Assembly: GCF_016734765.1 (NCBI RefSeq)
Contig: NZ_JAERQE010000002.1
Span: 1-64,000, forward strand
Source: Microvirga soli
GTDB taxonomy: Bacteria > Pseudomonadota > Alphaproteobacteria > Rhizobiales > Beijerinckiaceae
Direction of reading: 5' to 3'
DNA: 64,000 nt
Shown piece by piece: positions 1 through 64,000 of the stretch (position 1 is its first letter; each line of letters starts with the position of its first letter). The notes beneath the pieces were generated by a model. It ran no database searches, was not told the origin of the DNA, and saw only the letters and a list, made by a program, of their open reading frames with translations. A program made the translations under genes and the position numbers.

Positions 1-752
1 AGCAGCCCCACCTCGTCGCGGCGCTCCGTGCCCGTGACACTCACGTCCAGATCGCCCGCAGCCAACCGGCCCATCGCAGACGTCATGCCATTGAGGGGGC
101 GTGTGATGCCGTAAACTGTAATCGCACCAAGAATGGCGATGGCCAGGGTCAAGCCGACAACGGATGCGATGATCAACTCGGCAGAGGTGAACGAAGCCAG
201 TTCAGCTGCATCGCGCTTTTCCTGCTCCAGGGTCGCGGCATTGGCTGCGGCAAGCTCGTTGAGGGCCTGCGAGGCCTTCTGGCGCATGTCACGTCCTTCA
301 CCATTTGAGAGCTTGAAGGCTTCATCGGCTTCGTTGAGCTGGGCATGAGCGATGGTTCGGCCCATGATGGCAAAATAATCTTCGACAATCTTCTTCAGCT
401 GCTCATTGCTCGCGCGGCGTTCCGGTAATTCAGACAGCGCAATCAGGGCATCAAGGCCCTTCAGGGCTTCCTCCTTGGCCTGCCGGAAGGCCTGCTCAAA
501 GACGGCCATCTCCTGGAAGCGCGTCTCGATGATCAGGTTCTTCTCCTGGACCGCCGCCTCGCTGACAGAGGCCTTGATGTTCAGCGCCATGCTGCGTCGG
601 GCCGCGTGCACGTCGACGATCTGCTGGGTCTCCTCGGCAAGAGTATCCAGACCGGCTTTGGCAAAAATGATAAGGCCAATTGTGACAGCCATCATCACGA
701 TCACTGGAATGGCCAGCTTCGTAATGATCTTGAGATTGTTCAAAGCGCGCAT
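1..752 (-). CDS. Methyl-accepting chemotaxis protein, N-terminal part (cut by window edge)
   Basis: The reading frame starts with ATG at 752 and is still open at base 1, giving 250 visible residues. They show a short cytoplasmic start, a first membrane helix (about 10-32), a long helical periplasmic region (35-190) of four-helix-bundle (4HB_MCP) type, a second membrane helix (about 191-213) and the beginning of a HAMP domain (ITRPLNGMTSAM, then RLAAGDLDV). This is the standard front half of a chemoreceptor that signals to CheA/CheW; the signalling hairpin would lie beyond the window. No ligand can be inferred. Other proteins with this front end, such as 4HB sensor kinases, are possible but less likely. 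Confidence 0.82.
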   Translation of the reverse strand, partial: MRALNNLKIITKLAIPVIVMMAVTIGLIIFAKAGLDTLAEETQQIVDVHAARRSMALNIKASVSEAAVQEKNLIIETRFQEMAVFEQAFRQAKEEALKGLDALIALSELPERRASNEQLKKIVEDYFAIMGRTIAHAQLNEADEAFKLSNGEGRDMRQKASQALNELAAANAATLEQEKRDAAELASFTSAELIIASVVGLTLAIAILGAITVYGITRPLNGMTSAMGRLAAGDLDVSVTGTERRDEVGL

Positions 753-839
753 CGATTTTCAATGGCCTGCCCGCATGGCCGCGGGAGGCGCGCGCCCCCA
801 CGACGCGCTTATCCAGGCTGCGCAGTTGTAGCCGGGAAT

Positions 840-864
840 ATTAACCTGAGCTATTACGGTTAAT
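840..864. promoter_or_regulatory. Inverted repeat upstream of chemoreceptor gene
   Basis: Perfect 7-base arms ATTAACC and GGTTAAT are separated by 11 bases, about 90 bases upstream of the chemoreceptor start. The TTAACC half-sites resemble CtrA half-sites, but the spacing between the TTAA units does not fit the TTAA-N7-TTAA consensus. It may be an operator for the leftward gene; the binding protein is unknown. Confidence 0.3.
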
Positions 865-969
865 ACCTAGTGGTGAAGTAAGTTTTTCTTAATGTCTTTG
901 AAACTAAAAGCAGAGACAAAGATCAATTTACGAATTGTTAAGAGTCCGCATCCTGAACACCGCTTCTGC

Positions 970-1857
970 CTAGAGCACCACGATGCCGGAGTGCTTGGCC
1001 TTGTTGTCCGGCTCCACATGAATCGTGATGAGCGCGTCCTCGACGGCGGACTTGAGGGCCCGTTCCAGCCGGTCGCAGATGTCGTGGGCGTCTGTGACGC
1101 TCATGGCGCCCGGCACCACGAGGTGGAAGTCGATGAAAGTCATCCTGCCTGCATGGCGCGTGCGCAGGTCGTGCGCTTCGATGGCACCTTCCGCATTCAG
1201 GGCGATGATCTCGCGCACGCGGACGAGGGTCGTTTCCGGCAACGCCTCGTCCATGAGACCGCCGACGCTTTCCTTGATCAGTCCCCAGCCTGACCAGAGA
1301 ATGTTGACGGCCACCATGGCGGCAAGGGCGGAGTCGAGCCACGCCCATCCGGTGAGCGGCACGAGCAGGAGGCCGATGATCACCACCGCCGATGTGACCA
1401 CATCGGTGAAAAGATGGCGCCCATCTGCCACGAGCGCGGGAGAGCGCAGGCGGCGTCCGTAACGGATCAGGGCCCACGACCATACCGCGTTGATCACGCT
1501 GGCGCCTGCGTTGATGGCGAGCCCCTGCATGGGCGCATCCATCACCTTCGGGGACAGGAACCCGAAATAGGCCTCCCGCAGGATCGCAAGAGCCGCGACG
1601 ATGATCAGCACGCCTTCGAGGACAGCCGAGAAATACTCGACCTTATGATGGCCGTAAGGATGATTGGCGTCCGCCGGTGCGGCGCTCAGGCGAACGGCCA
1701 GGAAGGCCGCCACCGCCGTCACCATGTTGATGATGCTCTCCAGCGCGTCGGAATAGAGCGCAATGCTGCCCGTGATGTAATAGGCGGCATATTTCAGGAC
1801 GAAAACAACGGTTCCGACGAATATGCTGCCGATGGCAAGTTTTTGAATCTTGTCCAT
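970..1857 (-). CDS. Cation diffusion facilitator (CDF) family metal transporter
   Basis: The 295-residue inner-membrane protein should export divalent metal ions by proton antiport. It has about six transmembrane helices, the CDF signature YSDALESIIN in helix 2, the loop HPYGHHKVEY, DGRHLFTDVVTS in helix 5 (the H-x3-D metal pair) and a C-terminal cytoplasmic domain with DAHDICDRLE and ITIHVEP. The length is normal for the family. In helix 2, the positions that are Asp/Asp in the zinc exporter FieF read Glu and Asn here, a pattern also found in another CDF subgroup, so the metal cannot be named. The gene stands alone, with 213 bases separating it from the cyclase gene upstream. Confidence 0.88.
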   Translation of the reverse strand: MDKIQKLAIGSIFVGTVVFVLKYAAYYITGSIALYSDALESIINMVTAVAAFLAVRLSAAPADANHPYGHHKVEYFSAVLEGVLIIVAALAILREAYFGFLSPKVMDAPMQGLAINAGASVINAVWSWALIRYGRRLRSPALVADGRHLFTDVVTSAVVIIGLLLVPLTGWAWLDSALAAMVAVNILWSGWGLIKESVGGLMDEALPETTLVRVREIIALNAEGAIEAHDLRTRHAGRMTFIDFHLVVPGAMSVTDAHDICDRLERALKSAVEDALITIHVEPDNKAKHSGIVVL

Positions 1858-2070
1858 GGCGCGACACTTGAAAAGATGGCGGAGAGGGAAACGACGCGAC
1901 CTTATAGAGCTTGTTTCTTTAAGCGCAAGAACTTGTTTTTACTTGCTAATCGTTTGCAAAGTCATGATGAGCGCCAAAGCGGTAGGGTGAATGTCAAGCC
2001 TGTTTCGGAAACAGGTCGTCTCACTTTTTTCCAAGCTGCATCAAGCCTTGATGTGAACCTCCAGGAGGCG

Positions 2071-4053
2071 TCACTCAGGAATCGCCGCCGCCTTGGCCAT
2101 CAGCTTCTTGTAATAGATCGACAGGGGCGGAGAGAGCGTCTGGCACTGTTGGACGAGAGCCAACGCTTCGGCCCGCTTGCCGGCCCCGATGGTGTCGAGA
2201 AGGGTGGGATGCAGCTCCGTCAGTTGCGCAAGCGCCGGATCCTTCTGGCGCTGCTCGACCGGCGCCACGATGGTGAAGATCGCCGATTTCTCGCTGCGCC
2301 CTTTCACGGCGATTCGGTCGAGTTCGATCAGCACGAAATGCTCCTGCAGGGCCTTTGCCGTGGCAGGACCCAGGACGATCGAGACGCCGTATTCCTTCGA
2401 CAGGCTTTCCAAACGTGAGGCGAGGTTCACCGTATCGCCCAGCACCGAATAATCGTAGCGCCAGCGCGAGCCCACATTGCCCACCACGCAGTCGCCGGTG
2501 TTGATGCCGACGCCGATGGCAAAACGAGGAGCGTCCTCACCCTGCTCCTGCTGCAGCTCCGCGTTGAGGATGTTGACTGCCTCCAGCATGCGCAGGGCGG
2601 CGCGCGCGGCCTTCAACGGATGGTCCGGGCTGGGCAAGGGCGCGTTCCAGAACGCCATCACGCAATCGCCGATATACTTGTCGATGGTGCCGCCTTCCGC
2701 CAGCACCGCCTCCGAGAGCGGATCGAGCAGGCGGTTGATGAGAGTGGTCAGCCGCTCCGGCTCGTCCTTCAGCTTCTCCGACAAGGTGGTGAAGCCGCGC
2801 ACGTCACAGAACAGGATGGACAGGTTGCGGCGCTCGCCGCCGAGCTTCAGGGCGCTGGGATCGCGGGCGAGCTGTGCCACGAGATCCGGCGACAGGTAGC
2901 GCGAGAAAGCCTCCGACACGGTGCGGCGCAGATGCCGCTCGCGGGCATAGTCGAGACCGAACCGCGCTCCGAACACAGCCAGCGCTGCGGCCGCGGGTAG
3001 AGCGGGTGGCGCCCAAACCCGTCCGAAGCGTAAGAGAGCCCAAGCCCCGACGATGAAGAAGGCGAGCACGAGAGCTGCGGATAGACCCGTGCGCCACGTC
3101 ATGCCTTTTGTGGAGAATGCAGCGGCCAGGAAGGCCGCGGCAATGACGAGGATCACCATCAGCGGGCGCGAAACCGGGAGCACGTAAAGGCCGTGGCGGA
3201 GATTGTCGAGAATGTTGGCCTGCACCTCGACGCCGGGCGTGAGCGTGCCCTCGGTCAGAGTATAGGGCGTGGGAAAAGCGTCGGGGGTGCCGATATCGGC
3301 GGAGGTCGCCTGCTTGAGGCTCAATCCCACGAAAACGATCCGGTCCTTGAAAAAGCCGGGCGGCAGGAAATTTGCTGGATCCAGCGCCTGGTAATAGGAC
3401 ACGCGAGGATAGGTGTAGGCCGGCCCGATGTATTGGATCAGCGCGCCTTCGGGAGCAGCCGGTTTCGGTTCCCCCATCAGGCGAAGGGCCTCGCCGGCAA
3501 AACTGTCCCGCAACTCGGGCATGCGGCGCAGGTAAGCATCGCCGTCGAGGTGGACCGAGGCGACGCCCGACGCTGCGCCCGTATCCAGGAACGGATCGAG
3601 CGGGCTGACGCGGGTGACCTGAACGCCCTGGTTCAGCATCGTGGTGACATCGTCCGCCGCCAGCACCACATCCGGGCCGAGCGCCGTGGCGAGGGCCGTA
3701 TCGGCTTCCTCCGTGGTGGGGTCGGCAAAGATGATGTCGATGGCGATCACCTTCGCACCGGCCGCGCGCAAGCTCTCGATCAGTTTCGCGTGGATGTCAC
3801 GGGGCCAGGGCCAGCGCTGGGCGATCTCGCCGATGGAGGGCTCGTCAATGGCGACGATCACGGCACCGGGCTCAACAGGCAGCGGAGGGGCGATCACCGA
3901 GAGCAGATCGTAGAGCCGCGCCTCGATGAGGCGCATGGGCTGGAAGAAGAACACGAAGGGGATCAGCAGCGCTGCGATGATCCCGGCCATGGCGAAGTGG
4001 CGCCAGAGAGGCTCTCCGCCGCCATGGTCGCGTGTCGTCTCGGGACCCTTCAC
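2071..4053 (-). CDS. CHASE2-domain class III adenylate cyclase
   Basis: The 660-residue membrane cyclase should make cAMP from ATP under control of a periplasmic CHASE2 domain. Domains in order: membrane helix (about 21-38), CHASE2 (about 42-290, with AIDEPSIGEI and VIAIDIIFADP), three membrane helices (about 296-365) and a catalytic domain (about 405-600). Metal-binding aspartates are D417 (LFCDVRGFT) and D463 (KYIGDCVMAFWNAP); transition-state residues are N543 and R547 (GDTVNLASR). Base recognition uses K459 and S536, close to the Lys/Thr pattern of class IIIb enzymes, so ATP is the likely substrate. The start is GTG at 4053, one base after the stop of the FecR/TPR gene, which suggests translational coupling and a shared function. 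Confidence 0.92.
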   Translation of the reverse strand: MKGPETTRDHGGGEPLWRHFAMAGIIAALLIPFVFFFQPMRLIEARLYDLLSVIAPPLPVEPGAVIVAIDEPSIGEIAQRWPWPRDIHAKLIESLRAAGAKVIAIDIIFADPTTEEADTALATALGPDVVLAADDVTTMLNQGVQVTRVSPLDPFLDTGAASGVASVHLDGDAYLRRMPELRDSFAGEALRLMGEPKPAAPEGALIQYIGPAYTYPRVSYYQALDPANFLPPGFFKDRIVFVGLSLKQATSADIGTPDAFPTPYTLTEGTLTPGVEVQANILDNLRHGLYVLPVSRPLMVILVIAAAFLAAAFSTKGMTWRTGLSAALVLAFFIVGAWALLRFGRVWAPPALPAAAALAVFGARFGLDYARERHLRRTVSEAFSRYLSPDLVAQLARDPSALKLGGERRNLSILFCDVRGFTTLSEKLKDEPERLTTLINRLLDPLSEAVLAEGGTIDKYIGDCVMAFWNAPLPSPDHPLKAARAALRMLEAVNILNAELQQEQGEDAPRFAIGVGINTGDCVVGNVGSRWRYDYSVLGDTVNLASRLESLSKEYGVSIVLGPATAKALQEHFVLIELDRIAVKGRSEKSAIFTIVAPVEQRQKDPALAQLTELHPTLLDTIGAGKRAEALALVQQCQTLSPPLSIYYKKLMAKAAAIPE

Positions 4054-4054
4054 C

Positions 4055-7000
4055 TCAGAACCTGGCCTTCACGCTCGCTTCGATGGTGCGCCCCGGCCCG
4101 CGAATGTCGGGGGCCAGCTCGAAATCCTCGTCGAGCATGTTGAGCACGCTGAGGCCGAAGAGCAGGCGGCGATCCGGGGTCTCCCAGGTCAGCGCCGCAT
4201 CGGCCGTCCAGTAATCGTCGATGTCACGCCCCTGCAGGTTGCCCGTGATATCTCCCAGGTAGGTTCCCGCGAGAGTGAACTTGAGGCGGCTCGGATGGAC
4301 GAAGGTGACGCCCGCCCGCACGAACTTGCCGGCAATGAAAGGCACGTCGGCCCCCGGTGCCTCCTCGGAGCGAATTTCCGACGAGATCGTCCCGATGGTG
4401 CCGAACACGCCGATGCCGTGGGTCAGCCAGAGGTTGGCCGTTGCAGCAAGCCGATCGACACGCGCCTTGCCGATGCCGATGTCGTCGAAGCTGTAGGCAA
4501 TCGGGAGATTCAGGTTCTCCGCATCCTGGCGCTGATACTCGACTGCAGTGAAGACGTAAGGTGACCATTCCGCGTCCCAGCGGAAGGCCAGGGTTTTGGT
4601 TTCCCCGCCGAGCTGGATGGGCAGGGCATTCGGCACCAGGCCGACCGTAGTCACGGGCGCCAGGGTGAACGGGATGGGAGATCCGGTGTCCTGGCGGTAG
4701 GCCGCACGCAGCCATTGCCCCTCGAAGGGCGAGATGCCGATTCCGACGCGCGGCGAAATCGCATCATCGACAGGCTGGTTCGCGACCTTGACCGTGCTGT
4801 GCTCGATGCCCGCCTGAGCCTCGAGCCAGTCGAAGGGGCGCCAGAGGACGTCAGCGTAGAGGCGCGTCGTGCGGAAGCTCGCGCTCGACTGATCATCGAT
4901 GTCTTCGAAGTCGAACGTGTCCGTGGCGATGTTGTAGAGGAATGCGCGGCCCGTGTTGCGGGTGATCGTCCGGCCTTTTTGTGCCTCGAAGCCGTAATGC
5001 AGGGTCAGGTCCCCGAAGCCGATCATGTGGGACAGGGCGGCCGAAGCGCCCTCAACCCGCGTCCGCGTCCAAGTGTTGCCTCCAACAACGAAGCCGGGGT
5101 TGAGTTCGGCATTCGCGGCGTTCGTGTAGCTGCGGTCGATGGCGTTGATGCCGAAGACGGCACCGGTCAGGACGTTGCGGTCGCTGAAGCTATGGCTCCA
5201 GCCCGCTCCACCGAGCACGGCGGCATTGTTCTGCGTTCCCTCGACAAAATTGGTCGGAGTGTTGATCGTGGCGATGGCCGGATCGTTGTTCGCGCCGGCG
5301 CCGAACACGAGGAAGCGGTCGGTGGCCGAAGGCGCCATGCCGACGAAGAAGGAGCCGCTATCGGCATTCTCCTGGTCGATGAGATCGCGCCCGTTGGTCT
5401 TGAGGCGGTTTGCCGTGATGTTGAATGAGGTCGGAACCGGCTCGTTCGAGAAGCCCTGCACCGTTGCGTCCGCGCCCCAGCCGAAGCGTCCATTGTGGTG
5501 CAGGAGCGAGCCGCCGACCTCCGCGTCGACAAAAGGTCGGCGATAGAAGTCGGGCCGCCCGATGCGCCCGGAGACAGCCAGCGGATCGAAGAAGAGGCCC
5601 TGGATGGTGAGGTTGAGCGCCGAGAGATCGACGCCCACGCCGCTCTCGATATTCGAAACGTCCGGCCGGCCCGTCACGAGGCCGGGGCGCTCCACCGCCG
5701 ATTGGTCGAAATAGCTCGACGCCTCGAAAGGATCGAACACCCGGTCGCCGTAGAAGCGGGACCACTCGTTGAGGTTCAGGAAGCGATAGGCTTGGGCCGG
5801 GTAGGAACCGCCATCCTTGTTGATGGCAATGCCGGCGAAATCGCCGCCGCGCTGACGGTAGCGGCGCAGGGTCTCACGAGCCGCGAGTACGGCCTGATCC
5901 GCCTGATACTGATCGATGGCGATGCCCGTGCGCACGCTCGAGACGGCCGGGTCGTTCGGATCGAGCCGGTCCGCGTTGTCGAGAGCCTGGATGGCCAGGT
6001 CGTCGTCGCCGTTCTGGTAATAGGAGGCAGCCGCCAGCAGCAGGCCCTGCGACAGGCCAGGATTGGCGGCAGAGCCCGCGAGAATGGCCTCCAGGCCTTT
6101 AACTGGGTCGCCTTTCTGCATCAGGTAGCGGCCACGGGCGAGATAGGCCACGTGGTAGCCGGGATCGAGAGCAAGCGCCTTGTCGATCATCGCGCCCGCT
6201 TCCTCGACCCGGTACTGGTCCAGCAGGAAGATCGCCAGGTTGGCGTAGGCGACCGGGCTGAACGGGTCTTCCGCAATGGCGCGGCGCATGGCTTCTTCAG
6301 CGGCAAGCGGACGGTCCCGGTCGGATTCGAAAAGCCCGAGCGTGTTCCAGAGGGCGGAATTGCCGGGCGCGATCTCGACGGCCCGGCGCAGGGCCTCGAC
6401 CGCCGCGTTGACCTCGCCGTCGATGTCGCCGCGAATGTTGCTGTCGGCGGCGATCACCTCGGGATGGTCCGGGTCCAGAGCCTTGGCTCTCGCAATGGAG
6501 GCCCGCATCTCCTCGCGTCGGTTCAGCGCATAGGCCACCGTTGCGGCCGTCATGGCAATCCGCGCATCGTTCGGGAAGCGCTTTTCCGCTGCCTTCAAGA
6601 CCTCGGCCGCCGCATTCAGATCCTGCTTGAAGGCGACCACATAGGCATGCGCCAGGGCCGCGAACGGATCGGTGCCCGGAGCCTTGGGCTCCGTATAGAT
6701 CCGGTTCGGATCGGCCAGCGACTGGGTGATGTAGCGCCCGTAGGACGCGAGCACGCGCCGCTTGGGGTCAAGATTCCGCTCAGCTTTCGCGAACAGGGAA
6801 GCGGCCTCGGCCCAGCGATGCTGCGATCCAAGAAGGGCCGCTTCCACCATGTCCGCGCGGGCGCGCTGTGCGGCGCTCATGCGGCCGCTGCGCGCCTCGG
6901 CGAGTGCTTGCGCGGCAACAGTCCTGCCGTCATAGGACGGAGCGATCTCGGCGAGGGTCAGCCAATCCTCGACGCTGCGGGCCTGCGGCGGAATGGCTTT

Positions 7001-7696
7001 GATCCTGTCGCGTTCCGCTCTCAAGGTCGGCCCCGTCAGGGGCGTGGTCGAGAGGGACGAGAACGTCTCGCGCAGGCTCATGTAGAAGAGCATCTGCTCG
7101 CGGTCGTTCGAGTTCGTGATCACGAATTTTGTCGGAGCCTGCCCGATCGAAGCGACGGCGCCCTCGCCCTGGCGGACCGTCACGGAGCCCTGGGCGTTGG
7201 TGAGCTCGACCACGCCCTCGAGCACGATGAGAGAGGTTCGGCCTCCTTCGACCGTCAGAGACCAATCCGTGCCGCGGATCGCCGCAACGGCCGCGGGTGT
7301 CTTGACGTCGACGCCGGAGCCGCCGCGGGCTGCGCGAGCCCAGATGTTGCCGGCCTGTAGGCTGAGCTGGGTGTTGCCGGCCTGGCCGCCGGCCACATCA
7401 TTGACTGTCAGGGTCGAGTTGCGGCCGACACGGATCTGAGTCTGATCGGAGAACAGGATCGCGAGATTGCCGATCTCGTTGGTGCGCAAGGTGTCCCCGC
7501 CGACGACGCTCTGCTGGATTTGGGCCGCGCGCCACAGGTCCTCGCGCACGAAGCGCATTTCCTCGCCGCCCTTGGCAGCCACGATGGCGCCTGCTGCGGG
7601 AGCCTGGCGCGGCAAGGGGGACTGGGCCTGTGCATTGGCAAGGCAAAGCGCCAGGGCGCTGGCCGCAGCCAAAAACCTGAAGGGTCGAGGAGACAT
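4055..7696 (-). CDS. FecR-domain, TPR and outer-membrane beta-barrel fusion protein
   Basis: A 1213-residue exported protein. A signal peptide (about 1-25, ending AQA) precedes a FecR-type domain (about 55-190, with LRTNEIGNLAILFSDQTQIR and AIRGTDWSLTVEGG). A run of TPR-like helical repeats follows (about 240-620, e.g. PGNSALWNTLGLFESDRDR and DPGYHVAYLARGRYLMQKG). The last ~530 residues alternate in beta-strand fashion like a TonB-dependent-receptor barrel and end in Phe (EASVKARF), the usual mark of BAM-inserted proteins. No plug domain is visible. The unusual fusion would span outer membrane and periplasm; its partner gene codes for the CHASE2 cyclase. A sensory role is inferred from this context; transport or surface assembly are alternatives. 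Confidence 0.82.
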   Translation of the reverse strand: MSPRPFRFLAAASALALCLANAQAQSPLPRQAPAAGAIVAAKGGEEMRFVREDLWRAAQIQQSVVGGDTLRTNEIGNLAILFSDQTQIRVGRNSTLTVNDVAGGQAGNTQLSLQAGNIWARAARGGSGVDVKTPAAVAAIRGTDWSLTVEGGRTSLIVLEGVVELTNAQGSVTVRQGEGAVASIGQAPTKFVITNSNDREQMLFYMSLRETFSSLSTTPLTGPTLRAERDRIKAIPPQARSVEDWLTLAEIAPSYDGRTVAAQALAEARSGRMSAAQRARADMVEAALLGSQHRWAEAASLFAKAERNLDPKRRVLASYGRYITQSLADPNRIYTEPKAPGTDPFAALAHAYVVAFKQDLNAAAEVLKAAEKRFPNDARIAMTAATVAYALNRREEMRASIARAKALDPDHPEVIAADSNIRGDIDGEVNAAVEALRRAVEIAPGNSALWNTLGLFESDRDRPLAAEEAMRRAIAEDPFSPVAYANLAIFLLDQYRVEEAGAMIDKALALDPGYHVAYLARGRYLMQKGDPVKGLEAILAGSAANPGLSQGLLLAAASYYQNGDDDLAIQALDNADRLDPNDPAVSSVRTGIAIDQYQADQAVLAARETLRRYRQRGGDFAGIAINKDGGSYPAQAYRFLNLNEWSRFYGDRVFDPFEASSYFDQSAVERPGLVTGRPDVSNIESGVGVDLSALNLTIQGLFFDPLAVSGRIGRPDFYRRPFVDAEVGGSLLHHNGRFGWGADATVQGFSNEPVPTSFNITANRLKTNGRDLIDQENADSGSFFVGMAPSATDRFLVFGAGANNDPAIATINTPTNFVEGTQNNAAVLGGAGWSHSFSDRNVLTGAVFGINAIDRSYTNAANAELNPGFVVGGNTWTRTRVEGASAALSHMIGFGDLTLHYGFEAQKGRTITRNTGRAFLYNIATDTFDFEDIDDQSSASFRTTRLYADVLWRPFDWLEAQAGIEHSTVKVANQPVDDAISPRVGIGISPFEGQWLRAAYRQDTGSPIPFTLAPVTTVGLVPNALPIQLGGETKTLAFRWDAEWSPYVFTAVEYQRQDAENLNLPIAYSFDDIGIGKARVDRLAATANLWLTHGIGVFGTIGTISSEIRSEEAPGADVPFIAGKFVRAGVTFVHPSRLKFTLAGTYLGDITGNLQGRDIDDYWTADAALTWETPDRRLLFGLSVLNMLDEDFELAPDIRGPGRTIEASVKARF

Positions 7697-7869
7697 GAAT
7701 GAACCGGCTTATTCGAAAGGATACCTGCTTTAACGTTACTTCAGCTTAGCAGGAAGGGCCTAGGATCAAAGTCGATTCACATCAGCGACGCTGTGTTTTG
7801 GAGCACAGGGTGAACGATTGCGGCATATGCGCCACAGATATGGCTGTGAGTCGCGACGATAGGGCCGTA

Positions 7870-8259
7870 TCAGGCGGTTTTGCCGCGCGCCATGATGAGC
7901 TTCTGCTTCAGGTCGTGCTGAGCAAAGGGCTTCTGCAGGACAGGCCTGTCGCGGAAGGTGTCGCGGATCCCGGCGCTGCCGTAACCCGTGGAGAACACGA
8001 ACGGAATCGAGCGCTGTGCCAAAGCTTCCGCCACCGGATAGATCGGCTCCCCGGCCACATTCACGTCGAGGATGGCCAGATCGACCTGCTCGCGGGATAC
8101 GGCCTCAAGGGCCGCAGACAGCCGCGCCGCCGGACCGATCACCTCGCAGCCGAAATCGAGCAGCATGTCTTCCAGAAGCAGGGAAATCGCGGCCTCGTCC
8201 TCGACGACAAGGATTCGCAGGCCATTGAGATCGCCGTCGCTCATTACGCTATCGGTCAC
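7870..8259 (-). CDS. Stand-alone response-regulator receiver domain protein
   Basis: The product is a single receiver domain with no output domain: acidic pocket VEDE, phospho-acceptor Asp in DLAILDVNVAGE, switch Thr in FVFSTGYGS and the invariant Lys in VLQKPF. Such proteins act as phosphate shuttles or sinks for histidine kinases, and this sequence type is often paired with HWE kinases such as those at 21-24 kb. The start is uncertain: GTG at 8259 (129 residues) is used here, ATG at 8244 gives 124, and ATG at 8316 gives 148 with a non-conserved-looking leader. It lies divergent from the binding-protein gene at 8454. Confidence 0.82.
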   Translation of the reverse strand: MTDSVMSDGDLNGLRILVVEDEAAISLLLEDMLLDFGCEVIGPAARLSAALEAVSREQVDLAILDVNVAGEPIYPVAEALAQRSIPFVFSTGYGSAGIRDTFRDRPVLQKPFAQHDLKQKLIMARGKTA

Positions 8260-8453
8260 GGTTTCGCTTTCTTTCAGGCAAGGCGCTGGTAGATTGTTTC
8301 CCAGAACACGGAACACATGCCCTGGATATTCTGGACTTCAAGCCTTGAGACTCAGACGCTTCTATCACTTTTGCGTCTCCATGCAAAAGAACCTGACACT
8401 GCCCTGATCCATGATATCATTATAGAACAGGATCATAGGGCCAGAGAGGCCCC

Positions 8454-9443
8454 GTGCCTAGATCCGGAACCCTCTTAAGGCGATGGGCTGACGTGATAGG
8501 AAAACCCAGAATTCTCAAGGCCTTTCGGCTCCTTGCATCCCTCGGCGTCCTTCTGACGCTGTCGAGTGCGCCAAGCCTTGCTCACGGGCATAACCCCATC
8601 GTCGTCGCCTCGAAGGCAGATACCGAAGGCGCCCTGCTGGGCAGCATGATCGCCCTTGTGCTGGAACGGGAAGGAATCCCTGTGGAGACCCGCCTTCAGC
8701 TCGGGCCGACCCAGCTGGTCCGCAACGCGATCCTTCAGGGGGAGATCGACATCTATCCCGAATACACGGGCAACGGGGCGTTCTTTCACGGCCTCGAAAG
8801 TGAACCGGCCTGGAAGGCGCCGGCCTTGGCCCATGAACTGGTTAAGCGCCTAGACGCGGAGCGGCACCGGCTCGCCTGGCTCGACCGCGCTCCCGCCAAC
8901 AACACCTGGCTCATCGCCGTGAGAGGTGATCTCGCCCGGCGCTCCAACCTCGCCACCATGGATGATTTCGCTCAAGCCGTCAGAGCGTCCATGAACCTGC
9001 GGCTGGCGGCCTCCGCCGAGTTTGTCGAGAGTCCGGCGGCGCTCACCTCCTTCGAGACCACCTACGGCTTTCGCTTCCCCCGGGACAGGATCGCGGTTCA
9101 GACCAGCGGCAACACCATGACCACCATGCGGGCGGCGGCGCAGAGCATCGGCGGGGTCAACGCCGCCATGGTCTATGGTACCGACGGAGCCATCGCCACC
9201 CTGGACCTTGTGGTCATGAAGGACACGAAGGGCGCCCAGATCGTCTATGAGCCCGCTCCGGTGGTGAGGGCCCAGGCGCTGGAGCGCTTTCCCAACATCT
9301 CGAAAGCCTTGAACGGGGTCTTCGCCTCGCTCAGCACGGCCAAGCTTCAGGCCCTCAATGCGGAAATCGTGGTCGACGAACGGCCGGCCCGGGATGTGGC
9401 CGAGCGTTACCTGAACCAGCTTCATCGCCGTCCGGGAGGGTAG
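8454..9443 (+). CDS. Osmoprotectant (glycine betaine/choline-type) ABC substrate-binding protein, solitary
   Basis: This 329-residue periplasmic binding protein belongs to the OsmF/ProX family. A GTG start at 8454 follows a good ribosome site (AGAGAGG); the long leader carries a hydrophobic segment (about 24-43) ending in SLAHG. Family motifs are IVVASKADTEGALLG, GEIDIYPEYTGNG, APANNTW, AASAEFVESPAAL and AAMVYGTDGA. It is clearly a paralogue of the binding protein at 14180 and shares most of these motifs. No permease or ATPase lies beside it, so it probably feeds the transporter at 15.1-18.0 kb with a different solute or affinity; this is inference. Confidence 0.88.
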   Translation: MPRSGTLLRRWADVIGKPRILKAFRLLASLGVLLTLSSAPSLAHGHNPIVVASKADTEGALLGSMIALVLEREGIPVETRLQLGPTQLVRNAILQGEIDIYPEYTGNGAFFHGLESEPAWKAPALAHELVKRLDAERHRLAWLDRAPANNTWLIAVRGDLARRSNLATMDDFAQAVRASMNLRLAASAEFVESPAALTSFETTYGFRFPRDRIAVQTSGNTMTTMRAAAQSIGGVNAAMVYGTDGAIATLDLVVMKDTKGAQIVYEPAPVVRAQALERFPNISKALNGVFASLSTAKLQALNAEIVVDERPARDVAERYLNQLHRRPGG

Positions 9444-9553
9444 GTGCCCGTATGCCCTCTTGCGGAAGCCAAGGCTTGTCCTGAATAATCGACGAATGTT
9501 CTCGCGTCTTCTCAGTCATCCTCCCGCCTGCGCGTCTGCCTGGAGCCGCCACC

Positions 9554-10276
9554 ATGCCTAGGCGGCGATCCAGGGCACCCATCCTCATCGTCCTGCACCA
9601 GGAGCATTCGACCCCAGGTCGGGTCGGACGCCTGCTCCTGGAGCGCGGCTATCCCCTCGACATCCGCCGTCCCCGCTTCGGCGATCCGCTGCCGGAGACG
9701 CTGGCAGGGCACGCCGGCGCCGTCGTGTTCGGCGGGCCGATGAGTGCCAACGATCCGGACGATTTCATCAAGCAGGAGATCGACTGGATCGAGGTGCCGC
9801 TCAAGGAGAGCAAGCCTTATCTCGGCCTCTGCCTCGGTGCGCAGATGATGGCCAAGCACCTGGGCGCGGGCGTCTGGGCGCATCCCGAAGGCCGGGCCGA
9901 GATCGGCTATTACCCGCTTGTGCCGACACAGGCGGGCGAAGCCTTGAGCACCGATTGGGGCGTGCCCTGGCCGAGCCATGTCTATCATTGGCACCGGGAG
10001 GGGTTCGACTGCCCTGCGGGTGCCGAGACGCTTGCCACCGGCGACGACTTCCCGACGCAGGCGATCCGGGTGGGCGAGAAGGCCTTCGGCCTCCAGTTCC
10101 ACCCGGAGGTCACCCACGCCATGCTCTGCCGCTGGACCGTGGTCGCCGAGGAGCGCCTGTGCATGCCGGGTGCCCAGGACCGGATCCGCCAGCTCGAAGG
10201 CCGCTACCAGCACGACCCGCATGTCTCCCGCTGGCTCGACCGCTTCCTGGATCACTGGCTCGACGAGAGGCGCTAG
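9554..10276 (+). CDS. Class I glutamine amidotransferase domain protein
   Basis: The 240-residue cytosolic protein has the glutaminase triad: nucleophile C93 in GLCLGAQ, with H183 and E185 in LQFHPEVTH. It resembles the GMP-synthase-like stand-alone amidotransferases (GuaA N-terminal fold) that release ammonia from glutamine or act as gamma-glutamyl hydrolases. No synthetase domain or partner gene is adjacent, so the acceptor is unknown. It is followed after 9 bases by the acetyltransferase gene and is probably co-transcribed with it. Confidence 0.87.
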   Translation: MPRRRSRAPILIVLHQEHSTPGRVGRLLLERGYPLDIRRPRFGDPLPETLAGHAGAVVFGGPMSANDPDDFIKQEIDWIEVPLKESKPYLGLCLGAQMMAKHLGAGVWAHPEGRAEIGYYPLVPTQAGEALSTDWGVPWPSHVYHWHREGFDCPAGAETLATGDDFPTQAIRVGEKAFGLQFHPEVTHAMLCRWTVVAEERLCMPGAQDRIRQLEGRYQHDPHVSRWLDRFLDHWLDERR

Positions 10277-10285
10277 GAGCCATTC

Positions 10286-10798
10286 ATGACGCCTCCCGTT
10301 CCGACCAGTGAGCGCCTGTGCTTCCATCCTTGGGAGGCGGAAGACTTCCCACTGTTCGCATCACTCCACAGCGACCCTGAGGTGCAGCATTTCCTGCAGA
10401 TGGGCGATCCGCCGTGGGACGACGCGTATCTTCGGGCCAAGTTCGAGAGCTTCCGGGCCGATTATACGAATAACGGTTGGACCAAGTTCAAGGTCACCGA
10501 CCGGCAAGGGGCATTTCTCGGCCGTGCCGGTTTCGGCTGGTTTCCGGAAACCGATGAACTCGAACTCGGCTACACCTTCAAGCGCCATCTCTGGGGCCAT
10601 GGCCATGCGACCGAGGCGGCTTGCGCGCTGCTCGACTGGATCTACAGGGCCAAGCCCGTCGATCATGTCATCGGCTTTGCGGTGGCCGAGCATGCAGCCT
10701 CGCGCCGGGTGCTCGAAAAGGCCGGGATGTCGTTTGCCGGCATCAGGGATGTCGATGGCATCCCCAACGCCTTCTATCGTCACGACCGTCCGATCTAA
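10286..10798 (+). CDS. GNAT-family N-acetyltransferase (RimJ/RimL type)
   Basis: The 170-residue protein follows a strong AGGAG site just upstream of ATG 10286. It shows RimJ/L-type features: TSERLCFHPWEAEDFPLF at the start, ELGYTFKRHLWGHGHATEAA (the acetyl-CoA pyrophosphate-binding region) and AEHAASRRVLEKAGMSFAG near the end. Members acetylate ribosomal-protein termini, antibiotics or small amines; the substrate cannot be read from sequence. It converges on the regulator gene at 10811 with a 12-base gap. Confidence 0.87.
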   Translation: MTPPVPTSERLCFHPWEAEDFPLFASLHSDPEVQHFLQMGDPPWDDAYLRAKFESFRADYTNNGWTKFKVTDRQGAFLGRAGFGWFPETDELELGYTFKRHLWGHGHATEAACALLDWIYRAKPVDHVIGFAVAEHAASRRVLEKAGMSFAGIRDVDGIPNAFYRHDRPI

Positions 10799-10810
10799 GG
10801 CGCTTCGGCC

Positions 10811-12244
10811 TCATGTCGCATCGAACTCGAAAGGCGACACGCCGCGCTTCATCTCGTCCACGATCAGCGCATGCATCAGGGGAGGCGCGGCGCGTTGCGG
10901 GCAGGCGACGCGGTCGCACAGGCGGCAGTTGATGCCGATGGGCGTGGCTTCGGCGGAGGACAGGTCGAGGCCGCGCGCATAAACGAGGCGGTTGGCATAT
11001 TTCAGCTCGCAGCCCAGTCCCACCACGAAGCGCGGATCGGGCGCGCCCCAGGGGTTGAAGGCGCGCTTGACCGTGCGCGCCATGGAGAACCAGCGCGAGC
11101 CGTCCGGCAGCTCGACGATCTGGGTCGCCACCTGGCCTGGCGTGCGGAACGTGGAGTGCAGGTTCCAGAGCGGGCAGGTGCCGCCGAACTGCGAGAAGGG
11201 AAAGCGGCCGGACGAGAAGCGCTTCGACACGTTGCCGGCCGAATCCACCCGCACCAGGAAGAAGGGAATGCCCCGCGCTCCGGGGCGTGCGAGCGTCGTC
11301 AGGCGGTGCGCCACCTGCTCGAAGCTCGCACCATAGCGGGCGCCCAGCACCTCCACGTCGTAGCCTAACGCCTCCGCGGCCGCGTGGAACTTCGCATAGG
11401 GCATCATCAGGGCGCCGGCGAAGTAATTGCCGAACGAGACCCGCAGCAGCCGTCGGGCCGGGCCGTCCGCCGGCTCCAAGCGCGCGGCGAGCGCATCGAT
11501 GGTCTCGCGCATTTCGGCGAAGGCCAATTGATAGGCGGCCTGGAAGGTCCTGCCGGAAGGGTCTACCAGTTCGGAGATCAGGAGCTGGCGCCGGTGATGG
11601 TCGTAGCGGCGCAGGGCATCCGGCATCACGTCGATGGGCATCACCCGCACCCGGATGCCGTGCCGGGCGTGCAGGCGCTCGCCGATGGCAAAGAACAGGT
11701 CGTGCCCGCTCGATGCGAGTTCCGAGGCCAGGGCCTCGGCCGCCTCGTCCAGCTCCGGAAAATGGTTCTTGGCCTCGTGGATCAGCTCCCGCACCCGGTC
11801 GACCGGGTTGACCTGCGGGGCGTCCTCGGCCCGGTCGCGGTCGTTGAGATTGGGCGTCACCGCCTCCCGGGCGCCGCGCATGGCCTGATAGGCGCGGTAG
11901 AGGCGGTTGATGGCATCCACCAGGGATGGCGCGCTCTCCACGGTCTCGCGCAGCTCGAGCCGGGCCACCGGCGTCGACCGGAACAGCGGATCGGCAAAAA
12001 CCTCCTCCAGCTCCGTGACCGTGCGTCCGTGATCGTCGTTGGCGAATTCGCGCGGGTCCAGCTGGTAGGCATGGGCGAGGCGGATGAGCACCTGCGCGGT
12101 GATCGGGCGCTGGTTGCGCTCCATCAGGTTCAGGTAGCTCGGTGAGAGCCCGAGCTCCTCGGCCATACGGGACTGGCTCAGGTTGAGGTCCCGCCGCAAA
12201 CGCTTCAGGCGGGGGCCGACGAAAAGCTTTCTGCTCTCATCCAT
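10811..12244 (-). CDS. ScfR/RamB-type transcriptional regulator (XRE helix-turn-helix plus degenerate IrrE-like domain)
   Basis: The 477-residue regulator has an XRE-type helix-turn-helix (about 10-65: LNLSQSRMAEELGLSPSYLN), a central ImmA/IrrE-like domain (about 150-290) and a Cys-rich end (INCRLCDRVACPQRA) typical of short-chain fatty-acyl regulators. Where active IrrE peptidases have HExxH, this protein reads QAAYQLAFAE, so proteolysis is unlikely and the domain probably binds an acyl-CoA-type effector. It is divergent from aceA. In Corynebacterium the relative RamB controls glyoxylate-cycle genes, so control of aceA and of its own gene is a good inference. Confidence 0.88.
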   Translation of the reverse strand: MDESRKLFVGPRLKRLRRDLNLSQSRMAEELGLSPSYLNLMERNQRPITAQVLIRLAHAYQLDPREFANDDHGRTVTELEEVFADPLFRSTPVARLELRETVESAPSLVDAINRLYRAYQAMRGAREAVTPNLNDRDRAEDAPQVNPVDRVRELIHEAKNHFPELDEAAEALASELASSGHDLFFAIGERLHARHGIRVRVMPIDVMPDALRRYDHHRRQLLISELVDPSGRTFQAAYQLAFAEMRETIDALAARLEPADGPARRLLRVSFGNYFAGALMMPYAKFHAAAEALGYDVEVLGARYGASFEQVAHRLTTLARPGARGIPFFLVRVDSAGNVSKRFSSGRFPFSQFGGTCPLWNLHSTFRTPGQVATQIVELPDGSRWFSMARTVKRAFNPWGAPDPRFVVGLGCELKYANRLVYARGLDLSSAEATPIGINCRLCDRVACPQRAAPPLMHALIVDEMKRGVSPFEFDAT

Positions 12245-12245
12245 G

Positions 12246-12263
12246 TTGTAAATCTTTTTACAA
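12246..12263. promoter_or_regulatory. Candidate operator between the ScfR-type regulator and aceA
   Basis: A perfect palindrome TTGTAAA-TCTT-TTTACAA starts two bases before the regulator's start codon, on the side facing aceA. More half-sites lie in the same intergenic space: TTTACA at 12265-12270 and 12290-12295, and TGTAAA at 12413-12418, 16 bases before the aceA start. The clustering suggests a binding site for the adjacent XRE-type regulator, with autoregulation at the palindrome and control of aceA at the distal site. The binding protein is inferred from position only. Confidence 0.55.
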
Positions 12264-12433
12264 GTTTACAGGAGGTGGTTTGTCATAGCTTTACAGGGCC
12301 ACTTTTCTTCGCAATTCCATCGTTGAAACAAAAGCTTCTTCAAGGATTATTAGAGGAACGCACCCTGCTGCATTGCATCAATACTGGCCTGCAGGGGAGT
12401 TTTGTCAAGGAATGTAAAACAGAAGGATAAGCC

Positions 12434-13753
<1,320 letters not shown>

Positions 13754-13794
13754 ACTTCAACATCCCCAAACCTTTGCACCAACGGAGAACGGCA

Positions 13795-14004
13795 ATGAAT
13801 ACATCACGTTTCTGGGTTGTCGGCGGCGAGTACACCTCCTGCGACTGCGAAAAGATCGTCCAGGGCACCGAACGGGTCGTCGGCCCCTTCGAGAGCCGCC
13901 ATGAGGCCGAGCGCACCTGGCGCACTCTCTCCGAGGATCACCGGCCGCAGGCCCAGGTCCGCTTCACCATCGCCCAGGAGCCCCCGTCGGTCCTGAGCGC
14001 CTAA
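13795..14004 (+). CDS. DUF4170-family small protein
   Basis: The 69-residue protein has a GGAGAA ribosome site before ATG 13795. Sequence MNTSRFWVVGGEYTSCDC followed by GPFESRHEAERTWRTLSE matches the small DUF4170 family found widely in alphaproteobacteria, whose function is unknown. It lies 41 bases after aceA on the same strand and before a terminator-like hairpin, so it is probably the last gene of the aceA transcript. Confidence 0.8.
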   Translation: MNTSRFWVVGGEYTSCDCEKIVQGTERVVGPFESRHEAERTWRTLSEDHRPQAQVRFTIAQEPPSVLSA

Positions 14005-14035
14005 AGAGGCCACTGGAGGCGCTCATGGCCACCCT

Positions 14036-14069
14036 GCCGGAGGATGATGTCCTCCGGCGGGATCTTTTG
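14036..14069 (+). terminator. Rho-independent terminator after aceA-DUF4170
   Basis: Perfect 9-base arms GCCGGAGGA (14036-14044) and TCCTCCGGC (14050-14058) enclose a 5-base loop and are followed by a short T run (GATCTTTTGT). It closes the aceA transcript before the osmoprotectant operon. Confidence 0.75.
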
Positions 14070-14179
14070 TGAAAACACGAAGTTTTTATCCTCCCGCTGC
14101 AATCTTCTTGAGACCCCCTCTGCCTAAATCGCCGAACTGTCCTAAAAACAGCCGGGCAAGGATTTCCAAGGGGTTGCAC

Positions 14180-15094
14180 ATGAAGACCGTCCTAAAGTCG
14201 CTCGCATTCGCCGCCGGCCTGGGGCTGGCTGCGATGGGTGCCGCCAGGGCCGATGTGGTCGTCTCGTCCAAGATCGACACGGAAGGCTCCGTTCTCGGCA
14301 ACATCATCCTGCTCGCTCTCGACGCCAACGGGATCAAGACCCAGGACCGGATCCAGCTCGGGGCAACCCCGGTGGTGCGCAAGGCGCTCACGGCGGGCGA
14401 GATCGACATCTACCCCGAATATACCGGCAATGCGGGCTTCTTCTTCAACAAGGGGGACGACCCCGTGTGGAAGGATGCCGCCAAGGGCTTCGAGACCGCC
14501 AAGAAGCTCGATTACGACGCCAACAAGATCGTCTGGCTCGATCCGTCGCCGGCCAACAACACCTGGGCCATCGCCCTGCGCAAGGAAGTGGCCGACGCCA
14601 ACAAGCTCAAGACCATGTCCGATTTCGGCCAGTGGGTCGCCAAGGGCGGCAAGGTGGTGCTTGCAGCCTCCGCCGAGTTCGTGAACTCGGAAGCGGCCCT
14701 GCCGGCCTTCCAGAAGACTTACGAGTTCCGCATGAAGCCCGAGCAGCTCATCGTGCTCTCCGGCGGCGACACGGCAGCCACCATCAAGGCGGCGGCCGAG
14801 CAGACCAACGGGGCCAACGCCGCCATGGTCTATGGCACCGACGGCGGCATCGCTCCCTCCGGTTTGGTGGTACTGGCGGACGACAAGAACGTGCAGCCCG
14901 TCTATGCGCCGGCTCCCATCGTGCGCGAAGCGGCTCTGAAGGAGAACCCGAAGATCGCCGAGATCCTGAAGCCCATCTTCGCTTCCCTCGATCTCACCAC
15001 CCTCCAGGGGCTCAATGCCCGCGTGCAGGTCGGCGGCGAACCGGGAAAGACGGTGGCGATGGATTACCTGAAGTCCAAGGGCTTTCTGAAGTAA
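14180..15094 (+). CDS. osmF: Osmoprotectant ABC transporter substrate-binding protein (OsmF-like)
   Basis: The 304-residue periplasmic protein has a clear signal peptide (about 1-24, cut after ARA); ATG 14180 follows AAGGGG. It shares with the 8454 protein DTEGSVLGNI, EIDIYPEYTGNAG, SPANNTW, AASAEFVNSEAAL and AAMVYGTDGG. OsmF/ProX proteins bind glycine betaine, choline or similar solutes and deliver them to a YehW/YehY-type permease pair, and exactly those genes follow. It should be the first gene of the operon running to at least 20.8 kb. The true ligand is not determined by sequence. Confidence 0.9.
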   Translation: MKTVLKSLAFAAGLGLAAMGAARADVVVSSKIDTEGSVLGNIILLALDANGIKTQDRIQLGATPVVRKALTAGEIDIYPEYTGNAGFFFNKGDDPVWKDAAKGFETAKKLDYDANKIVWLDPSPANNTWAIALRKEVADANKLKTMSDFGQWVAKGGKVVLAASAEFVNSEAALPAFQKTYEFRMKPEQLIVLSGGDTAATIKAAAEQTNGANAAMVYGTDGGIAPSGLVVLADDKNVQPVYAPAPIVREAALKENPKIAEILKPIFASLDLTTLQGLNARVQVGGEPGKTVAMDYLKSKGFLK

Positions 15095-15145
15095 CCTGAC
15101 GGGTCGATTCGAAGGTCGAGCTGCACGACGAAGGCCGGACGCTTT

Positions 15146-16348
15146 GTGACGACGATTTCCTCCCGAACCACTGCGCCCGGCATGCCCACCTTGCGCCCCA
15201 CCTTGCATCTGGACCGGCTCGGGAGCGTGATCGCCGGGCTCATCGCTCTTGCGCTGTTCGCAAGTCCCTTCGTCACCTATCGGGCCAACCGCATCGTCTC
15301 GGGCGAAGGGCGCCTGCTCGTCGATGCTCTGCCGCCCGCAGGCGCTCTCGTCACCATCGCGGTGGTGCTCGGCGTTGCGCTCTGCGCCGCGCTGGCTCGC
15401 AAGCCTCTCGTCCGGCTGGCCGCGGCCTCTCTCGGATTGTGCGTGATCTTTCCGGCCGTCGGATTCTCCGCCGGCTTCGTCACGCCGGCCGGCAACACCT
15501 TCGCCCGCGTGTCGCCCGCCATCGGCTTCTGGCTTCTCGCTCTGGCCTTCGCGCTCCTGGCTACTGACGCGCTGACACGCCTGCGATTGGGGCCTTGGGG
15601 GCGGCTTGCGGCCTTGAGCATCGCGGCAGGCGCGCTGGCGCTTCTGCTCCTGTCGGGAGCCTGGAACGATCTCTCCCTGATGAAGGAGTACGCGAACCGG
15701 GCGGAGAGCTTCTGGCGCGAGGCGCGCCAGCATCTGTGGCTCGCCCTCGGGTCGATGGGGGCTGCCTGTCTCGTGGGCTTGCCGCTGGGCCTGGCAAGCC
15801 ATCGCGTTCCCGCCTTGCGCAATGCGATCCTGCAGGGGCTCGGCATCGTGCAGACGATCCCGAGCATCGCGCTCTTCGGCATCCTGATCGCGCCGCTCGG
15901 GTACCTCGCGGCAAACGTGCCGCTCGCCGCAGCGCTGGGCATCCGAGGCATCGGCGCGGCGCCTGCCTTCATCGCGCTTTTTCTCTATTCCCTGCTGCCG
16001 GTGGTGGCCAACACCATGGCAGGTTTGAGCCAGGTGCCGGCCGATGTGATCGAGGCCGCGCGCGGCATGGGCCTGTCGCCGCGTCAGCGTCTCGCGCAGA
16101 TCGAGCTGCCGCTGGCGTTTCCCGTGATTCTCGCCGGCATCCGCATCGTGCTGGTGCAGAACTTAGGCTTGGCCACGATTGCTGCGCTGATCGGGGGCGG
16201 GGGCTTCGGCACCTTCGTGTTCCAGGGCATCGGCCAGACGGCCATCGACCTGGTGCTGCTGGGGGCCATTCCGACCGTGGCCCTGTCCTTTGCGGCCGCC
16301 ATCATTCTCGATGCGATCATCGATCTCACACGACGGGGCGCGGCATGA
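15146..16348 (+). CDS. Osmoprotectant ABC transporter permease (YehY-like)
   Basis: The 400-residue inner-membrane protein starts with GTG at 15146. The N-terminal half adds several membrane helices (from about 25 to 180) to the core permease domain (about 200-395), as in YehY. The ABC-coupling loop reads VIEAARGMGLSPRQRLAQIELPLA (EAA motif). It pairs with the shorter permease at 17280 to make the membrane channel. Its stop overlaps the ATPase start in an ATGA. Confidence 0.9.
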   Translation: MTTISSRTTAPGMPTLRPTLHLDRLGSVIAGLIALALFASPFVTYRANRIVSGEGRLLVDALPPAGALVTIAVVLGVALCAALARKPLVRLAAASLGLCVIFPAVGFSAGFVTPAGNTFARVSPAIGFWLLALAFALLATDALTRLRLGPWGRLAALSIAAGALALLLLSGAWNDLSLMKEYANRAESFWREARQHLWLALGSMGAACLVGLPLGLASHRVPALRNAILQGLGIVQTIPSIALFGILIAPLGYLAANVPLAAALGIRGIGAAPAFIALFLYSLLPVVANTMAGLSQVPADVIEAARGMGLSPRQRLAQIELPLAFPVILAGIRIVLVQNLGLATIAALIGGGGFGTFVFQGIGQTAIDLVLLGAIPTVALSFAAAIILDAIIDLTRRGAA

Positions 16349-17283
16349 TCGAGATCGAGCATCTCAGCAAGCGCTACGGTGACAACATCGTCGTCGACGA
16401 CGTGTCCTTCACGATTGGCGAGGGTGAGATCGCGGTCGTCGTCGGCACCTCGGGCGCCGGCAAGTCGACCCTGCTGCGCATGATCAACCGGCTCGTCGCG
16501 CCAAGTGCGGGTCGCGTTCTCATTGATGGGCAGGATACGACAACCATCCCGGAGGACGAGCTTCGACATCGCATCGGCTATGTCATCCAAGGCTATGGCT
16601 TGTTCCCGCACCGTACCGTCGCCGAGAACATCGCCACCGTCCCGCGCCTTCTCGGCTGGGACAAAAAGCGCATCGCCACCCGGGTCGAGGAACTGCTCGA
16701 CCTGTTCCAACTCGATCCGGGCGAGTTTGCCCGAAAGTTTCCGCATCAATTGTCCGGCGGACAGCAGCAGCGCGTGGGTGTCGCCCGGGCGCTCGCCGCA
16801 AAGCCCGCGCTTCTCCTGATGGACGAGCCGTTCGGATCGCTCGATCCCGTCATTCGCGGCAAGGCGCAGGACGATCTTCTGGCGATCCAGCGCCGGCTCG
16901 GCACCACCATCGTGCTCGTCACGCACGACATGAACGAGGCCTTCCATCTGGGTGATCGCATCGCCGTCATGGATCAGGCGCGGCTGCTGCAATACGCAAA
17001 GCCTGCCGATCTGCTGACCCATCCGGCGGAAGCCTTCGTCGAACAGCTCGTGGGAACAGCGGAGCGGCCTTTCCGCCTCCTGTCCCTCATGACGGTGCAG
17101 GATGCGATGGAGCCCGGCCACGCCGATGGAGAACCGATCACCGTCTCGGCGACCTTACGCGATGCGCTGGCGCAGTTGATCTGGCGCGGCAGGCCCGTGC
17201 TTCCTGTTGCCGATGCATCGGGCGCTCCCATCGGGCGCATCAGCGTCGACGGCATTCTCAAGCATGGACGGCCGCTCGCATGA
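16345..17283 (+). CDS. Osmoprotectant ABC transporter ATPase (YehX/OpuCA-like) with CBS region
   Basis: The 312-residue ATPase drives the transporter. Walker A is GTSGAGKST, the signature LSGGQQQRVGVARAL, Walker B LLLMDEPFGSLDP and the switch His is in VTHDMNEAF. After the ATPase core (about 1-240) a C-terminal stretch (TVQDAME, GRPVLPVADASGAPIGRIS) looks like a CBS-type module, as in OpuCA/ProV relatives, where it can sense ionic strength. Start ATG overlaps the upstream permease stop (ATGA) and its own stop overlaps the next permease the same way. Confidence 0.93.
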   Translation: MIEIEHLSKRYGDNIVVDDVSFTIGEGEIAVVVGTSGAGKSTLLRMINRLVAPSAGRVLIDGQDTTTIPEDELRHRIGYVIQGYGLFPHRTVAENIATVPRLLGWDKKRIATRVEELLDLFQLDPGEFARKFPHQLSGGQQQRVGVARALAAKPALLLMDEPFGSLDPVIRGKAQDDLLAIQRRLGTTIVLVTHDMNEAFHLGDRIAVMDQARLLQYAKPADLLTHPAEAFVEQLVGTAERPFRLLSLMTVQDAMEPGHADGEPITVSATLRDALAQLIWRGRPVLPVADASGAPIGRISVDGILKHGRPLA

Positions 17284-18035
17284 GCGTGCGCGCCGTCATC
17301 CTGCGCGCCGCGGCGCTGCTCCTGCTCGTCGCCTTTGTGACGGCGCCGCAGCTCTTCGCCTTCGCATTCGCGCCGCTCACCGCCAACAATGCGCCGGCGA
17401 TCTACAACCAGGGCAGCCTGCTCGCTCTCACCCTGTCGCACCTGCGCATCGTGGCCCTGGCGACGCTTGCCAGCACGGTCCTGGCCGTTGCGCTCGGCAT
17501 CTTCGTCACGCGGCCCAAGGGCCGTGAGTTCCTGCCGCTGTCGCGCAGCCTCGTGAATATCGGCCAGACCTTCCCGCCCATCGCCGTGCTGGCCATTGCG
17601 GTGCCGCTTGTGGGTTTCGGTGAAAAGCCCACCTTCATCGCGCTTTTTCTCTACGGGCTCCTGCCGATCTTCGAGAACACCCTGGCCGGCCTGACGGGCG
17701 TGTCACCCCGGACACTCGAGGCCGCCAAGGGCATGGGGATGAATGCCCGCCAGCGCCTGTGGCAGGTGGAGCTGCCGCTCGCCCTGCCGGTGATCCTCGC
17801 CGGCATCCGCCTCTCGGTAATCATCAGCCTCGGGACCGCCACCATCGGCTCCACCGTGGCGGCCAAGGGGTTGGGCGAGGTCATCATCGCGGGCCTTCAA
17901 TCCAACAACGTGGCGTTCATTCTCCAGGGCGGATTGGTGGTTGCCTTGCTGGCGGTTCTGATCCACGACGGGCTCGGACTGGTCGAGCGGGCCGCTGCGA
18001 GGCGACTTGGCCGCCCCCTGGACGGGACTGCATGA
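17280..18035 (+). CDS. Osmoprotectant ABC transporter permease (YehW-like)
   Basis: The 251-residue core permease has about six membrane helices and the EAA loop TLEAAKGMGMNARQRLWQVE. It completes the transporter together with the longer permease. It begins inside the ATPase stop (ATGA at 17280) and its own stop overlaps the heme oxygenase start in the same way at 18032-18035, so translation of the transporter and of the light-sensing genes is coupled. Confidence 0.92.
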   Translation: MSVRAVILRAAALLLLVAFVTAPQLFAFAFAPLTANNAPAIYNQGSLLALTLSHLRIVALATLASTVLAVALGIFVTRPKGREFLPLSRSLVNIGQTFPPIAVLAIAVPLVGFGEKPTFIALFLYGLLPIFENTLAGLTGVSPRTLEAAKGMGMNARQRLWQVELPLALPVILAGIRLSVIISLGTATIGSTVAAKGLGEVIIAGLQSNNVAFILQGGLVVALLAVLIHDGLGLVERAAARRLGRPLDGTA

Positions 18036-18598
18036 CGATTCTGGCGCGACTGAAAACCGAAACCCGTGCGGCGCACGACCGCATCGAGGCGGCGATGGAT
18101 CTCGACCGCCGGATCGCCACGCGCGATGGCTACCGCGATCTGCTGATCCGCTTTTACGGGTTCCACAAGGCTTGGGAGTCGGAGGCAGCGGGCCGAGCCC
18201 CCGACCAGGGCTTCTTCGAGCGCCGGCGCAAGACGCAGCTTCTGGTTCAGGATCTCGAAGCCCTAGGATTGAAGTCGGATGACATCATCCGTTTGCCACA
18301 ATGCCGGCCTTTGATGCCGCTCCCGGGCCCGGAGGCGGTGCTGGGGAGCATGTATGTGGTCGAGGGCTCCACCCTGGGCGGCGCCATCATCGCCCGCGAG
18401 GTGAAGAACCGGCTCGGGCTCGACGCGGAGACAGGCTGTGCCTATTTCCGCAGCTATGGCCGTGATATTGCGGCCATGTGGAAGTCGTTCGGCGTTGTGC
18501 TTCTCGAGGCTTCCTCGCCGGAGGCCGACGGTCAAATCGTCGAGTCCGCACAGAAGACCTTCGACGTGATGCATGACTGGCTGTGCGAGACCCCATGA
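18032..18598 (+). CDS. bphO: Biliverdin-producing heme oxygenase
   Basis: The 188-residue cytosolic enzyme opens heme to biliverdin IX-alpha, CO and iron. The proximal heme ligand is probably H15 (ETRAAHDRIE), and the distal helix carries the family signature GSMYVVEGSTLGG (105-117). It overlaps the bacteriophytochrome start (ATGA at 18595), the classic bphO-bphP pairing in which the enzyme supplies the chromophore. The unusual point is the matching overlap on its upstream side with an osmoprotectant permease. Confidence 0.93.
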   Translation: MTILARLKTETRAAHDRIEAAMDLDRRIATRDGYRDLLIRFYGFHKAWESEAAGRAPDQGFFERRRKTQLLVQDLEALGLKSDDIIRLPQCRPLMPLPGPEAVLGSMYVVEGSTLGGAIIAREVKNRLGLDAETGCAYFRSYGRDIAAMWKSFGVVLLEASSPEADGQIVESAQKTFDVMHDWLCETP

Positions 18599-20844
18599 CC
18601 CTGCAAACCCCGCAAGACATCGACCTGACCGCCTGCGACCGGGAGCCGATCCACATTCCGGGCAGCATCCAGCCGCATGGGATTCTGCTGGCGGTCCGGC
18701 TCTCCGACCGGACGCTCGCCTATGCCAGCGCCAACATCGCGGAGATCTTCGGGCTCGATCCGTCAGACACCCTGGGTCGATCCTTCGCCGAGGTTCTGCC
18801 GGTTCTGAGCCGGGATTTCGAGGCGGCGCTGGCAGATCCGCCACCGGCCGGGACCACGCAGTATCTGCGCACGATCGAGGTTTCGACGGCACAGGGCCGG
18901 CGGACCTACGAGGCCGCGATCTCCCGTTCGGGCGAATGTGCCGTCCTGGAGCTCGAGGAAACGCCCTCGGAGGCCGTCGCCAGCCTCGACTCGCTCTATC
19001 CCACCCTGCGCCGCTTCGTGGAGCAATTGCAGGGGGCCTCCAGCATCGATGCCCTGTGTGGCCTCGCGGCGCAGGACATCCGCCGCATGACCGGGTTCGA
19101 CCGGGTGCTGATCTATCGCTTCGACGAGCAATGGAACGGCACCGTCATTGCCGAGGATCGCAACGAGGTCCTGCCGTCCTACCTCGACCTGCGCTTTCCC
19201 GCCTCCGACATTCCGGCCCAGGCGCGGGAGCTTTATCGACGCAATCGCCTGCGCATCATCTCGGATGCCAACTACATCCCGGTCCCGATCCAGTCGCGGG
19301 ATCCCGCACCGCTGGACCTGAGCGACTCGGTTTTGCGCAGCGTTTCGCCGGTGCATCTCGAATACATGCGCAACATGGGGACGCTCGCCTCCATGTCGAT
19401 CTCGATCCTGCGCGACGGCAGGCTGTGGGGGCTGATCTCGTGCCACAGCAAGGAGCCGAAGCGGGTCTCGCTCCAGGTGCGCAACGCCTGCGATTTCCTC
19501 ACGCAGATCTTCTCCCTGCAGCTCGAGGCGCGCGAGAACACGTCGCTGGCCGAAAACCGGGTGCGTCTCGGCACCGTGCAGACGCGGCTCCTCGCCCACA
19601 TGGCGGCGGAAGAACATTTCATCGCAGGCCTCGTGAACCACCCGGACGACCTCATGCTCCTGGCAGACGCGCAAGGAGCGGCGGTGCTGACGCAGGATCA
19701 TTGCTGGTGCCTCGGCCAGACCCCCGCCGAGAAGGACGTCAAGGCTCTGTTCGCCTGGCTCTCGCGGAACAATCAGGAGGACGTCTTCGCAACCGACAGC
19801 CTGTCTCAGGTCTACCCGGCGGCGAAGGCTTATACGGACCGGGCCAGCGGCCTTCTGGCGATCTCGATCTCGAAGGCGCAGTCGAGCTATGTGCTCTGGT
19901 TCCGCCCCGAGGTGGTCCAGACCGTCAAATGGGGCGGCAACCCGCAGAAGCCCGTGCAGGAAGAGGCTGGCACGGCCCGGCTCCATCCCCGCCGCTCCTT
20001 CGAGATCTGGAAGGAGACGGTGCAGGAGCGGTCGCTTCCCTGGGACCGGAGCGAGATCGAGGCGGTCAGGGAGCTGCGCCACGCCATCGTGGGCATCGTG
20101 CTGCGCCGGGCCGAGGAGCTGGCGTCCATCTCCGAGGAGCTGCGCCGCTCCAACAAGGAGCTGGAGGCCTTCTCCTATTCGGTCTCCCACGACCTGCGCG
20201 CCCCGTTCCGGCACATCGTCGGCTATTCCGAGCTTCTGAAGAAGCAGGAAGGCAGCGATCTGTCGGAGAAGGGCAGGCGCTACGTCGACACGATCATCGA
20301 CTCCGCCTACACGGCCGGAACCCTCGTGGACAACCTGCTGCGCTTCTCGCAGATGGGCCGCACGGCTCTCAAGCCGCGTCGGATCGACATGCGTCGCCTG
20401 GTCGACGAGATCCGGCAGCAGCTCACCGTGCATGCGGGCGGCCGTCGGGTCGACTGGGTCATCGGCGACCTGCCCGAGGTGACGGCCGATCCGGTGCTGA
20501 TCCGGCTGGTGTTCGAGAATCTTCTCGACAATGCCCTAAAATACACCCGTCCCCGGGAGAAGGCGCGCATCGAGATCGGCTCCACCCGCAAGGCTGGGGA
20601 GACGATCTTTTTCGTGCGCGACAACGGCGTCGGATTCGATATGAAGTACATCGACAAGCTCTTCGGCGTCTTCCAGCGGCTGCACCGGATGGAAGATTTC
20701 GAGGGAACCGGCATCGGGCTGGCCAATGTGCGCCGCATCGTTGAACGGCATGGAGGCCGGGCCTGGGCCGAAGGCGCGCTCGACCGGGGCGCGACCGTCT
20801 CCATTGCCCTGCCGGATGAAACAAAGACTGAAGGAGCGGCGTGA
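18595..20844 (+). CDS. bphP: Bacteriophytochrome histidine kinase
   Basis: The 749-residue red/far-red photoreceptor kinase has PAS (about 15-130), GAF (145-310), PHY (325-500) and HisKA/HATPase domains (515-745). C14, in ACDREPIHIPGSIQPHG, is the expected biliverdin thioether site. GAF pocket residues include D205 (PASDIP), H254 and H284; the PHY tongue carries WGGNP and PRRSFEIW. The phosphorylated His is H532 (FSYSVSHDLRAPFRH), and the ATP site has LLDNALKYT, VRDNGVGFD and GTGIGL. ATG 18595 is chosen because it overlaps the heme oxygenase stop. All key photochemical and kinase residues are present. Confidence 0.96.
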   Translation: MTLQTPQDIDLTACDREPIHIPGSIQPHGILLAVRLSDRTLAYASANIAEIFGLDPSDTLGRSFAEVLPVLSRDFEAALADPPPAGTTQYLRTIEVSTAQGRRTYEAAISRSGECAVLELEETPSEAVASLDSLYPTLRRFVEQLQGASSIDALCGLAAQDIRRMTGFDRVLIYRFDEQWNGTVIAEDRNEVLPSYLDLRFPASDIPAQARELYRRNRLRIISDANYIPVPIQSRDPAPLDLSDSVLRSVSPVHLEYMRNMGTLASMSISILRDGRLWGLISCHSKEPKRVSLQVRNACDFLTQIFSLQLEARENTSLAENRVRLGTVQTRLLAHMAAEEHFIAGLVNHPDDLMLLADAQGAAVLTQDHCWCLGQTPAEKDVKALFAWLSRNNQEDVFATDSLSQVYPAAKAYTDRASGLLAISISKAQSSYVLWFRPEVVQTVKWGGNPQKPVQEEAGTARLHPRRSFEIWKETVQERSLPWDRSEIEAVRELRHAIVGIVLRRAEELASISEELRRSNKELEAFSYSVSHDLRAPFRHIVGYSELLKKQEGSDLSEKGRRYVDTIIDSAYTAGTLVDNLLRFSQMGRTALKPRRIDMRRLVDEIRQQLTVHAGGRRVDWVIGDLPEVTADPVLIRLVFENLLDNALKYTRPREKARIEIGSTRKAGETIFFVRDNGVGFDMKYIDKLFGVFQRLHRMEDFEGTGIGLANVRRIVERHGGRAWAEGALDRGATVSIALPDETKTEGAA

Positions 20845-21294
20845 ATGCCGGATTTGAAACCGATCCTGCTGGTTGAGGACAACCCGAAGGATCTCGAACT
20901 GACCCTGGCGGCCTTGGAGCAGAGCCAGCTCGCCAACGAGGTCGTCATCGTGCGCGACGGCGCCGAGGCCCTCGATTTTCTCTACCGCCGCGGCGCCCAT
21001 GAGAGCCGCAACACCAGCGATCCCGCCGTGGTCCTGCTCGACCTGAAGCTGCCGAAGGTCGACGGGCTCGAGGTGCTGGAGAAGGTGAAGTCCGATCCGC
21101 ATCTCAGGCAGACGCCGGTCGTGATGCTCACCTCCTCGCGGGAGGAGAGCGATCTCGTGCGCAGCTACGAGCTCGGGGTGAACGCCTTCGTGGTGAAGCC
21201 GGTGGGCTTCCGCGAGTTCTTCGATGCCATCCAGGATCTCGGCGTGTTCTGGGCCATCCTCAATGAACCGCCGCCGCGGCGCAACGGAGGCTAG
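20845..21294 (+). CDS. Rcp1-like response regulator of the bacteriophytochrome
   Basis: The 149-residue single receiver starts directly after the phytochrome stop (TGAATG). Phospho-acceptor is D66 (VVLLDLKLPKVDGLEVL), with acidic pair ED11-12 and K117 (AFVVKPVGF). The FREFFDAIQDLGVFWAILNEPPP tail is typical of Rcp1-type partners of phytochromes. With no output domain it probably passes phosphate on, perhaps to the receiver-kinase coded next. Confidence 0.92.
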   Translation: MPDLKPILLVEDNPKDLELTLAALEQSQLANEVVIVRDGAEALDFLYRRGAHESRNTSDPAVVLLDLKLPKVDGLEVLEKVKSDPHLRQTPVVMLTSSREESDLVRSYELGVNAFVVKPVGFREFFDAIQDLGVFWAILNEPPPRRNGG

Positions 21295-21302
21295 CGCCAC
21301 CG

Positions 21303-22352
21303 ATGAGCGTGCAGGCCCATCCTCAGCTCGCCTCGATGCTGCGCATCCTCCTCCTGGAGGACAGCCCGCTCGATGCTGAGCTGGTGAGCGAGGCTCTGGC
21401 CTCCGCCGATCTGAGCGTTTCGATGGAGCGCGTCGACACGGCGGCCGATTTCACGCGAGCCGTGCAGGAGGGGCGCTGGGACATCATCCTGGCTGATTAC
21501 AGGCTCCCCGCCTTCGACGGCTTAAGCGCGCTGGAGATCGTGCAGGCACGGGCTCCCGGCACGCCCTTCGTGTTCGTGTCCGGGGCGCTCGGCGAGGAGG
21601 TGGCGGTCGAAGCGCTCAAGCGCGGCGCCACCGACTACGTGCTCAAGCATAGCCTCGACCGACTTCCCGGCACCGTTCTGCGGGCGCTCGCCGAAGCTCG
21701 CGAACGGGCCGACAAGCGCCATGCGCAGGATGCTCTTCACGCGCTGCTCGATCGCCAGACGGCGCTTTTGCACGAGCTCGACCACCGGGTGAAGAACAAC
21801 CTCCAGCTTATCCTGTCCCTGATCGGAATCGAGATCCGGCAGGCCGAAGACGATCAGAGCCGGCAGGTGCTCGGCCGCATGAGGGAGCGCATGCAGGCGC
21901 TGGCCGCGGCGCATCGGGATCTCTACGACGGGAAGGGCGCGGCGCGCTTCGATGCATCCAGCTTCGCCAAAGGGCTCTGCCAGGAACTCACCGCCGCAAT
22001 TCCCGGGGTGAGGATCGTGCCGGAATTCGAGGTCGAGAACGTGGAGGTGGAGGCCTCCAAGGCGGCGCCCATCGCGCTCCTGTTCAACGAGATCGTCGTC
22101 AACGCCCTCAGTCACGCCTATATCGAACGCCATGGCAAGCTGAAGCTGACCTTGCGCATCCGGGGCGGGGTTCTGCTGTTCCAACTGTCGGACGACGCCT
22201 TCAGTCCCGATGAGAAGCAGGCTGCACAGAATAGCGCGTCCGGCACGGTCCTGAAGGCCCTGTCACGCCAGCTCGATGCCCATGTGGAATGGCCCCAGGG
22301 GGAGCCGGCAACACTCGTGCGCATCACCATGCCGGCGCAGGACGTGAGCTAG
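21303..22352 (+). CDS. Hybrid receiver-histidine kinase (HWE/HisKA_2 class)
   Basis: The 349-residue soluble protein begins with a receiver (about 13-130; D65 in ILADYRLPAFDG) and continues into a HisKA_2/HWE-type kinase: H161 in LHELDHRVKNNLQLIL, then a reduced ATPase domain (LFNEIVVNALSHAY). A receiver in front of a kinase fits a protein whose activity is set by phosphate from the phytochrome branch. It starts 8 bases after the Rcp1-like gene. HWE kinases in this order often feed PhyR/EcfG general-stress signalling, but neither of those genes is in the window. Confidence 0.9.
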   Translation: MSVQAHPQLASMLRILLLEDSPLDAELVSEALASADLSVSMERVDTAADFTRAVQEGRWDIILADYRLPAFDGLSALEIVQARAPGTPFVFVSGALGEEVAVEALKRGATDYVLKHSLDRLPGTVLRALAEARERADKRHAQDALHALLDRQTALLHELDHRVKNNLQLILSLIGIEIRQAEDDQSRQVLGRMRERMQALAAAHRDLYDGKGAARFDASSFAKGLCQELTAAIPGVRIVPEFEVENVEVEASKAAPIALLFNEIVVNALSHAYIERHGKLKLTLRIRGGVLLFQLSDDAFSPDEKQAAQNSASGTVLKALSRQLDAHVEWPQGEPATLVRITMPAQDVS

Positions 22353-22355
22353 CCG

Positions 22356-24503
22356 ATGGTGCAGGAACCCACGGCCGGAACGAACACTGCGCAGGCGGCC
22401 ACGGGTCTTCCCAGGAAAGCCGGGATATCGCTGCGCCAGGTTCTGTGGGGGCTGGTGCTCGCCATCTCGCTGCCGATCATCTTGGTGGCGGCCGGAGGCT
22501 TCTACTCCGGCTACCGAGCCGAGCAGCAGGCCGTCGATCAGCGCATGCAGGAGACCGCCCGGGCCTTGAGCCTGCTGCTGGATCGGGAAATCGACAAGTC
22601 GGTGCTCGCCATGCGAGTCCTGTCTCGATCACCGACCCTTGCCGGCGGCGACTACGAGAGCTTCTACAAAGGGGTCAAGGATGCCGGTTTCACGGCCCCT
22701 TTCTGGATCGCCCTCTTCGAGCCGAACGGTCGCACCATCTTCAACACCCGCGTGCCCTACGGCGTTCGCCTGCCGGACAGCAACCGGATGGATGCTCTTC
22801 GGCAGGTTCAGGAAACGCGCGAGCCCCATATCTCGAATCTCTATACGGGTTCCCTGACGGGACAGCGCCTCATCACCATCGACGTTCCGGTCGTCATCAA
22901 TGAGACGGTGGCCTATATTCTGACACTCGCCATCACGCCCGAGGCCTTCCAGAACATCATTCGCGATCAGAGAATCGTCGATGGCTGGAACGCCGCCGTG
23001 CTCGACCGCGGCAAGCGGATCGTGGCCCGATCCCGCGCGCCGGAGCGGTTCGTCGGTCAGCCCGCCAGCGCCAATGTTCAGGAGGCCCTTGCTGCATCCT
23101 CCGAGGGCATCCTCCAGAGCGTCACGCTCGACGGCATTGCGGTTCGCACCTATTTCAGCCAGTCACCGGCCTATGGCTGGTCCTTCGTCATCAGCATCCC
23201 GACTTCGGAGCTGGCGCAGTCGATCCAGCGCTCGCTCTTCTGGCTCATGATCCTGGCCGCAGTCGTTCTCGGCGGTCTCATTCTGGCGGCGCTTCTGGCT
23301 CGGGCCATTGCGAGACCTGTGGACCAACTCGTCGCGGCCGCGCAAGCGCTTGGCCGCCGGGAGGAAGTCTCCGGACCGGACACAACACAGGTTCTGGAAT
23401 TCGACACGATCAGGACGGCGCTGGCGGAAGCGTCGGCGGATATCCGCACGCACGAACAGGACCGGGAGGACGTTCTCGCCCAGATGGCGGAGAGCGAGGC
23501 CCGCCTGCGGCTCGCGCTCAATGCCGGGCATTTCGGCTCCTGGGAGTTCACGCCGGAAACGGGCACCTTCATCACCTCGGCAACCTGCCGGGCCAATTTC
23601 GGCCGCAGTCGCGACGAGCCGTTCACATACGCGGATCTGGTCTTGTCCATTCATCCCGACGACCGCGCCATGCAGGCCGAGGCCGTCGCGCAGGCCATTG
23701 CGGCCAACACGGATCTTCATGTGGAGTATCGCGCGATCTGGCCCGATGAAAGCGAGCATTGGATTCGCGTCAGCGGGCGGACGCGCATCGGGGCGAACGG
23801 CCAGATGTCGATGGTGGGCGTCTCGCAGGAGATCACCGAGCGCAAGCTCGCCGACGAGCGCCAGGCGCTTCTGCTGCGCGAACTGAACCATCGCGTGAAG
23901 AACACGCTGGCGACGGTGCAATCCGTGGCCTCCCTGACCCGCCGTTCGACCCAGAACACCGATCCTGAGGCCTGGAATGCCTTCATGGATCGCCTGCACG
24001 GTCTCGCCAAGACGCACGATCTTCTGACGACCACCCATTGGCAGGGCGCGCTTCTGGAGGATGTGCTCAAGAACGAGCTCGATCCCTACCAGGACGTCAT
24101 GCGCCAGCGCATCCGCCTGAAGGGACCGCGCATCAATCTCCAGCCGAGCGCCGTGCTCGCCTTAGGTCTCGCCATTCACGAGATGGCCACGAACGCCGTC
24201 AAGTACGGCAGCCTCTCGGTGCCGGACGGCAGGGTTCACGTCATGTGGGCACTCACCACCGGAAGCGCGCCGCCCTCCCTGCTCGTCGAATGGGTCGAAA
24301 GCGGTGGCCCTCCCGTCAAGAAGCCGGAGCGTCAGGGCTTCGGCATGAAGCTCATCCAACGCGGTCTGGCGCAGCAGCTCGGGGGCGAGATCAAGCTCGA
24401 TTTCGCCCCGGCGGGCATCCGCTGCGTGATCACCTTCCCGATCGAGACCATGGTCACCGATTCCGACGAAGCCGACGAGACCCGGCAGCGCTACGCGTCC
24501 TGA
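22356..24503 (+). CDS. Membrane sensor histidine kinase, HWE family
   Basis: A 715-residue inner-membrane kinase: helix 1 (about 31-50), a periplasmic Cache-like domain (60-290), helix 2 (295-317), HAMP (318-370), PAS (385-500, with HPDDRAMQAEAV and MVGVSQEITERK) and an HWE kinase domain. The acceptor is H512 in LRELNHRVKNTLATVQS, and the ATP lobe has LGLAIHEMATNAVKYGSLS, where the H and E of the HWE class are visible; the final Trp-x-Glu is in VEWVESGGP. It follows the receiver-kinase by 3 bases. The extracellular signal is unknown. Confidence 0.93.
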   Translation: MVQEPTAGTNTAQAATGLPRKAGISLRQVLWGLVLAISLPIILVAAGGFYSGYRAEQQAVDQRMQETARALSLLLDREIDKSVLAMRVLSRSPTLAGGDYESFYKGVKDAGFTAPFWIALFEPNGRTIFNTRVPYGVRLPDSNRMDALRQVQETREPHISNLYTGSLTGQRLITIDVPVVINETVAYILTLAITPEAFQNIIRDQRIVDGWNAAVLDRGKRIVARSRAPERFVGQPASANVQEALAASSEGILQSVTLDGIAVRTYFSQSPAYGWSFVISIPTSELAQSIQRSLFWLMILAAVVLGGLILAALLARAIARPVDQLVAAAQALGRREEVSGPDTTQVLEFDTIRTALAEASADIRTHEQDREDVLAQMAESEARLRLALNAGHFGSWEFTPETGTFITSATCRANFGRSRDEPFTYADLVLSIHPDDRAMQAEAVAQAIAANTDLHVEYRAIWPDESEHWIRVSGRTRIGANGQMSMVGVSQEITERKLADERQALLLRELNHRVKNTLATVQSVASLTRRSTQNTDPEAWNAFMDRLHGLAKTHDLLTTTHWQGALLEDVLKNELDPYQDVMRQRIRLKGPRINLQPSAVLALGLAIHEMATNAVKYGSLSVPDGRVHVMWALTTGSAPPSLLVEWVESGGPPVKKPERQGFGMKLIQRGLAQQLGGEIKLDFAPAGIRCVITFPIETMVTDSDEADETRQRYAS

Positions 24504-24506
24504 GGC

Positions 24507-24529
24507 GGCGTCCTGCTTGACAGGGCGCC
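24507..24529 (+). terminator. Hairpin after the sensory gene cluster (weak terminator)
   Basis: Arms GGCGTCCTG and CAGGGCGCC pair over 9 bases with one G-T wobble around a 5-base loop, just past the kinase stop. There is no clear T run, so it may be only a processing or Rho-assisted end point. Confidence 0.35.
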
Positions 24530-24580
24530 ACGGCTGCGATGCGCTAAGTTGAATCTTTCCCTTCTCCATCCGGTGCCTCA

Positions 24581-25873
24581 ATGACGACCATCCGCGACAA
24601 GCTCGAAACCATCCTGGAGCGTCTCGACGCGCGGGCCGCCGACGAGCGGGTGTTCGTCCGCCTCTATCATGAGGCCGCCCGCGCGGCGGCCGACGCTGCC
24701 GATGCGCGCCGGAAGGCAGGTATCTCCTTAAGTTCGCTCGATGGGGCCATCGTGTCCATCAAGGATCTGTTCGACGTGGCGGGCGAGACCACGCTCGCGG
24801 GCTCCATCGCCCTGCGCGACAGGCCGCCGGCAATGAGGGATGCCAGCATCGTCCGCCGCCTGCGCCAAGCGGGCGCCGTTATTCTCGGCAAGACCAACAT
24901 GGTGGAGTTCGCCTATTCGGGGCTCGGACTCAACCCGCATTACGGTACGCCGGGCAATGCGGCCGATCCTCTGCGCATTCCGGGCGGCTCGTCCTCGGGT
25001 GCCGGTGTCACCGTGGCGGAGGGCACGAGCGAGATCTCCATCGGCAGCGACACAGGCGGGTCCGTGCGCATTCCGGCGGCGCTGAACGGCGTGGTCGGTT
25101 TCAAGCCGACCGCCCGCCGGGTGCCGCTCGACGGCGCATTTCCGCTCGCGCCGTCGCTGGACTCGATCGGACCGCTCGCACTGTCCGTTCAGGACTGCGC
25201 GTCCACGGATGCCGTCATGGCCGGAGAAGACCCGTGGACCGTGAACCCTCATCCTCTGGCTGGATTGCGGATCGGCATTCCGCGCGGGCGCCTGTTCTCG
25301 GACACGGAGCCGATGGTGGAGCAGGCTTTCGAGACGGCCTTGGGCCGCCTGTCGCAGGCTGGTGCGAGGATCGACGATCACGGTATCGACGATCTGCTCA
25401 CGGCCATGGCGGAGACCACCGCCGCGGCCTCCATCGCTTCCATCGAGGCATCAGAAATTCATGCGGACTGGCTGGAGACCAAGGCGGCGGAAATCGATCC
25501 GCGCGTGCGATGGTCGATTGCGCGCAGCGGCACCGTTCCGGCGCCGATCTACATCCGCATGATCCGCCAGCGCGCGGCGCTGGCTGCCGCCATGGATGCG
25601 CGTCTATCCCCAGTCGACGTGCTGGCGCTGCCGACGACGGCCGTCTCGGCGCCCCTGACTGCGCCGCTGGAGGCCGACGACAAGCTCTACAACAAGACGG
25701 ACTGGCACATCCTGCGCAACCCGATGTTCTGCAACCAGTTCGACCTCACGGCCATGTCGCTGCCCGTCGCCGGCTGCGAGCGCCCGGTGGGCTTCATGCT
25801 GGTGGCGCGCCACGGGCAGGATCGCAGGCTGCTGGAGATCGCCGCCGGGGTGGAACGCGCATTGGCCGGCTGA
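24581..25873 (+). CDS. Amidase-signature family hydrolase
   Basis: The 430-residue cytosolic enzyme has the Ser-cisSer-Lys triad of amidase-signature enzymes: K61 (SIKDLFD), S137 (IPGGSSSGAG) and S161 (GSDTGGSVRIPAA), with the family spacing of 24 between the serines. It hydrolyses an amide of unknown identity; GatA of the tRNA amidotransferase is excluded as more likely because no gatC/gatB neighbours are present. It is separated from the kinase by 77 bases and is probably an independent unit. Confidence 0.88.
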   Translation: MTTIRDKLETILERLDARAADERVFVRLYHEAARAAADAADARRKAGISLSSLDGAIVSIKDLFDVAGETTLAGSIALRDRPPAMRDASIVRRLRQAGAVILGKTNMVEFAYSGLGLNPHYGTPGNAADPLRIPGGSSSGAGVTVAEGTSEISIGSDTGGSVRIPAALNGVVGFKPTARRVPLDGAFPLAPSLDSIGPLALSVQDCASTDAVMAGEDPWTVNPHPLAGLRIGIPRGRLFSDTEPMVEQAFETALGRLSQAGARIDDHGIDDLLTAMAETTAAASIASIEASEIHADWLETKAAEIDPRVRWSIARSGTVPAPIYIRMIRQRAALAAAMDARLSPVDVLALPTTAVSAPLTAPLEADDKLYNKTDWHILRNPMFCNQFDLTAMSLPVAGCERPVGFMLVARHGQDRRLLEIAAGVERALAG

Positions 25874-25997
25874 TCCGATCACCCGAACGCTCTCGCTGTC
25901 CGAGGCGAGGAGGATCGGATACATCGAGGGCCGCTGGCACCGATCAAGCCGACCGGCGTTATGATCGCTTCTGCAAGCCTTGGAGAGCCTAAGCCGG

Positions 25998-26387
25998 ATG
26001 ATGCGCCAACTCTATCTCTGTCTCGGCTATGCGAGCCTTGCCCTCGGCGTCATCGGAATCTTCCTGCCGGTTCTGCCGACGACACCGTTCGTTCTCCTGG
26101 CGGTCTGGTTCTTTGCCCGCTCCAATCCGGCTCTGGCCGAGCGGCTCTACAGCCATCCCCGGTTCGGCCATCTCTTGACCACGTGGCGCGATCAGAGGGC
26201 CATTCCGCGGCGCGCCAAGATCACGGCACTGACCATGCTTGCCGTCTCCTACGGGCTTATCCTGTGGTTCACGGAGATCGAGCTGCTGCCTGTCGTTCTT
26301 GCCATCATCATGGGGAGCGTTGCGCTCTACATCGCCACACGCCCGGCGCCGCGCGAGCGGCCGCAGGACCGGATCCCTGGCGCCTGA
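25998..26387 (+). CDS. DUF454 (YbaN-like) inner-membrane protein
   Basis: The 129-residue protein has membrane helices at about 5-40 and 75-110. LPVLPTTPFVLLAVWFFARS and HPRFGHLLTTW are the DUF454 hallmarks. The family is widespread and of unknown function; some members sit near heme genes. ATG 25998 is favoured since GGAGAG lies 10 bases upstream; ATG 26001 is equally possible. Confidence 0.85.
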   Translation: MMRQLYLCLGYASLALGVIGIFLPVLPTTPFVLLAVWFFARSNPALAERLYSHPRFGHLLTTWRDQRAIPRRAKITALTMLAVSYGLILWFTEIELLPVVLAIIMGSVALYIATRPAPRERPQDRIPGA

Positions 26388-26498
26388 GGCAGGCGGGTCC
26401 GATACTTGCTCCAAGGCTTCTCGCTTTTGGCCAAGGTTGTGCCATGTTGCGGTCACGGTTCCGGTTAGGCTGCTGACATCTCGACGAGGAGGGATGCC

Positions 26499-26615
26499 AT
26501 GCGAAGTCTCAGCCTATCGATCTTCCTGCTGGCCTCGGCCGCGATGGTCGCCCCGCTCCTGATCGCCATGGCTTATGGGGCCAGCATCGTGACCTCGGCC
26601 CTGATGTTCCCTTAA
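26499..26615 (+). CDS. Predicted 38-residue membrane peptide
   Basis: An ATG at 26499 sits 5-6 bases after a near-perfect ribosome site (AGGAGGG at 26487-26493). The frame gives 38 residues, nearly all hydrophobic (SIFLLASAAMVAPLLIAMAY in the middle), ending at TAA 26613-26615: one membrane-spanning helix with a short tail. No homologue is recognised. The strong ribosome site is the main support. A competing ATG at 26494 opens a different frame with poorer spacing. Confidence 0.5.
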   Translation: MRSLSLSIFLLASAAMVAPLLIAMAYGASIVTSALMFP

Positions 26616-26652
26616 AAAATCTCGCTGCGCTCCTGATCGCCAAGCCGTTCAT

Positions 26653-26928
26653 TCAGCCGCGCGGATTCGCGATCTCCGCCGTCAGCTTCGGCAGTTCCTT
26701 GGTCATCCAGTCGACCATCTGATCGCTCGTCTTCAGATGAGCCGGCATGGGAATGAAGGGTCCGTGCGATTCATAGATGGCCGTGGGATCCCGCGGTCCC
26801 AGAATCGGATCGAAATCGTCCTCGATCTCGGGCGTGATGCTTCTGCTGCCGAACCACGTCAGGAGCAGGAGGAGCATTCCGACGGCGCCCGCAAGGACGA
26901 CCAGCAAGGATATCGCCAAGTCTGCCAC
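26653..26928 (-). CDS. Small single-pass membrane protein, unknown function
   Basis: GTG 26928 follows GGAAGGA at 5-base spacing and gives 91 residues; an in-frame ATG farther up (27087) would add 53 residues that do not look conserved. A membrane helix (about 4-27: ISLLVVLAGAVGMLLLLLTW) is followed by an acidic, proline-rich soluble part (EIEDDFDPILGPRDP) and an amphipathic end. No family is recognised. It may be oriented with its tail in the cytoplasm or periplasm; nothing nearby indicates a role. Confidence 0.6.
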   Translation of the reverse strand: MADLAISLLVVLAGAVGMLLLLLTWFGSRSITPEIEDDFDPILGPRDPTAIYESHGPFIPMPAHLKTSDQMVDWMTKELPKLTAEIANPRG

Positions 26929-27141
26929 CTGTTCCTTCCCTGCGATGAGAGGTCCATTACGCTCGCCTTCGAGCCTACCATCGAACGATCTTTCTTCCAA
27001 CGACGCAAGACGGCGGCTTGCGACATGATGTTGCCTGTTTGATGGCGAACCATGGAGGTCTACAATCGTCGCATGAGCAGGCTTCACGTCCGCTCATGCG
27101 TAGGGGGCGATGCGATCGATCCTGTTGCAGGGGAGGCGCTC

Positions 27142-27714
27142 ATGAGAACCTATTACGTGTTTCAGTCCAAGGCGGAGCCCGATCTGCGCGGATTTACCGA
27201 GACCGCCACGGGCGAGGCCCTGCCGGCCGATCTGGGACCCTGGACGCCGACCCAGGAGATCGGCCCCGATGAGGAGTGGAGCCTCGGCATCAGCCGCGCC
27301 ATCGTGGCGGCCGGAATCCTGGAGAACGGCTTCTATCTCTGGGGTCCCGTGAACCGCGCCACCTCGTCCCATCCGGTGATCGAAAGCGACCGGGTGGAGG
27401 GAACCGCCGTCTACGATCTGCACGCGCGGCAGATCGGCACGATCAAGCGTCTCCTGATCGAGAAGGTGAGCGGCCGCGTGCTCTATGTCGACGTGACCTT
27501 CGGGGGTTTTTTCGGGCTCGGCGTCCAGCACCACACGATCCCGTGGGACAAGCTGTCCTACGACAAGGAGCTCGAAGGCTACCGCACCGACGTGACCGAA
27601 GCCCAGGTTCAGGGAGCACCGGCCTTCTACGGCGACGATACGGTCTGGCCCGACCGCAGGCGCGAGCAGGAGATGCGAGATTACTGGCATGATGTTCCGC
27701 GAGGGCCGATCTGA
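27142..27714 (+). CDS. PRC-barrel domain protein
   Basis: ATG 27142 follows GGGGAGG and gives 190 residues. The first ~85 residues are unassigned; residues about 88-165 form a PRC-barrel (VEGTAVYDLHARQIGTIKRL, LYVDVTFGGFFGLGVQHHTI, then PWDKLSYD). PRC-barrels act in RNA processing, photosynthetic reaction centres and stress proteins, and soluble members are common in this order. The next small gene starts 32 bases later and may be co-transcribed. Confidence 0.8.
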   Translation: MRTYYVFQSKAEPDLRGFTETATGEALPADLGPWTPTQEIGPDEEWSLGISRAIVAAGILENGFYLWGPVNRATSSHPVIESDRVEGTAVYDLHARQIGTIKRLLIEKVSGRVLYVDVTFGGFFGLGVQHHTIPWDKLSYDKELEGYRTDVTEAQVQGAPAFYGDDTVWPDRRREQEMRDYWHDVPRGPI

Positions 27715-27746
27715 CATCGCGGCTGCATCACACCCCGGAGGATTCC

Positions 27747-27944
27747 ATGATCGCGCACATGTTCAAAGTCGGCGAAGTCGTCAGGCCTCATCCGTCCTGC
27801 CGCGTTCTTCCGCACGACGTTTTCAGAATCCTGCGCCTGCTTCCGGCAACAGCAGGCGGCGTGCCGCTCTACTGCATCAAGAGCGAGACGGAGATGATCG
27901 AACGCGTCGTCGAGCAGAACGCCATCGAGGCTGCGCCGCGTTGA
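27747..27944 (+). CDS. Small conserved hypothetical protein (Hyphomicrobiales type)
   Basis: The 65-residue protein has an ideal ribosome site (GGAGGATTCC before ATG). FKVGEVVRP, FRILRLLPATAGGVPLYCIK and MIERVVEQNAIE match a pattern seen in ~60-residue proteins common in Hyphomicrobiales, with a small beta-rich fold and unknown role. It lies after the PRC-barrel gene and before a terminator. Confidence 0.75.
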   Translation: MIAHMFKVGEVVRPHPSCRVLPHDVFRILRLLPATAGGVPLYCIKSETEMIERVVEQNAIEAAPR

Positions 27945-28028
27945 TGGAATGCAAGTAAAGCGTCGGGAACCGGCGCGAGGCTTGGCCGTTGTCCTCTCGA
28001 ATCCCTTCGTTCCCTCTGGCAACTCGAC

Positions 28029-28062
28029 GGCCTGACGGTTGATCCGCTCAGGCCTTTTCTTT
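28029..28062 (+). terminator. Rho-independent terminator after the small conserved gene
   Basis: Arms GGCCTGA (28029-28035) and TCAGGCC (28048-28054) with a 12-base loop are followed directly by TTTTCTTTG. It ends the rightward transcript from the PRC-barrel gene region. Confidence 0.65.
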
Positions 28063-28102
28063 GTCGTGCCGGATCGTCTCGTCTCTCGACGAGCACGTCG
28101 AG

Positions 28103-28810
28103 CTAGGCGGCTTGGTGAGTAATCGCCGGCGTCATCATGCGCCCGCGATTGATCAGGGTGGCCGCGCAGGTGGCGAGCGAGAGGGCGGCTCGATCTGAGC
28201 GCCTTGTCTGCAGGCAGATCACATAAAGCCGCATCACTTCGACCGTGACATAGTGGAATGCCACATCGGACCCTCGCGCGAGCTTCATGCGTCGGGAGGC
28301 GGTGTCGAGCTTGTCGAGGTAGAGGGCCTGTTCGGTCTGCGGCTCCGCGAGGAAGCCGCTCAAGCCTTCGAAGGTATCCTCGAAATGGGCCCACAGGAGC
28401 GCCAGGTTCTTGGCGGCCTTGTCCTGCTGGTCGGGCGCGAGGGTTTTGAACTCTCCCAGGAGATTCCAGATCGGATCCTGCTCCAGGGCCTCTTCCTCTA
28501 CGCTCTTCACGAGCGGAACGAAGGGAAGCAGGGTCCTGGCGTTCGAAATCAAGATGGGACGATAGCGGTCCCATTCGGCAAACACTTTCGGAAGCACGAT
28601 CAGCGCGGTGGCCAGAGCCGTCTGATCGACGGCCCTGCCGATCCGGTGAAGCACCGGACGCGCCGCAGCCCCATAGTGCTCCACGATGCGCCAGCGCAGA
28701 TGGCACAACCTGTAGACCTGTTCGAGCTTTTCGATGAGCTCATGGCGCGATTGATCGGCAGCGGACCAGGGAAAGGTGAAATCGGTTTGATGCTGAGGCG
28801 AAGAGCTCAT
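28103..28810 (-). CDS. Hypothetical protein, helical, unknown function
   Basis: The 235-residue frame starts at ATG 28810. The composition suggests a largely alpha-helical soluble protein (e.g. RHELIEKLEQVYRLCHLRW, DKLDTASRRMKLARGSDVAF). No signal peptide, enzyme motif or known family is recognised; a weak hydrophobic segment (about 62-75) is not clearly a membrane helix. It stands alone on the minus strand at the edge of the accessory region. Confidence 0.6.
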   Translation of the reverse strand: MSSSPQHQTDFTFPWSAADQSRHELIEKLEQVYRLCHLRWRIVEHYGAAARPVLHRIGRAVDQTALATALIVLPKVFAEWDRYRPILISNARTLLPFVPLVKSVEEEALEQDPIWNLLGEFKTLAPDQQDKAAKNLALLWAHFEDTFEGLSGFLAEPQTEQALYLDKLDTASRRMKLARGSDVAFHYVTVEVMRLYVICLQTRRSDRAALSLATCAATLINRGRMMTPAITHQAA

Positions 28811-29149
28811 GAGGCTGACGATTCGATCCGCAAATCACTTGGGTAGGCGCAGGTCAGCTCATACAGGGTCAATCGCGGCAACTTTGAGGCTCCGGCACCG
28901 GAATAGGACCATTGAAGAAAGCCAAGCGAACTTGCCACACCGCAAGGGAGATGCGCGCCATTCACGTACGAAAGTCGCTACGAGAAAGACGCGCTGTATC
29001 GTTCGTTTATTTCCTGCCTCGCTCTTGAACGCCGATTGGTCATGCTTAACTGTCAAACAGACCCCTGATCCGGGACCCTCTGACGCAAGAAGCGGTGGCG
29101 CTTGCGTGATGTCGGATCGCTTCGATCCGGCTACCGCACAGAGGCAATC
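28811..29149. other. Gene-free stretch with short hairpins
   Basis: No convincing coding frame is seen over these 339 bases. Near its right end there is a hairpin CGGATCG (29113-29119) / CGATCCG (29123-29129), about 20 bases before the next start codon, and the pair ACGCAAG / CTTGCGT a little to the left. These may belong to the leader of the gene at 29150. Composition is slightly more AT-rich than the neighbours. Confidence 0.4.
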
Positions 29150-29455
29150 ATGTTTCAAGAATTCTTGGCTTCCCTCGTCGGCCTGCTGATCGTCGATCCG
29201 CTGCAGGCGGAAATGAGCGAGCGTCTGGCGCAGGTGCGTGCGCCTCAGGCCGTGATCGCCGATGTGAGAACCTGCGCCGAGGCCTCGCTGCCGGGGCTCG
29301 CGCAACGTGCTATGGCCGAGCCTCTCTGGGTCGTGACCACAGCCCTCAATGTCTGGAACGGCCAGACCCAGCCTGAAAGCATCCTCGGCAACACTCCTCA
29401 ATGCAATGCAGCGCTCAAATCGGCGCGTGTCTACCTGGAGAGCCGCGGGGCGTGA
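29150..29455 (+). CDS. Hypothetical small protein, full-length copy of a duplicated gene
   Basis: ATG 29150 follows AGAGG and gives 101 residues. The start (MFQEFLASLVGLLIVDPLQA) may be a weak signal peptide or membrane anchor; the rest has two cysteines (RTCAEAS, TPQCNAAL), which could pair if exported. No family is recognised. The 3' two-thirds (29252-29450) recur at 31011-31209 with about 92% identity by my count, beyond the phospholipase gene. The stop lies 3 bases from the convergent phospholipase stop. Confidence 0.6.
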   Translation: MFQEFLASLVGLLIVDPLQAEMSERLAQVRAPQAVIADVRTCAEASLPGLAQRAMAEPLWVVTTALNVWNGQTQPESILGNTPQCNAALKSARVYLESRGA

Positions 29456-29458
29456 TGC

Positions 29459-30907
29459 TCATCCCCTGAAGATGGGCAGGTGAGGCCGGGACAGGGCATC
29501 CCAGAGGGAGCGCGGGCGCTCCGGATCGAGGAGTTCGTGATCCGCCAGCGCCTTCTCTGCATCGTTGATGGATGGTGGATCGAACGGCCGAAGAGAGCGC
29601 CCGGATCCCGAGAGTTCCTCGATTGCTGCAATCAGCGAACCTCGCTCGGCCATGGTGGCCGAGACCTGCTTCGGCGACGTGCCCAAATGCTCTGCCAGCA
29701 GCCGAGCCCGAAAGCTCCTGATCGCGTGGGCGATGTGCGTGTCGTCATCCGTCTCGAGAGCGAGGTCGCACTCGGTGTCGTAGCCCATCGAGCGGTTGTT
29801 CAGGTTGGATGATCCCACCCGCAGCAGCCGGTCGTCCATGATCATGATCTTGGCGTGAACATAGATCGGCTGCTCGCCCTCGGTGACCGGCGTGTAAACC
29901 CGCAGGCGCCCGAAGCGGTCGCGGCGCCGGAGCATGGCCAGGAGACGAGCCCGCGCCGAGCCCATGGCCTCCTCCTCGAGCCAGCCTTCAGCCGATGCAG
30001 GGTTGACGATCACGAACTCGGGTCCGTCCGGCTCCTCCAAGCGTCGGGCAATGGCCTCCGCGACGGCACGCGAGGCGAAGTATTGGCTCTCGAAGTAAAT
30101 GCTTCGGCGCGCGGCTGCGATTGCGGCGAGGTACAGCGCTTCGATCTCGCGCACCTCTGCCTGATTGTCGTAGGCCGGGATGGTCCGGGCGATCGCGACC
30201 GCCACATCGGCCATATCGACGGGCAGTCCGTCGGGCCAGGGATCCGAGCCGGCAGGCGGTGGTGTCAGGACTTCTCCCGAGGCTTGCTTCCACCGCTCAC
30301 GGGCATGATCGCCCAGAGCCTTGGCGGCCGCACCGCTGACGGCCGTGGTGGCGTCATGCCATGGCCCATAGGCACGCCGCGTGAAGGGGCGGCGGCGACG
30401 GGGATCGTCATCGCGGTGCTCCGACGTATCCCACCGGTCGCCTGTCATGTCGATGCCGCCGCAGAACGCGACAGCGTCGTCGATCACGACGATCTTGTGG
30501 TGGTGCGCCGCCCCGCGCGGATGGACGCCATCCAGCTTGAAGGTGATGCGCTCATGCATGGCCCATTGAGCCACCCGGAAGAGCGTCGTGCCCCGCCACA
30601 GGGACTTCACCATGCCGAGGTCCCATTTCAGGATATTGACGTGAAGGTCAGGCTTGGTTTCGACGAGCCATGTCAGGAACGCCCCCAGGTGCTGGGGATG
30701 CTCGTCTGTCCCGTCGGTTGGGTCGAGATCGATCCGGGTATCGAAATCCCACCCGATCATGAGAATGGAATGCTGCGCCTTGAGCATGGCCGATTGAGCG
30801 GCCCGGAAGTAGTCGGCGGCATCGACGATGAGGGCAACGCGGTCAGCCTGCTCGATCCGCCAGCATGTATGACCGGGCCGCAACACTTGCACCGCTACTC
30901 TCTCCAT
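29459..30907 (-). CDS. Phospholipase D-family protein (cardiolipin synthase-like)
   Basis: The 482-residue protein carries two complete HKD motifs: H136/K138/D143 in AAHHHKIVVIDD and a second around 350 in YVHAKIMIMDDRLLRVGSSNLNNRS. Both halves are needed for one active site using a phosphohistidine intermediate. No signal peptide or membrane helix is seen, so it is probably cytosolic or peripheral. Possible activities are phospholipid hydrolysis or transphosphatidylation. The gene is bracketed by two copies of the same small-gene segment, suggesting it arrived or was rearranged together with that duplication. Confidence 0.88.
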   Translation of the reverse strand: MERVAVQVLRPGHTCWRIEQADRVALIVDAADYFRAAQSAMLKAQHSILMIGWDFDTRIDLDPTDGTDEHPQHLGAFLTWLVETKPDLHVNILKWDLGMVKSLWRGTTLFRVAQWAMHERITFKLDGVHPRGAAHHHKIVVIDDAVAFCGGIDMTGDRWDTSEHRDDDPRRRRPFTRRAYGPWHDATTAVSGAAAKALGDHARERWKQASGEVLTPPPAGSDPWPDGLPVDMADVAVAIARTIPAYDNQAEVREIEALYLAAIAAARRSIYFESQYFASRAVAEAIARRLEEPDGPEFVIVNPASAEGWLEEEAMGSARARLLAMLRRRDRFGRLRVYTPVTEGEQPIYVHAKIMIMDDRLLRVGSSNLNNRSMGYDTECDLALETDDDTHIAHAIRSFRARLLAEHLGTSPKQVSATMAERGSLIAAIEELSGSGRSLRPFDPPSINDAEKALADHELLDPERPRSLWDALSRPHLPIFRG

Positions 30908-31010
30908 CGCCCCCGCCCGGCACGTTTGGCCGCTCAGAGCGAGCGTGGCCTCCTCAAGGGTATCTTGGCTTTAAACCGGATGCAGTCACCCGAGGTTCCG
31001 CAGGCAATCC

Positions 31011-31217
31011 GTGATCGCGGATGTGAGAACCTGCGCCGAGGCCTCACTGCCGGGGCTGGCCAAGCGCGCCACGGCCGAGCCTCTCTGGGTCGTGACCACA
31101 GCTCTCAATGTCTGGACCGGCCAGACCCAGTCTGAGAGCATCATCGGCAACACTCCTCAATGCGATGCTGCGCTCAAATCGGCGCGTGTCTACCTGGAGA
31201 GCCGCGGGCGCGAGTGA
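31011..31217 (+). pseudogene. Truncated duplicate of the small gene at 29150
   Basis: Bases 31011-31209 align without gaps to 29252-29450 (16 mismatches counted over 199 bases). The frame stays open to TGA 31217, but the first ~34 codons, the start codon and the ribosome site of the full copy are absent. Most differences are at third codon positions, hinting that the sequence was under selection for part of its history. A GTG at 31011 could in principle start a 68-residue product. Confidence 0.6.
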
Positions 31218-31267
31218 ACAGGTGACAAGTCGATCCCGCGCTCCTGCGGGACCGATGTGAAGGCTAA

Positions 31268-31316
31268 AGCATCGGACCCAAAAGTGGACTTGCACTTTTG
31301 GGACCAATCCGATGCT
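31268..31316. repeat. Dispersed intergenic palindrome (CATCGGACCCAAAAGTG type)
   Basis: Nested perfect arms: AGCATCGGA (31268-31276) with TCCGATGCT (31308-31316), and CCCAAAAGTG (31277-31286) with CACTTTTGGG (31293-31302), around a 6-base loop. This palindrome is known to recur in many genomes of the order as a REP-like unit. It lies beside the truncated duplicate. Confidence 0.75.
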
Positions 31317-31363
31317 CTAGGGAAGAGGTCCAGCCGCTTTACCCGAGGCGAGCAGACTACTCG

Positions 31364-31684
31364 TCAGTGCGCGATTGCCGAACTCCCTTCGCCCGGTAAG
31401 GCAGAACTGGCGACTGTTGATGGGATCGGATCCATCTTATGAGCTGATGGACGTGCCACGTGCGTCGGCTCGAAAGCCTGCATGAACTGCGGCCGGTTGC
31501 GCAGATCCATCAATCCACGCAGTTCCGTGGCCGGCAAATCCATCGGCTTCGCATCCCGCCAGCGTCTACGAAGCCTAGGCTTCTGTGAGAACAGCCGCCA
31601 GGCGCTCTCAACCTCTTCCTCAACCTGTAAAATGATGCGTCCGGAAAAAGATTTCCGAAGATTAAAACGCCCCGTCAGAGCCAT
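31364..31684 (-). CDS. Small hypothetical protein of a Hyphomicrobiales family
   Basis: ATG 31684 after AAAGGA gives 106 residues. The core TGRFNLRKSFSGRIILQVEE, RRRWRDAKPMDL and ATELRGLMDLRNRPQFM resembles short basic proteins I recall from Bradyrhizobium and Methylobacterium-like genomes, usually as isolated genes of unknown function. The last ~30 residues look non-conserved and may reflect a shifted stop. A longer start at 31735 is possible but lacks a ribosome site. Confidence 0.6.
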   Translation of the reverse strand: MALTGRFNLRKSFSGRIILQVEEEVESAWRLFSQKPRLRRRWRDAKPMDLPATELRGLMDLRNRPQFMQAFEPTHVARPSAHKMDPIPSTVASSALPGEGSSAIAH

Positions 31685-31933
31685 TGTTATGTCCTTTGAT
31701 CTGGATCTTTGACCCAGAAGGACTATTAGCAACATAGTATCGACAAAGCCTTAAGACACAAGGTAAACGCCGCAGATTGGGGCAATATGGCAGACCCCTC
31801 TCCCGCTGTTCCGAGACGGCCCCGCAACCCGAGCCCAATCGAACGCTGCTCAAGCCGCATCATTGGCGAGCGTGTACGACGCCGTGTTGCAGGAATCTTG
31901 GGATCGCAGAATAATTAAACAGGATCAAAGGCT

Positions 31934-32009
31934 TGGTGGAGCTGAGGGGAATCGAACCCCTGACCTCTGCAGTGCGATTGCAGCGCTCTCCCATCTGAGC
32001 TACAGCCCC
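31934..32009 (-). tRNA. tRNA-Ala (anticodon CGC)
   Basis: The minus strand reads GGGGCTGTAGCTCAG at the 5' end and ends GCTCCACCA, 76 bases with encoded CCA. Acceptor stem GGGGCTG/CAGCTCC (one G-T), D arm GCTC/GAGC, anticodon stem CTGCA/TGCAG with loop ATCGCAC (anticodon CGC) and T arm AGGGG/CCCCT with TTCGATT all fold. It reads the GCG codon, frequent in this GC-rich genome. Confidence 0.97.
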
Positions 32010-32190
32010 GGTCGATTGAATCGAGCCAAGTGGCGCAAGATTTAGGCCCGCTGGCTTTGGTCTGTCAATCGGCCGGAGAGGGGGCTCCAGAACCCCGGGA
32101 GCGGCATGGGGCGGCTTGTGAAGCGGTTATGGGTTGTTCAGCCCCGCTTCAATCGTTACATGAGCAGCGCCGATCCCTGACAGGTTTCCC

Positions 32191-32481
32191 ATGCGCGCGC
32201 TCCTCAATGTCATTCTGCTGGCTCTCCAGCTCTACACCTACCTCATCATCGCCTCGGCGATCCTGAGCTGGCTGGTGGCCTTCAACGTAGTCAACACCCG
32301 CAACGATTTCGTCCGCTCGATCTGGAATTTCCTCGATGCGGTGACCCAGCCTGTACTGCGGCCGATCCGGAACATCCTGCCCAATCTGGGTGGCGTCGAC
32401 ATCTCGCCCATCATCCTGATCCTGCTGATCATTTTCATCCAGAACCTGATCATCGACTACCTGATGCCGATCGCCTTCTAA
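32191..32481 (+). CDS. YggT-family membrane protein
   Basis: The 96-residue protein has two membrane helices (about 5-30 and 70-93) around [27 protein letters not shown], the YggT signature. YggT proteins help osmotic-shock survival and membrane or division organisation in several bacteria; the exact role here is unknown. It heads the run yggT-DUF167-folD, with 12 bases or an overlap between genes, which is a common order in alphaproteobacteria. Confidence 0.93.
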
Positions 32482-32493
32482 GGCGGCGGAGTG

Positions 32494-32811
32494 ATGCCCT
32501 GGCGCGTCCGGCCCGACGGCCTGGAGGTTCGGGTGCGCGTGACGCCTAAGGGCGGGCGGGATGCCATCGACGGCATCGAGACCCTGTCGGATGGCAGGCC
32601 GGTGCTGAAGGTCCGGGTCAGGGCGGTGCCGGAGGACGGGGCGGCGAACGAGGGCGTCCGGCGCCTGCTTGCCAAGGCGCTGAAGCGTCCGGCCTCGGCG
32701 GTGAGCCTGGAGGCGGGCGCCACCGCCCGGCTGAAGACCTTTGTGATTTCGGGCGAGGGGAGCGCACTGGCCGAAGCCCTTGCCACTGTTACAGGACAGG
32801 GAAGCCCATGA
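32494..32811 (+). CDS. DUF167 (YggU) family protein
   Basis: The 105-residue protein has [42 protein letters not shown] and [14 protein letters not shown], the full YggU/DUF167 pattern. The function is unknown. Translation may start at ATG 32494 or at the GTG just before it (32491). Its last four bases overlap the folD start (ATGA). Confidence 0.92.
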
Positions 32812-33710
32812 GCGCCACGATCATCGATGGAAAAGCCTATGCAGAAGGCCTGCGTGCCCGCATCGCCCGGGCCGTGAAGACTCTGGCCGGGCAAGGCGTC
32901 ATGCCGGGCCTTGCGGTGGTGATCGTCGGCGAGGACCCGGCAAGCCAGCTCTATGTGAAGAACAAGGCCCGCCAGACCGTCGAGGTGGGCATGCGCTCCT
33001 TCGAGCATGTGCTGCCCGCCTCCACGTCTCAAGCCGAGCTTCTCGACCTCGTCGCCCGGCTCAACGCCGATCCGGCGGTGGACGGCATCCTGGTGCAGCT
33101 GCCTCTCCCTAAGCAGATCGATGCCCAGAAGGTGATCGAGGCCATCGACCCTGCCAAGGACGTGGACGGCTTCCACCCGATCAATGCCGGCCGGCTCATG
33201 ACCGGCGTACCAGGCTTCGTCTCCTGCACGCCCCTGGGATGTCTGCTGCTGGCGCAATCGGTGCGCCGTGATCTCGCCGGGCTCAACGCCGTGGTGATCG
33301 GGCGCTCCAACATCGTCGGCAAACCCATGGCGCAGCTGCTCATCGGCCAGAGCTGCACGGTGACGGTGGCTCATTCGAAGACCCGCGACCTGCGCGATGT
33401 CTGCCGCAGCGCGGACATTCTCGTAGCCGCTGTCGGCCGGCCCGAAATGGTGCGCGGTGACTGGATCAAGCCCAGCGCCATCGTGATCGATGTGGGCATC
33501 AACCGGGTGCCGAACCCGGCTGCCGGCGAGGGCAAGACCCGGGTGGTGGGCGACGTGGCTTACGCGGAAGCGGCCGAAGTCGCTTCCGCCATTACGCCGG
33601 TGCCGGGCGGCGTCGGCCCCATGACCATCGCGTGCCTGCTGCGCAACACGCTGGAGGCAGCGTGCCTGCGCCGTGGTCTCACCATGCCGGCGGTGGATTT
33701 CGCCGCCTAG
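32808..33710 (+). CDS. folD: Bifunctional methylenetetrahydrofolate dehydrogenase/cyclohydrolase
   Basis: The 300-residue cytosolic enzyme interconverts 5,10-methylene-THF, 5,10-methenyl-THF and 10-formyl-THF. Catalytic Y49 and K53 lie in [12 protein letters not shown]; other signatures are [21 protein letters not shown], the nucleotide-binding [11 protein letters not shown] and [10 protein letters not shown] near the end. The length is normal. It is coupled to DUF167 by an ATGA overlap. Its stop codon abuts the stop of the convergent secreted-protein gene with no spacer. Confidence 0.97.
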
Positions 33711-34379
33711 CTAATTGGCCGCGAAGCAGTAGAACAGGCCCGCGCCGCCGGTGCCGCGCAAGGCGTCCTGGCTGCAGCCGCCTCGCGTCGCATGCGACGA
33801 GTTCCAGGATTTGGCCGGCGGCGACTCGTCGAGACCCTGGCGGTCGTGATGGCCCGTCATGGCGGCGCCTTCGGTACCGCTCTTCGTCCAGTTGCCGCAG
33901 GTCATGTCCTCGTTGCCCGCAAAGGCCGTGCCGTCTGGCTGCGATCCGGTGAGGATGTCGTGCTGGTTCGGCTGGTCGCCGCGGCCCTTCACGGGCTCGC
34001 CTTTCTCGGTGAGCGCCGTCTGCTTGTTGAGGTTGTTGTTGGGTCCGTGCAGGTCCGCCACGTCCTTGGCGATCACGGTGCCCTTGGCGTTCTGCCAGGG
34101 CCCGCGGCCGATGCGGTCCTTGGCGTTGACGCCGTTCGCCCCCTGCGTCGAGAGATAGGCCCGCCACATCTTGCCGCGAATGCCGGCGGCTTCCGCCAGG
34201 GTTTCGCAATGCCGGTCGGCGCCATCCAGGCCGCCCAGATCCGCGCCTTTGCCGGATCCCACGCTGGTCACGAAGAAGCTCGTGTCGGCCGGGGCCGTCT
34301 GGGCTTGGGCGATGTCTGGTGAGGCCAGGGTCAGAAGGCCGATGAGGCCCAAGAGCGATACGCCGTCCATTCCACGCAT
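33711..34379 (-). CDS. Secreted protein of unknown function (lectin-like fold suspected)
   Basis: The 222-residue product has a signal peptide (about 1-27, ending AQAQ). The mature part contains FFVTSVGSGKGADLGGLDGAD, MWRAYLSTQG, MTCGNWTKSG, GHHDRQGL and a C-terminal GGAGLFYCFAAN. The order of these motifs and cysteines C58, C161, C202 and C218, which could form two disulfides, recalls C-type-lectin/endostatin-like periplasmic proteins found in proteobacteria. No catalytic motif is seen. The start is ATG 34379 or 34370. Confidence 0.7.
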   Translation of the reverse strand: MRGMDGVSLLGLIGLLTLASPDIAQAQTAPADTSFFVTSVGSGKGADLGGLDGADRHCETLAEAAGIRGKMWRAYLSTQGANGVNAKDRIGRGPWQNAKGTVIAKDVADLHGPNNNLNKQTALTEKGEPVKGRGDQPNQHDILTGSQPDGTAFAGNEDMTCGNWTKSGTEGAAMTGHHDRQGLDESPPAKSWNSSHATRGGCSQDALRGTGGAGLFYCFAAN

Positions 34380-34506
34380 TGTTTCCTCCGAAGGATGTGA
34401 AGACCCCCGGTCACAATGACACTTCTAATTCAGGAGTCATTCCCTCCTCACGCCGATGTGAGGAGCGGGACACCAAGCCATGAATGCCGCTCCGAGGTCT
34501 CCTGCC

Positions 34507-35394
34507 TCATGCACCCTGCCGCAAATGCTCCACCAGTTGCCTCGCCGAGGGGGCCAGGTCCTTCAGGGCCCGGATGCATAGGGTCAGATCGCGGGTGGCC
34601 CAGGGATCTTCCAGGTCGACGGTTCCGATCGCCATGGTGCGGGCGGCGCGGCGCGCCGTGGTCTCCGGCACAATGCCGAGGCCTACCCCCGCTTCCACCA
34701 TGCGGCAAACCGCATCGAAGCTGCGCAGCTGGACGCGCAGGCGAATGGGCTTGCCGGTGCGGCTGGCCTTGGCGGCGAGGAAGCGCTGGAGGGCGCTCGC
34801 CCGATCGAGGCCGACGAAATCGTGCTCCAGCACCTCCGTGAAGGAGATGCCCGGCCGAGCGGCGAGACCATGATCCTGCGGCACCACCAGGACAAAGCGG
34901 TCGCTGCGGAACGGATAGGTCTCGAGCTGTCCGGTATCGACAGTGCCGGCCACGATGCCGATGTCGCCTACGCCCTCGGCGATCAGCCCGACGATCTCGT
35001 CGCTGAGGCGCTCCTCCAGGTCGATGGAGACCTGCGGGTGCCCGGCGAGAAAGGCGCTCAGCGCCTCGGGCAGGAACTCGGTGAGGGCGTTGGTGTTGGA
35101 GAGGATCCTGATCTGGCCGGTGAGGCCGCCGGTATAGGAGCCCAGATCCTCCCGCAGGCGCTCGGCCCCGGCGAGCAGAGTGCGGGCGTGCTGGAGCAGG
35201 GTGCGGCCGGCCGGCGTCGGGGTCACGCCCGCCCGGGTGCGCAGGAGGAGGGGAGCCCCGAGGGACTTTTCCATGTTGCGGATGCGCGTGCTGGCGGCGG
35301 CCAACGCCAGATGGGCCCGCTCGGCCCCGTGGGTGATGCTGCCGGCCTCCACCACGTGGCGGAAGAGGCTCAGATCGGTCAGGTCGAATTGCAT
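34507..35394 (-). CDS. LysR-family transcriptional regulator
   Basis: The 295-residue protein has the LysR winged helix-turn-helix (about 1-60: LSLFRHVVEAGSITHGAERA) and a periplasmic-binding-protein-like effector domain (about 90-290). It is divergent from sdhC, with 203 bases between the starts, the usual geometry for control of the divergent operon, so it might regulate succinate dehydrogenase; LysR members next to sdh are not universal in the order, and its targets may lie elsewhere. Confidence 0.9.
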   Translation of the reverse strand: MQFDLTDLSLFRHVVEAGSITHGAERAHLALAAASTRIRNMEKSLGAPLLLRTRAGVTPTPAGRTLLQHARTLLAGAERLREDLGSYTGGLTGQIRILSNTNALTEFLPEALSAFLAGHPQVSIDLEERLSDEIVGLIAEGVGDIGIVAGTVDTGQLETYPFRSDRFVLVVPQDHGLAARPGISFTEVLEHDFVGLDRASALQRFLAAKASRTGKPIRLRVQLRSFDAVCRMVEAGVGLGIVPETTARRAARTMAIGTVDLEDPWATRDLTLCIRALKDLAPSARQLVEHLRQGA

Positions 35395-35597
35395 AGGTTT
35401 CCTTCGTCATTGGCGAAGGGAGATAAGAATAATTAAAAATTGTCCGTTAAGCGAGGGGCGCTATATCTTCGCGGCTGACGAAGTGTGCGCTTCTGTAGCC
35501 TGATTGGGCGGAAGGCGCATTGCGGTGTCGCCGCGCATCTTATACGAACCGTTCCAAACTAGGCGCGACCACCCGTCGCCGATCAGGAGTGAACACC

Positions 35598-35993
35598 ATG
35601 GCTGAGGCGAAAGTGGCCCCGAGGCCCTTGTCCCCCCATCTTCAGATTTACCGGTGGAGCTGGACGATGGCGATGTCCGTCGTGCACCGCATCACCGGCG
35701 TCGCCCTCTATGGCGGCATTGCTCTCTTCGCCGTCTGGCTCGTGGCGCTCGCCTCTGGGCCTAACGCCTTCGACAATGTGCAGTGGTTCTTCGGCTCGCC
35801 GATCGGGTACCTGGTCCTCTTCGGCTATACCTGGATCCTCATGCACCACATGCTGGGCGGCGTGCGCCACCTTGTGTGGGATTTCGGCCATGGCATGGAG
35901 GCGGCTCAGCGCATCAACATGGCCCGCTTCACCCTTGTCGGCTCGGTCGCGCTCACGCTGGCGATCTGGGTCGTCGCATTCATCGCGTTCTAA
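35598..35993 (+). CDS. sdhC: Succinate dehydrogenase cytochrome b556 subunit
   Basis: The 131-residue membrane anchor of complex II has three helices; SPHLQIYRWSWTMAMSVVHRITGVAL is the family opening and the helix 2 motif HHMLGGVRHLVWD carries the heme histidine. ATG 35598 follows AGGAG at a good distance; the in-frame upstream region is not conserved in type. It is the first gene of sdhCDAB. Confidence 0.96.
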   Translation: MAEAKVAPRPLSPHLQIYRWSWTMAMSVVHRITGVALYGGIALFAVWLVALASGPNAFDNVQWFFGSPIGYLVLFGYTWILMHHMLGGVRHLVWDFGHGMEAAQRINMARFTLVGSVALTLAIWVVAFIAF

Positions 35994-36005
35994 GGAGACC
36001 GGACA

Positions 36006-36425
36006 ATGGCCGACAATAGGGCTGACACCCGCGTTTCCATGCGCACCCCGCTCGCCCGCGTGAAGGGCCTCGGCGCCTCCGGGCATGGCGTCGAGCATTG
36101 GTGGATCCACCGCATGACGGCGGTATCGAACATCCCGCTCATCATCGCCTTCGTGATCATCGTGGCGGCGCTGGCGGCCTCGCCCTCCTATCAGGACGCG
36201 ATCGCCATCATCTCGCATCCGCTCGTCGCGATCATCCTGATCCTCGCGGTCATCTCGGTGACGAACCACATGCGCCTCGGCATGCAGATCGTCATCGAGG
36301 ATTACGTGCACGACAAGGGCCTCAAGATCGCGGCCGTGATCGCGAACAATTTCTATGCCGTGATCATTGGAGTGGCCTGCCTCTACGCCATTCTCAAGGT
36401 CAGCCTCGGCCGCATCCTGGTTTAA
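36006..36425 (+). CDS. sdhD: Succinate dehydrogenase membrane anchor subunit
   Basis: The 139-residue second anchor has three helices. [21 protein letters not shown]-type opening (here [14 protein letters not shown]) and [21 protein letters not shown] are the alphaproteobacterial SdhD hallmarks, the latter with ubiquinone- and heme-region residues. It lies 12 bases after sdhC and 11 before sdhA. Confidence 0.96.
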
Positions 36426-36436
36426 GGAATTTTTCC

Positions 36437-38260
36437 ATGGCTCAAGCAACGAACGGCGCAGCCATCAACGGCAAGGCCTACAATATCATCGACCATACCT
36501 TCGACGTGGTGGTGGTGGGCGCGGGCGGCGCGGGCCTGCGCGCCACCGTCGGCTGCTCACAGGCCGGTCTTCGCACCGCCTGCATCACCAAGGTGTTCCC
36601 GACCCGCTCGCACACAGTTGCCGCGCAAGGGGGCATCTCGGCCTCGCTCGGCAACATGGGGCCGGACGATTGGCGCTGGCACATGTACGACACCGTGAAG
36701 GGGTCGGATTGGCTCGGCGACCAGGATGCCATCGAGTATCTCGTGCGCAATGCGCCCGCCGCCGTCTATGAGCTGGAGCACTGGGGCGTGCCGTTCTCCC
36801 GCACCAGCGAGGGCAAGATCTACCAGCGCCCCTTCGGCGGCATGACCACCGATTTCGGCAAGGGCACCGCCCAGCGCACGTGTGCTGCTGCCGACCGCAC
36901 GGGCCACGCGATCCTGCACACGCTGTACGGGCAGGCGGTGCGCAACCAGACCAACTTCTTCATCGAGTATTTCGCCCTCGACCTGATGATGGATTCCGAC
37001 GGCCGCTGCATCGGCGTCGTGGCCCTCAACCAGTCCACCGGCGAGATCCACCGCTTCCGCGCCCACATGACGATCCTGGCGACAGGCGGCTATGGACGCG
37101 CGTATTTCTCGGCGACCTCGGCCCATACCTGCACAGGTGACGGCAACGCCATGGTGCTGCGCGCCGGCCTGCCCCTGCAGGACATGGAGTTCGTGCAGTT
37201 CCACCCCACCGGCATCTACGGCTCGGGCTGCCTCATCACCGAGGGCGCGCGCGGCGAGGGCGGTTATCTCACGAACTCGGAAGGCGAGCGCTTCATGGAG
37301 CGCTATGCGCCTTCCGCCAAGGATCTTGCCTCCCGTGACGTGGTGTCCCGCGCCATGACCATGGAGATCCGCGCCGGCCGCGGCGTGGGCAAGAATAAGG
37401 ACCACATCTACCTGCACCTCGACCATCTCGACCCGAAGATCCTGCACGAGCGCCTGCCCGGCATTTCGGAGAGCGCCAAGATCTTCGCGGGTGTCGACGT
37501 GACCAAGGAGCCGATCCCGGTCCTGCCGACCGTGCACTACAACATGGGCGGCATCCCGACGAACTATCACGGCGAAGTGCTGACGCTCAAAAACGGCAAC
37601 CCGGACACGGTGGTACCGGGCCTGATGGCGCTCGGCGAAGCAGCCTGCGTGTCCGTGCACGGCGCGAACCGCCTCGGCTCGAACTCGCTCATCGACCTCG
37701 TGGTCTTCGGCCGCGCGGCGGGCCTGCGCTGCGCCGAGATCCTGGAGCCGAATGCCCGCCACACGGACCTTCCGAAGAGCGCCGATGAGCTCGCGCTCTC
37801 GCGCCTCGACAAGTTCCGCTATGCCAACGGCTCGACCTCGACCGCGGAACTGCGCCTCCAGATGCAGAAGACCATGCAGAACAACTGCGCGGTGTTCCGC
37901 ACCGGCGAGGTGCTGGAGGAAGGCAAGCAGCTCATCCACCAGGTCTGGTCTGCCGCTGCCGACGTGAAGGTCACGGACCGTTCGCTGATCTGGAACACCG
38001 ACCTTCTCGAGACGCTGGAGTTCGACAACCTGATCGGACAGGCGGTCGTCACCATGGAAGGCGCGGCCAACCGTCAGGAATCCCGCGGCGCGCATGCCCG
38101 CGAGGACTTCTCGGACCGCGACGACAAGAACTGGATGAAGCACACGCTGGCGTGGCTCGACGACACCTCCCACAAGGTGACCCTCGATTACCGCCCGGTG
38201 CACACCTACACCATGTCGAACGACATCCAGTACATCGAGCCCAAGGCTCGCGTGTACTAA
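36437..38260 (+). CDS. sdhA: Succinate dehydrogenase flavoprotein subunit
   Basis: The 607-residue catalytic subunit oxidises succinate to fumarate. FAD binding is shown by [13 protein letters not shown] and by H59 in [12 protein letters not shown], the covalent FAD site. Active-site motifs include [22 protein letters not shown] and [19 protein letters not shown]. The C-terminal DYRPVHTYT is also conserved. ATG 36437 is the first in-frame start after sdhD and matches the usual N-terminus of the family. Confidence 0.98.
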
Positions 38261-38275
38261 GGAAGACGAAAAACG

Positions 38276-39058
38276 ATGGCTCAGTTCACGCTTCCCAAGA
38301 ACTCCCAGTACACCGAAGGCAAGTCCTGGCCGAAGCCGGCCAATGAGGCGAACCTTCAGGCGTTCCGTATCTATCGCTGGAACCCGGATGACGGCGCCAA
38401 TCCGCGCATCGACACCTATTATGTCGACCGTGACGATTGCGGCCCGATGGTTCTGGACGCGCTGTTGTGGATCAAGAACAACGTCGATTCGACCCTGGTC
38501 TTCCGCCGCTCCTGCCGCGAGGGCATCTGCGGGTCCTGCTCCATGAACATCATGGGCAAGAACACGCTGGCCTGCACGCTCGGCATCGACGATTGCGACA
38601 GCGACACCATCAAGATCTATCCGCTGCCGCACATGCCGGTGCTCAAAGATCTGGTACCGGACCTCACGAGCTTCTTCGCCCAGCACGCGGCCATCGAGCC
38701 CTGGCTGCAGACGCAGACGGCGGAGCCCGAGACCGAGTGGCGCCAGACCCCCGAAGAGCGCTCGAAGCTCGATGGGCTCTACGAGTGCATTCTCTGTGCC
38801 TGCTGCACCACCTCGTGCCCGAGCTATTGGTGGAATGGCGACCGGTTCTTGGGGCCGGCTGCCCTGCTCCAGGCCTATCGCTGGCTCATCGACAGCCGCG
38901 ACGAGTCCACGGGCGAGCGCCTCGACAACCTGCATGATCCGTTCCGGCTCTATCGCTGCCACACGATCATGAACTGCGCGAACACCTGCCCGAAGGGCCT
39001 GAACCCGGCCAAGGCCATCGCCGAGATCAAGAAGATGATGATCGCTCGCGCGGTCTGA
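38276..39058 (+). CDS. sdhB: Succinate dehydrogenase iron-sulfur subunit
   Basis: The 260-residue subunit passes electrons from SdhA to ubiquinone. The [2Fe-2S] cluster ligands are C80, C85 and C88 ([10 protein letters not shown]) with a further Cys downstream; [4Fe-4S] and [3Fe-4S] ligands are in [16 protein letters not shown] and [17 protein letters not shown]. It ends the sdh operon before a strong terminator. Confidence 0.98.
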
Positions 39059-39095
39059 GGCGTCGTTGGTGACGCCTCCTGGCAACACTTTGATC

Positions 39096-39122
39096 AAAAG
39101 GCGCCTTTGGCGCCTTTTTTTA
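39096..39122 (+). terminator. Rho-independent terminator of sdhCDAB
   Basis: Arms AAAAGGCGCC (39096-39105) and GGCGCCTTTT around a 3-base loop are followed by a run of T. It lies 37 bases after the sdhB stop. Confidence 0.9.
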
Positions 39123-39242
39123 TGATTTGCGATCCCATATGTCGAAACCGGAACAATGTTGGCCTAGGTTCATATTCCTCGGAATAACCTCAAGCCGATA
39201 ATCAGGCCGTCGTTGAAAACGGCCTCGCATGAGAGGACCAGG

Positions 39243-39836
39243 ATGAAGACTTACCATTGGCTCGCGACGGCCGTGATGTGCTCCGCTCTCGCCCTTGGCG
39301 CATGCTCCTCGACCCGTCTCGGCGGGCCGCCGGTGCGCAGCGCGAATGCCGCTCCCATTGTCGATGCACCGCCGGTCGAGGCTGTGCCGTCCGGCCCTGT
39401 CGAGGCGACGCCCCTGCCCCCGGTCGCCGGCGCGCCGCTCGCCTCCGATCCCATGGCTCCCCCGGCCGGAGGCACAGACATCGCCGGCTTGCCCCCCGCT
39501 CCGCCGCCTCCGACCATTGGCGGACCGGCCCCTGCGCCCGCCGCCGCTTCAGCGCCGACAAGCCGCACCGCGATGGTCGGCAGCTGGAGCGCCCAGACAT
39601 CCGGCGGCAGCTGCCGCATCCAGCTCTCCAGCTCACCAGCGCTCGACCTCTACCGCGCCTCGGCCTCAGGCTGCTCCAACCAGGACCTGTCCCGGGTCAA
39701 TGCCTGGGATTATCGCGACGGTGAGGTCTATCTCTACCAGACCGGGGGTGCCGTGGCGGCGCGCCTGCGCGGCTCGTCCGGGTCGCTGAGCGGTGTGCTG
39801 GCCAAGTCGGGTGCTCCGCTGTCGCTCTCGCGGTAA
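39243..39836 (+). CDS. Omp19-like lipoprotein with protease-inhibitor domain (AprI/Inh family)
   Basis: The 197-residue lipoprotein has a lipobox ALGAC with lipidation at C21, a long Pro/Ala-rich linker (about 25-105) and a C-terminal beta-barrel-like domain (about 105-197: TAMVGSWSAQTSGGSCRI, NAWDYRDGEVYLY, LSGVLAKSGAPLSLSR). The end and the order of motifs match Brucella Omp19, an outer-membrane lipoprotein related to bacterial metalloprotease inhibitors. Inhibition of proteases is known for the Brucella homologue; here it is inference. It is transcribed alone, with a palindromic element after it. Confidence 0.85.
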   Translation: MKTYHWLATAVMCSALALGACSSTRLGGPPVRSANAAPIVDAPPVEAVPSGPVEATPLPPVAGAPLASDPMAPPAGGTDIAGLPPAPPPPTIGGPAPAPAAASAPTSRTAMVGSWSAQTSGGSCRIQLSSSPALDLYRASASGCSNQDLSRVNAWDYRDGEVYLYQTGGAVAARLRGSSGSLSGVLAKSGAPLSLSR

Positions 39837-39882
39837 CGAACAGGTAGCAAGGACCCGCTGACCTTCAGCGAATGAGTCTCCA

Positions 39883-39964
39883 CCGTCATGGCCGGGCTTG
39901 TCCCGGCCATCCACGTTTTAGAAGCTTGAAGACGTGGACCCCGGAACAAGTCCGGGGATGACGG
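39883..39964. repeat. Composite intergenic palindrome (GTCATGGCCGGG type)
   Basis: Two hairpins, ATGGCCGGG/CCCGGCCAT (39888-39910) and CCCCGGA/TCCGGGG (39939-39957), sit inside outer arms CCGTCAT and ATGACGG (39883 and 39958). The complete unit is an ~82-base nested inverted repeat of a type dispersed between genes in this order. It lies between the Omp19-like gene and zapE. Confidence 0.75.
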
Positions 39965-40037
39965 AATAGGCTGTCTTTTAAAACGATTGGCTTGAAGGCG
40001 TTTGCGCTCAACGCCCTGGAGCGCTATCGATCATCCC

Positions 40038-41237
40038 GTGAACGACACCTCCTTCTCCTCGCCCCGCTCCATCACGGCCCGCTACAACGCCCTGGTCACG
40101 TCCGGCGCCATCGAGCGCGATCCGGCGCAGGTTGCGCTGCTGAAAAGGCTGGAGGCGTTGGCGGAAAGCCTCGCCAATCATCGCCTCGCCCGCAAGCCCA
40201 GCGCGCTGGGCTGGCTCTTCGGCAAGAAGAGCAAGGACCACGCGCCGCCCAAGGGGCTCTATGTCTGGGGTTCGGTCGGGCGCGGCAAGACCATGCTCAT
40301 GGACCTGTTCTTCGAGGCTCTGCCCGTGCGACGCAAGCGCCGAGTCCATTTCCACGCCTTCCTGTCGGACGTGCACGAGCGCATCCACGCCTACCGGCAG
40401 AAACTGAAGGCGGGTGAGGTCTCGGGCGACGATCCCATTGCGCCTGTGGCTGAGGCGCTCGCGAACGAGGCCTGGGTGCTTTGCTTCGACGAGTTCACCG
40501 TCACCGACATCGCCGACGCCATGATCCTCGGGCGCCTGTTCACGGCGCTCTTCGCCCATGGGGTCGTGGTGGTGGCGACCTCCAACGTCGAACCGGACCG
40601 GCTCTACGAGGGCGGCCTCAACCGTTCGCTCTTCCTGCCCTTCATCGGGCTCCTGCAGGAGCGGATGGCCGTGGTGAAGCTCGAGTCCCGCACCGATTTC
40701 CGGCTCGAAAAGCTCGCCGGCAGCCCGGTCTTCTACACGCCGGCCGACGAGCAATCCCACGTGGCGCTCACCCGCGCCTTCAGGAGCCTTACGGGCCGGG
40801 AGCAGGGTAAGCCAGTGACCCTGACCGTGAAGGGCCACCCGGTGGAGGTGCCCCAGGCCGCGGGCGGCGTGGCGCGCTTCTCCTTCGAGGATCTCTGCTC
40901 CAAACCCCTGGGGGCCGCCGATTACTTGGCTGTCGCCGAGGAGTTCCACACGGTCATCCTGGAGAACATCCCCACGATGAGCTTGGAGCGGCGCAACGAG
41001 GCTAAGCGCTTCATCATGCTCATCGATGCTCTCTACGATGCCCATGTGAAGCTTCTGGCTTCGGCGCAGGCCGAGGTGCCTGAACTCTATCATGCGGATT
41101 CCGGCCGCGAGGCGTTCGAGTTCGACCGCACAGTGTCGCGCCTCATCGAAATGCGCTCCGAGGAATACCTGTCCCTGCCGCACGGCCGCTCGGATTCCGA
41201 GGCCTCAGGCGGTTCGGCGGGACTTGCCGAGACATGA
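40038..41237 (+). CDS. zapE: ZapE/AFG1-like ATPase
   Basis: The 399-residue AAA-type ATPase has Walker A in GSVGRGKTMLMDLFF and Walker B in AWVLCFDEFTVTDIADAMIL, plus HFHAFLSDVH and NTSN-like ATSNVEPDRLY. ZapE in E. coli regulates FtsZ rings at division; the mitochondrial relative AFG1 acts on respiratory complexes. GTG 40038 is chosen over an upstream in-frame TTG; the ribosome site is weak. The gene lies between sdh and mdh in many alphaproteobacteria, and overlaps tetR (ATGA). Confidence 0.92.
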   Translation: MNDTSFSSPRSITARYNALVTSGAIERDPAQVALLKRLEALAESLANHRLARKPSALGWLFGKKSKDHAPPKGLYVWGSVGRGKTMLMDLFFEALPVRRKRRVHFHAFLSDVHERIHAYRQKLKAGEVSGDDPIAPVAEALANEAWVLCFDEFTVTDIADAMILGRLFTALFAHGVVVVATSNVEPDRLYEGGLNRSLFLPFIGLLQERMAVVKLESRTDFRLEKLAGSPVFYTPADEQSHVALTRAFRSLTGREQGKPVTLTVKGHPVEVPQAAGGVARFSFEDLCSKPLGAADYLAVAEEFHTVILENIPTMSLERRNEAKRFIMLIDALYDAHVKLLASAQAEVPELYHADSGREAFEFDRTVSRLIEMRSEEYLSLPHGRSDSEASGGSAGLAET

Positions 41238-41863
41238 AGCGGCCGGCCGGCAGCCTGGGGAAGGGGGCGGAGACCGCTCCGGCCGACACCCGGCTGCTTG
41301 CTATTGCCGCCGACCAGCTCAAGGAGTTCGGCCCCAGGCACGTCACCGTGGTGGGCATTGCCGATGCGGCCGGCATGACCCATGCCAACGTCTACCGCTA
41401 CTTCACCAACAAGGCCGCCCTCATCGACGCGGTTGCCGGCCAATGGCTGCGGCGGATGGAGGCGACGATTGCCGACATCGCGGACTCCCCCGATCCGGCC
41501 GACGACAAGCTCGAGCGCCTGATCCAGGCCTGGGCAAGGATCCACCGGGATCTCCTGAAGGAAGACGGTCACCTCTTCGACGTCTATTGCACGGCCACCG
41601 AGACCTCGCGTCCTCTCGTGCGCAAGCACCGAGCCCGCATGCGCCAGCTGATTGAGCGGGTTCTGGACGAGGGGATCGTCACGAGCAAGTTCGACCCACG
41701 GGATCGGGAGAAAGCCCATGCCTTCATCAGCGATGCGGTCTATCGCTTCATCAACCCGCTGACGGTTCGCCTGGACGCGGAGGTGCCGCAGGACATCCTC
41801 GACCAGCGTCTCGCCACCATGATCCGGGTGGTGCTGAGGGCCCTGGCGAACGGCAGCGTCTAG
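41234..41863 (+). CDS. TetR-family transcriptional regulator
   Basis: The 209-residue regulator has an N-terminal helix-turn-helix (about 20-66: VTVVGIADAAGMTHANVYRYFTNKAAL) and a helical ligand-binding domain. Its start overlaps the zapE stop. The target is unknown; a near-perfect 24-base palindrome begins 6 bases after its stop codon and may be its operator, with mdh being the next gene. Confidence 0.88.
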   Translation: MKRPAGSLGKGAETAPADTRLLAIAADQLKEFGPRHVTVVGIADAAGMTHANVYRYFTNKAALIDAVAGQWLRRMEATIADIADSPDPADDKLERLIQAWARIHRDLLKEDGHLFDVYCTATETSRPLVRKHRARMRQLIERVLDEGIVTSKFDPRDREKAHAFISDAVYRFINPLTVRLDAEVPQDILDQRLATMIRVVLRALANGSV

Positions 41864-41868
41864 GGTCA

Positions 41869-41892
41869 GTTACAAATTTCGAAAATTGTAAC
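41869..41892. promoter_or_regulatory. 24-base palindrome between tetR and mdh
   Basis: Outer arms GTTACAA (41869-41875) and TTGTAAC (41886-41892) enclose TTTCGAAA-like symmetry; only the symmetric pair at positions 8 and 17 of the 24 breaks the match. No T run follows, so a terminator is unlikely. Size and symmetry suit a TetR-type dimer site, about 200 bases upstream of mdh. Confidence 0.4.
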
Positions 41893-42016
41893 AGGAAAAT
41901 TCCGGCAGGCTTACCTCAGCAAGCTCTTGTAAACACGAAGTATTTCCTGATTGTTAAGCTTGAGAACACTTTTCCGGGGTCTCAAAGCCTGGCCTGTTAA
42001 CCTTTTGATCGCTTGA

Positions 42017-43060
<1,044 letters not shown>

Positions 43061-43074
43061 AACAATTTTGCGTC

Positions 43075-43099
43075 ATGGCCGGGCTTTTGTTCCGGCCAT
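43075..43099. repeat. Intergenic palindrome between mdh and sucC
   Basis: Arms ATGGCCGG (43075-43082) and CCGGCCAT (43092-43099) are the same type as the element at 39888. It fills most of the 73 bases between mdh and sucC. Confidence 0.7.
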
Positions 43100-43133
43100 C
43101 CACGTCTTCAACCGCCGACGCGGAGAGAAACGA

Positions 43134-44333
<1,200 letters not shown>

Positions 44334-44344
44334 GGTTCGACCCG

Positions 44345-45232
44345 ATGTCCATCCTCATCACCAAAGACACCAAGGTCATCTGCCAGGGCTTCACCGGCAA
44401 GAACGGGACCTTCCATTCCGAGCAGGCCATCGCCTACGGCACCAAGATGGTCGGCGGCACCTCGCCGGGCAAAGGCGGCTCCACCCATCTCGGCCTGCCC
44501 GTGTTCGACACGGTCATGGAAGCGCGCGAGAAGACCGGGGCCGACGCCTCCGTCGTCTACGTTCCGCCGCCGGGTGCGGCTGACGCCATCTGCGAGGCCA
44601 TTCAGGCCGAGATCCCGCTCATCGTCTGCATCACGGAAGGTATTCCGGTGCAGGACATGGTGCGCGTGAAGCGCTCGCTCCAAGGCTCCAAGTCGCGCCT
44701 CATCGGCCCGAACTGCCCCGGCATCGTCACCGCAGGCGAGTCGAAGATCGGCATCATGCCGGCCAACATCTTCAAGCCGGGTTCCGTCGGCATCGTGTCG
44801 CGCTCCGGCACGCTCACCTACGAGGCCGTGTTCCAGACCACCAATGAGGGCCTTGGCCAGACCACCGCGGTCGGCATCGGCGGCGACCCGGTGAAGGGCA
44901 CCGAGTTCATCGAGATGCTCGACATGTTCCTCTCCGACCCGAAGACCGAGTCGATCGTCATGATCGGCGAGATCGGCGGTTCGGCCGAGGAAGAAGCGGC
45001 CGACTTCATCGCCCGCGAGGCCAAGAAGGGCCGCAAGAAGCCGATGGTCGGCTTCATCGCCGGCCGCACGGCGCCTCCCGGACGCCGCATGGGCCATGCC
45101 GGCGCCATCATCTCCGGCGGCAAGGGCGGTGCGGAAGACAAGATCGCCGCCATGGAGGCTGCGGGCATCCGCGTGTCGCCGTCGCCGGCCCGCCTCGGCA
45201 AGACCCTCGTCGAGGTTCTTAAGGGCAAGTAA
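44345..45232 (+). CDS. sucD: Succinyl-CoA synthetase alpha subunit
   Basis: The 295-residue subunit binds CoA ([15 protein letters not shown]) and carries the phosphohistidine H251 ([15 protein letters not shown]). The [12 protein letters not shown] loop and [11 protein letters not shown] are also conserved. It follows sucC in the same operon; the short gap to sucA holds a GC-rich hairpin. Confidence 0.98.
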
Positions 45233-45240
45233 CCGATAAA

Positions 45241-45264
45241 GGCCGCCTCGAACCCGGGGCGGCC
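45241..45264 (+). terminator. Hairpin between sucD and sucA (possible attenuator)
   Basis: Arms GGCCGCC (45241-45247) and GGCGGCC (45258-45264) are followed, 7 bases later, by TTTTTT. The gap before the T run makes it a weak terminator, which could lower transcription into sucA or mark a processing site. Confidence 0.4.
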
Positions 45265-45293
45265 CACAGTCATTTTTTCAATCGAGTATTGTC

Positions 45294-48254
<2,961 letters not shown>

Positions 48255-48323
48255 AGCCCGCGGGAGCACTCATCCGATTCCGAGGGGCTGGGCAACCGGC
48301 TCCGCAAAGACCCGAAGACGATC

Positions 48324-49556
48324 ATGGCAACCGAAATCCGCGTACCCACCCTTGGCGAATCCGTATCAGAGGCCACCATCGGCCGCTGGTTCAAGAAGCC
48401 CGGCGATCCCGTGAAGGCCGATGAGCCCGTGCTCGAGCTGGAGACTGACAAGGTCACCCTCGAGGTCAACGCGCCCACGAGCGGCACGCTGGGCGACATC
48501 ATCGCCAAGGACGGCGAGACGGTGAGCCCCGGTGCGGTGCTCGGCTCCATCGTCGACGGCGGCGCGGCGGCGGCTCCTGCTGCTGCTCCGAAGGCTGAAG
48601 CCTCCAAGGCTGCTCCGGCTCCCGCTGCAGCGCCTGCACCAGTTGCCGCCGCTCCCGGCGCCGCCCAGGATCACGGCCCGGCCGTGGCTCGTCTTGCTGC
48701 AGAGAGCGGCGTGAGCCCGGTCAATGTCGGTGGCACCGGTAAGGATGGTCGCGTGACCAAGGGCGACATGCTCGCGGCCATTGCCACGGGCGGCGCCCAG
48801 GCTGCCGCGCCGAGCGCCCCGGTTCAGGTGCGTGCGCCTTCCGCACCGAGCGACGCAGAGCGCGAAGAACGTGTGAAGATGACGAAGCTGCGCCAGACCA
48901 TCGCGCGCCGCCTCAAGGATGCCCAGAACTCTGCCGCCATGCTCACCACGTTCAACGACGTGGACATGAGCGCAGTGATGAACATGCGCAGCCAGTACAA
49001 GGACGTGTTCGAGAAGAAGCACGGCACCAAGCTCGGCTTCATGGGCTTCTTCACCAAGGCGGTGATTCAGGCCCTCAGGGACGTGCCGGCGGTCAACGCC
49101 GAGATCGACGGCCAGGATCTCGTCTACAAGAACTACTATCACATCGGCATCGCGGTCGGCACCGAGAAAGGCCTCGTGGTGCCTGTGGTGCGCGACGCGG
49201 ACGATCTCTCCGTCGCCGGCATCGAGAAGAAGATCGCCGATTTCGGCAAGCGCGCCCGTGACGGCAAGCTCTCCATCGACGAGATGCAGGGCGGCACCTT
49301 CACCATCACCAACGGCGGCATCTACGGATCGCTCATGTCGACACCGATCCTCAACGCGCCGCAATCGGGCATTCTCGGCATGCACCGCATCGAGGACCGT
49401 CCGGTGGTGCGCAACGGCCAAGTGGTCGTGCGCCCGATGATGTATCTCGCGCTCTCCTACGATCACCGCATCGTCGACGGCAAGGAAGCCGTGACCTTCC
49501 TCGTGAGGGTCAAGGAAGCCCTAGAGGATCCGGCGCGCCTCGTGCTCGACCTGTAA
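48324..49556 (+). CDS. sucB: Dihydrolipoyl succinyltransferase E2 of 2-oxoglutarate dehydrogenase
   Basis: The 410-residue protein has one lipoyl domain (about 2-76; lipoyl-lysine K43 in ETDKVTLEV), an Ala/Pro-rich linker (80-110), a peripheral subunit-binding domain (about 115-150: [21 protein letters not shown]) and a catalytic domain (180-410) ending with H381 and D385 in [11 protein letters not shown]. One lipoyl domain is usual for E2o. It lies 69 bases after sucA. Confidence 0.97.
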
Positions 49557-49574
49557 GTTTTCAACATTCCTGTC

Positions 49575-49656
49575 ATGGCCGGCCCTGTGCCGGCCATCTC
49601 GATCGGAGAGGCAATACGCTTCACCGTATCGGGATCACCGGCACAAGGCCGGTGAT
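49575..49656. repeat. Paired intergenic palindromes between sucB and lpd
   Basis: Two hairpins, ATGGCCGGC/GCCGGCCAT (49575-49597) and ATCACCGGC/GCCGGTGAT (49634-49656), bracket 36 bases and share a GTCAT/ATGAC outer pair. This is the same element type as at 39883 and nearly fills the 120 bases between genes. Confidence 0.75.
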
Positions 49657-49676
49657 GACGAAGCGAGGGTAAATCA

Positions 49677-51074
49677 ATGTCCTACGATGTCATCGTCATC
49701 GGCACCGGCCCCGGCGGCTACGTGGCCGCCATTCGCGCCGCGCAGCTCGGCCTCAAGACGGCCGTGGTGGAAAAGCGCAAGACCCATGGCGGCACCTGCC
49801 TCAATGTGGGGTGCATTCCGTCCAAGGCCCTGCTGCATGCCTCGCACATGTTCCATGATTCGCAGCATTTCGCCGACATGGGTATCGGCGTGAGCGCCCC
49901 GACTCTCGATCTCAAGAAGATGCTCGAGTTCAAGCAGGAAGGCGTCGACGGCAACACCAAGGGCGTCGAGTTCCTGCTCAAGAAGAACAAGATCGATGCT
50001 TTCATCGGCACCGCGCGCATCGCGGCTGCCGGCCAGGTCGAGGTGACGGCCGAGGACGGCTCGAACCAGATCCTCGAGACGAAGAACATCGTCATCGCCA
50101 CCGGCTCCGACGTGACCCGCCTGCCGGGCATCGAGATCGACGAGAAGGTGGTGGTGTCCTCCACCGGCGCGCTCGATCTGGAGACCGTGCCGAAGCGCCT
50201 CGTGGTGATCGGCGCCGGCGTGATCGGCTTGGAGCTCGGCTCCGTGTGGTGCCGCCTCGGTTCCGAGGTGACGGTCGTGGAATATCTCGACCGCATCCTG
50301 CCCGGCATGGATGGCGAGGTGGCCAAGAACTTCCAGCGCATCCTCAGCAAGCAGGGTTTTGCGTTCAAGCTCGGCGCCAAGGTGACCAAGGTCGAGCGGA
50401 CCGGCAACGGCGCGACGCTCACCGTCGAGCCAGCCGCCGGCGGATCGCCTGAGACGCTTCAAGCCGATGTGGTGCTCGTGGCCGTCGGTCGCGTGCCCTA
50501 TACGCAGGGGCTCGGTCTCGACAAGGTGGGCGTCCAGCTCGACAACCGCGGCCGCATCCAGACCGACGCGCATTTCTCCACCAACGTCACCGGCATCTAT
50601 GCCATCGGCGACGTGATCGCCGGCCCCATGCTCGCTCACAAGGCCGAGGATGAGGGTGTGGCCGTGGCCGAGATCATCGCCGGCAAGGCGGGCCACGTGA
50701 ACTACGACGTGATCCCGAGCGTGGTCTACACGTTCCCCGAGGTCGCCTCCGTGGGCAAGACCGAAGAGGAACTGAAGGCCGCAGGTGTCGCCTACAACAC
50801 GGGCAAGTTCCCCTTCACGGCCAATGGCCGCGCCAAGGTGAACCGCACGACGGACGGCTTCGTGAAGATCCTGGCCGATGCCGCGACCGACAAAGTGCTC
50901 GGCGTGCACATCGTCGGCGCTGAAGCCGGCAACCTCATCCACGAGGCGGCGATCGCCATGGAGTTCGGGGCATCAAGCGAGGACATGGCCCGCACCTGCC
51001 ATGCGCATCCGACCCTTGCGGAGGCTGTGAAGGAAGCCGCGTTGGCGGTGGAGAAGCGCGCCATTCACATGTAA
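49677..51074 (+). CDS. lpd: Dihydrolipoyl dehydrogenase (E3)
   Basis: The 465-residue FAD enzyme reoxidises lipoyl groups of E2 with NAD. FAD binding [17 protein letters not shown], redox disulfide C41/C46 ([13 protein letters not shown]), NAD fold [13 protein letters not shown], and the C-terminal active-site His in [10 protein letters not shown] are all present. It closes the 2-oxoglutarate dehydrogenase operon. Confidence 0.98.
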
Positions 51075-51083
51075 TATGGATTC

Positions 51084-51710
51084 ATGGCAAAGCTCCACTT
51101 CATCTACTCGGTGATGAATGCAGGCAAGACGACCCATCTCCTGCAGGTTCGTTACAATTACATCGAGAATGGCGGCAACGTGCTGCTGTTCACCAGCCTG
51201 ATCGACGACCGGTTCGGCGTCGGCAAGGTGAAGTCGCGCATCGGCCTTGAGGCCGATGCGATTCCCTTGCGCAAGAGCGACGATATCGCGGCCACCGTGG
51301 CGGCCGAGCATGCCAAGAAGCCCGTCACGGTGGTGCTGATCGACGAGGTCCAGTTCATGACCGCCGATCAGGTCCGCCAGCTCGCCTGGATCGTCGACGA
51401 GCTGAACGTGCCCGTCATGGCCTACGGCCTGAAGAACAACGTCTACGGCACGCTGTTCAGCGACGCGATCATCGCCATGATGGCGCTGGCGCAGGATTTC
51501 CAGGAAATCAAGCAGCTCTGCCATTGCGGCCGCAAGGCCACGATGATCCTGAAATACGACCGCAACGGCGAAGCCGTGCGCTCCGGCGAGGTGGTCGAGA
51601 TCGGCGGCGAAGGCCGTTACGTCTCCGTCTGCCGCCCGCATTGGACGGCGGGCGATATCGGCCCCGCCGCGCGGCAGCTGCTGGCCGAAACAGTCGTGGC
51701 GGCAGAATAG
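51084..51710 (+). CDS. tdk: Thymidine kinase
   Basis: The 208-residue enzyme phosphorylates thymidine to dTMP in the salvage route. P-loop SVMNAGKTT (9-17), the Walker B-like LIDEVQFM, and the zinc-binding CHCGRKA plus CRPHW near the C-terminus identify a type II kinase. It starts 9 bases after lpd and may read from that operon. Confidence 0.95.
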   Translation: MAKLHFIYSVMNAGKTTHLLQVRYNYIENGGNVLLFTSLIDDRFGVGKVKSRIGLEADAIPLRKSDDIAATVAAEHAKKPVTVVLIDEVQFMTADQVRQLAWIVDELNVPVMAYGLKNNVYGTLFSDAIIAMMALAQDFQEIKQLCHCGRKATMILKYDRNGEAVRSGEVVEIGGEGRYVSVCRPHWTAGDIGPAARQLLAETVVAAE

Positions 51711-51720
51711 CCACCATCGT

Positions 51721-51964
51721 CATCCCGGACGGAGCGGAGCGAAGATCCGGGATCGCGTAAACCAGCTAGCACTGTCATCCCGGGGCCGCGTAGGGGAGCC
51801 CGGGATTCATAACCGCTGACGGTGTAGAGTGTGGCGTGACGCTGTTCGCCCTTCTTAAAACGTCGTGTTTATGGATCCCCGCCTGCGCGGGGATGACAGT
51901 GTTGAGGTTCCAGTGTCCGGTTCTGCATACGATCCCGGATCGCTTGCAGCGCGTCCGGAATGAC
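51721..51964. repeat. Cluster of intergenic palindromes between tdk and xerC
   Basis: At least four short inverted repeats lie in the 263 gene-free bases: GTCATCCCGGA.../TCCGGGAT, TCATCCCGGGG.../CCCGGGAT, ATCCCCGC/GCGGGGAT and ATCCCGGAT.../GTCCGGAAT. All share the GTCATCCCGG core with other elements in the window. Two convergent genes end here, so the hairpins may also stop transcription from both sides. Confidence 0.6.
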
Positions 51965-51973
51965 ACTCAAGAG

Positions 51974-52954
51974 CTATTTCACCCTCGCCCTCGGATGCGC
52001 CGCATTGAACGCGTCCATCAGGCGGGCTGCATCCACTTTCGTGTAGAGTTGCGTGGTCGAGAGCGAGGCGTGGCCTAAAAGCTCCTGGATGCCGCGCAGG
52101 TCACCGCCCTTGGCGAGCAAGTGCGTGGCGAAGGAATGGCGGAGCGCATGCGGCGTGGCGCTGTCGGGGAGGCCTAAGGCGCCGCGCAGCTCTTCCACAG
52201 CAAGCTGAATGATCCGGGGCGAGAGCGGTCCGCCGCGTGCGCCGACGAAGAGCGGCCCCTCAGGCGGGATCGCATAGGGGCAGAGCGCCAGATATTCCTC
52301 CACGGCCCGCTGAATCGGCGGAATCACCGGCACGCTGCGCATCTTAGCCCCTTTGCCGGTGACCGTGATGGCGTCGAGCCCGTTCACGGGCGCGTCCCGG
52401 CGTTGCAGGCCGAGCGCTTCGGAAATACGCAGGCCCGCCCCATAGAGCAGCGACAGCACGGCAGCATCCCGCGCCAGGATCCAGGGCTTGCGGTTCTCGG
52501 ACGCCCGCGTCTGCGCCTCCGTCACGGCCACCGCAGATGAAGCGGAGAGGGGGCGCGGCAGGTTCTTCTCCACCTTGGGCGTGCGGATCGCCGCAAAGGC
52601 CGAGGCGGTGCCGTGGCCCTCCCGCTCCAGATGCCGGGCGAAGGAGCGAAGCGCCGCAAGCTGGCGCATGAGCGAGCGGCTGCCCACCGAATCCATGCGC
52701 CGGGCGGCCAGGAATGCGCGGATGTCGAGAGGCTTCAGGCCCAGGATGCCCTTCACGTTCGGCGGCTCGCCGAGATGGTTCGTCAGAAAGGCCAGGAACT
52801 GGCGCAGGTCTCGGGTATAAGCCTCGACGGTCTTGGCCGAGAGTCGCCGCTCTTTGGCCAGCGACGCAAGCCACACCATCGCCTCCCGGCGGGTGTCGTC
52901 TGCACCGGGGAGCACGAGGTTGAGGATTGAGGATGGAGTCTTTGCGTCAGCCAC
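51974..52954 (-). CDS. xerC: Tyrosine recombinase XerC
   Basis: The 326-residue recombinase resolves chromosome dimers at dif with XerD. An N-terminal SAM-like domain (about 22-110) precedes the catalytic domain: R176 (GAGLRISEAL), K201, H269/R272 (HALRHSFATHLL), H295 (LGHASLSTTQ) and nucleophile Y304. It is in the classical position beside priA, so it is a housekeeping gene rather than a mobile-element integrase. Confidence 0.93.
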   Translation of the reverse strand: MADAKTPSSILNLVLPGADDTRREAMVWLASLAKERRLSAKTVEAYTRDLRQFLAFLTNHLGEPPNVKGILGLKPLDIRAFLAARRMDSVGSRSLMRQLAALRSFARHLEREGHGTASAFAAIRTPKVEKNLPRPLSASSAVAVTEAQTRASENRKPWILARDAAVLSLLYGAGLRISEALGLQRRDAPVNGLDAITVTGKGAKMRSVPVIPPIQRAVEEYLALCPYAIPPEGPLFVGARGGPLSPRIIQLAVEELRGALGLPDSATPHALRHSFATHLLAKGGDLRGIQELLGHASLSTTQLYTKVDAARLMDAFNAAHPRARVK

Positions 52955-53027
52955 TATCCGACTATCTGTTCACGACCTTGCCAAAAGGTGAAGTTGAAGG
53001 GTTATTGGGGCTCACAGAACACTAGGG

Positions 53028-53657
53028 ATGAGTCGTGTGAGCCAGAACAGGAACGTCGTTCCGGGAACAGAGGGATACAGCGCACAGGCTGGCAGCCTTG
53101 TTGATTCGTATGAGAGCGTTGTCTTCGATGAGCTTTACCGTCCGCTTCTTGAGCTTCTGCCGACTGGAGGGAAGGCCCTTGACGTCGGCGCCGGCACGGG
53201 CCGAGATGCGGCTGCCCTGGCCCAACGGGACTTTCAGGTTCATGCGGTTGAGCCGACCGCCGAGCTGCGCTCGCATGCGCAGCGTCTTCATCCCGATGCA
53301 AATATCGTCTGGGTCGACGATTCTCTGCCGGATCTGGCGCAGGTCCATGCCAGCGGCGAACGCTTCGATCTCATCCTGATGACGGCCGTCTGGATGCATC
53401 TCGATGAGAGCGATCGCGCCCGTGCCCTGCCGCAGGTGGCGGGACTTCTCGCTTCTTCGGGCCGTGTCTTCATGACCGTCCGTAAAGGGCCGGTGCCCAC
53501 TGGGCGAAGAATGTTCGAGGTGCCCATCGATCCGCTTGTATCGCAGGCGCAGTCCCTCGGCCTTACGCTCCTTCGTCAACACGAATTTGCCGATATGCTT
53601 GGCCGCAGGGATGTGAGCTGGAGCATGCTTGCTTTCGAGAAGGAAAATCGGGTCTAA
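53028..53657 (+). CDS. Class I SAM-dependent methyltransferase
   Basis: The 209-residue protein shows motif I ALDVGAGTGRDAAALA (51-65), motif II VHAVEPTAELR and motif IV FDLILMTAVWMHL. Such enzymes methylate small molecules, proteins or RNA; no substrate can be named. It lies between divergent xerC and priA, with its reading direction toward priA, an uncommon insertion in an otherwise conserved order. Confidence 0.87.
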   Translation: MSRVSQNRNVVPGTEGYSAQAGSLVDSYESVVFDELYRPLLELLPTGGKALDVGAGTGRDAAALAQRDFQVHAVEPTAELRSHAQRLHPDANIVWVDDSLPDLAQVHASGERFDLILMTAVWMHLDESDRARALPQVAGLLASSGRVFMTVRKGPVPTGRRMFEVPIDPLVSQAQSLGLTLLRQHEFADMLGRRDVSWSMLAFEKENRV

Positions 53658-53696
53658 GCTGTCAGCCATGATGTCGATTTTCTTCCCCGCCCCCTG

Positions 53697-55859
53697 ATGG
53701 TTGCCAAGATTGCCGATGTCCTCATCCCGCTGGCGCTGGACACGGCCTATTCCTATGCCGTGCCAGACGGCCTCGGGGTCGAGGAGGGCGACGTGGTGCA
53801 GGTGCCGCTCGCCAACCGCGAGGTGGTGGGCGTCGTCTGGGGTTTGCGGGAAGGCCAAGGCGGCAACCTCAAGAAGGTGACCGGAATCATCGACGCGCCA
53901 AATCTGTCGGCGAAGATGCGCAAGTTCCTGGACTGGATTGCCTGGTACACGCTCGCTCCCAAGGGCTCGGCGCTCGCCATGGGACTTAAAGTTCCCGATG
54001 CCGACCGGCAGGAGGTCGCCCGCGTCGGGGTGAGGCTGGTGGGCGCCCTTCCGAAGCGCATGACGCCCGCACGGCAGAAGGTGGTCGAGATCGCCCAGGA
54101 CGGCGCCGTGCGGCTCAAAAGCGAGCTCGCCCAGGCGGCCGGCGTCAGCGCCGGGGTCATTAACGGCCTGATCGACGAAGGGGCTCTCGAGACCGTGACC
54201 CTGCTGGCCGAGCCCGTGGCTGAAATGCCCGACCCCGCCTTCGGCGACACTGCTCTCTCGGACGGACAAGGCGAGGCGGCAGCGAATCTCGTGGCCGCCA
54301 TGCGCGAGGAGCATCCGCCTGTGATCCTGCTGGAGGGCGTCACAGGATCCGGCAAGACGGAGGTCTATTTCGAGGCGGTGGCCGAGGCCGTGCGCACAGG
54401 CCGGCAGGCCCTGATCCTTATGCCGGAAATCGCGCTCACCGCCCAGTTTCTCGATCGGTTCGCCGCCCGTTTCGGCGTGAAGCCCGCCACTTGGCATTCC
54501 GGGGTCACGGGCCGACGGCGCGAGCGGCTTTATGCGGCCATCGCGTCTGGCGAGGTGAAGGTGGTGGCCGGCGCCCGCTCGGCCCTGTTCCTGCCTTACG
54601 CCGATCTCGGCCTGATCGTGGTCGATGAGGAGCACGAGACCGCCTACAAGCAGGACGACGGGGTGCATTACCATGCCCGCGACATGGCCGTGGTCCGCGG
54701 CAAGATCGAGAATGCCACCGTCATCCTGGCCTCAGCCACACCCTCCATCGAGAGCCGGGTCAATGTGGAGCGCGGGCGCTACCGTCATGTGCGCCTCCCT
54801 GAGCGCTTCGGTGGTCGCTCCATGCCGCAGATCCGCGCCGTGGACCTGCGCAAGGAAGCGATTCCGAAGGGCCGCTGGCTCTCGCCGACCCTGGTGATGT
54901 CCGTGGAAGACACTGTGGCCCGCGGCGAGCAGGCGCTTCTGTTCCTCAACCGGCGCGGCTATGCCCCGCTCACCCTCTGCCGGTCCTGCGCCCACCGTTA
55001 TGAGTGCCCGAACTGCTCCTCCTGGTTGGTGGAGCACCGGTTCCGGCGCTCCCTTGTGTGCCACCATTGCGGCCATGTGGAGCGCACGCCTCAGGCCTGC
55101 GTCGAATGCGGCAGCGTCGATTCGCTGGTGCCCTGCGGTCCTGGCGTCGAGCGGATCGCCGAGGAGGTGGCGGCGCTGTTTCCCGACAAGCGCTGCATCG
55201 TGCTCTCCAGCGACTTTCCCGGCGGGACGGAGCGGCTGCGGACGGAGCTGGCCGCCATCGCGGCGGGCGAGTTCGACATCGTCATCGGCACCCAGCTCGT
55301 GGCCAAGGGGCACAATTTCCCGCTCATGACCTTGGTGGGCGTGCTCGATGCCGATATCGGCCTCACCTCGGGCGATCCCCGCGCCGCCGAGCGCACCTTC
55401 CAGATGCTGCAGCAGGTGACGGGCCGCGCCGGGCGCGGCGAGAAGCCGGGCCGTGCCCTGGTCCAGACTTGGCAGCCTGACCATCCGGTGATCGCCGCTC
55501 TGATCTCGGGCGATGCCGAGCGCTTCTACGAGGAGGAGACCCGGGTGCGGGAAATGGCGGGCCTGCCGCCCTTCGGGCGCTTGGCCTCCCTCATCGTCTC
55601 GGCGGCCGAGCGCGAGGTGGCGGAGGCCCATGCCCGCGCCATGGCGCTGGTAGCGGAGCCCCCGCCCGGCGTTACCGTGCTGGGCCCCGCCGAGGCGCCG
55701 CTTGCCCTCATTCGTGGCCGCTACCGCTTCCGGCTTCTGGTCAAGACCGAACGGGAGGTGGATCTCCAGAGTTATCTGCGCGGCTGGATGGCCCGCTGCC
55801 CCAAGATCCGTGGGAATACGCGGGTCTCCATCGATGTGGATCCGCAGAGTTTTCTGTGA
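53697..55859 (+). CDS. priA: Primosomal protein N' (replication restart helicase)
   Basis: The 720-residue helicase restarts stalled replication forks. An N-terminal DNA-binding domain (about 1-110) is followed by Walker A GVTGSGKT (214-221), DEEH-box VVDEEHETAYKQDDGVHYHARD, and four paired zinc cysteines (CRSCAHRYECPNC, CHHCGH, CVECGS) in the helicase core, then TQLVAKGHNFP and QVTGRAGRG. ATG 53697 is used. Confidence 0.97.
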   Translation: MVAKIADVLIPLALDTAYSYAVPDGLGVEEGDVVQVPLANREVVGVVWGLREGQGGNLKKVTGIIDAPNLSAKMRKFLDWIAWYTLAPKGSALAMGLKVPDADRQEVARVGVRLVGALPKRMTPARQKVVEIAQDGAVRLKSELAQAAGVSAGVINGLIDEGALETVTLLAEPVAEMPDPAFGDTALSDGQGEAAANLVAAMREEHPPVILLEGVTGSGKTEVYFEAVAEAVRTGRQALILMPEIALTAQFLDRFAARFGVKPATWHSGVTGRRRERLYAAIASGEVKVVAGARSALFLPYADLGLIVVDEEHETAYKQDDGVHYHARDMAVVRGKIENATVILASATPSIESRVNVERGRYRHVRLPERFGGRSMPQIRAVDLRKEAIPKGRWLSPTLVMSVEDTVARGEQALLFLNRRGYAPLTLCRSCAHRYECPNCSSWLVEHRFRRSLVCHHCGHVERTPQACVECGSVDSLVPCGPGVERIAEEVAALFPDKRCIVLSSDFPGGTERLRTELAAIAAGEFDIVIGTQLVAKGHNFPLMTLVGVLDADIGLTSGDPRAAERTFQMLQQVTGRAGRGEKPGRALVQTWQPDHPVIAALISGDAERFYEEETRVREMAGLPPFGRLASLIVSAAEREVAEAHARAMALVAEPPPGVTVLGPAEAPLALIRGRYRFRLLVKTEREVDLQSYLRGWMARCPKIRGNTRVSIDVDPQSFL

Positions 55860-55890
55860 CCGAACAGAGTTTCTTGTTAAGACAGGTACC

Positions 55891-56451
55891 ATGCCCAAGA
55901 TCGTCCATTGCATCCGCCACGGCCAATCCACCTTCAACGCCCATTGGGTCGAGTACGGCGTCGATCCAGGGCATTTCGATGCGCCCCTGACGGAGCTTGG
56001 CCGGCAGCAGGTGGCCGAGCGGGCGCCGGAGCTGCGCGAGCATCGCTATGAACTTGTCGTGACCTCGCCTCTGACCCGGGCGATCCAGACCACTATGGGG
56101 CTGTTCGGCGATCACCCTGCGTCCCCCTCGATCCTGGTGGAATGCCTCCACCGGGAGCATCTGGAGAGCAGCTGCGACGTAGGCCGCGCCGTCTCCCATC
56201 TGTCTCAGGACTTCCCGCACCTGCATTTCGGCCACCTGGACGAGGTCTGGTGGCACAACGAGGGCGAGGTGAACGAGCGGGGCTTTGTCTATGAGCCGGC
56301 CCATGTGTTCGAGGAGCGGGTCGAGCGGTTCCGCGCCTGGCTGGCGGAAAGGCCCGAGACGATGATCGCGGTCGTGGGCCACGGCACTTTTTTCAGCAGG
56401 CTCGTCGGGCGCTTCCTCACAAATTGCGAAGTCGCCGCCCTGGAACTTTAG
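55891..56451 (+). CDS. Histidine phosphatase-family protein (phosphoglycerate-mutase-like)
   Basis: The 186-residue enzyme has the RHG motif with phospho-acceptor H10 (CIRHGQSTF), a second catalytic His in VVGHGTFFS and Glu/Arg in HREHLES and SPLTRAIQT. Members include phosphoglycerate mutases, SixA and metabolite phosphatases, so the substrate is open. ATG 55891 is chosen for the conserved start. It lies 31 bases after priA. Confidence 0.88.
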   Translation: MPKIVHCIRHGQSTFNAHWVEYGVDPGHFDAPLTELGRQQVAERAPELREHRYELVVTSPLTRAIQTTMGLFGDHPASPSILVECLHREHLESSCDVGRAVSHLSQDFPHLHFGHLDEVWWHNEGEVNERGFVYEPAHVFEERVERFRAWLAERPETMIAVVGHGTFFSRLVGRFLTNCEVAALEL

Positions 56452-56660
56452 GCCCGCCTCGAGCGGTGCCCGGTTTTTCCGGTCCGAACAGGGCTCAGCT
56501 CGCCTTGCGCCTCAGAAAAACCCATGCTAGTGCACCCTCGCCTGACGGGCGGAGAAGGCTCCCGTCCCGGGCTCATTTCCACACCTGACGGGTCTCCCGG
56601 ATGCCGCGTTTGCAGGCCTTTCCGGTCCGAGGCCCGTTATGACACGAGAGAGATGGTTAC

Positions 56661-57232
56661 GTGGCGCAAAGCGGTTCCCAAGAAGGACCCCTCCTGTCGG
56701 GCGTAGCGTTGCGCTATGCTTCGGCGCTGTTCGAACTCGCCCGCGAAGCGAAGGCGGTGGACGCTGTGGCTGGCGATCTCGCTCGCTTCGACCAGCTGAT
56801 CCGCGGCAGCGAAGACCTGCAGCGCCTGATCCGGAACCCCATTTTCACGGCTGAAGAGCAGTCGAACGCGATCGGAGCCATTCTCGACAAGGCCGGCATT
56901 TCGGGCCTTGCGGGCAATTTCATCCGTCTCGTGGCGACCAAGCGTCGGCTCTTTGCTCTGCCGGACATGATCCGCGCCTATCAGGACCTCGTGTCCGACG
57001 CGAAGGGCATCGTTCGGGCGCAGGTCACTCTGGCGGAGGCGCCGTCGGACACCGTTCTCAACGAAATCAAGGCGGCGCTGCGCGACGTCGCCAAGGCTGA
57101 CGTTGCTGTCGACGTCAAAATCGACCCGAGCCTCATCGGCGGTCTCATCGTGAAGATGGGCTCCCGCATGGTGGATGCCTCGGTGCGCACCAAACTCAAT
57201 TCCATTCGTCTAGCGATGAAAGAGGTCCACTG

Positions 57233-57233
<1 letters not shown>
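56661..57233 (+). CDS. atpH: ATP synthase F1 delta subunit
   Basis: The 190-residue subunit forms the peripheral stalk link to F1. [21 protein letters not shown] and the C-terminal end [27 protein letters not shown] are diagnostic. The start is GTG 56661; the first ~15 residues are variable. Its stop overlaps atpA (TGATG at 57231). The Fo genes are not here; in alphaproteobacteria they lie elsewhere. Confidence 0.96.
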
Positions 57234-58750
<1,517 letters not shown>

Positions 58751-58762
<12 letters not shown>

Positions 58763-58796
58763 AGGTCTTTTTCGTAAAGACTTGCGTTCTCGTAAG
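58751..58796 (+). repeat. Short tandem repeats at the atpA 3' end
   Basis: TCTTTCTCGTAAAG (58751-58764, covering the last atpA codons and stop) is repeated as TCTTTTTCGTAAAG (58766-58779) and, shortened, as TTCTCGTAAG (58787-58796). It looks like local slippage duplication of the stop region, between atpA and atpG. Confidence 0.65.
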
Positions 58797-58832
58797 ATCC
58801 AGCCGGATTTCCGGAGAGGGTAGGGCCGCTCG

Positions 58833-61171
<2,339 letters not shown>

Positions 61172-61180
61172 TTCGAGTCT

Positions 61181-61223
61181 CGCGTCATCCCGGAGCCGTG
61201 TCAGCACGCTCCGGGATGACGCG
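61181..61223. repeat. Long perfect palindrome between atpD and atpC
   Basis: Sixteen-base perfect arms CGCGTCATCCCGGAGC (61181-61196) and GCTCCGGGATGACGCG (61208-61223) enclose an 11-base loop. No T run follows (GTTTAAGC), so it is more a dispersed GTCATCCCGG repeat than a terminator, but it may reduce or stabilise the transcript before atpC. Confidence 0.85.
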
Positions 61224-61283
61224 TTTAAGCGTATCTCCCAAACGACTCCCGATCGTGATTGGGATGACGAGGAGCTCAGATAG

Positions 61284-61685
61284 ATGGCTACCTTCAACTT
61301 CGAACTCGTCTCTCCTGAGCGCGTGCTGTTCTCCGGCGATGTCGACGCCGTGGTACTGCCGGCCACCGAAGGCGACATGACGGTTCTGGCCGGCCACTCG
61401 CCGGTGATGACCGCCCTCAAGACCGGGTTCCTCGTCATCACCAGCACTCCCGGCAACGGACGGCGGGTTCTGGTGCGCGGCGGCTTCGCCGACGTCAACC
61501 AGAACGGCCTCACGGTTCTGGCCGAGCGGGCGCTTCCGGCCGAGGAACTGACGCAGGAGATCCTCGATCACGAGATCCTCCAGGCTGAAATGGCCTATGA
61601 TGCCAGCAACGACCCGGCCACCAAGCATGCCGCCGAATCGGCGGTCGCGCAGCTGCGTGAAGCCAAGGCGGCGCTGAACTTCTAA
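61284..61685 (+). CDS. atpC: ATP synthase F1 epsilon subunit
   Basis: The 133-residue subunit couples rotation and inhibits hydrolysis. The N-terminal beta-sandwich (FNFELVSPERVLFSGDVDAV, PATEGDMTVLAGHSPVMTAL) and a shorter helical C-terminal part are present. It is separated from atpD by 112 bases that contain the perfect palindrome and ends before a terminator. Confidence 0.96.
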   Translation: MATFNFELVSPERVLFSGDVDAVVLPATEGDMTVLAGHSPVMTALKTGFLVITSTPGNGRRVLVRGGFADVNQNGLTVLAERALPAEELTQEILDHEILQAEMAYDASNDPATKHAAESAVAQLREAKAALNF

Positions 61686-61712
61686 AGCGATTTACAGCTT
61701 GAGACCTGAAAC

Positions 61713-61739
61713 AACCCGGCCCCGAGCCGGGTTTTTCTT
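61713..61739 (+). terminator. Rho-independent terminator of the atp operon
   Basis: Arms AACCCGGC (61713-61720) and GCCGGGTT (61726-61733) around a 5-base loop, followed by TTTCTTTTT. It lies 28 bases after the atpC stop and 6 bases before the next start. Confidence 0.9.
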
Positions 61740-61744
61740 TTTCC

Positions 61745-62293
61745 ATGGATACGACAGCGCCTCTCATCCTCACGCTCCGCCTCGACGAGCGCTCCTTCGC
61801 ATTCTTCGATGAGCAGCGGCGGCGCTACTTTCCTCGCGAGCGGAACTTCATTCCGGCCCATCTCACGCTGTTCCATCATCTGCCAGGCGAGCATCTTCCG
61901 GTTATTCAACGAGATATCGAGGTTTACGCCTCCGAACAGCAGCCGTTTGCCATCGACGTGACAGGCCCGCGCTCTCTTGGACGAGGCGTCGCCTATACAC
62001 TGAGGTCTCCTGCTTTGTCAGAAATGCGCCGTGATCTCGCGCTGAAATGGAATGACTGGCTCAAGCCCCAGGACCGGCAGAACCACAACCCTCATGTCAC
62101 CGTGCAGAACAAGGTCGATCCGGCACAGGCGAGAGCTCTGCTGGAGGATCTGAGCGAAAGCTTTCAGCCGTTTCTAGCCAGAGGTGTGGCGCTGGACCTG
62201 TGGTGGTATCGCGGTGGGCCATGGGAGATGGTCAGGACCTTCGGATTCAAAGCGCCCTCTTCCCTCTCTCGTTTCGGAGAGGGGCAGGGGTGA
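61745..62293 (+). CDS. 2H phosphoesterase (2'-5' RNA ligase family)
   Basis: The 182-residue protein carries the two HxT/Sx motifs of the LigT/2H family: H39/T41 (AHLTLFHH) and H117/T119 (NPHVTVQN). 2H enzymes open cyclic phosphates or 2'-5' bonds in RNA or nucleotides; the substrate is not known here. The last ~13 residues (APSSLSRFGEGQG) are encoded by an inverted-repeat element that overruns the gene, so the original C-terminus was probably shorter or different. Confidence 0.85.
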   Translation: MDTTAPLILTLRLDERSFAFFDEQRRRYFPRERNFIPAHLTLFHHLPGEHLPVIQRDIEVYASEQQPFAIDVTGPRSLGRGVAYTLRSPALSEMRRDLALKWNDWLKPQDRQNHNPHVTVQNKVDPAQARALLEDLSESFQPFLARGVALDLWWYRGGPWEMVRTFGFKAPSSLSRFGEGQG

Positions 62294-62409
62294 GGGCATG
62301 GCGGTTGACCAGCCAGGCTCGATCATCTCTACGGCAGCACGTCACCCGCAGCACTACCGCTGGCACTGGTCTTCCCTCACCCCAACCCTCTCCCAAACGG
62401 GAGAGGGAG
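62255..62409. mobile_element. MITE-like inverted-repeat pair at the end of the 2H gene
   Basis: Two ~38-base copies in opposite orientation (62255-62297 and 62371-62409) share the core TCCCTCTC-CGTTT-GGAGAGGG and GGGTGAGGG, each itself a hairpin (GAGAGGG/CCCTCTC). They enclose 73 bases with no gene. This is a known type of non-coding dispersed element; no target-site duplication was established. The left copy supplies the stop codon of the 2H gene. Confidence 0.5.
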
Positions 62410-62420
62410 TTCACGAGGCT

Positions 62421-64000
62421 CTACTCCCCCATGGCGATCAGGTTGGCGTTCCCGCCGGCTGCCGCCGTGTTGATCGTCACCGTCTGCTCGGTGGCAAAGC
62501 GCAGAAGGTAGTGCGGGCCGCCTGCCTTCGGACCCGTTCCGGAGAGGCCATGGCCGCCGAAGGGCTGCACGCCGACCACGGCGCCGATCATGTTGCGGTT
62601 CACATAGACGTTGCCGACAGACAAGGCCTCGACAACACGCTCGACCGTGGAATCGATGCGGGAATGGACGCCGAGCGTCAGGCCATAGCCTGTGCCCTCG
62701 ATGGCCTGCAGCACATCTTCAAGGCGGTCTGCTTTATACCGCACCACGTGCAGCACCGGACCGAACACCTCCTGGGCAAGATCGTGCGGCCGGTTGAGCT
62801 CGAAGATATGCGGTGCCACGTAAGTGCCGGTCGCAGGCGCCTCGCCGGCGTAATGCACCTTCGCCCGCCGTTTCATATCGGCAATATGCGCGTCGAGCTT
62901 GTCCTTGGCCTCGCGGTCGATCACCGGGCCTACATGGGCTGAGATCTCGCGCGGGTCGGCGAGCTTCAACTCACGGGCATTGCCGGCGATCATCTCGATC
63001 ATGCGGTCGGCCACATCGTCCTGCACGCAGAGCAGACGAAGTGCCGAGCAGCGCTGGCCGGCGGAACGGAACGCGGAGGTCACCACGTCGTCCGCCACCT
63101 GCTCGGGCAGAGCCGTGGCGTCGACGATCATGGCATTGATGCCGCCGGTCTCGGCGATCAGCGGCACGATGGCCGCGTCCTTGTTCGCGAGCGTGCGGTT
63201 GATGATGCGGGCGACTTCCGTCGAACCAGTGAACACCACACCGGCCACACGTTCATGCTCCACAAGACGCGCACCGACGCGTCCATCGCCGGGGACGAGA
63301 TGAAGGGCTGTTTTCGGGACGCCGGCCTCGTGCAGGATGCGCACGGCGAGATCCGCGATCAGGGGCGTCTGCTCCGCGGGCTTGGCCACGACGGCATTGC
63401 CGGCCATGAGCGCCGCGCTCACCTGGCCGATGAAGATGGCGAGCGGGAAGTTCCAGGGCGAGATTGCCACGAACACGCCGCGGCCGCGAAGACGCAGCAT
63501 GTTGCTCTCGCCCGTCGGTCCCGGCATGAGGTCGCCATTGCCGAAGAGGGTGCGGCCCTGAACGGCGTAATAGCGTAGGAAGTCGACTGCCTCGCGCACC
63601 TCGGAGAGCGCATCGTCGAGGGTTTTGCCGGCTTCGACCTGCAGCAGGTGCAGCAGCGCCCCGCGACGCTCCTCCAGGAGATCGGCAGCGCGTTGCAGCG
63701 CCTTGGCGCGCATGTCCGCGTCTGTGCGGCTCCACTTGGCGAAGCCCGCCTGCGCAGCCGCCATGGCGCGATCCGCCACCTCGGGCGAAGCTTCCGTCAC
63801 GTGGCCGGCAACGGTGCTGCCGTCGATGGGGCTGACGACCGGGCGGGACGCGCCTGAGGCCGCCTTGCCGTCGATGAGAACTTCCGCCTTGAAGCTCTGC
63901 TGGCCGCTCTTTCTGATCTCCGCCAGAAGCGCATCGAGCGAGGCTTCATGGCCGAACTCGACGCCCTTCGAATTGGCGCGCTCGGATCCATAGAGATCAC
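62421..64000 (-). CDS. putA: Bifunctional proline dehydrogenase/P5C dehydrogenase PutA, C-terminal part (cut by window edge)
   Basis: The frame is open past 64000; 525 residues are seen, beginning DLYGSERANSKGVEFGHEA, a PutA linker sequence, so this is not a separate aldehyde dehydrogenase. The P5C dehydrogenase domain converts glutamate semialdehyde to glutamate with NAD: catalytic Cys in SAFRSAGQRCSALRL, Glu in PLIAETGGINAMIV, and SPWNFPLAIFIGQ, GSTEVARIIN. The end QTVTINTAAAGGNANLIAMG fits PutA forms without the extra C-terminal domain. The proline dehydrogenase part lies upstream, outside the window. Confidence 0.93.
   Translation of the reverse strand, partial: DLYGSERANSKGVEFGHEASLDALLAEIRKSGQQSFKAEVLIDGKAASGASRPVVSPIDGSTVAGHVTEASPEVADRAMAAAQAGFAKWSRTDADMRAKALQRAADLLEERRGALLHLLQVEAGKTLDDALSEVREAVDFLRYYAVQGRTLFGNGDLMPGPTGESNMLRLRGRGVFVAISPWNFPLAIFIGQVSAALMAGNAVVAKPAEQTPLIADLAVRILHEAGVPKTALHLVPGDGRVGARLVEHERVAGVVFTGSTEVARIINRTLANKDAAIVPLIAETGGINAMIVDATALPEQVADDVVTSAFRSAGQRCSALRLLCVQDDVADRMIEMIAGNARELKLADPREISAHVGPVIDREAKDKLDAHIADMKRRAKVHYAGEAPATGTYVAPHIFELNRPHDLAQEVFGPVLHVVRYKADRLEDVLQAIEGTGYGLTLGVHSRIDSTVERVVEALSVGNVYVNRNMIGAVVGVQPFGGHGLSGTGPKAGGPHYLLRFATEQTVTINTAAAGGNANLIAMGE

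Follow-up and report, generated by a model that had tools for sequence, protein, structure and literature searches.

A probable Microvirga version of the NsrA–CyaK surface receptor, whose sensing part has a history separate from that of FecR and the cyclase

Two adjoining genes of Microvirga soli raise the question of how a signal met at the bacterial surface might reach a cytoplasmic second messenger. They lie within the 64,000-nucleotide stretch of contig NZ_JAERQE010000002.1 (RefSeq assembly GCF_016734765.1) that was analysed here and is called the window, and they encode a FecR-domain outer-membrane protein and a CHASE2 adenylate cyclase. We conclude that the pair is very probably the Microvirga version of the NsrA–CyaK receptor, which turns the presence of a surface ligand into cAMP. 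The features of the locus are as follows.

4055..7696, reverse strand: nsrA homologue, 1213 aa, with signal peptide, FecR domain, TPR region and outer-membrane barrel
7625..7696, reverse strand: likely signal peptide, residues 1–24 (sequence read by eye, no predictor)
7205..7495, reverse strand: FecR domain (PF04773), residues 68–164 (Pfam)
7247..7318, reverse strand: putative sensor-exchange breakpoint, residues 127–150 (informative sites of L027; identity drop at ~165–200)
5849..7102, reverse strand: helical TPR region, ~residues 199–616 (Pfam TPR inside; helices of the weak full-length model)
4058..5533, reverse strand: TonB-receptor-like outer-membrane barrel without plug, ~residues 722–1213
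4054..4054, reverse strand: single base separating the receptor stop from the cyclase start
2071..4053, reverse strand: cyaK homologue, 660 aa, CHASE2 class III adenylate cyclase
3127..3972, reverse strand: CHASE2 domain, residues 28–309 (periplasmic by family)
2287..2829, reverse strand: class III cyclase catalytic domain, residues 409–589

The ORF positions confirm the one-base spacing of the original prediction, with the receptor stop TGA ending at 4055, a single spacer base at 4054 and the cyclase start GTG at 4053. Pfam matched FecR at receptor residues 68–164 (E 9.5e-16) and TPR families chiefly within residues 433–585, and in the cyclase it matched CHASE2 at residues 28–309 (1.9e-42) and Guanylate_cyc at 409–589 (4.7e-24). 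D417, K459, D463, D540, N543 and R547, which we take to be the catalytic residues of class III cyclases, are invariant across 15 aligned CyaK sequences, and the predicted CHASE2 cyclase with an intact active site is thus borne out.

Modelling of the C-terminal 613 residues with AlphaFold (16 sequences) gave 21 strands in a weak model (pLDDT 54.0, pTM 0.50), in which the last 12 receptor residues form a low-confidence helix. The 50 matches listed by Foldseek included FoxA (E 4.5e-12) and the 50 listed by VIA-align included PirA (Z 17.2, rmsd 3.3 over 378) and FecA (Z 16.0), the matches in both lists being TonB-dependent receptors; on the 21 strands of this low-confidence model and the PirA and FecA matches, we counted the fold as the 22-strand TonB-dependent-receptor fold. 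The Pfam TonB barrel model was matched by only one of 16 barrel members (6.9e-11) and not by the window receptor’s own barrel, and a barrel profile run against PDB sequences found no relative at E up to 5. No Plug domain was matched by Pfam in the receptor at E up to 1, although the Plug model does match another protein of the same genome. The C-terminal residue is Phe in 14 of the 15 receptor proteins inspected. A full-length receptor model (pLDDT 52.5, pTM 0.37) was used for secondary structure only; its PDB matches, among the 50 listed, resemble TPR or TPR-like helical-repeat proteins. The expectation that the last ~500 residues form a barrel was therefore upheld at low confidence, and with it that of a single polypeptide carrying FecR, TPR and a plug-less TonB-receptor-like barrel, the first two from Pfam and the barrel from a weak model and fold matches.

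Such a relay to cAMP has been published before, in Sinorhizobium meliloti, where it runs from outer-membrane NsrA to the CHASE2 cyclase CyaK; the NsrA–CyaK paper is reportedly that of Garnerone et al. in J Bacteriol (2018). In another account, a reporter assay dependent on cAMP showed that signal 1 requires both NsrA, in the outer membrane, and CyaK, in the inner membrane, and the NsrA barrel spans residues 600–1200 (PMC7529298). CyaK is SMb20776 (PMC5498481), and a later paper states a rise in cAMP synthesis for the system (PMC13001267); uL2 as the signal and a cAMP rise needing both genes pertain to S. meliloti only. Searched with tblastn against S. meliloti pSymB, the window receptor gave 42% identity over 98% of its length at a locus (L049) where a FecR–TPR–barrel ORF is directly followed by a CHASE2 cyclase. 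By blastp both proteins are homologous to this pair over their full length (receptor 41.5%, cyclase 49.3%), with the same gene and domain order; the record is unannotated at the locus, and the genes appear to be nsrA and cyaK from their replicon, order and domain architecture. The window pair differs in being just 42%/49% identical and in its Microvirga host, where it is genus-wide.

The S. meliloti receptor likewise contains FecR and TPR by Pfam, which, together with the barrel described for it (PMC7529298), makes the FecR–TPR–barrel fusion the architecture of NsrA, so that the earlier claim of an unusual fusion fails. The predicted relay from surface to second messenger fared better: we prefer it to all other readings, since the homologous pair of S. 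meliloti functions that way (PMC7529298; PMC13001267). On this model the barrel would sit in the outer membrane with its external loops meeting a ligand, not necessarily the one known from Medicago, while the TPR arm would span the periplasm and bring FecR, at the N-terminal end of the receptor, up to CHASE2 of CyaK in the inner membrane. Ligand binding would alter the FecR–CHASE2 contact and switch on the cytoplasmic cyclase, as S. meliloti genetics suggest, and the cAMP might then act on a CRP-type regulator such as Clr, a step shown in S. meliloti only.

The gene pair is conserved in relatives, as the original prediction required. It is present in 36 of 37 genomes of the genus Microvirga, and CHASE2 directly follows NsrA in 38 of 42 copies (38 genomes), leaving four copies without an adjacent cyclase; among the other carriers found outside Microvirga, the cyclase lies beside NsrA in 15/15. 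The searches for these other carriers scored at most two candidates per genome at E limits of 1e-60, 1e-60 and 1e-40, on samples that overlap. Split NsrA matches were typed by their cyclase-side piece in G014, G018, G020 and G026, and by one contig out of two in G025; the typing left out a short C-terminal NsrA fragment in G016 (residues 1158–1213). A receptor known from the control of root infection in a legume symbiont is thus genus-wide in soil Microvirga and patchy in other families, and its first role is therefore unlikely to have been in nodulation.

Linkage of FecR with CHASE2 extends beyond this pair. Across 19 genomes, a FecR domain lies within 4 kb of 21 of 33 CHASE2 domains (0.15 expected), where three of the 21 neighbours are NsrA itself and one (G057) falls just under the family cut-off at 23.5 of 24 bits; the remaining 12 lack a FecR neighbour at that distance. 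In the genome that holds the window, each of the three CHASE2 cyclases adjoins a FecR protein. Such linkage, together with the absence of a sigma factor among the neighbouring proteins scanned, supports the suggestion that a sigma factor is not a required partner of FecR. FecR and CHASE2 distances correlated at 0.68 across 23 genomes, falling to 0.15 (permutation p 0.07) once PriA species distance was removed. Seven of the 30 PriA-locus genomes were dropped from this comparison, five with the NsrA match in pieces (G014, G018, G020, G025, G026) and two with a full-length NsrA whose locus lay outside the 30 fetched (G016, G019); the NsrA loci of G002, G005, G009, G021, G028 and G030 also fell outside, no PriA locus having been fetched. 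The mirror-tree case for direct contact was accordingly set aside: with a partial correlation of just 0.15, co-inheritance is proven and contact is not, and we claim no co-evolution beyond shared descent. We nevertheless infer that FecR contacts CHASE2. A 2016 paper calls the factors recognised by CHASE2 unknown (PMC5192318), and the linkage proposes a partner for this sensory domain.

Could the two genes be merely co-transcribed, with NsrA serving some other outer-membrane role and CyaK answering to another periplasmic partner? The four cyclase-less copies, the non-significant partial correlation and the fact that S. meliloti NsrA also serves CyaD1/D2 (PMC7529298), encoded elsewhere by their locus tags, are in keeping with this, but we consider it improbable given the constancy of the neighbourhood inside and outside Microvirga, a FecR–CHASE2 linkage far above chance and the S. 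meliloti genetics that tie NsrA to CyaK.

The anatomy of the receptor invites two other readings. The plan of PgaA and BcsC is TPR then barrel, and the TPR part does match the PgaA model; a polysaccharide or protein exporter of this type with the cyclase as its regulator is nonetheless very unlikely, since the match is weak (24.3 bits, residues 427–521 only) and far below the curated NCBIfam cut-off of 366.65, on which PgaA was rejected, the 21-strand barrel model matches TonB receptors, and no glycan synthesis gene occurs among the neighbours scanned. FecA–FecR–FecI is a cell-surface signalling system with a sigma factor, and the window receptor shares with it a FecR domain and a TonB-receptor-like barrel. 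It differs in having no plug, in carrying FecR (residues 68–164) inside the barrel protein rather than as a separate inner-membrane anti-sigma protein, and in having a cyclase rather than a sigma factor as neighbour, none of the latter being seen among the neighbouring proteins scanned (which were not every ORF); on these grounds a relay ending in a sigma factor was rejected as scarcely credible.

Two further systems bear comparison with the window pair. A Campylobacterota cluster groups these domains around an adenylate cyclase with CHASE2, but its FecR outer-membrane protein and TPR protein are separate and it includes a phosphodiesterase (PMC9239204). In Burkholderia, an operon encodes a secreted FecR-domain protein (LysM–FecR) beside a CHASE2 receptor; unlike the window pair, its output is a histidine kinase and FecR is carried on a peptidoglycan-binding protein, not on a barrel (PMC5192318).

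Within NsrA, the two ends of the receptor have separate histories. FecR domain and CyaK track the species marker PriA in several Microvirga, while the TPR-barrel part (from ~residue 127–200 on) is that of other lineages, and the trees conflict, also in AU tests whose groups were chosen once the trees were in view, each from the other gene’s tree. Between the window and L027, receptor DNA identity is ~84% up to residue ~165 and 52–73% from there to the stop, and cyaK identity is 82–91% at the start, 72–76% between and 91–97% over the catalytic part. L027 informative sites divide 22:1, 76:196 and 118:10, the sensor resembling L028 at 196 sites and the species neighbour at 76; a single change point gains 32.0 lnL units, where 500 shuffles reached 7.2 at most, and falls at residues 127–150, with identity declining over ~165–200. 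L028 (G017) is intermediate relative to the window (FecR 85, TPR core 59, CHASE2 68%). From this mosaic we infer sensor exchange over a fixed FecR–CHASE2 part; to judge by these separate histories, FecR would be the element that couples and the TPR-barrel the sensing element that can be exchanged.

The same mosaic might reflect faster TPR-barrel divergence under diversifying selection, with no exchange. In a part-by-part comparison covering 39 other NsrA copies, a portion of those known, barrel residues 781–960 ranked with the most variable segments in the majority of cases, a pattern that surface loops should show, and in a second sensor group (L030, L031) FecR was not clearly one-sided (7:9 and 8:11 sites). 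We regard this explanation as unlikely: the change in L027 is sharp, its sensor is more like that of L028 than that of its species neighbour, the TPR core also drops, to 51–62% identity, and the orphan L011 is a reverse mosaic relative to the window (FecR 63%, TPR-barrel 71–89% identical). Sensor exchange in turn leads to a broader proposal, tentative and somewhat short of probable, that NsrA is modular: TPR-barrels would be swapped between strains over a fixed FecR–CHASE2 part, cyclase-less copies near mobile DNA could be a sensor reservoir, several receptors may feed one cyclase and FecR–CHASE2 would be a general periplasmic socket. The S. meliloti SMc02177 result and the faintness of the FecR signal in the second group led us to lower our confidence in modularity to this level and to raise that in diversifying selection. 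If the proposal is true, the socket takes varied sensing parts (barrel, Ig/cadherin, LysM or none) and outputs (cyclase or kinase). The sensor exchanges that occurred in nature also indicate at which place the receptor can be divided. The barrel part is also less acidic in the 11 Microvirga copies inspected, with a net charge of −7 to −25 against −34 in S. meliloti.

The original prediction placed a FecR-TPR-barrel protein and a CHASE2 cyclase one base apart, and open reading frames, Pfam searches and a barrel model bear out this pair:

2071-4053, minus strand: CyaK homologue, open reading frame of 660 aa
4055-7696, minus strand: NsrA homologue, open reading frame of 1213 aa

A single base separates the two frames. 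Pfam placed FecR at residues 68-164 of the NsrA homologue and TPR families mainly within 433-585, and found no plug domain in this 1213-aa protein; the CyaK homologue carries CHASE2 (28-309) followed by a class III cyclase domain (409-589). Six residues (D417, K459, D463, D540, N543 and R547) were invariant across 15 aligned CyaK proteins, in keeping with the predicted full set of catalytic residues; we take these to be the two metal Asp, the Lys/Asp pair favouring ATP and the transition-state Asn/Arg. The 15 named relatives of the NsrA homologue were without exception Microvirga proteins. A stand-alone response-regulator receiver domain is encoded just upstream of nsrA (7870-8316, minus strand), with similar DNA in several related loci; the window also encodes a bacteriophytochrome-type histidine kinase with PHY and GAF domains (18583-20844, plus strand) and a Cache/PAS HWE histidine kinase (22356-24503, plus strand).

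Structure prediction yielded a poor model of full-length NsrA (pLDDT 52.5, pTM 0.37) and a weak one of its C-terminal 613 residues (pLDDT 54.0, pTM 0.50), the latter with 21 strands starting at about residue 722 and a low-confidence helix over the final 12 residues. The best 50 PDB matches listed for this barrel model in each search (Foldseek and VIA-align) were TonB-dependent receptors, including FoxA (4.5e-12, Foldseek), PirA (Z 17.2, rmsd 3.3, 378 aligned residues, VIA-align) and FecA (Z 16.0, rmsd 3.5, 432 aligned, VIA-align). By sequence, the window barrel matched no Pfam family, the Pfam TonB barrel model matched one of 16 barrel members and a barrel profile matched no PDB chain; the plug model gave no NsrA match and did match another protein of the same genome. 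The C-terminal residue was Phe in 14 of the 15 NsrA copies inspected. The weak 21-strand model, its fold matches and the missing plug suggest a plug-less, TonB-receptor-like barrel, as predicted.

A tblastn search of a plasmid collection with the window NsrA returned 86 records, mostly from Sinorhizobium (67) and Ensifer (9); in 84 of the 86 the match covered 80% or more of the query. On pSymB of S. meliloti Rm41, a 1216-aa FecR-TPR-barrel frame is followed directly by a 649-aa CHASE2 cyclase, the same arrangement as in the window. The abstract of the founding 2018 NsrA paper reportedly places nsrA immediately upstream of cyaK in S. meliloti, in agreement with the gene order on Rm41 pSymB. Published studies identify SMb20776 as CyaK (PMC5498481), describe outer-membrane NsrA as the receptor for signal 1 and CyaK as required in a cAMP-dependent reporter assay, name ribosomal protein uL2 as candidate signal and propose that acidic outer loops of the NsrA barrel bind it (PMC7529298); NsrA/CyaK signalling, with rising cAMP, is restated in a later paper (PMC13001267). 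Since this homologous pair is known, the proposed relay from cell surface to cAMP is supported, and the barrel fusion, called unusual in the original prediction, is an architecture already present in S. meliloti NsrA.

Our analyses establish the anatomy and gene pairing of the NsrA-CyaK homologues, and work by others in S. meliloti found both proteins needed and implicated cAMP and Clr. The best account is a route in which ligand would meet the barrel, the TPR arm would cross the periplasm, FecR would act on CHASE2 and the cyclase would be switched on; within it, we infer the physical path and the role of FecR as contact element.

Each of the three CHASE2 cyclases found in the M. soli genome has a FecR-domain protein directly upstream: NsrA itself and the partners in two further pairs:

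Contig C109 (locus L052), 7207-9729, minus strand: second CHASE2 cyclase and 201-aa FecR protein
Contig C55 (locus L053), 6533-11551, minus strand: third CHASE2 cyclase and 904-aa FecR protein

The 201-aa gene lies six bases upstream of its cyclase, and the 904-aa protein joins FecR to Ig/cadherin-like domains. By eye, the C109 cyclase has ASFMGD in place of the DKYIGD of CyaK and may therefore differ from it in substrate or activity. Across 19 genomes (our own, the one genus member lacking NsrA and the 17 genomes from other families with a CHASE2 match, drawn from 61), FecR lay within 4 kb of 21 of 33 CHASE2 domains but not of the other 12, with 0.15 expected under even placement; NsrA accounts for three of the 21. 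Published work describes FecR proteins adjoining CHASE2 cyclases in Campylobacterota (PMC9239204) and CHASE2 kinases in Burkholderia (PMC5192318), and in S. meliloti the FecR-domain protein SMc02177 is numbered next to CyaD1 (SMc02176). The S. meliloti study, however, reports that cells do not need smc02177 to perceive the plant signal it assayed (PMC5498481). The common denominator of these systems is FecR plus CHASE2; the remaining parts vary. Correlation of FecR and CHASE2 distances beyond species descent was not significant in 23 genomes (partial r 0.15, p 0.07), which counts against a FecR-CHASE2 contact.

Among the same 61 genomes (our own and 60 relatives), a strong NsrA match occurred in 36 of 37 genus members (the exception being G006) and in two of 24 from other families. 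CHASE2 directly follows NsrA in 38 of 42 copies, one per genome in 38 genomes. The other four are two copies in genome G027 (L054 on C59, L055 on C58) and two in G024: L057 on C210 and, on C177 (L058, 4181-13716), the first member of a tandem NsrA pair whose second copy precedes a single CyaK. Profile searches of overlapping samples, each including our own genome, detected NsrA in 14 of 297 genomes of the order, two of 337 of the class and seven of 349 of the phylum; in all 15 pooled carriers outside the genus, the cyclase adjoins NsrA. Outside the genus, NsrA therefore occurs only here and there. The named Microvirga carriers include soil, aquifer and other isolates, so a nodulation role cannot be general. 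Five NsrA matches came in pieces: those in G014 (C36), G018 (C103) and G453 (C14) sit in a single open frame whose barrel part carries an insertion, and those in G020 (C112) and G026 (C124) lie in different frames, possibly frame breaks.

The FecR-CyaK part and the TPR-barrel part (the sensor) have separate histories, which we read as a probable exchange of the sensor. We computed per-domain identity to the window for 39 other NsrA copies. In one group (L027, L030-L033 and L055-L057), FecR was 89-95% and, where a cyclase is present, CHASE2 78-82% identical; the TPR core reached only 51-62% and barrel parts 30-61%. Loci L013-L026 gave 78-87% for FecR, 70-84% for the TPR core and 61-75% for CHASE2. 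By the species marker PriA, the top match to the window was G010, the genome of L027 (97%, equal with G025); G027, carrying L056, was at 95%, and the PriA tree put G010 and G027 among the rows nearest to the window. DNA identity between window and L027 was about 84% up to residue ~165 and 52-73% from ~166 to the NsrA stop; in cyaK it was 82-91% at the start and 91-97% in the catalytic part, with a dip to 72-76% over the latter half of CHASE2. The gene upstream of nsrA is also similar (DNA up to 93%), and the two are therefore the same locus.

Over 23 genomes, distances followed PriA for FecR (r 0.82) and CHASE2 (r 0.76), not for TPR (r 0.03) or barrel (r 0.18). In the sensor tree, G010 and G027 joined G017 (support 100), while G003, G008, G031, G035 and two orphans, copies without adjoining cyclase, formed a long branch of their own (support 100); the CyaK tree, in conflict, grouped G010 and G027 with G012 (support 99). 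AU tests rejected the CyaK clades on sensor data (p 7.0e-5, 2.0e-59 and 2.5e-138) and the sensor clades on CyaK data (p 5.9e-4 and 3.1e-6). Informative sites of L027 split G012-like to G017-like as 22:1 in FecR, 76:196 in TPR plus barrel and 118:10 in CyaK, with the best breakpoint at residues 127-150 (gain 32.0; the highest gain among 500 shuffles was 7.2). Contrast was weaker in the second sensor group, where the FecR counts (L030 7:9, p 0.0075; L031 8:11, p 0.005) leave that domain clearly assignable to neither side. Neither NsrA sensor exchange nor NsrA in Microvirga appeared as a title or abstract subject among the papers listed (10 of 59 in one search) from literature mostly outside subscription journals. 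The orphan L011 is a reverse mosaic, with FecR 63% and TPR-barrel 71-89% identical to the window. In L011/L054 the FecR domain carries SGT at a position with RGT in the other copies shown; L054 adjoins a phage-type integrase and L055 a Mutator-family transposase.
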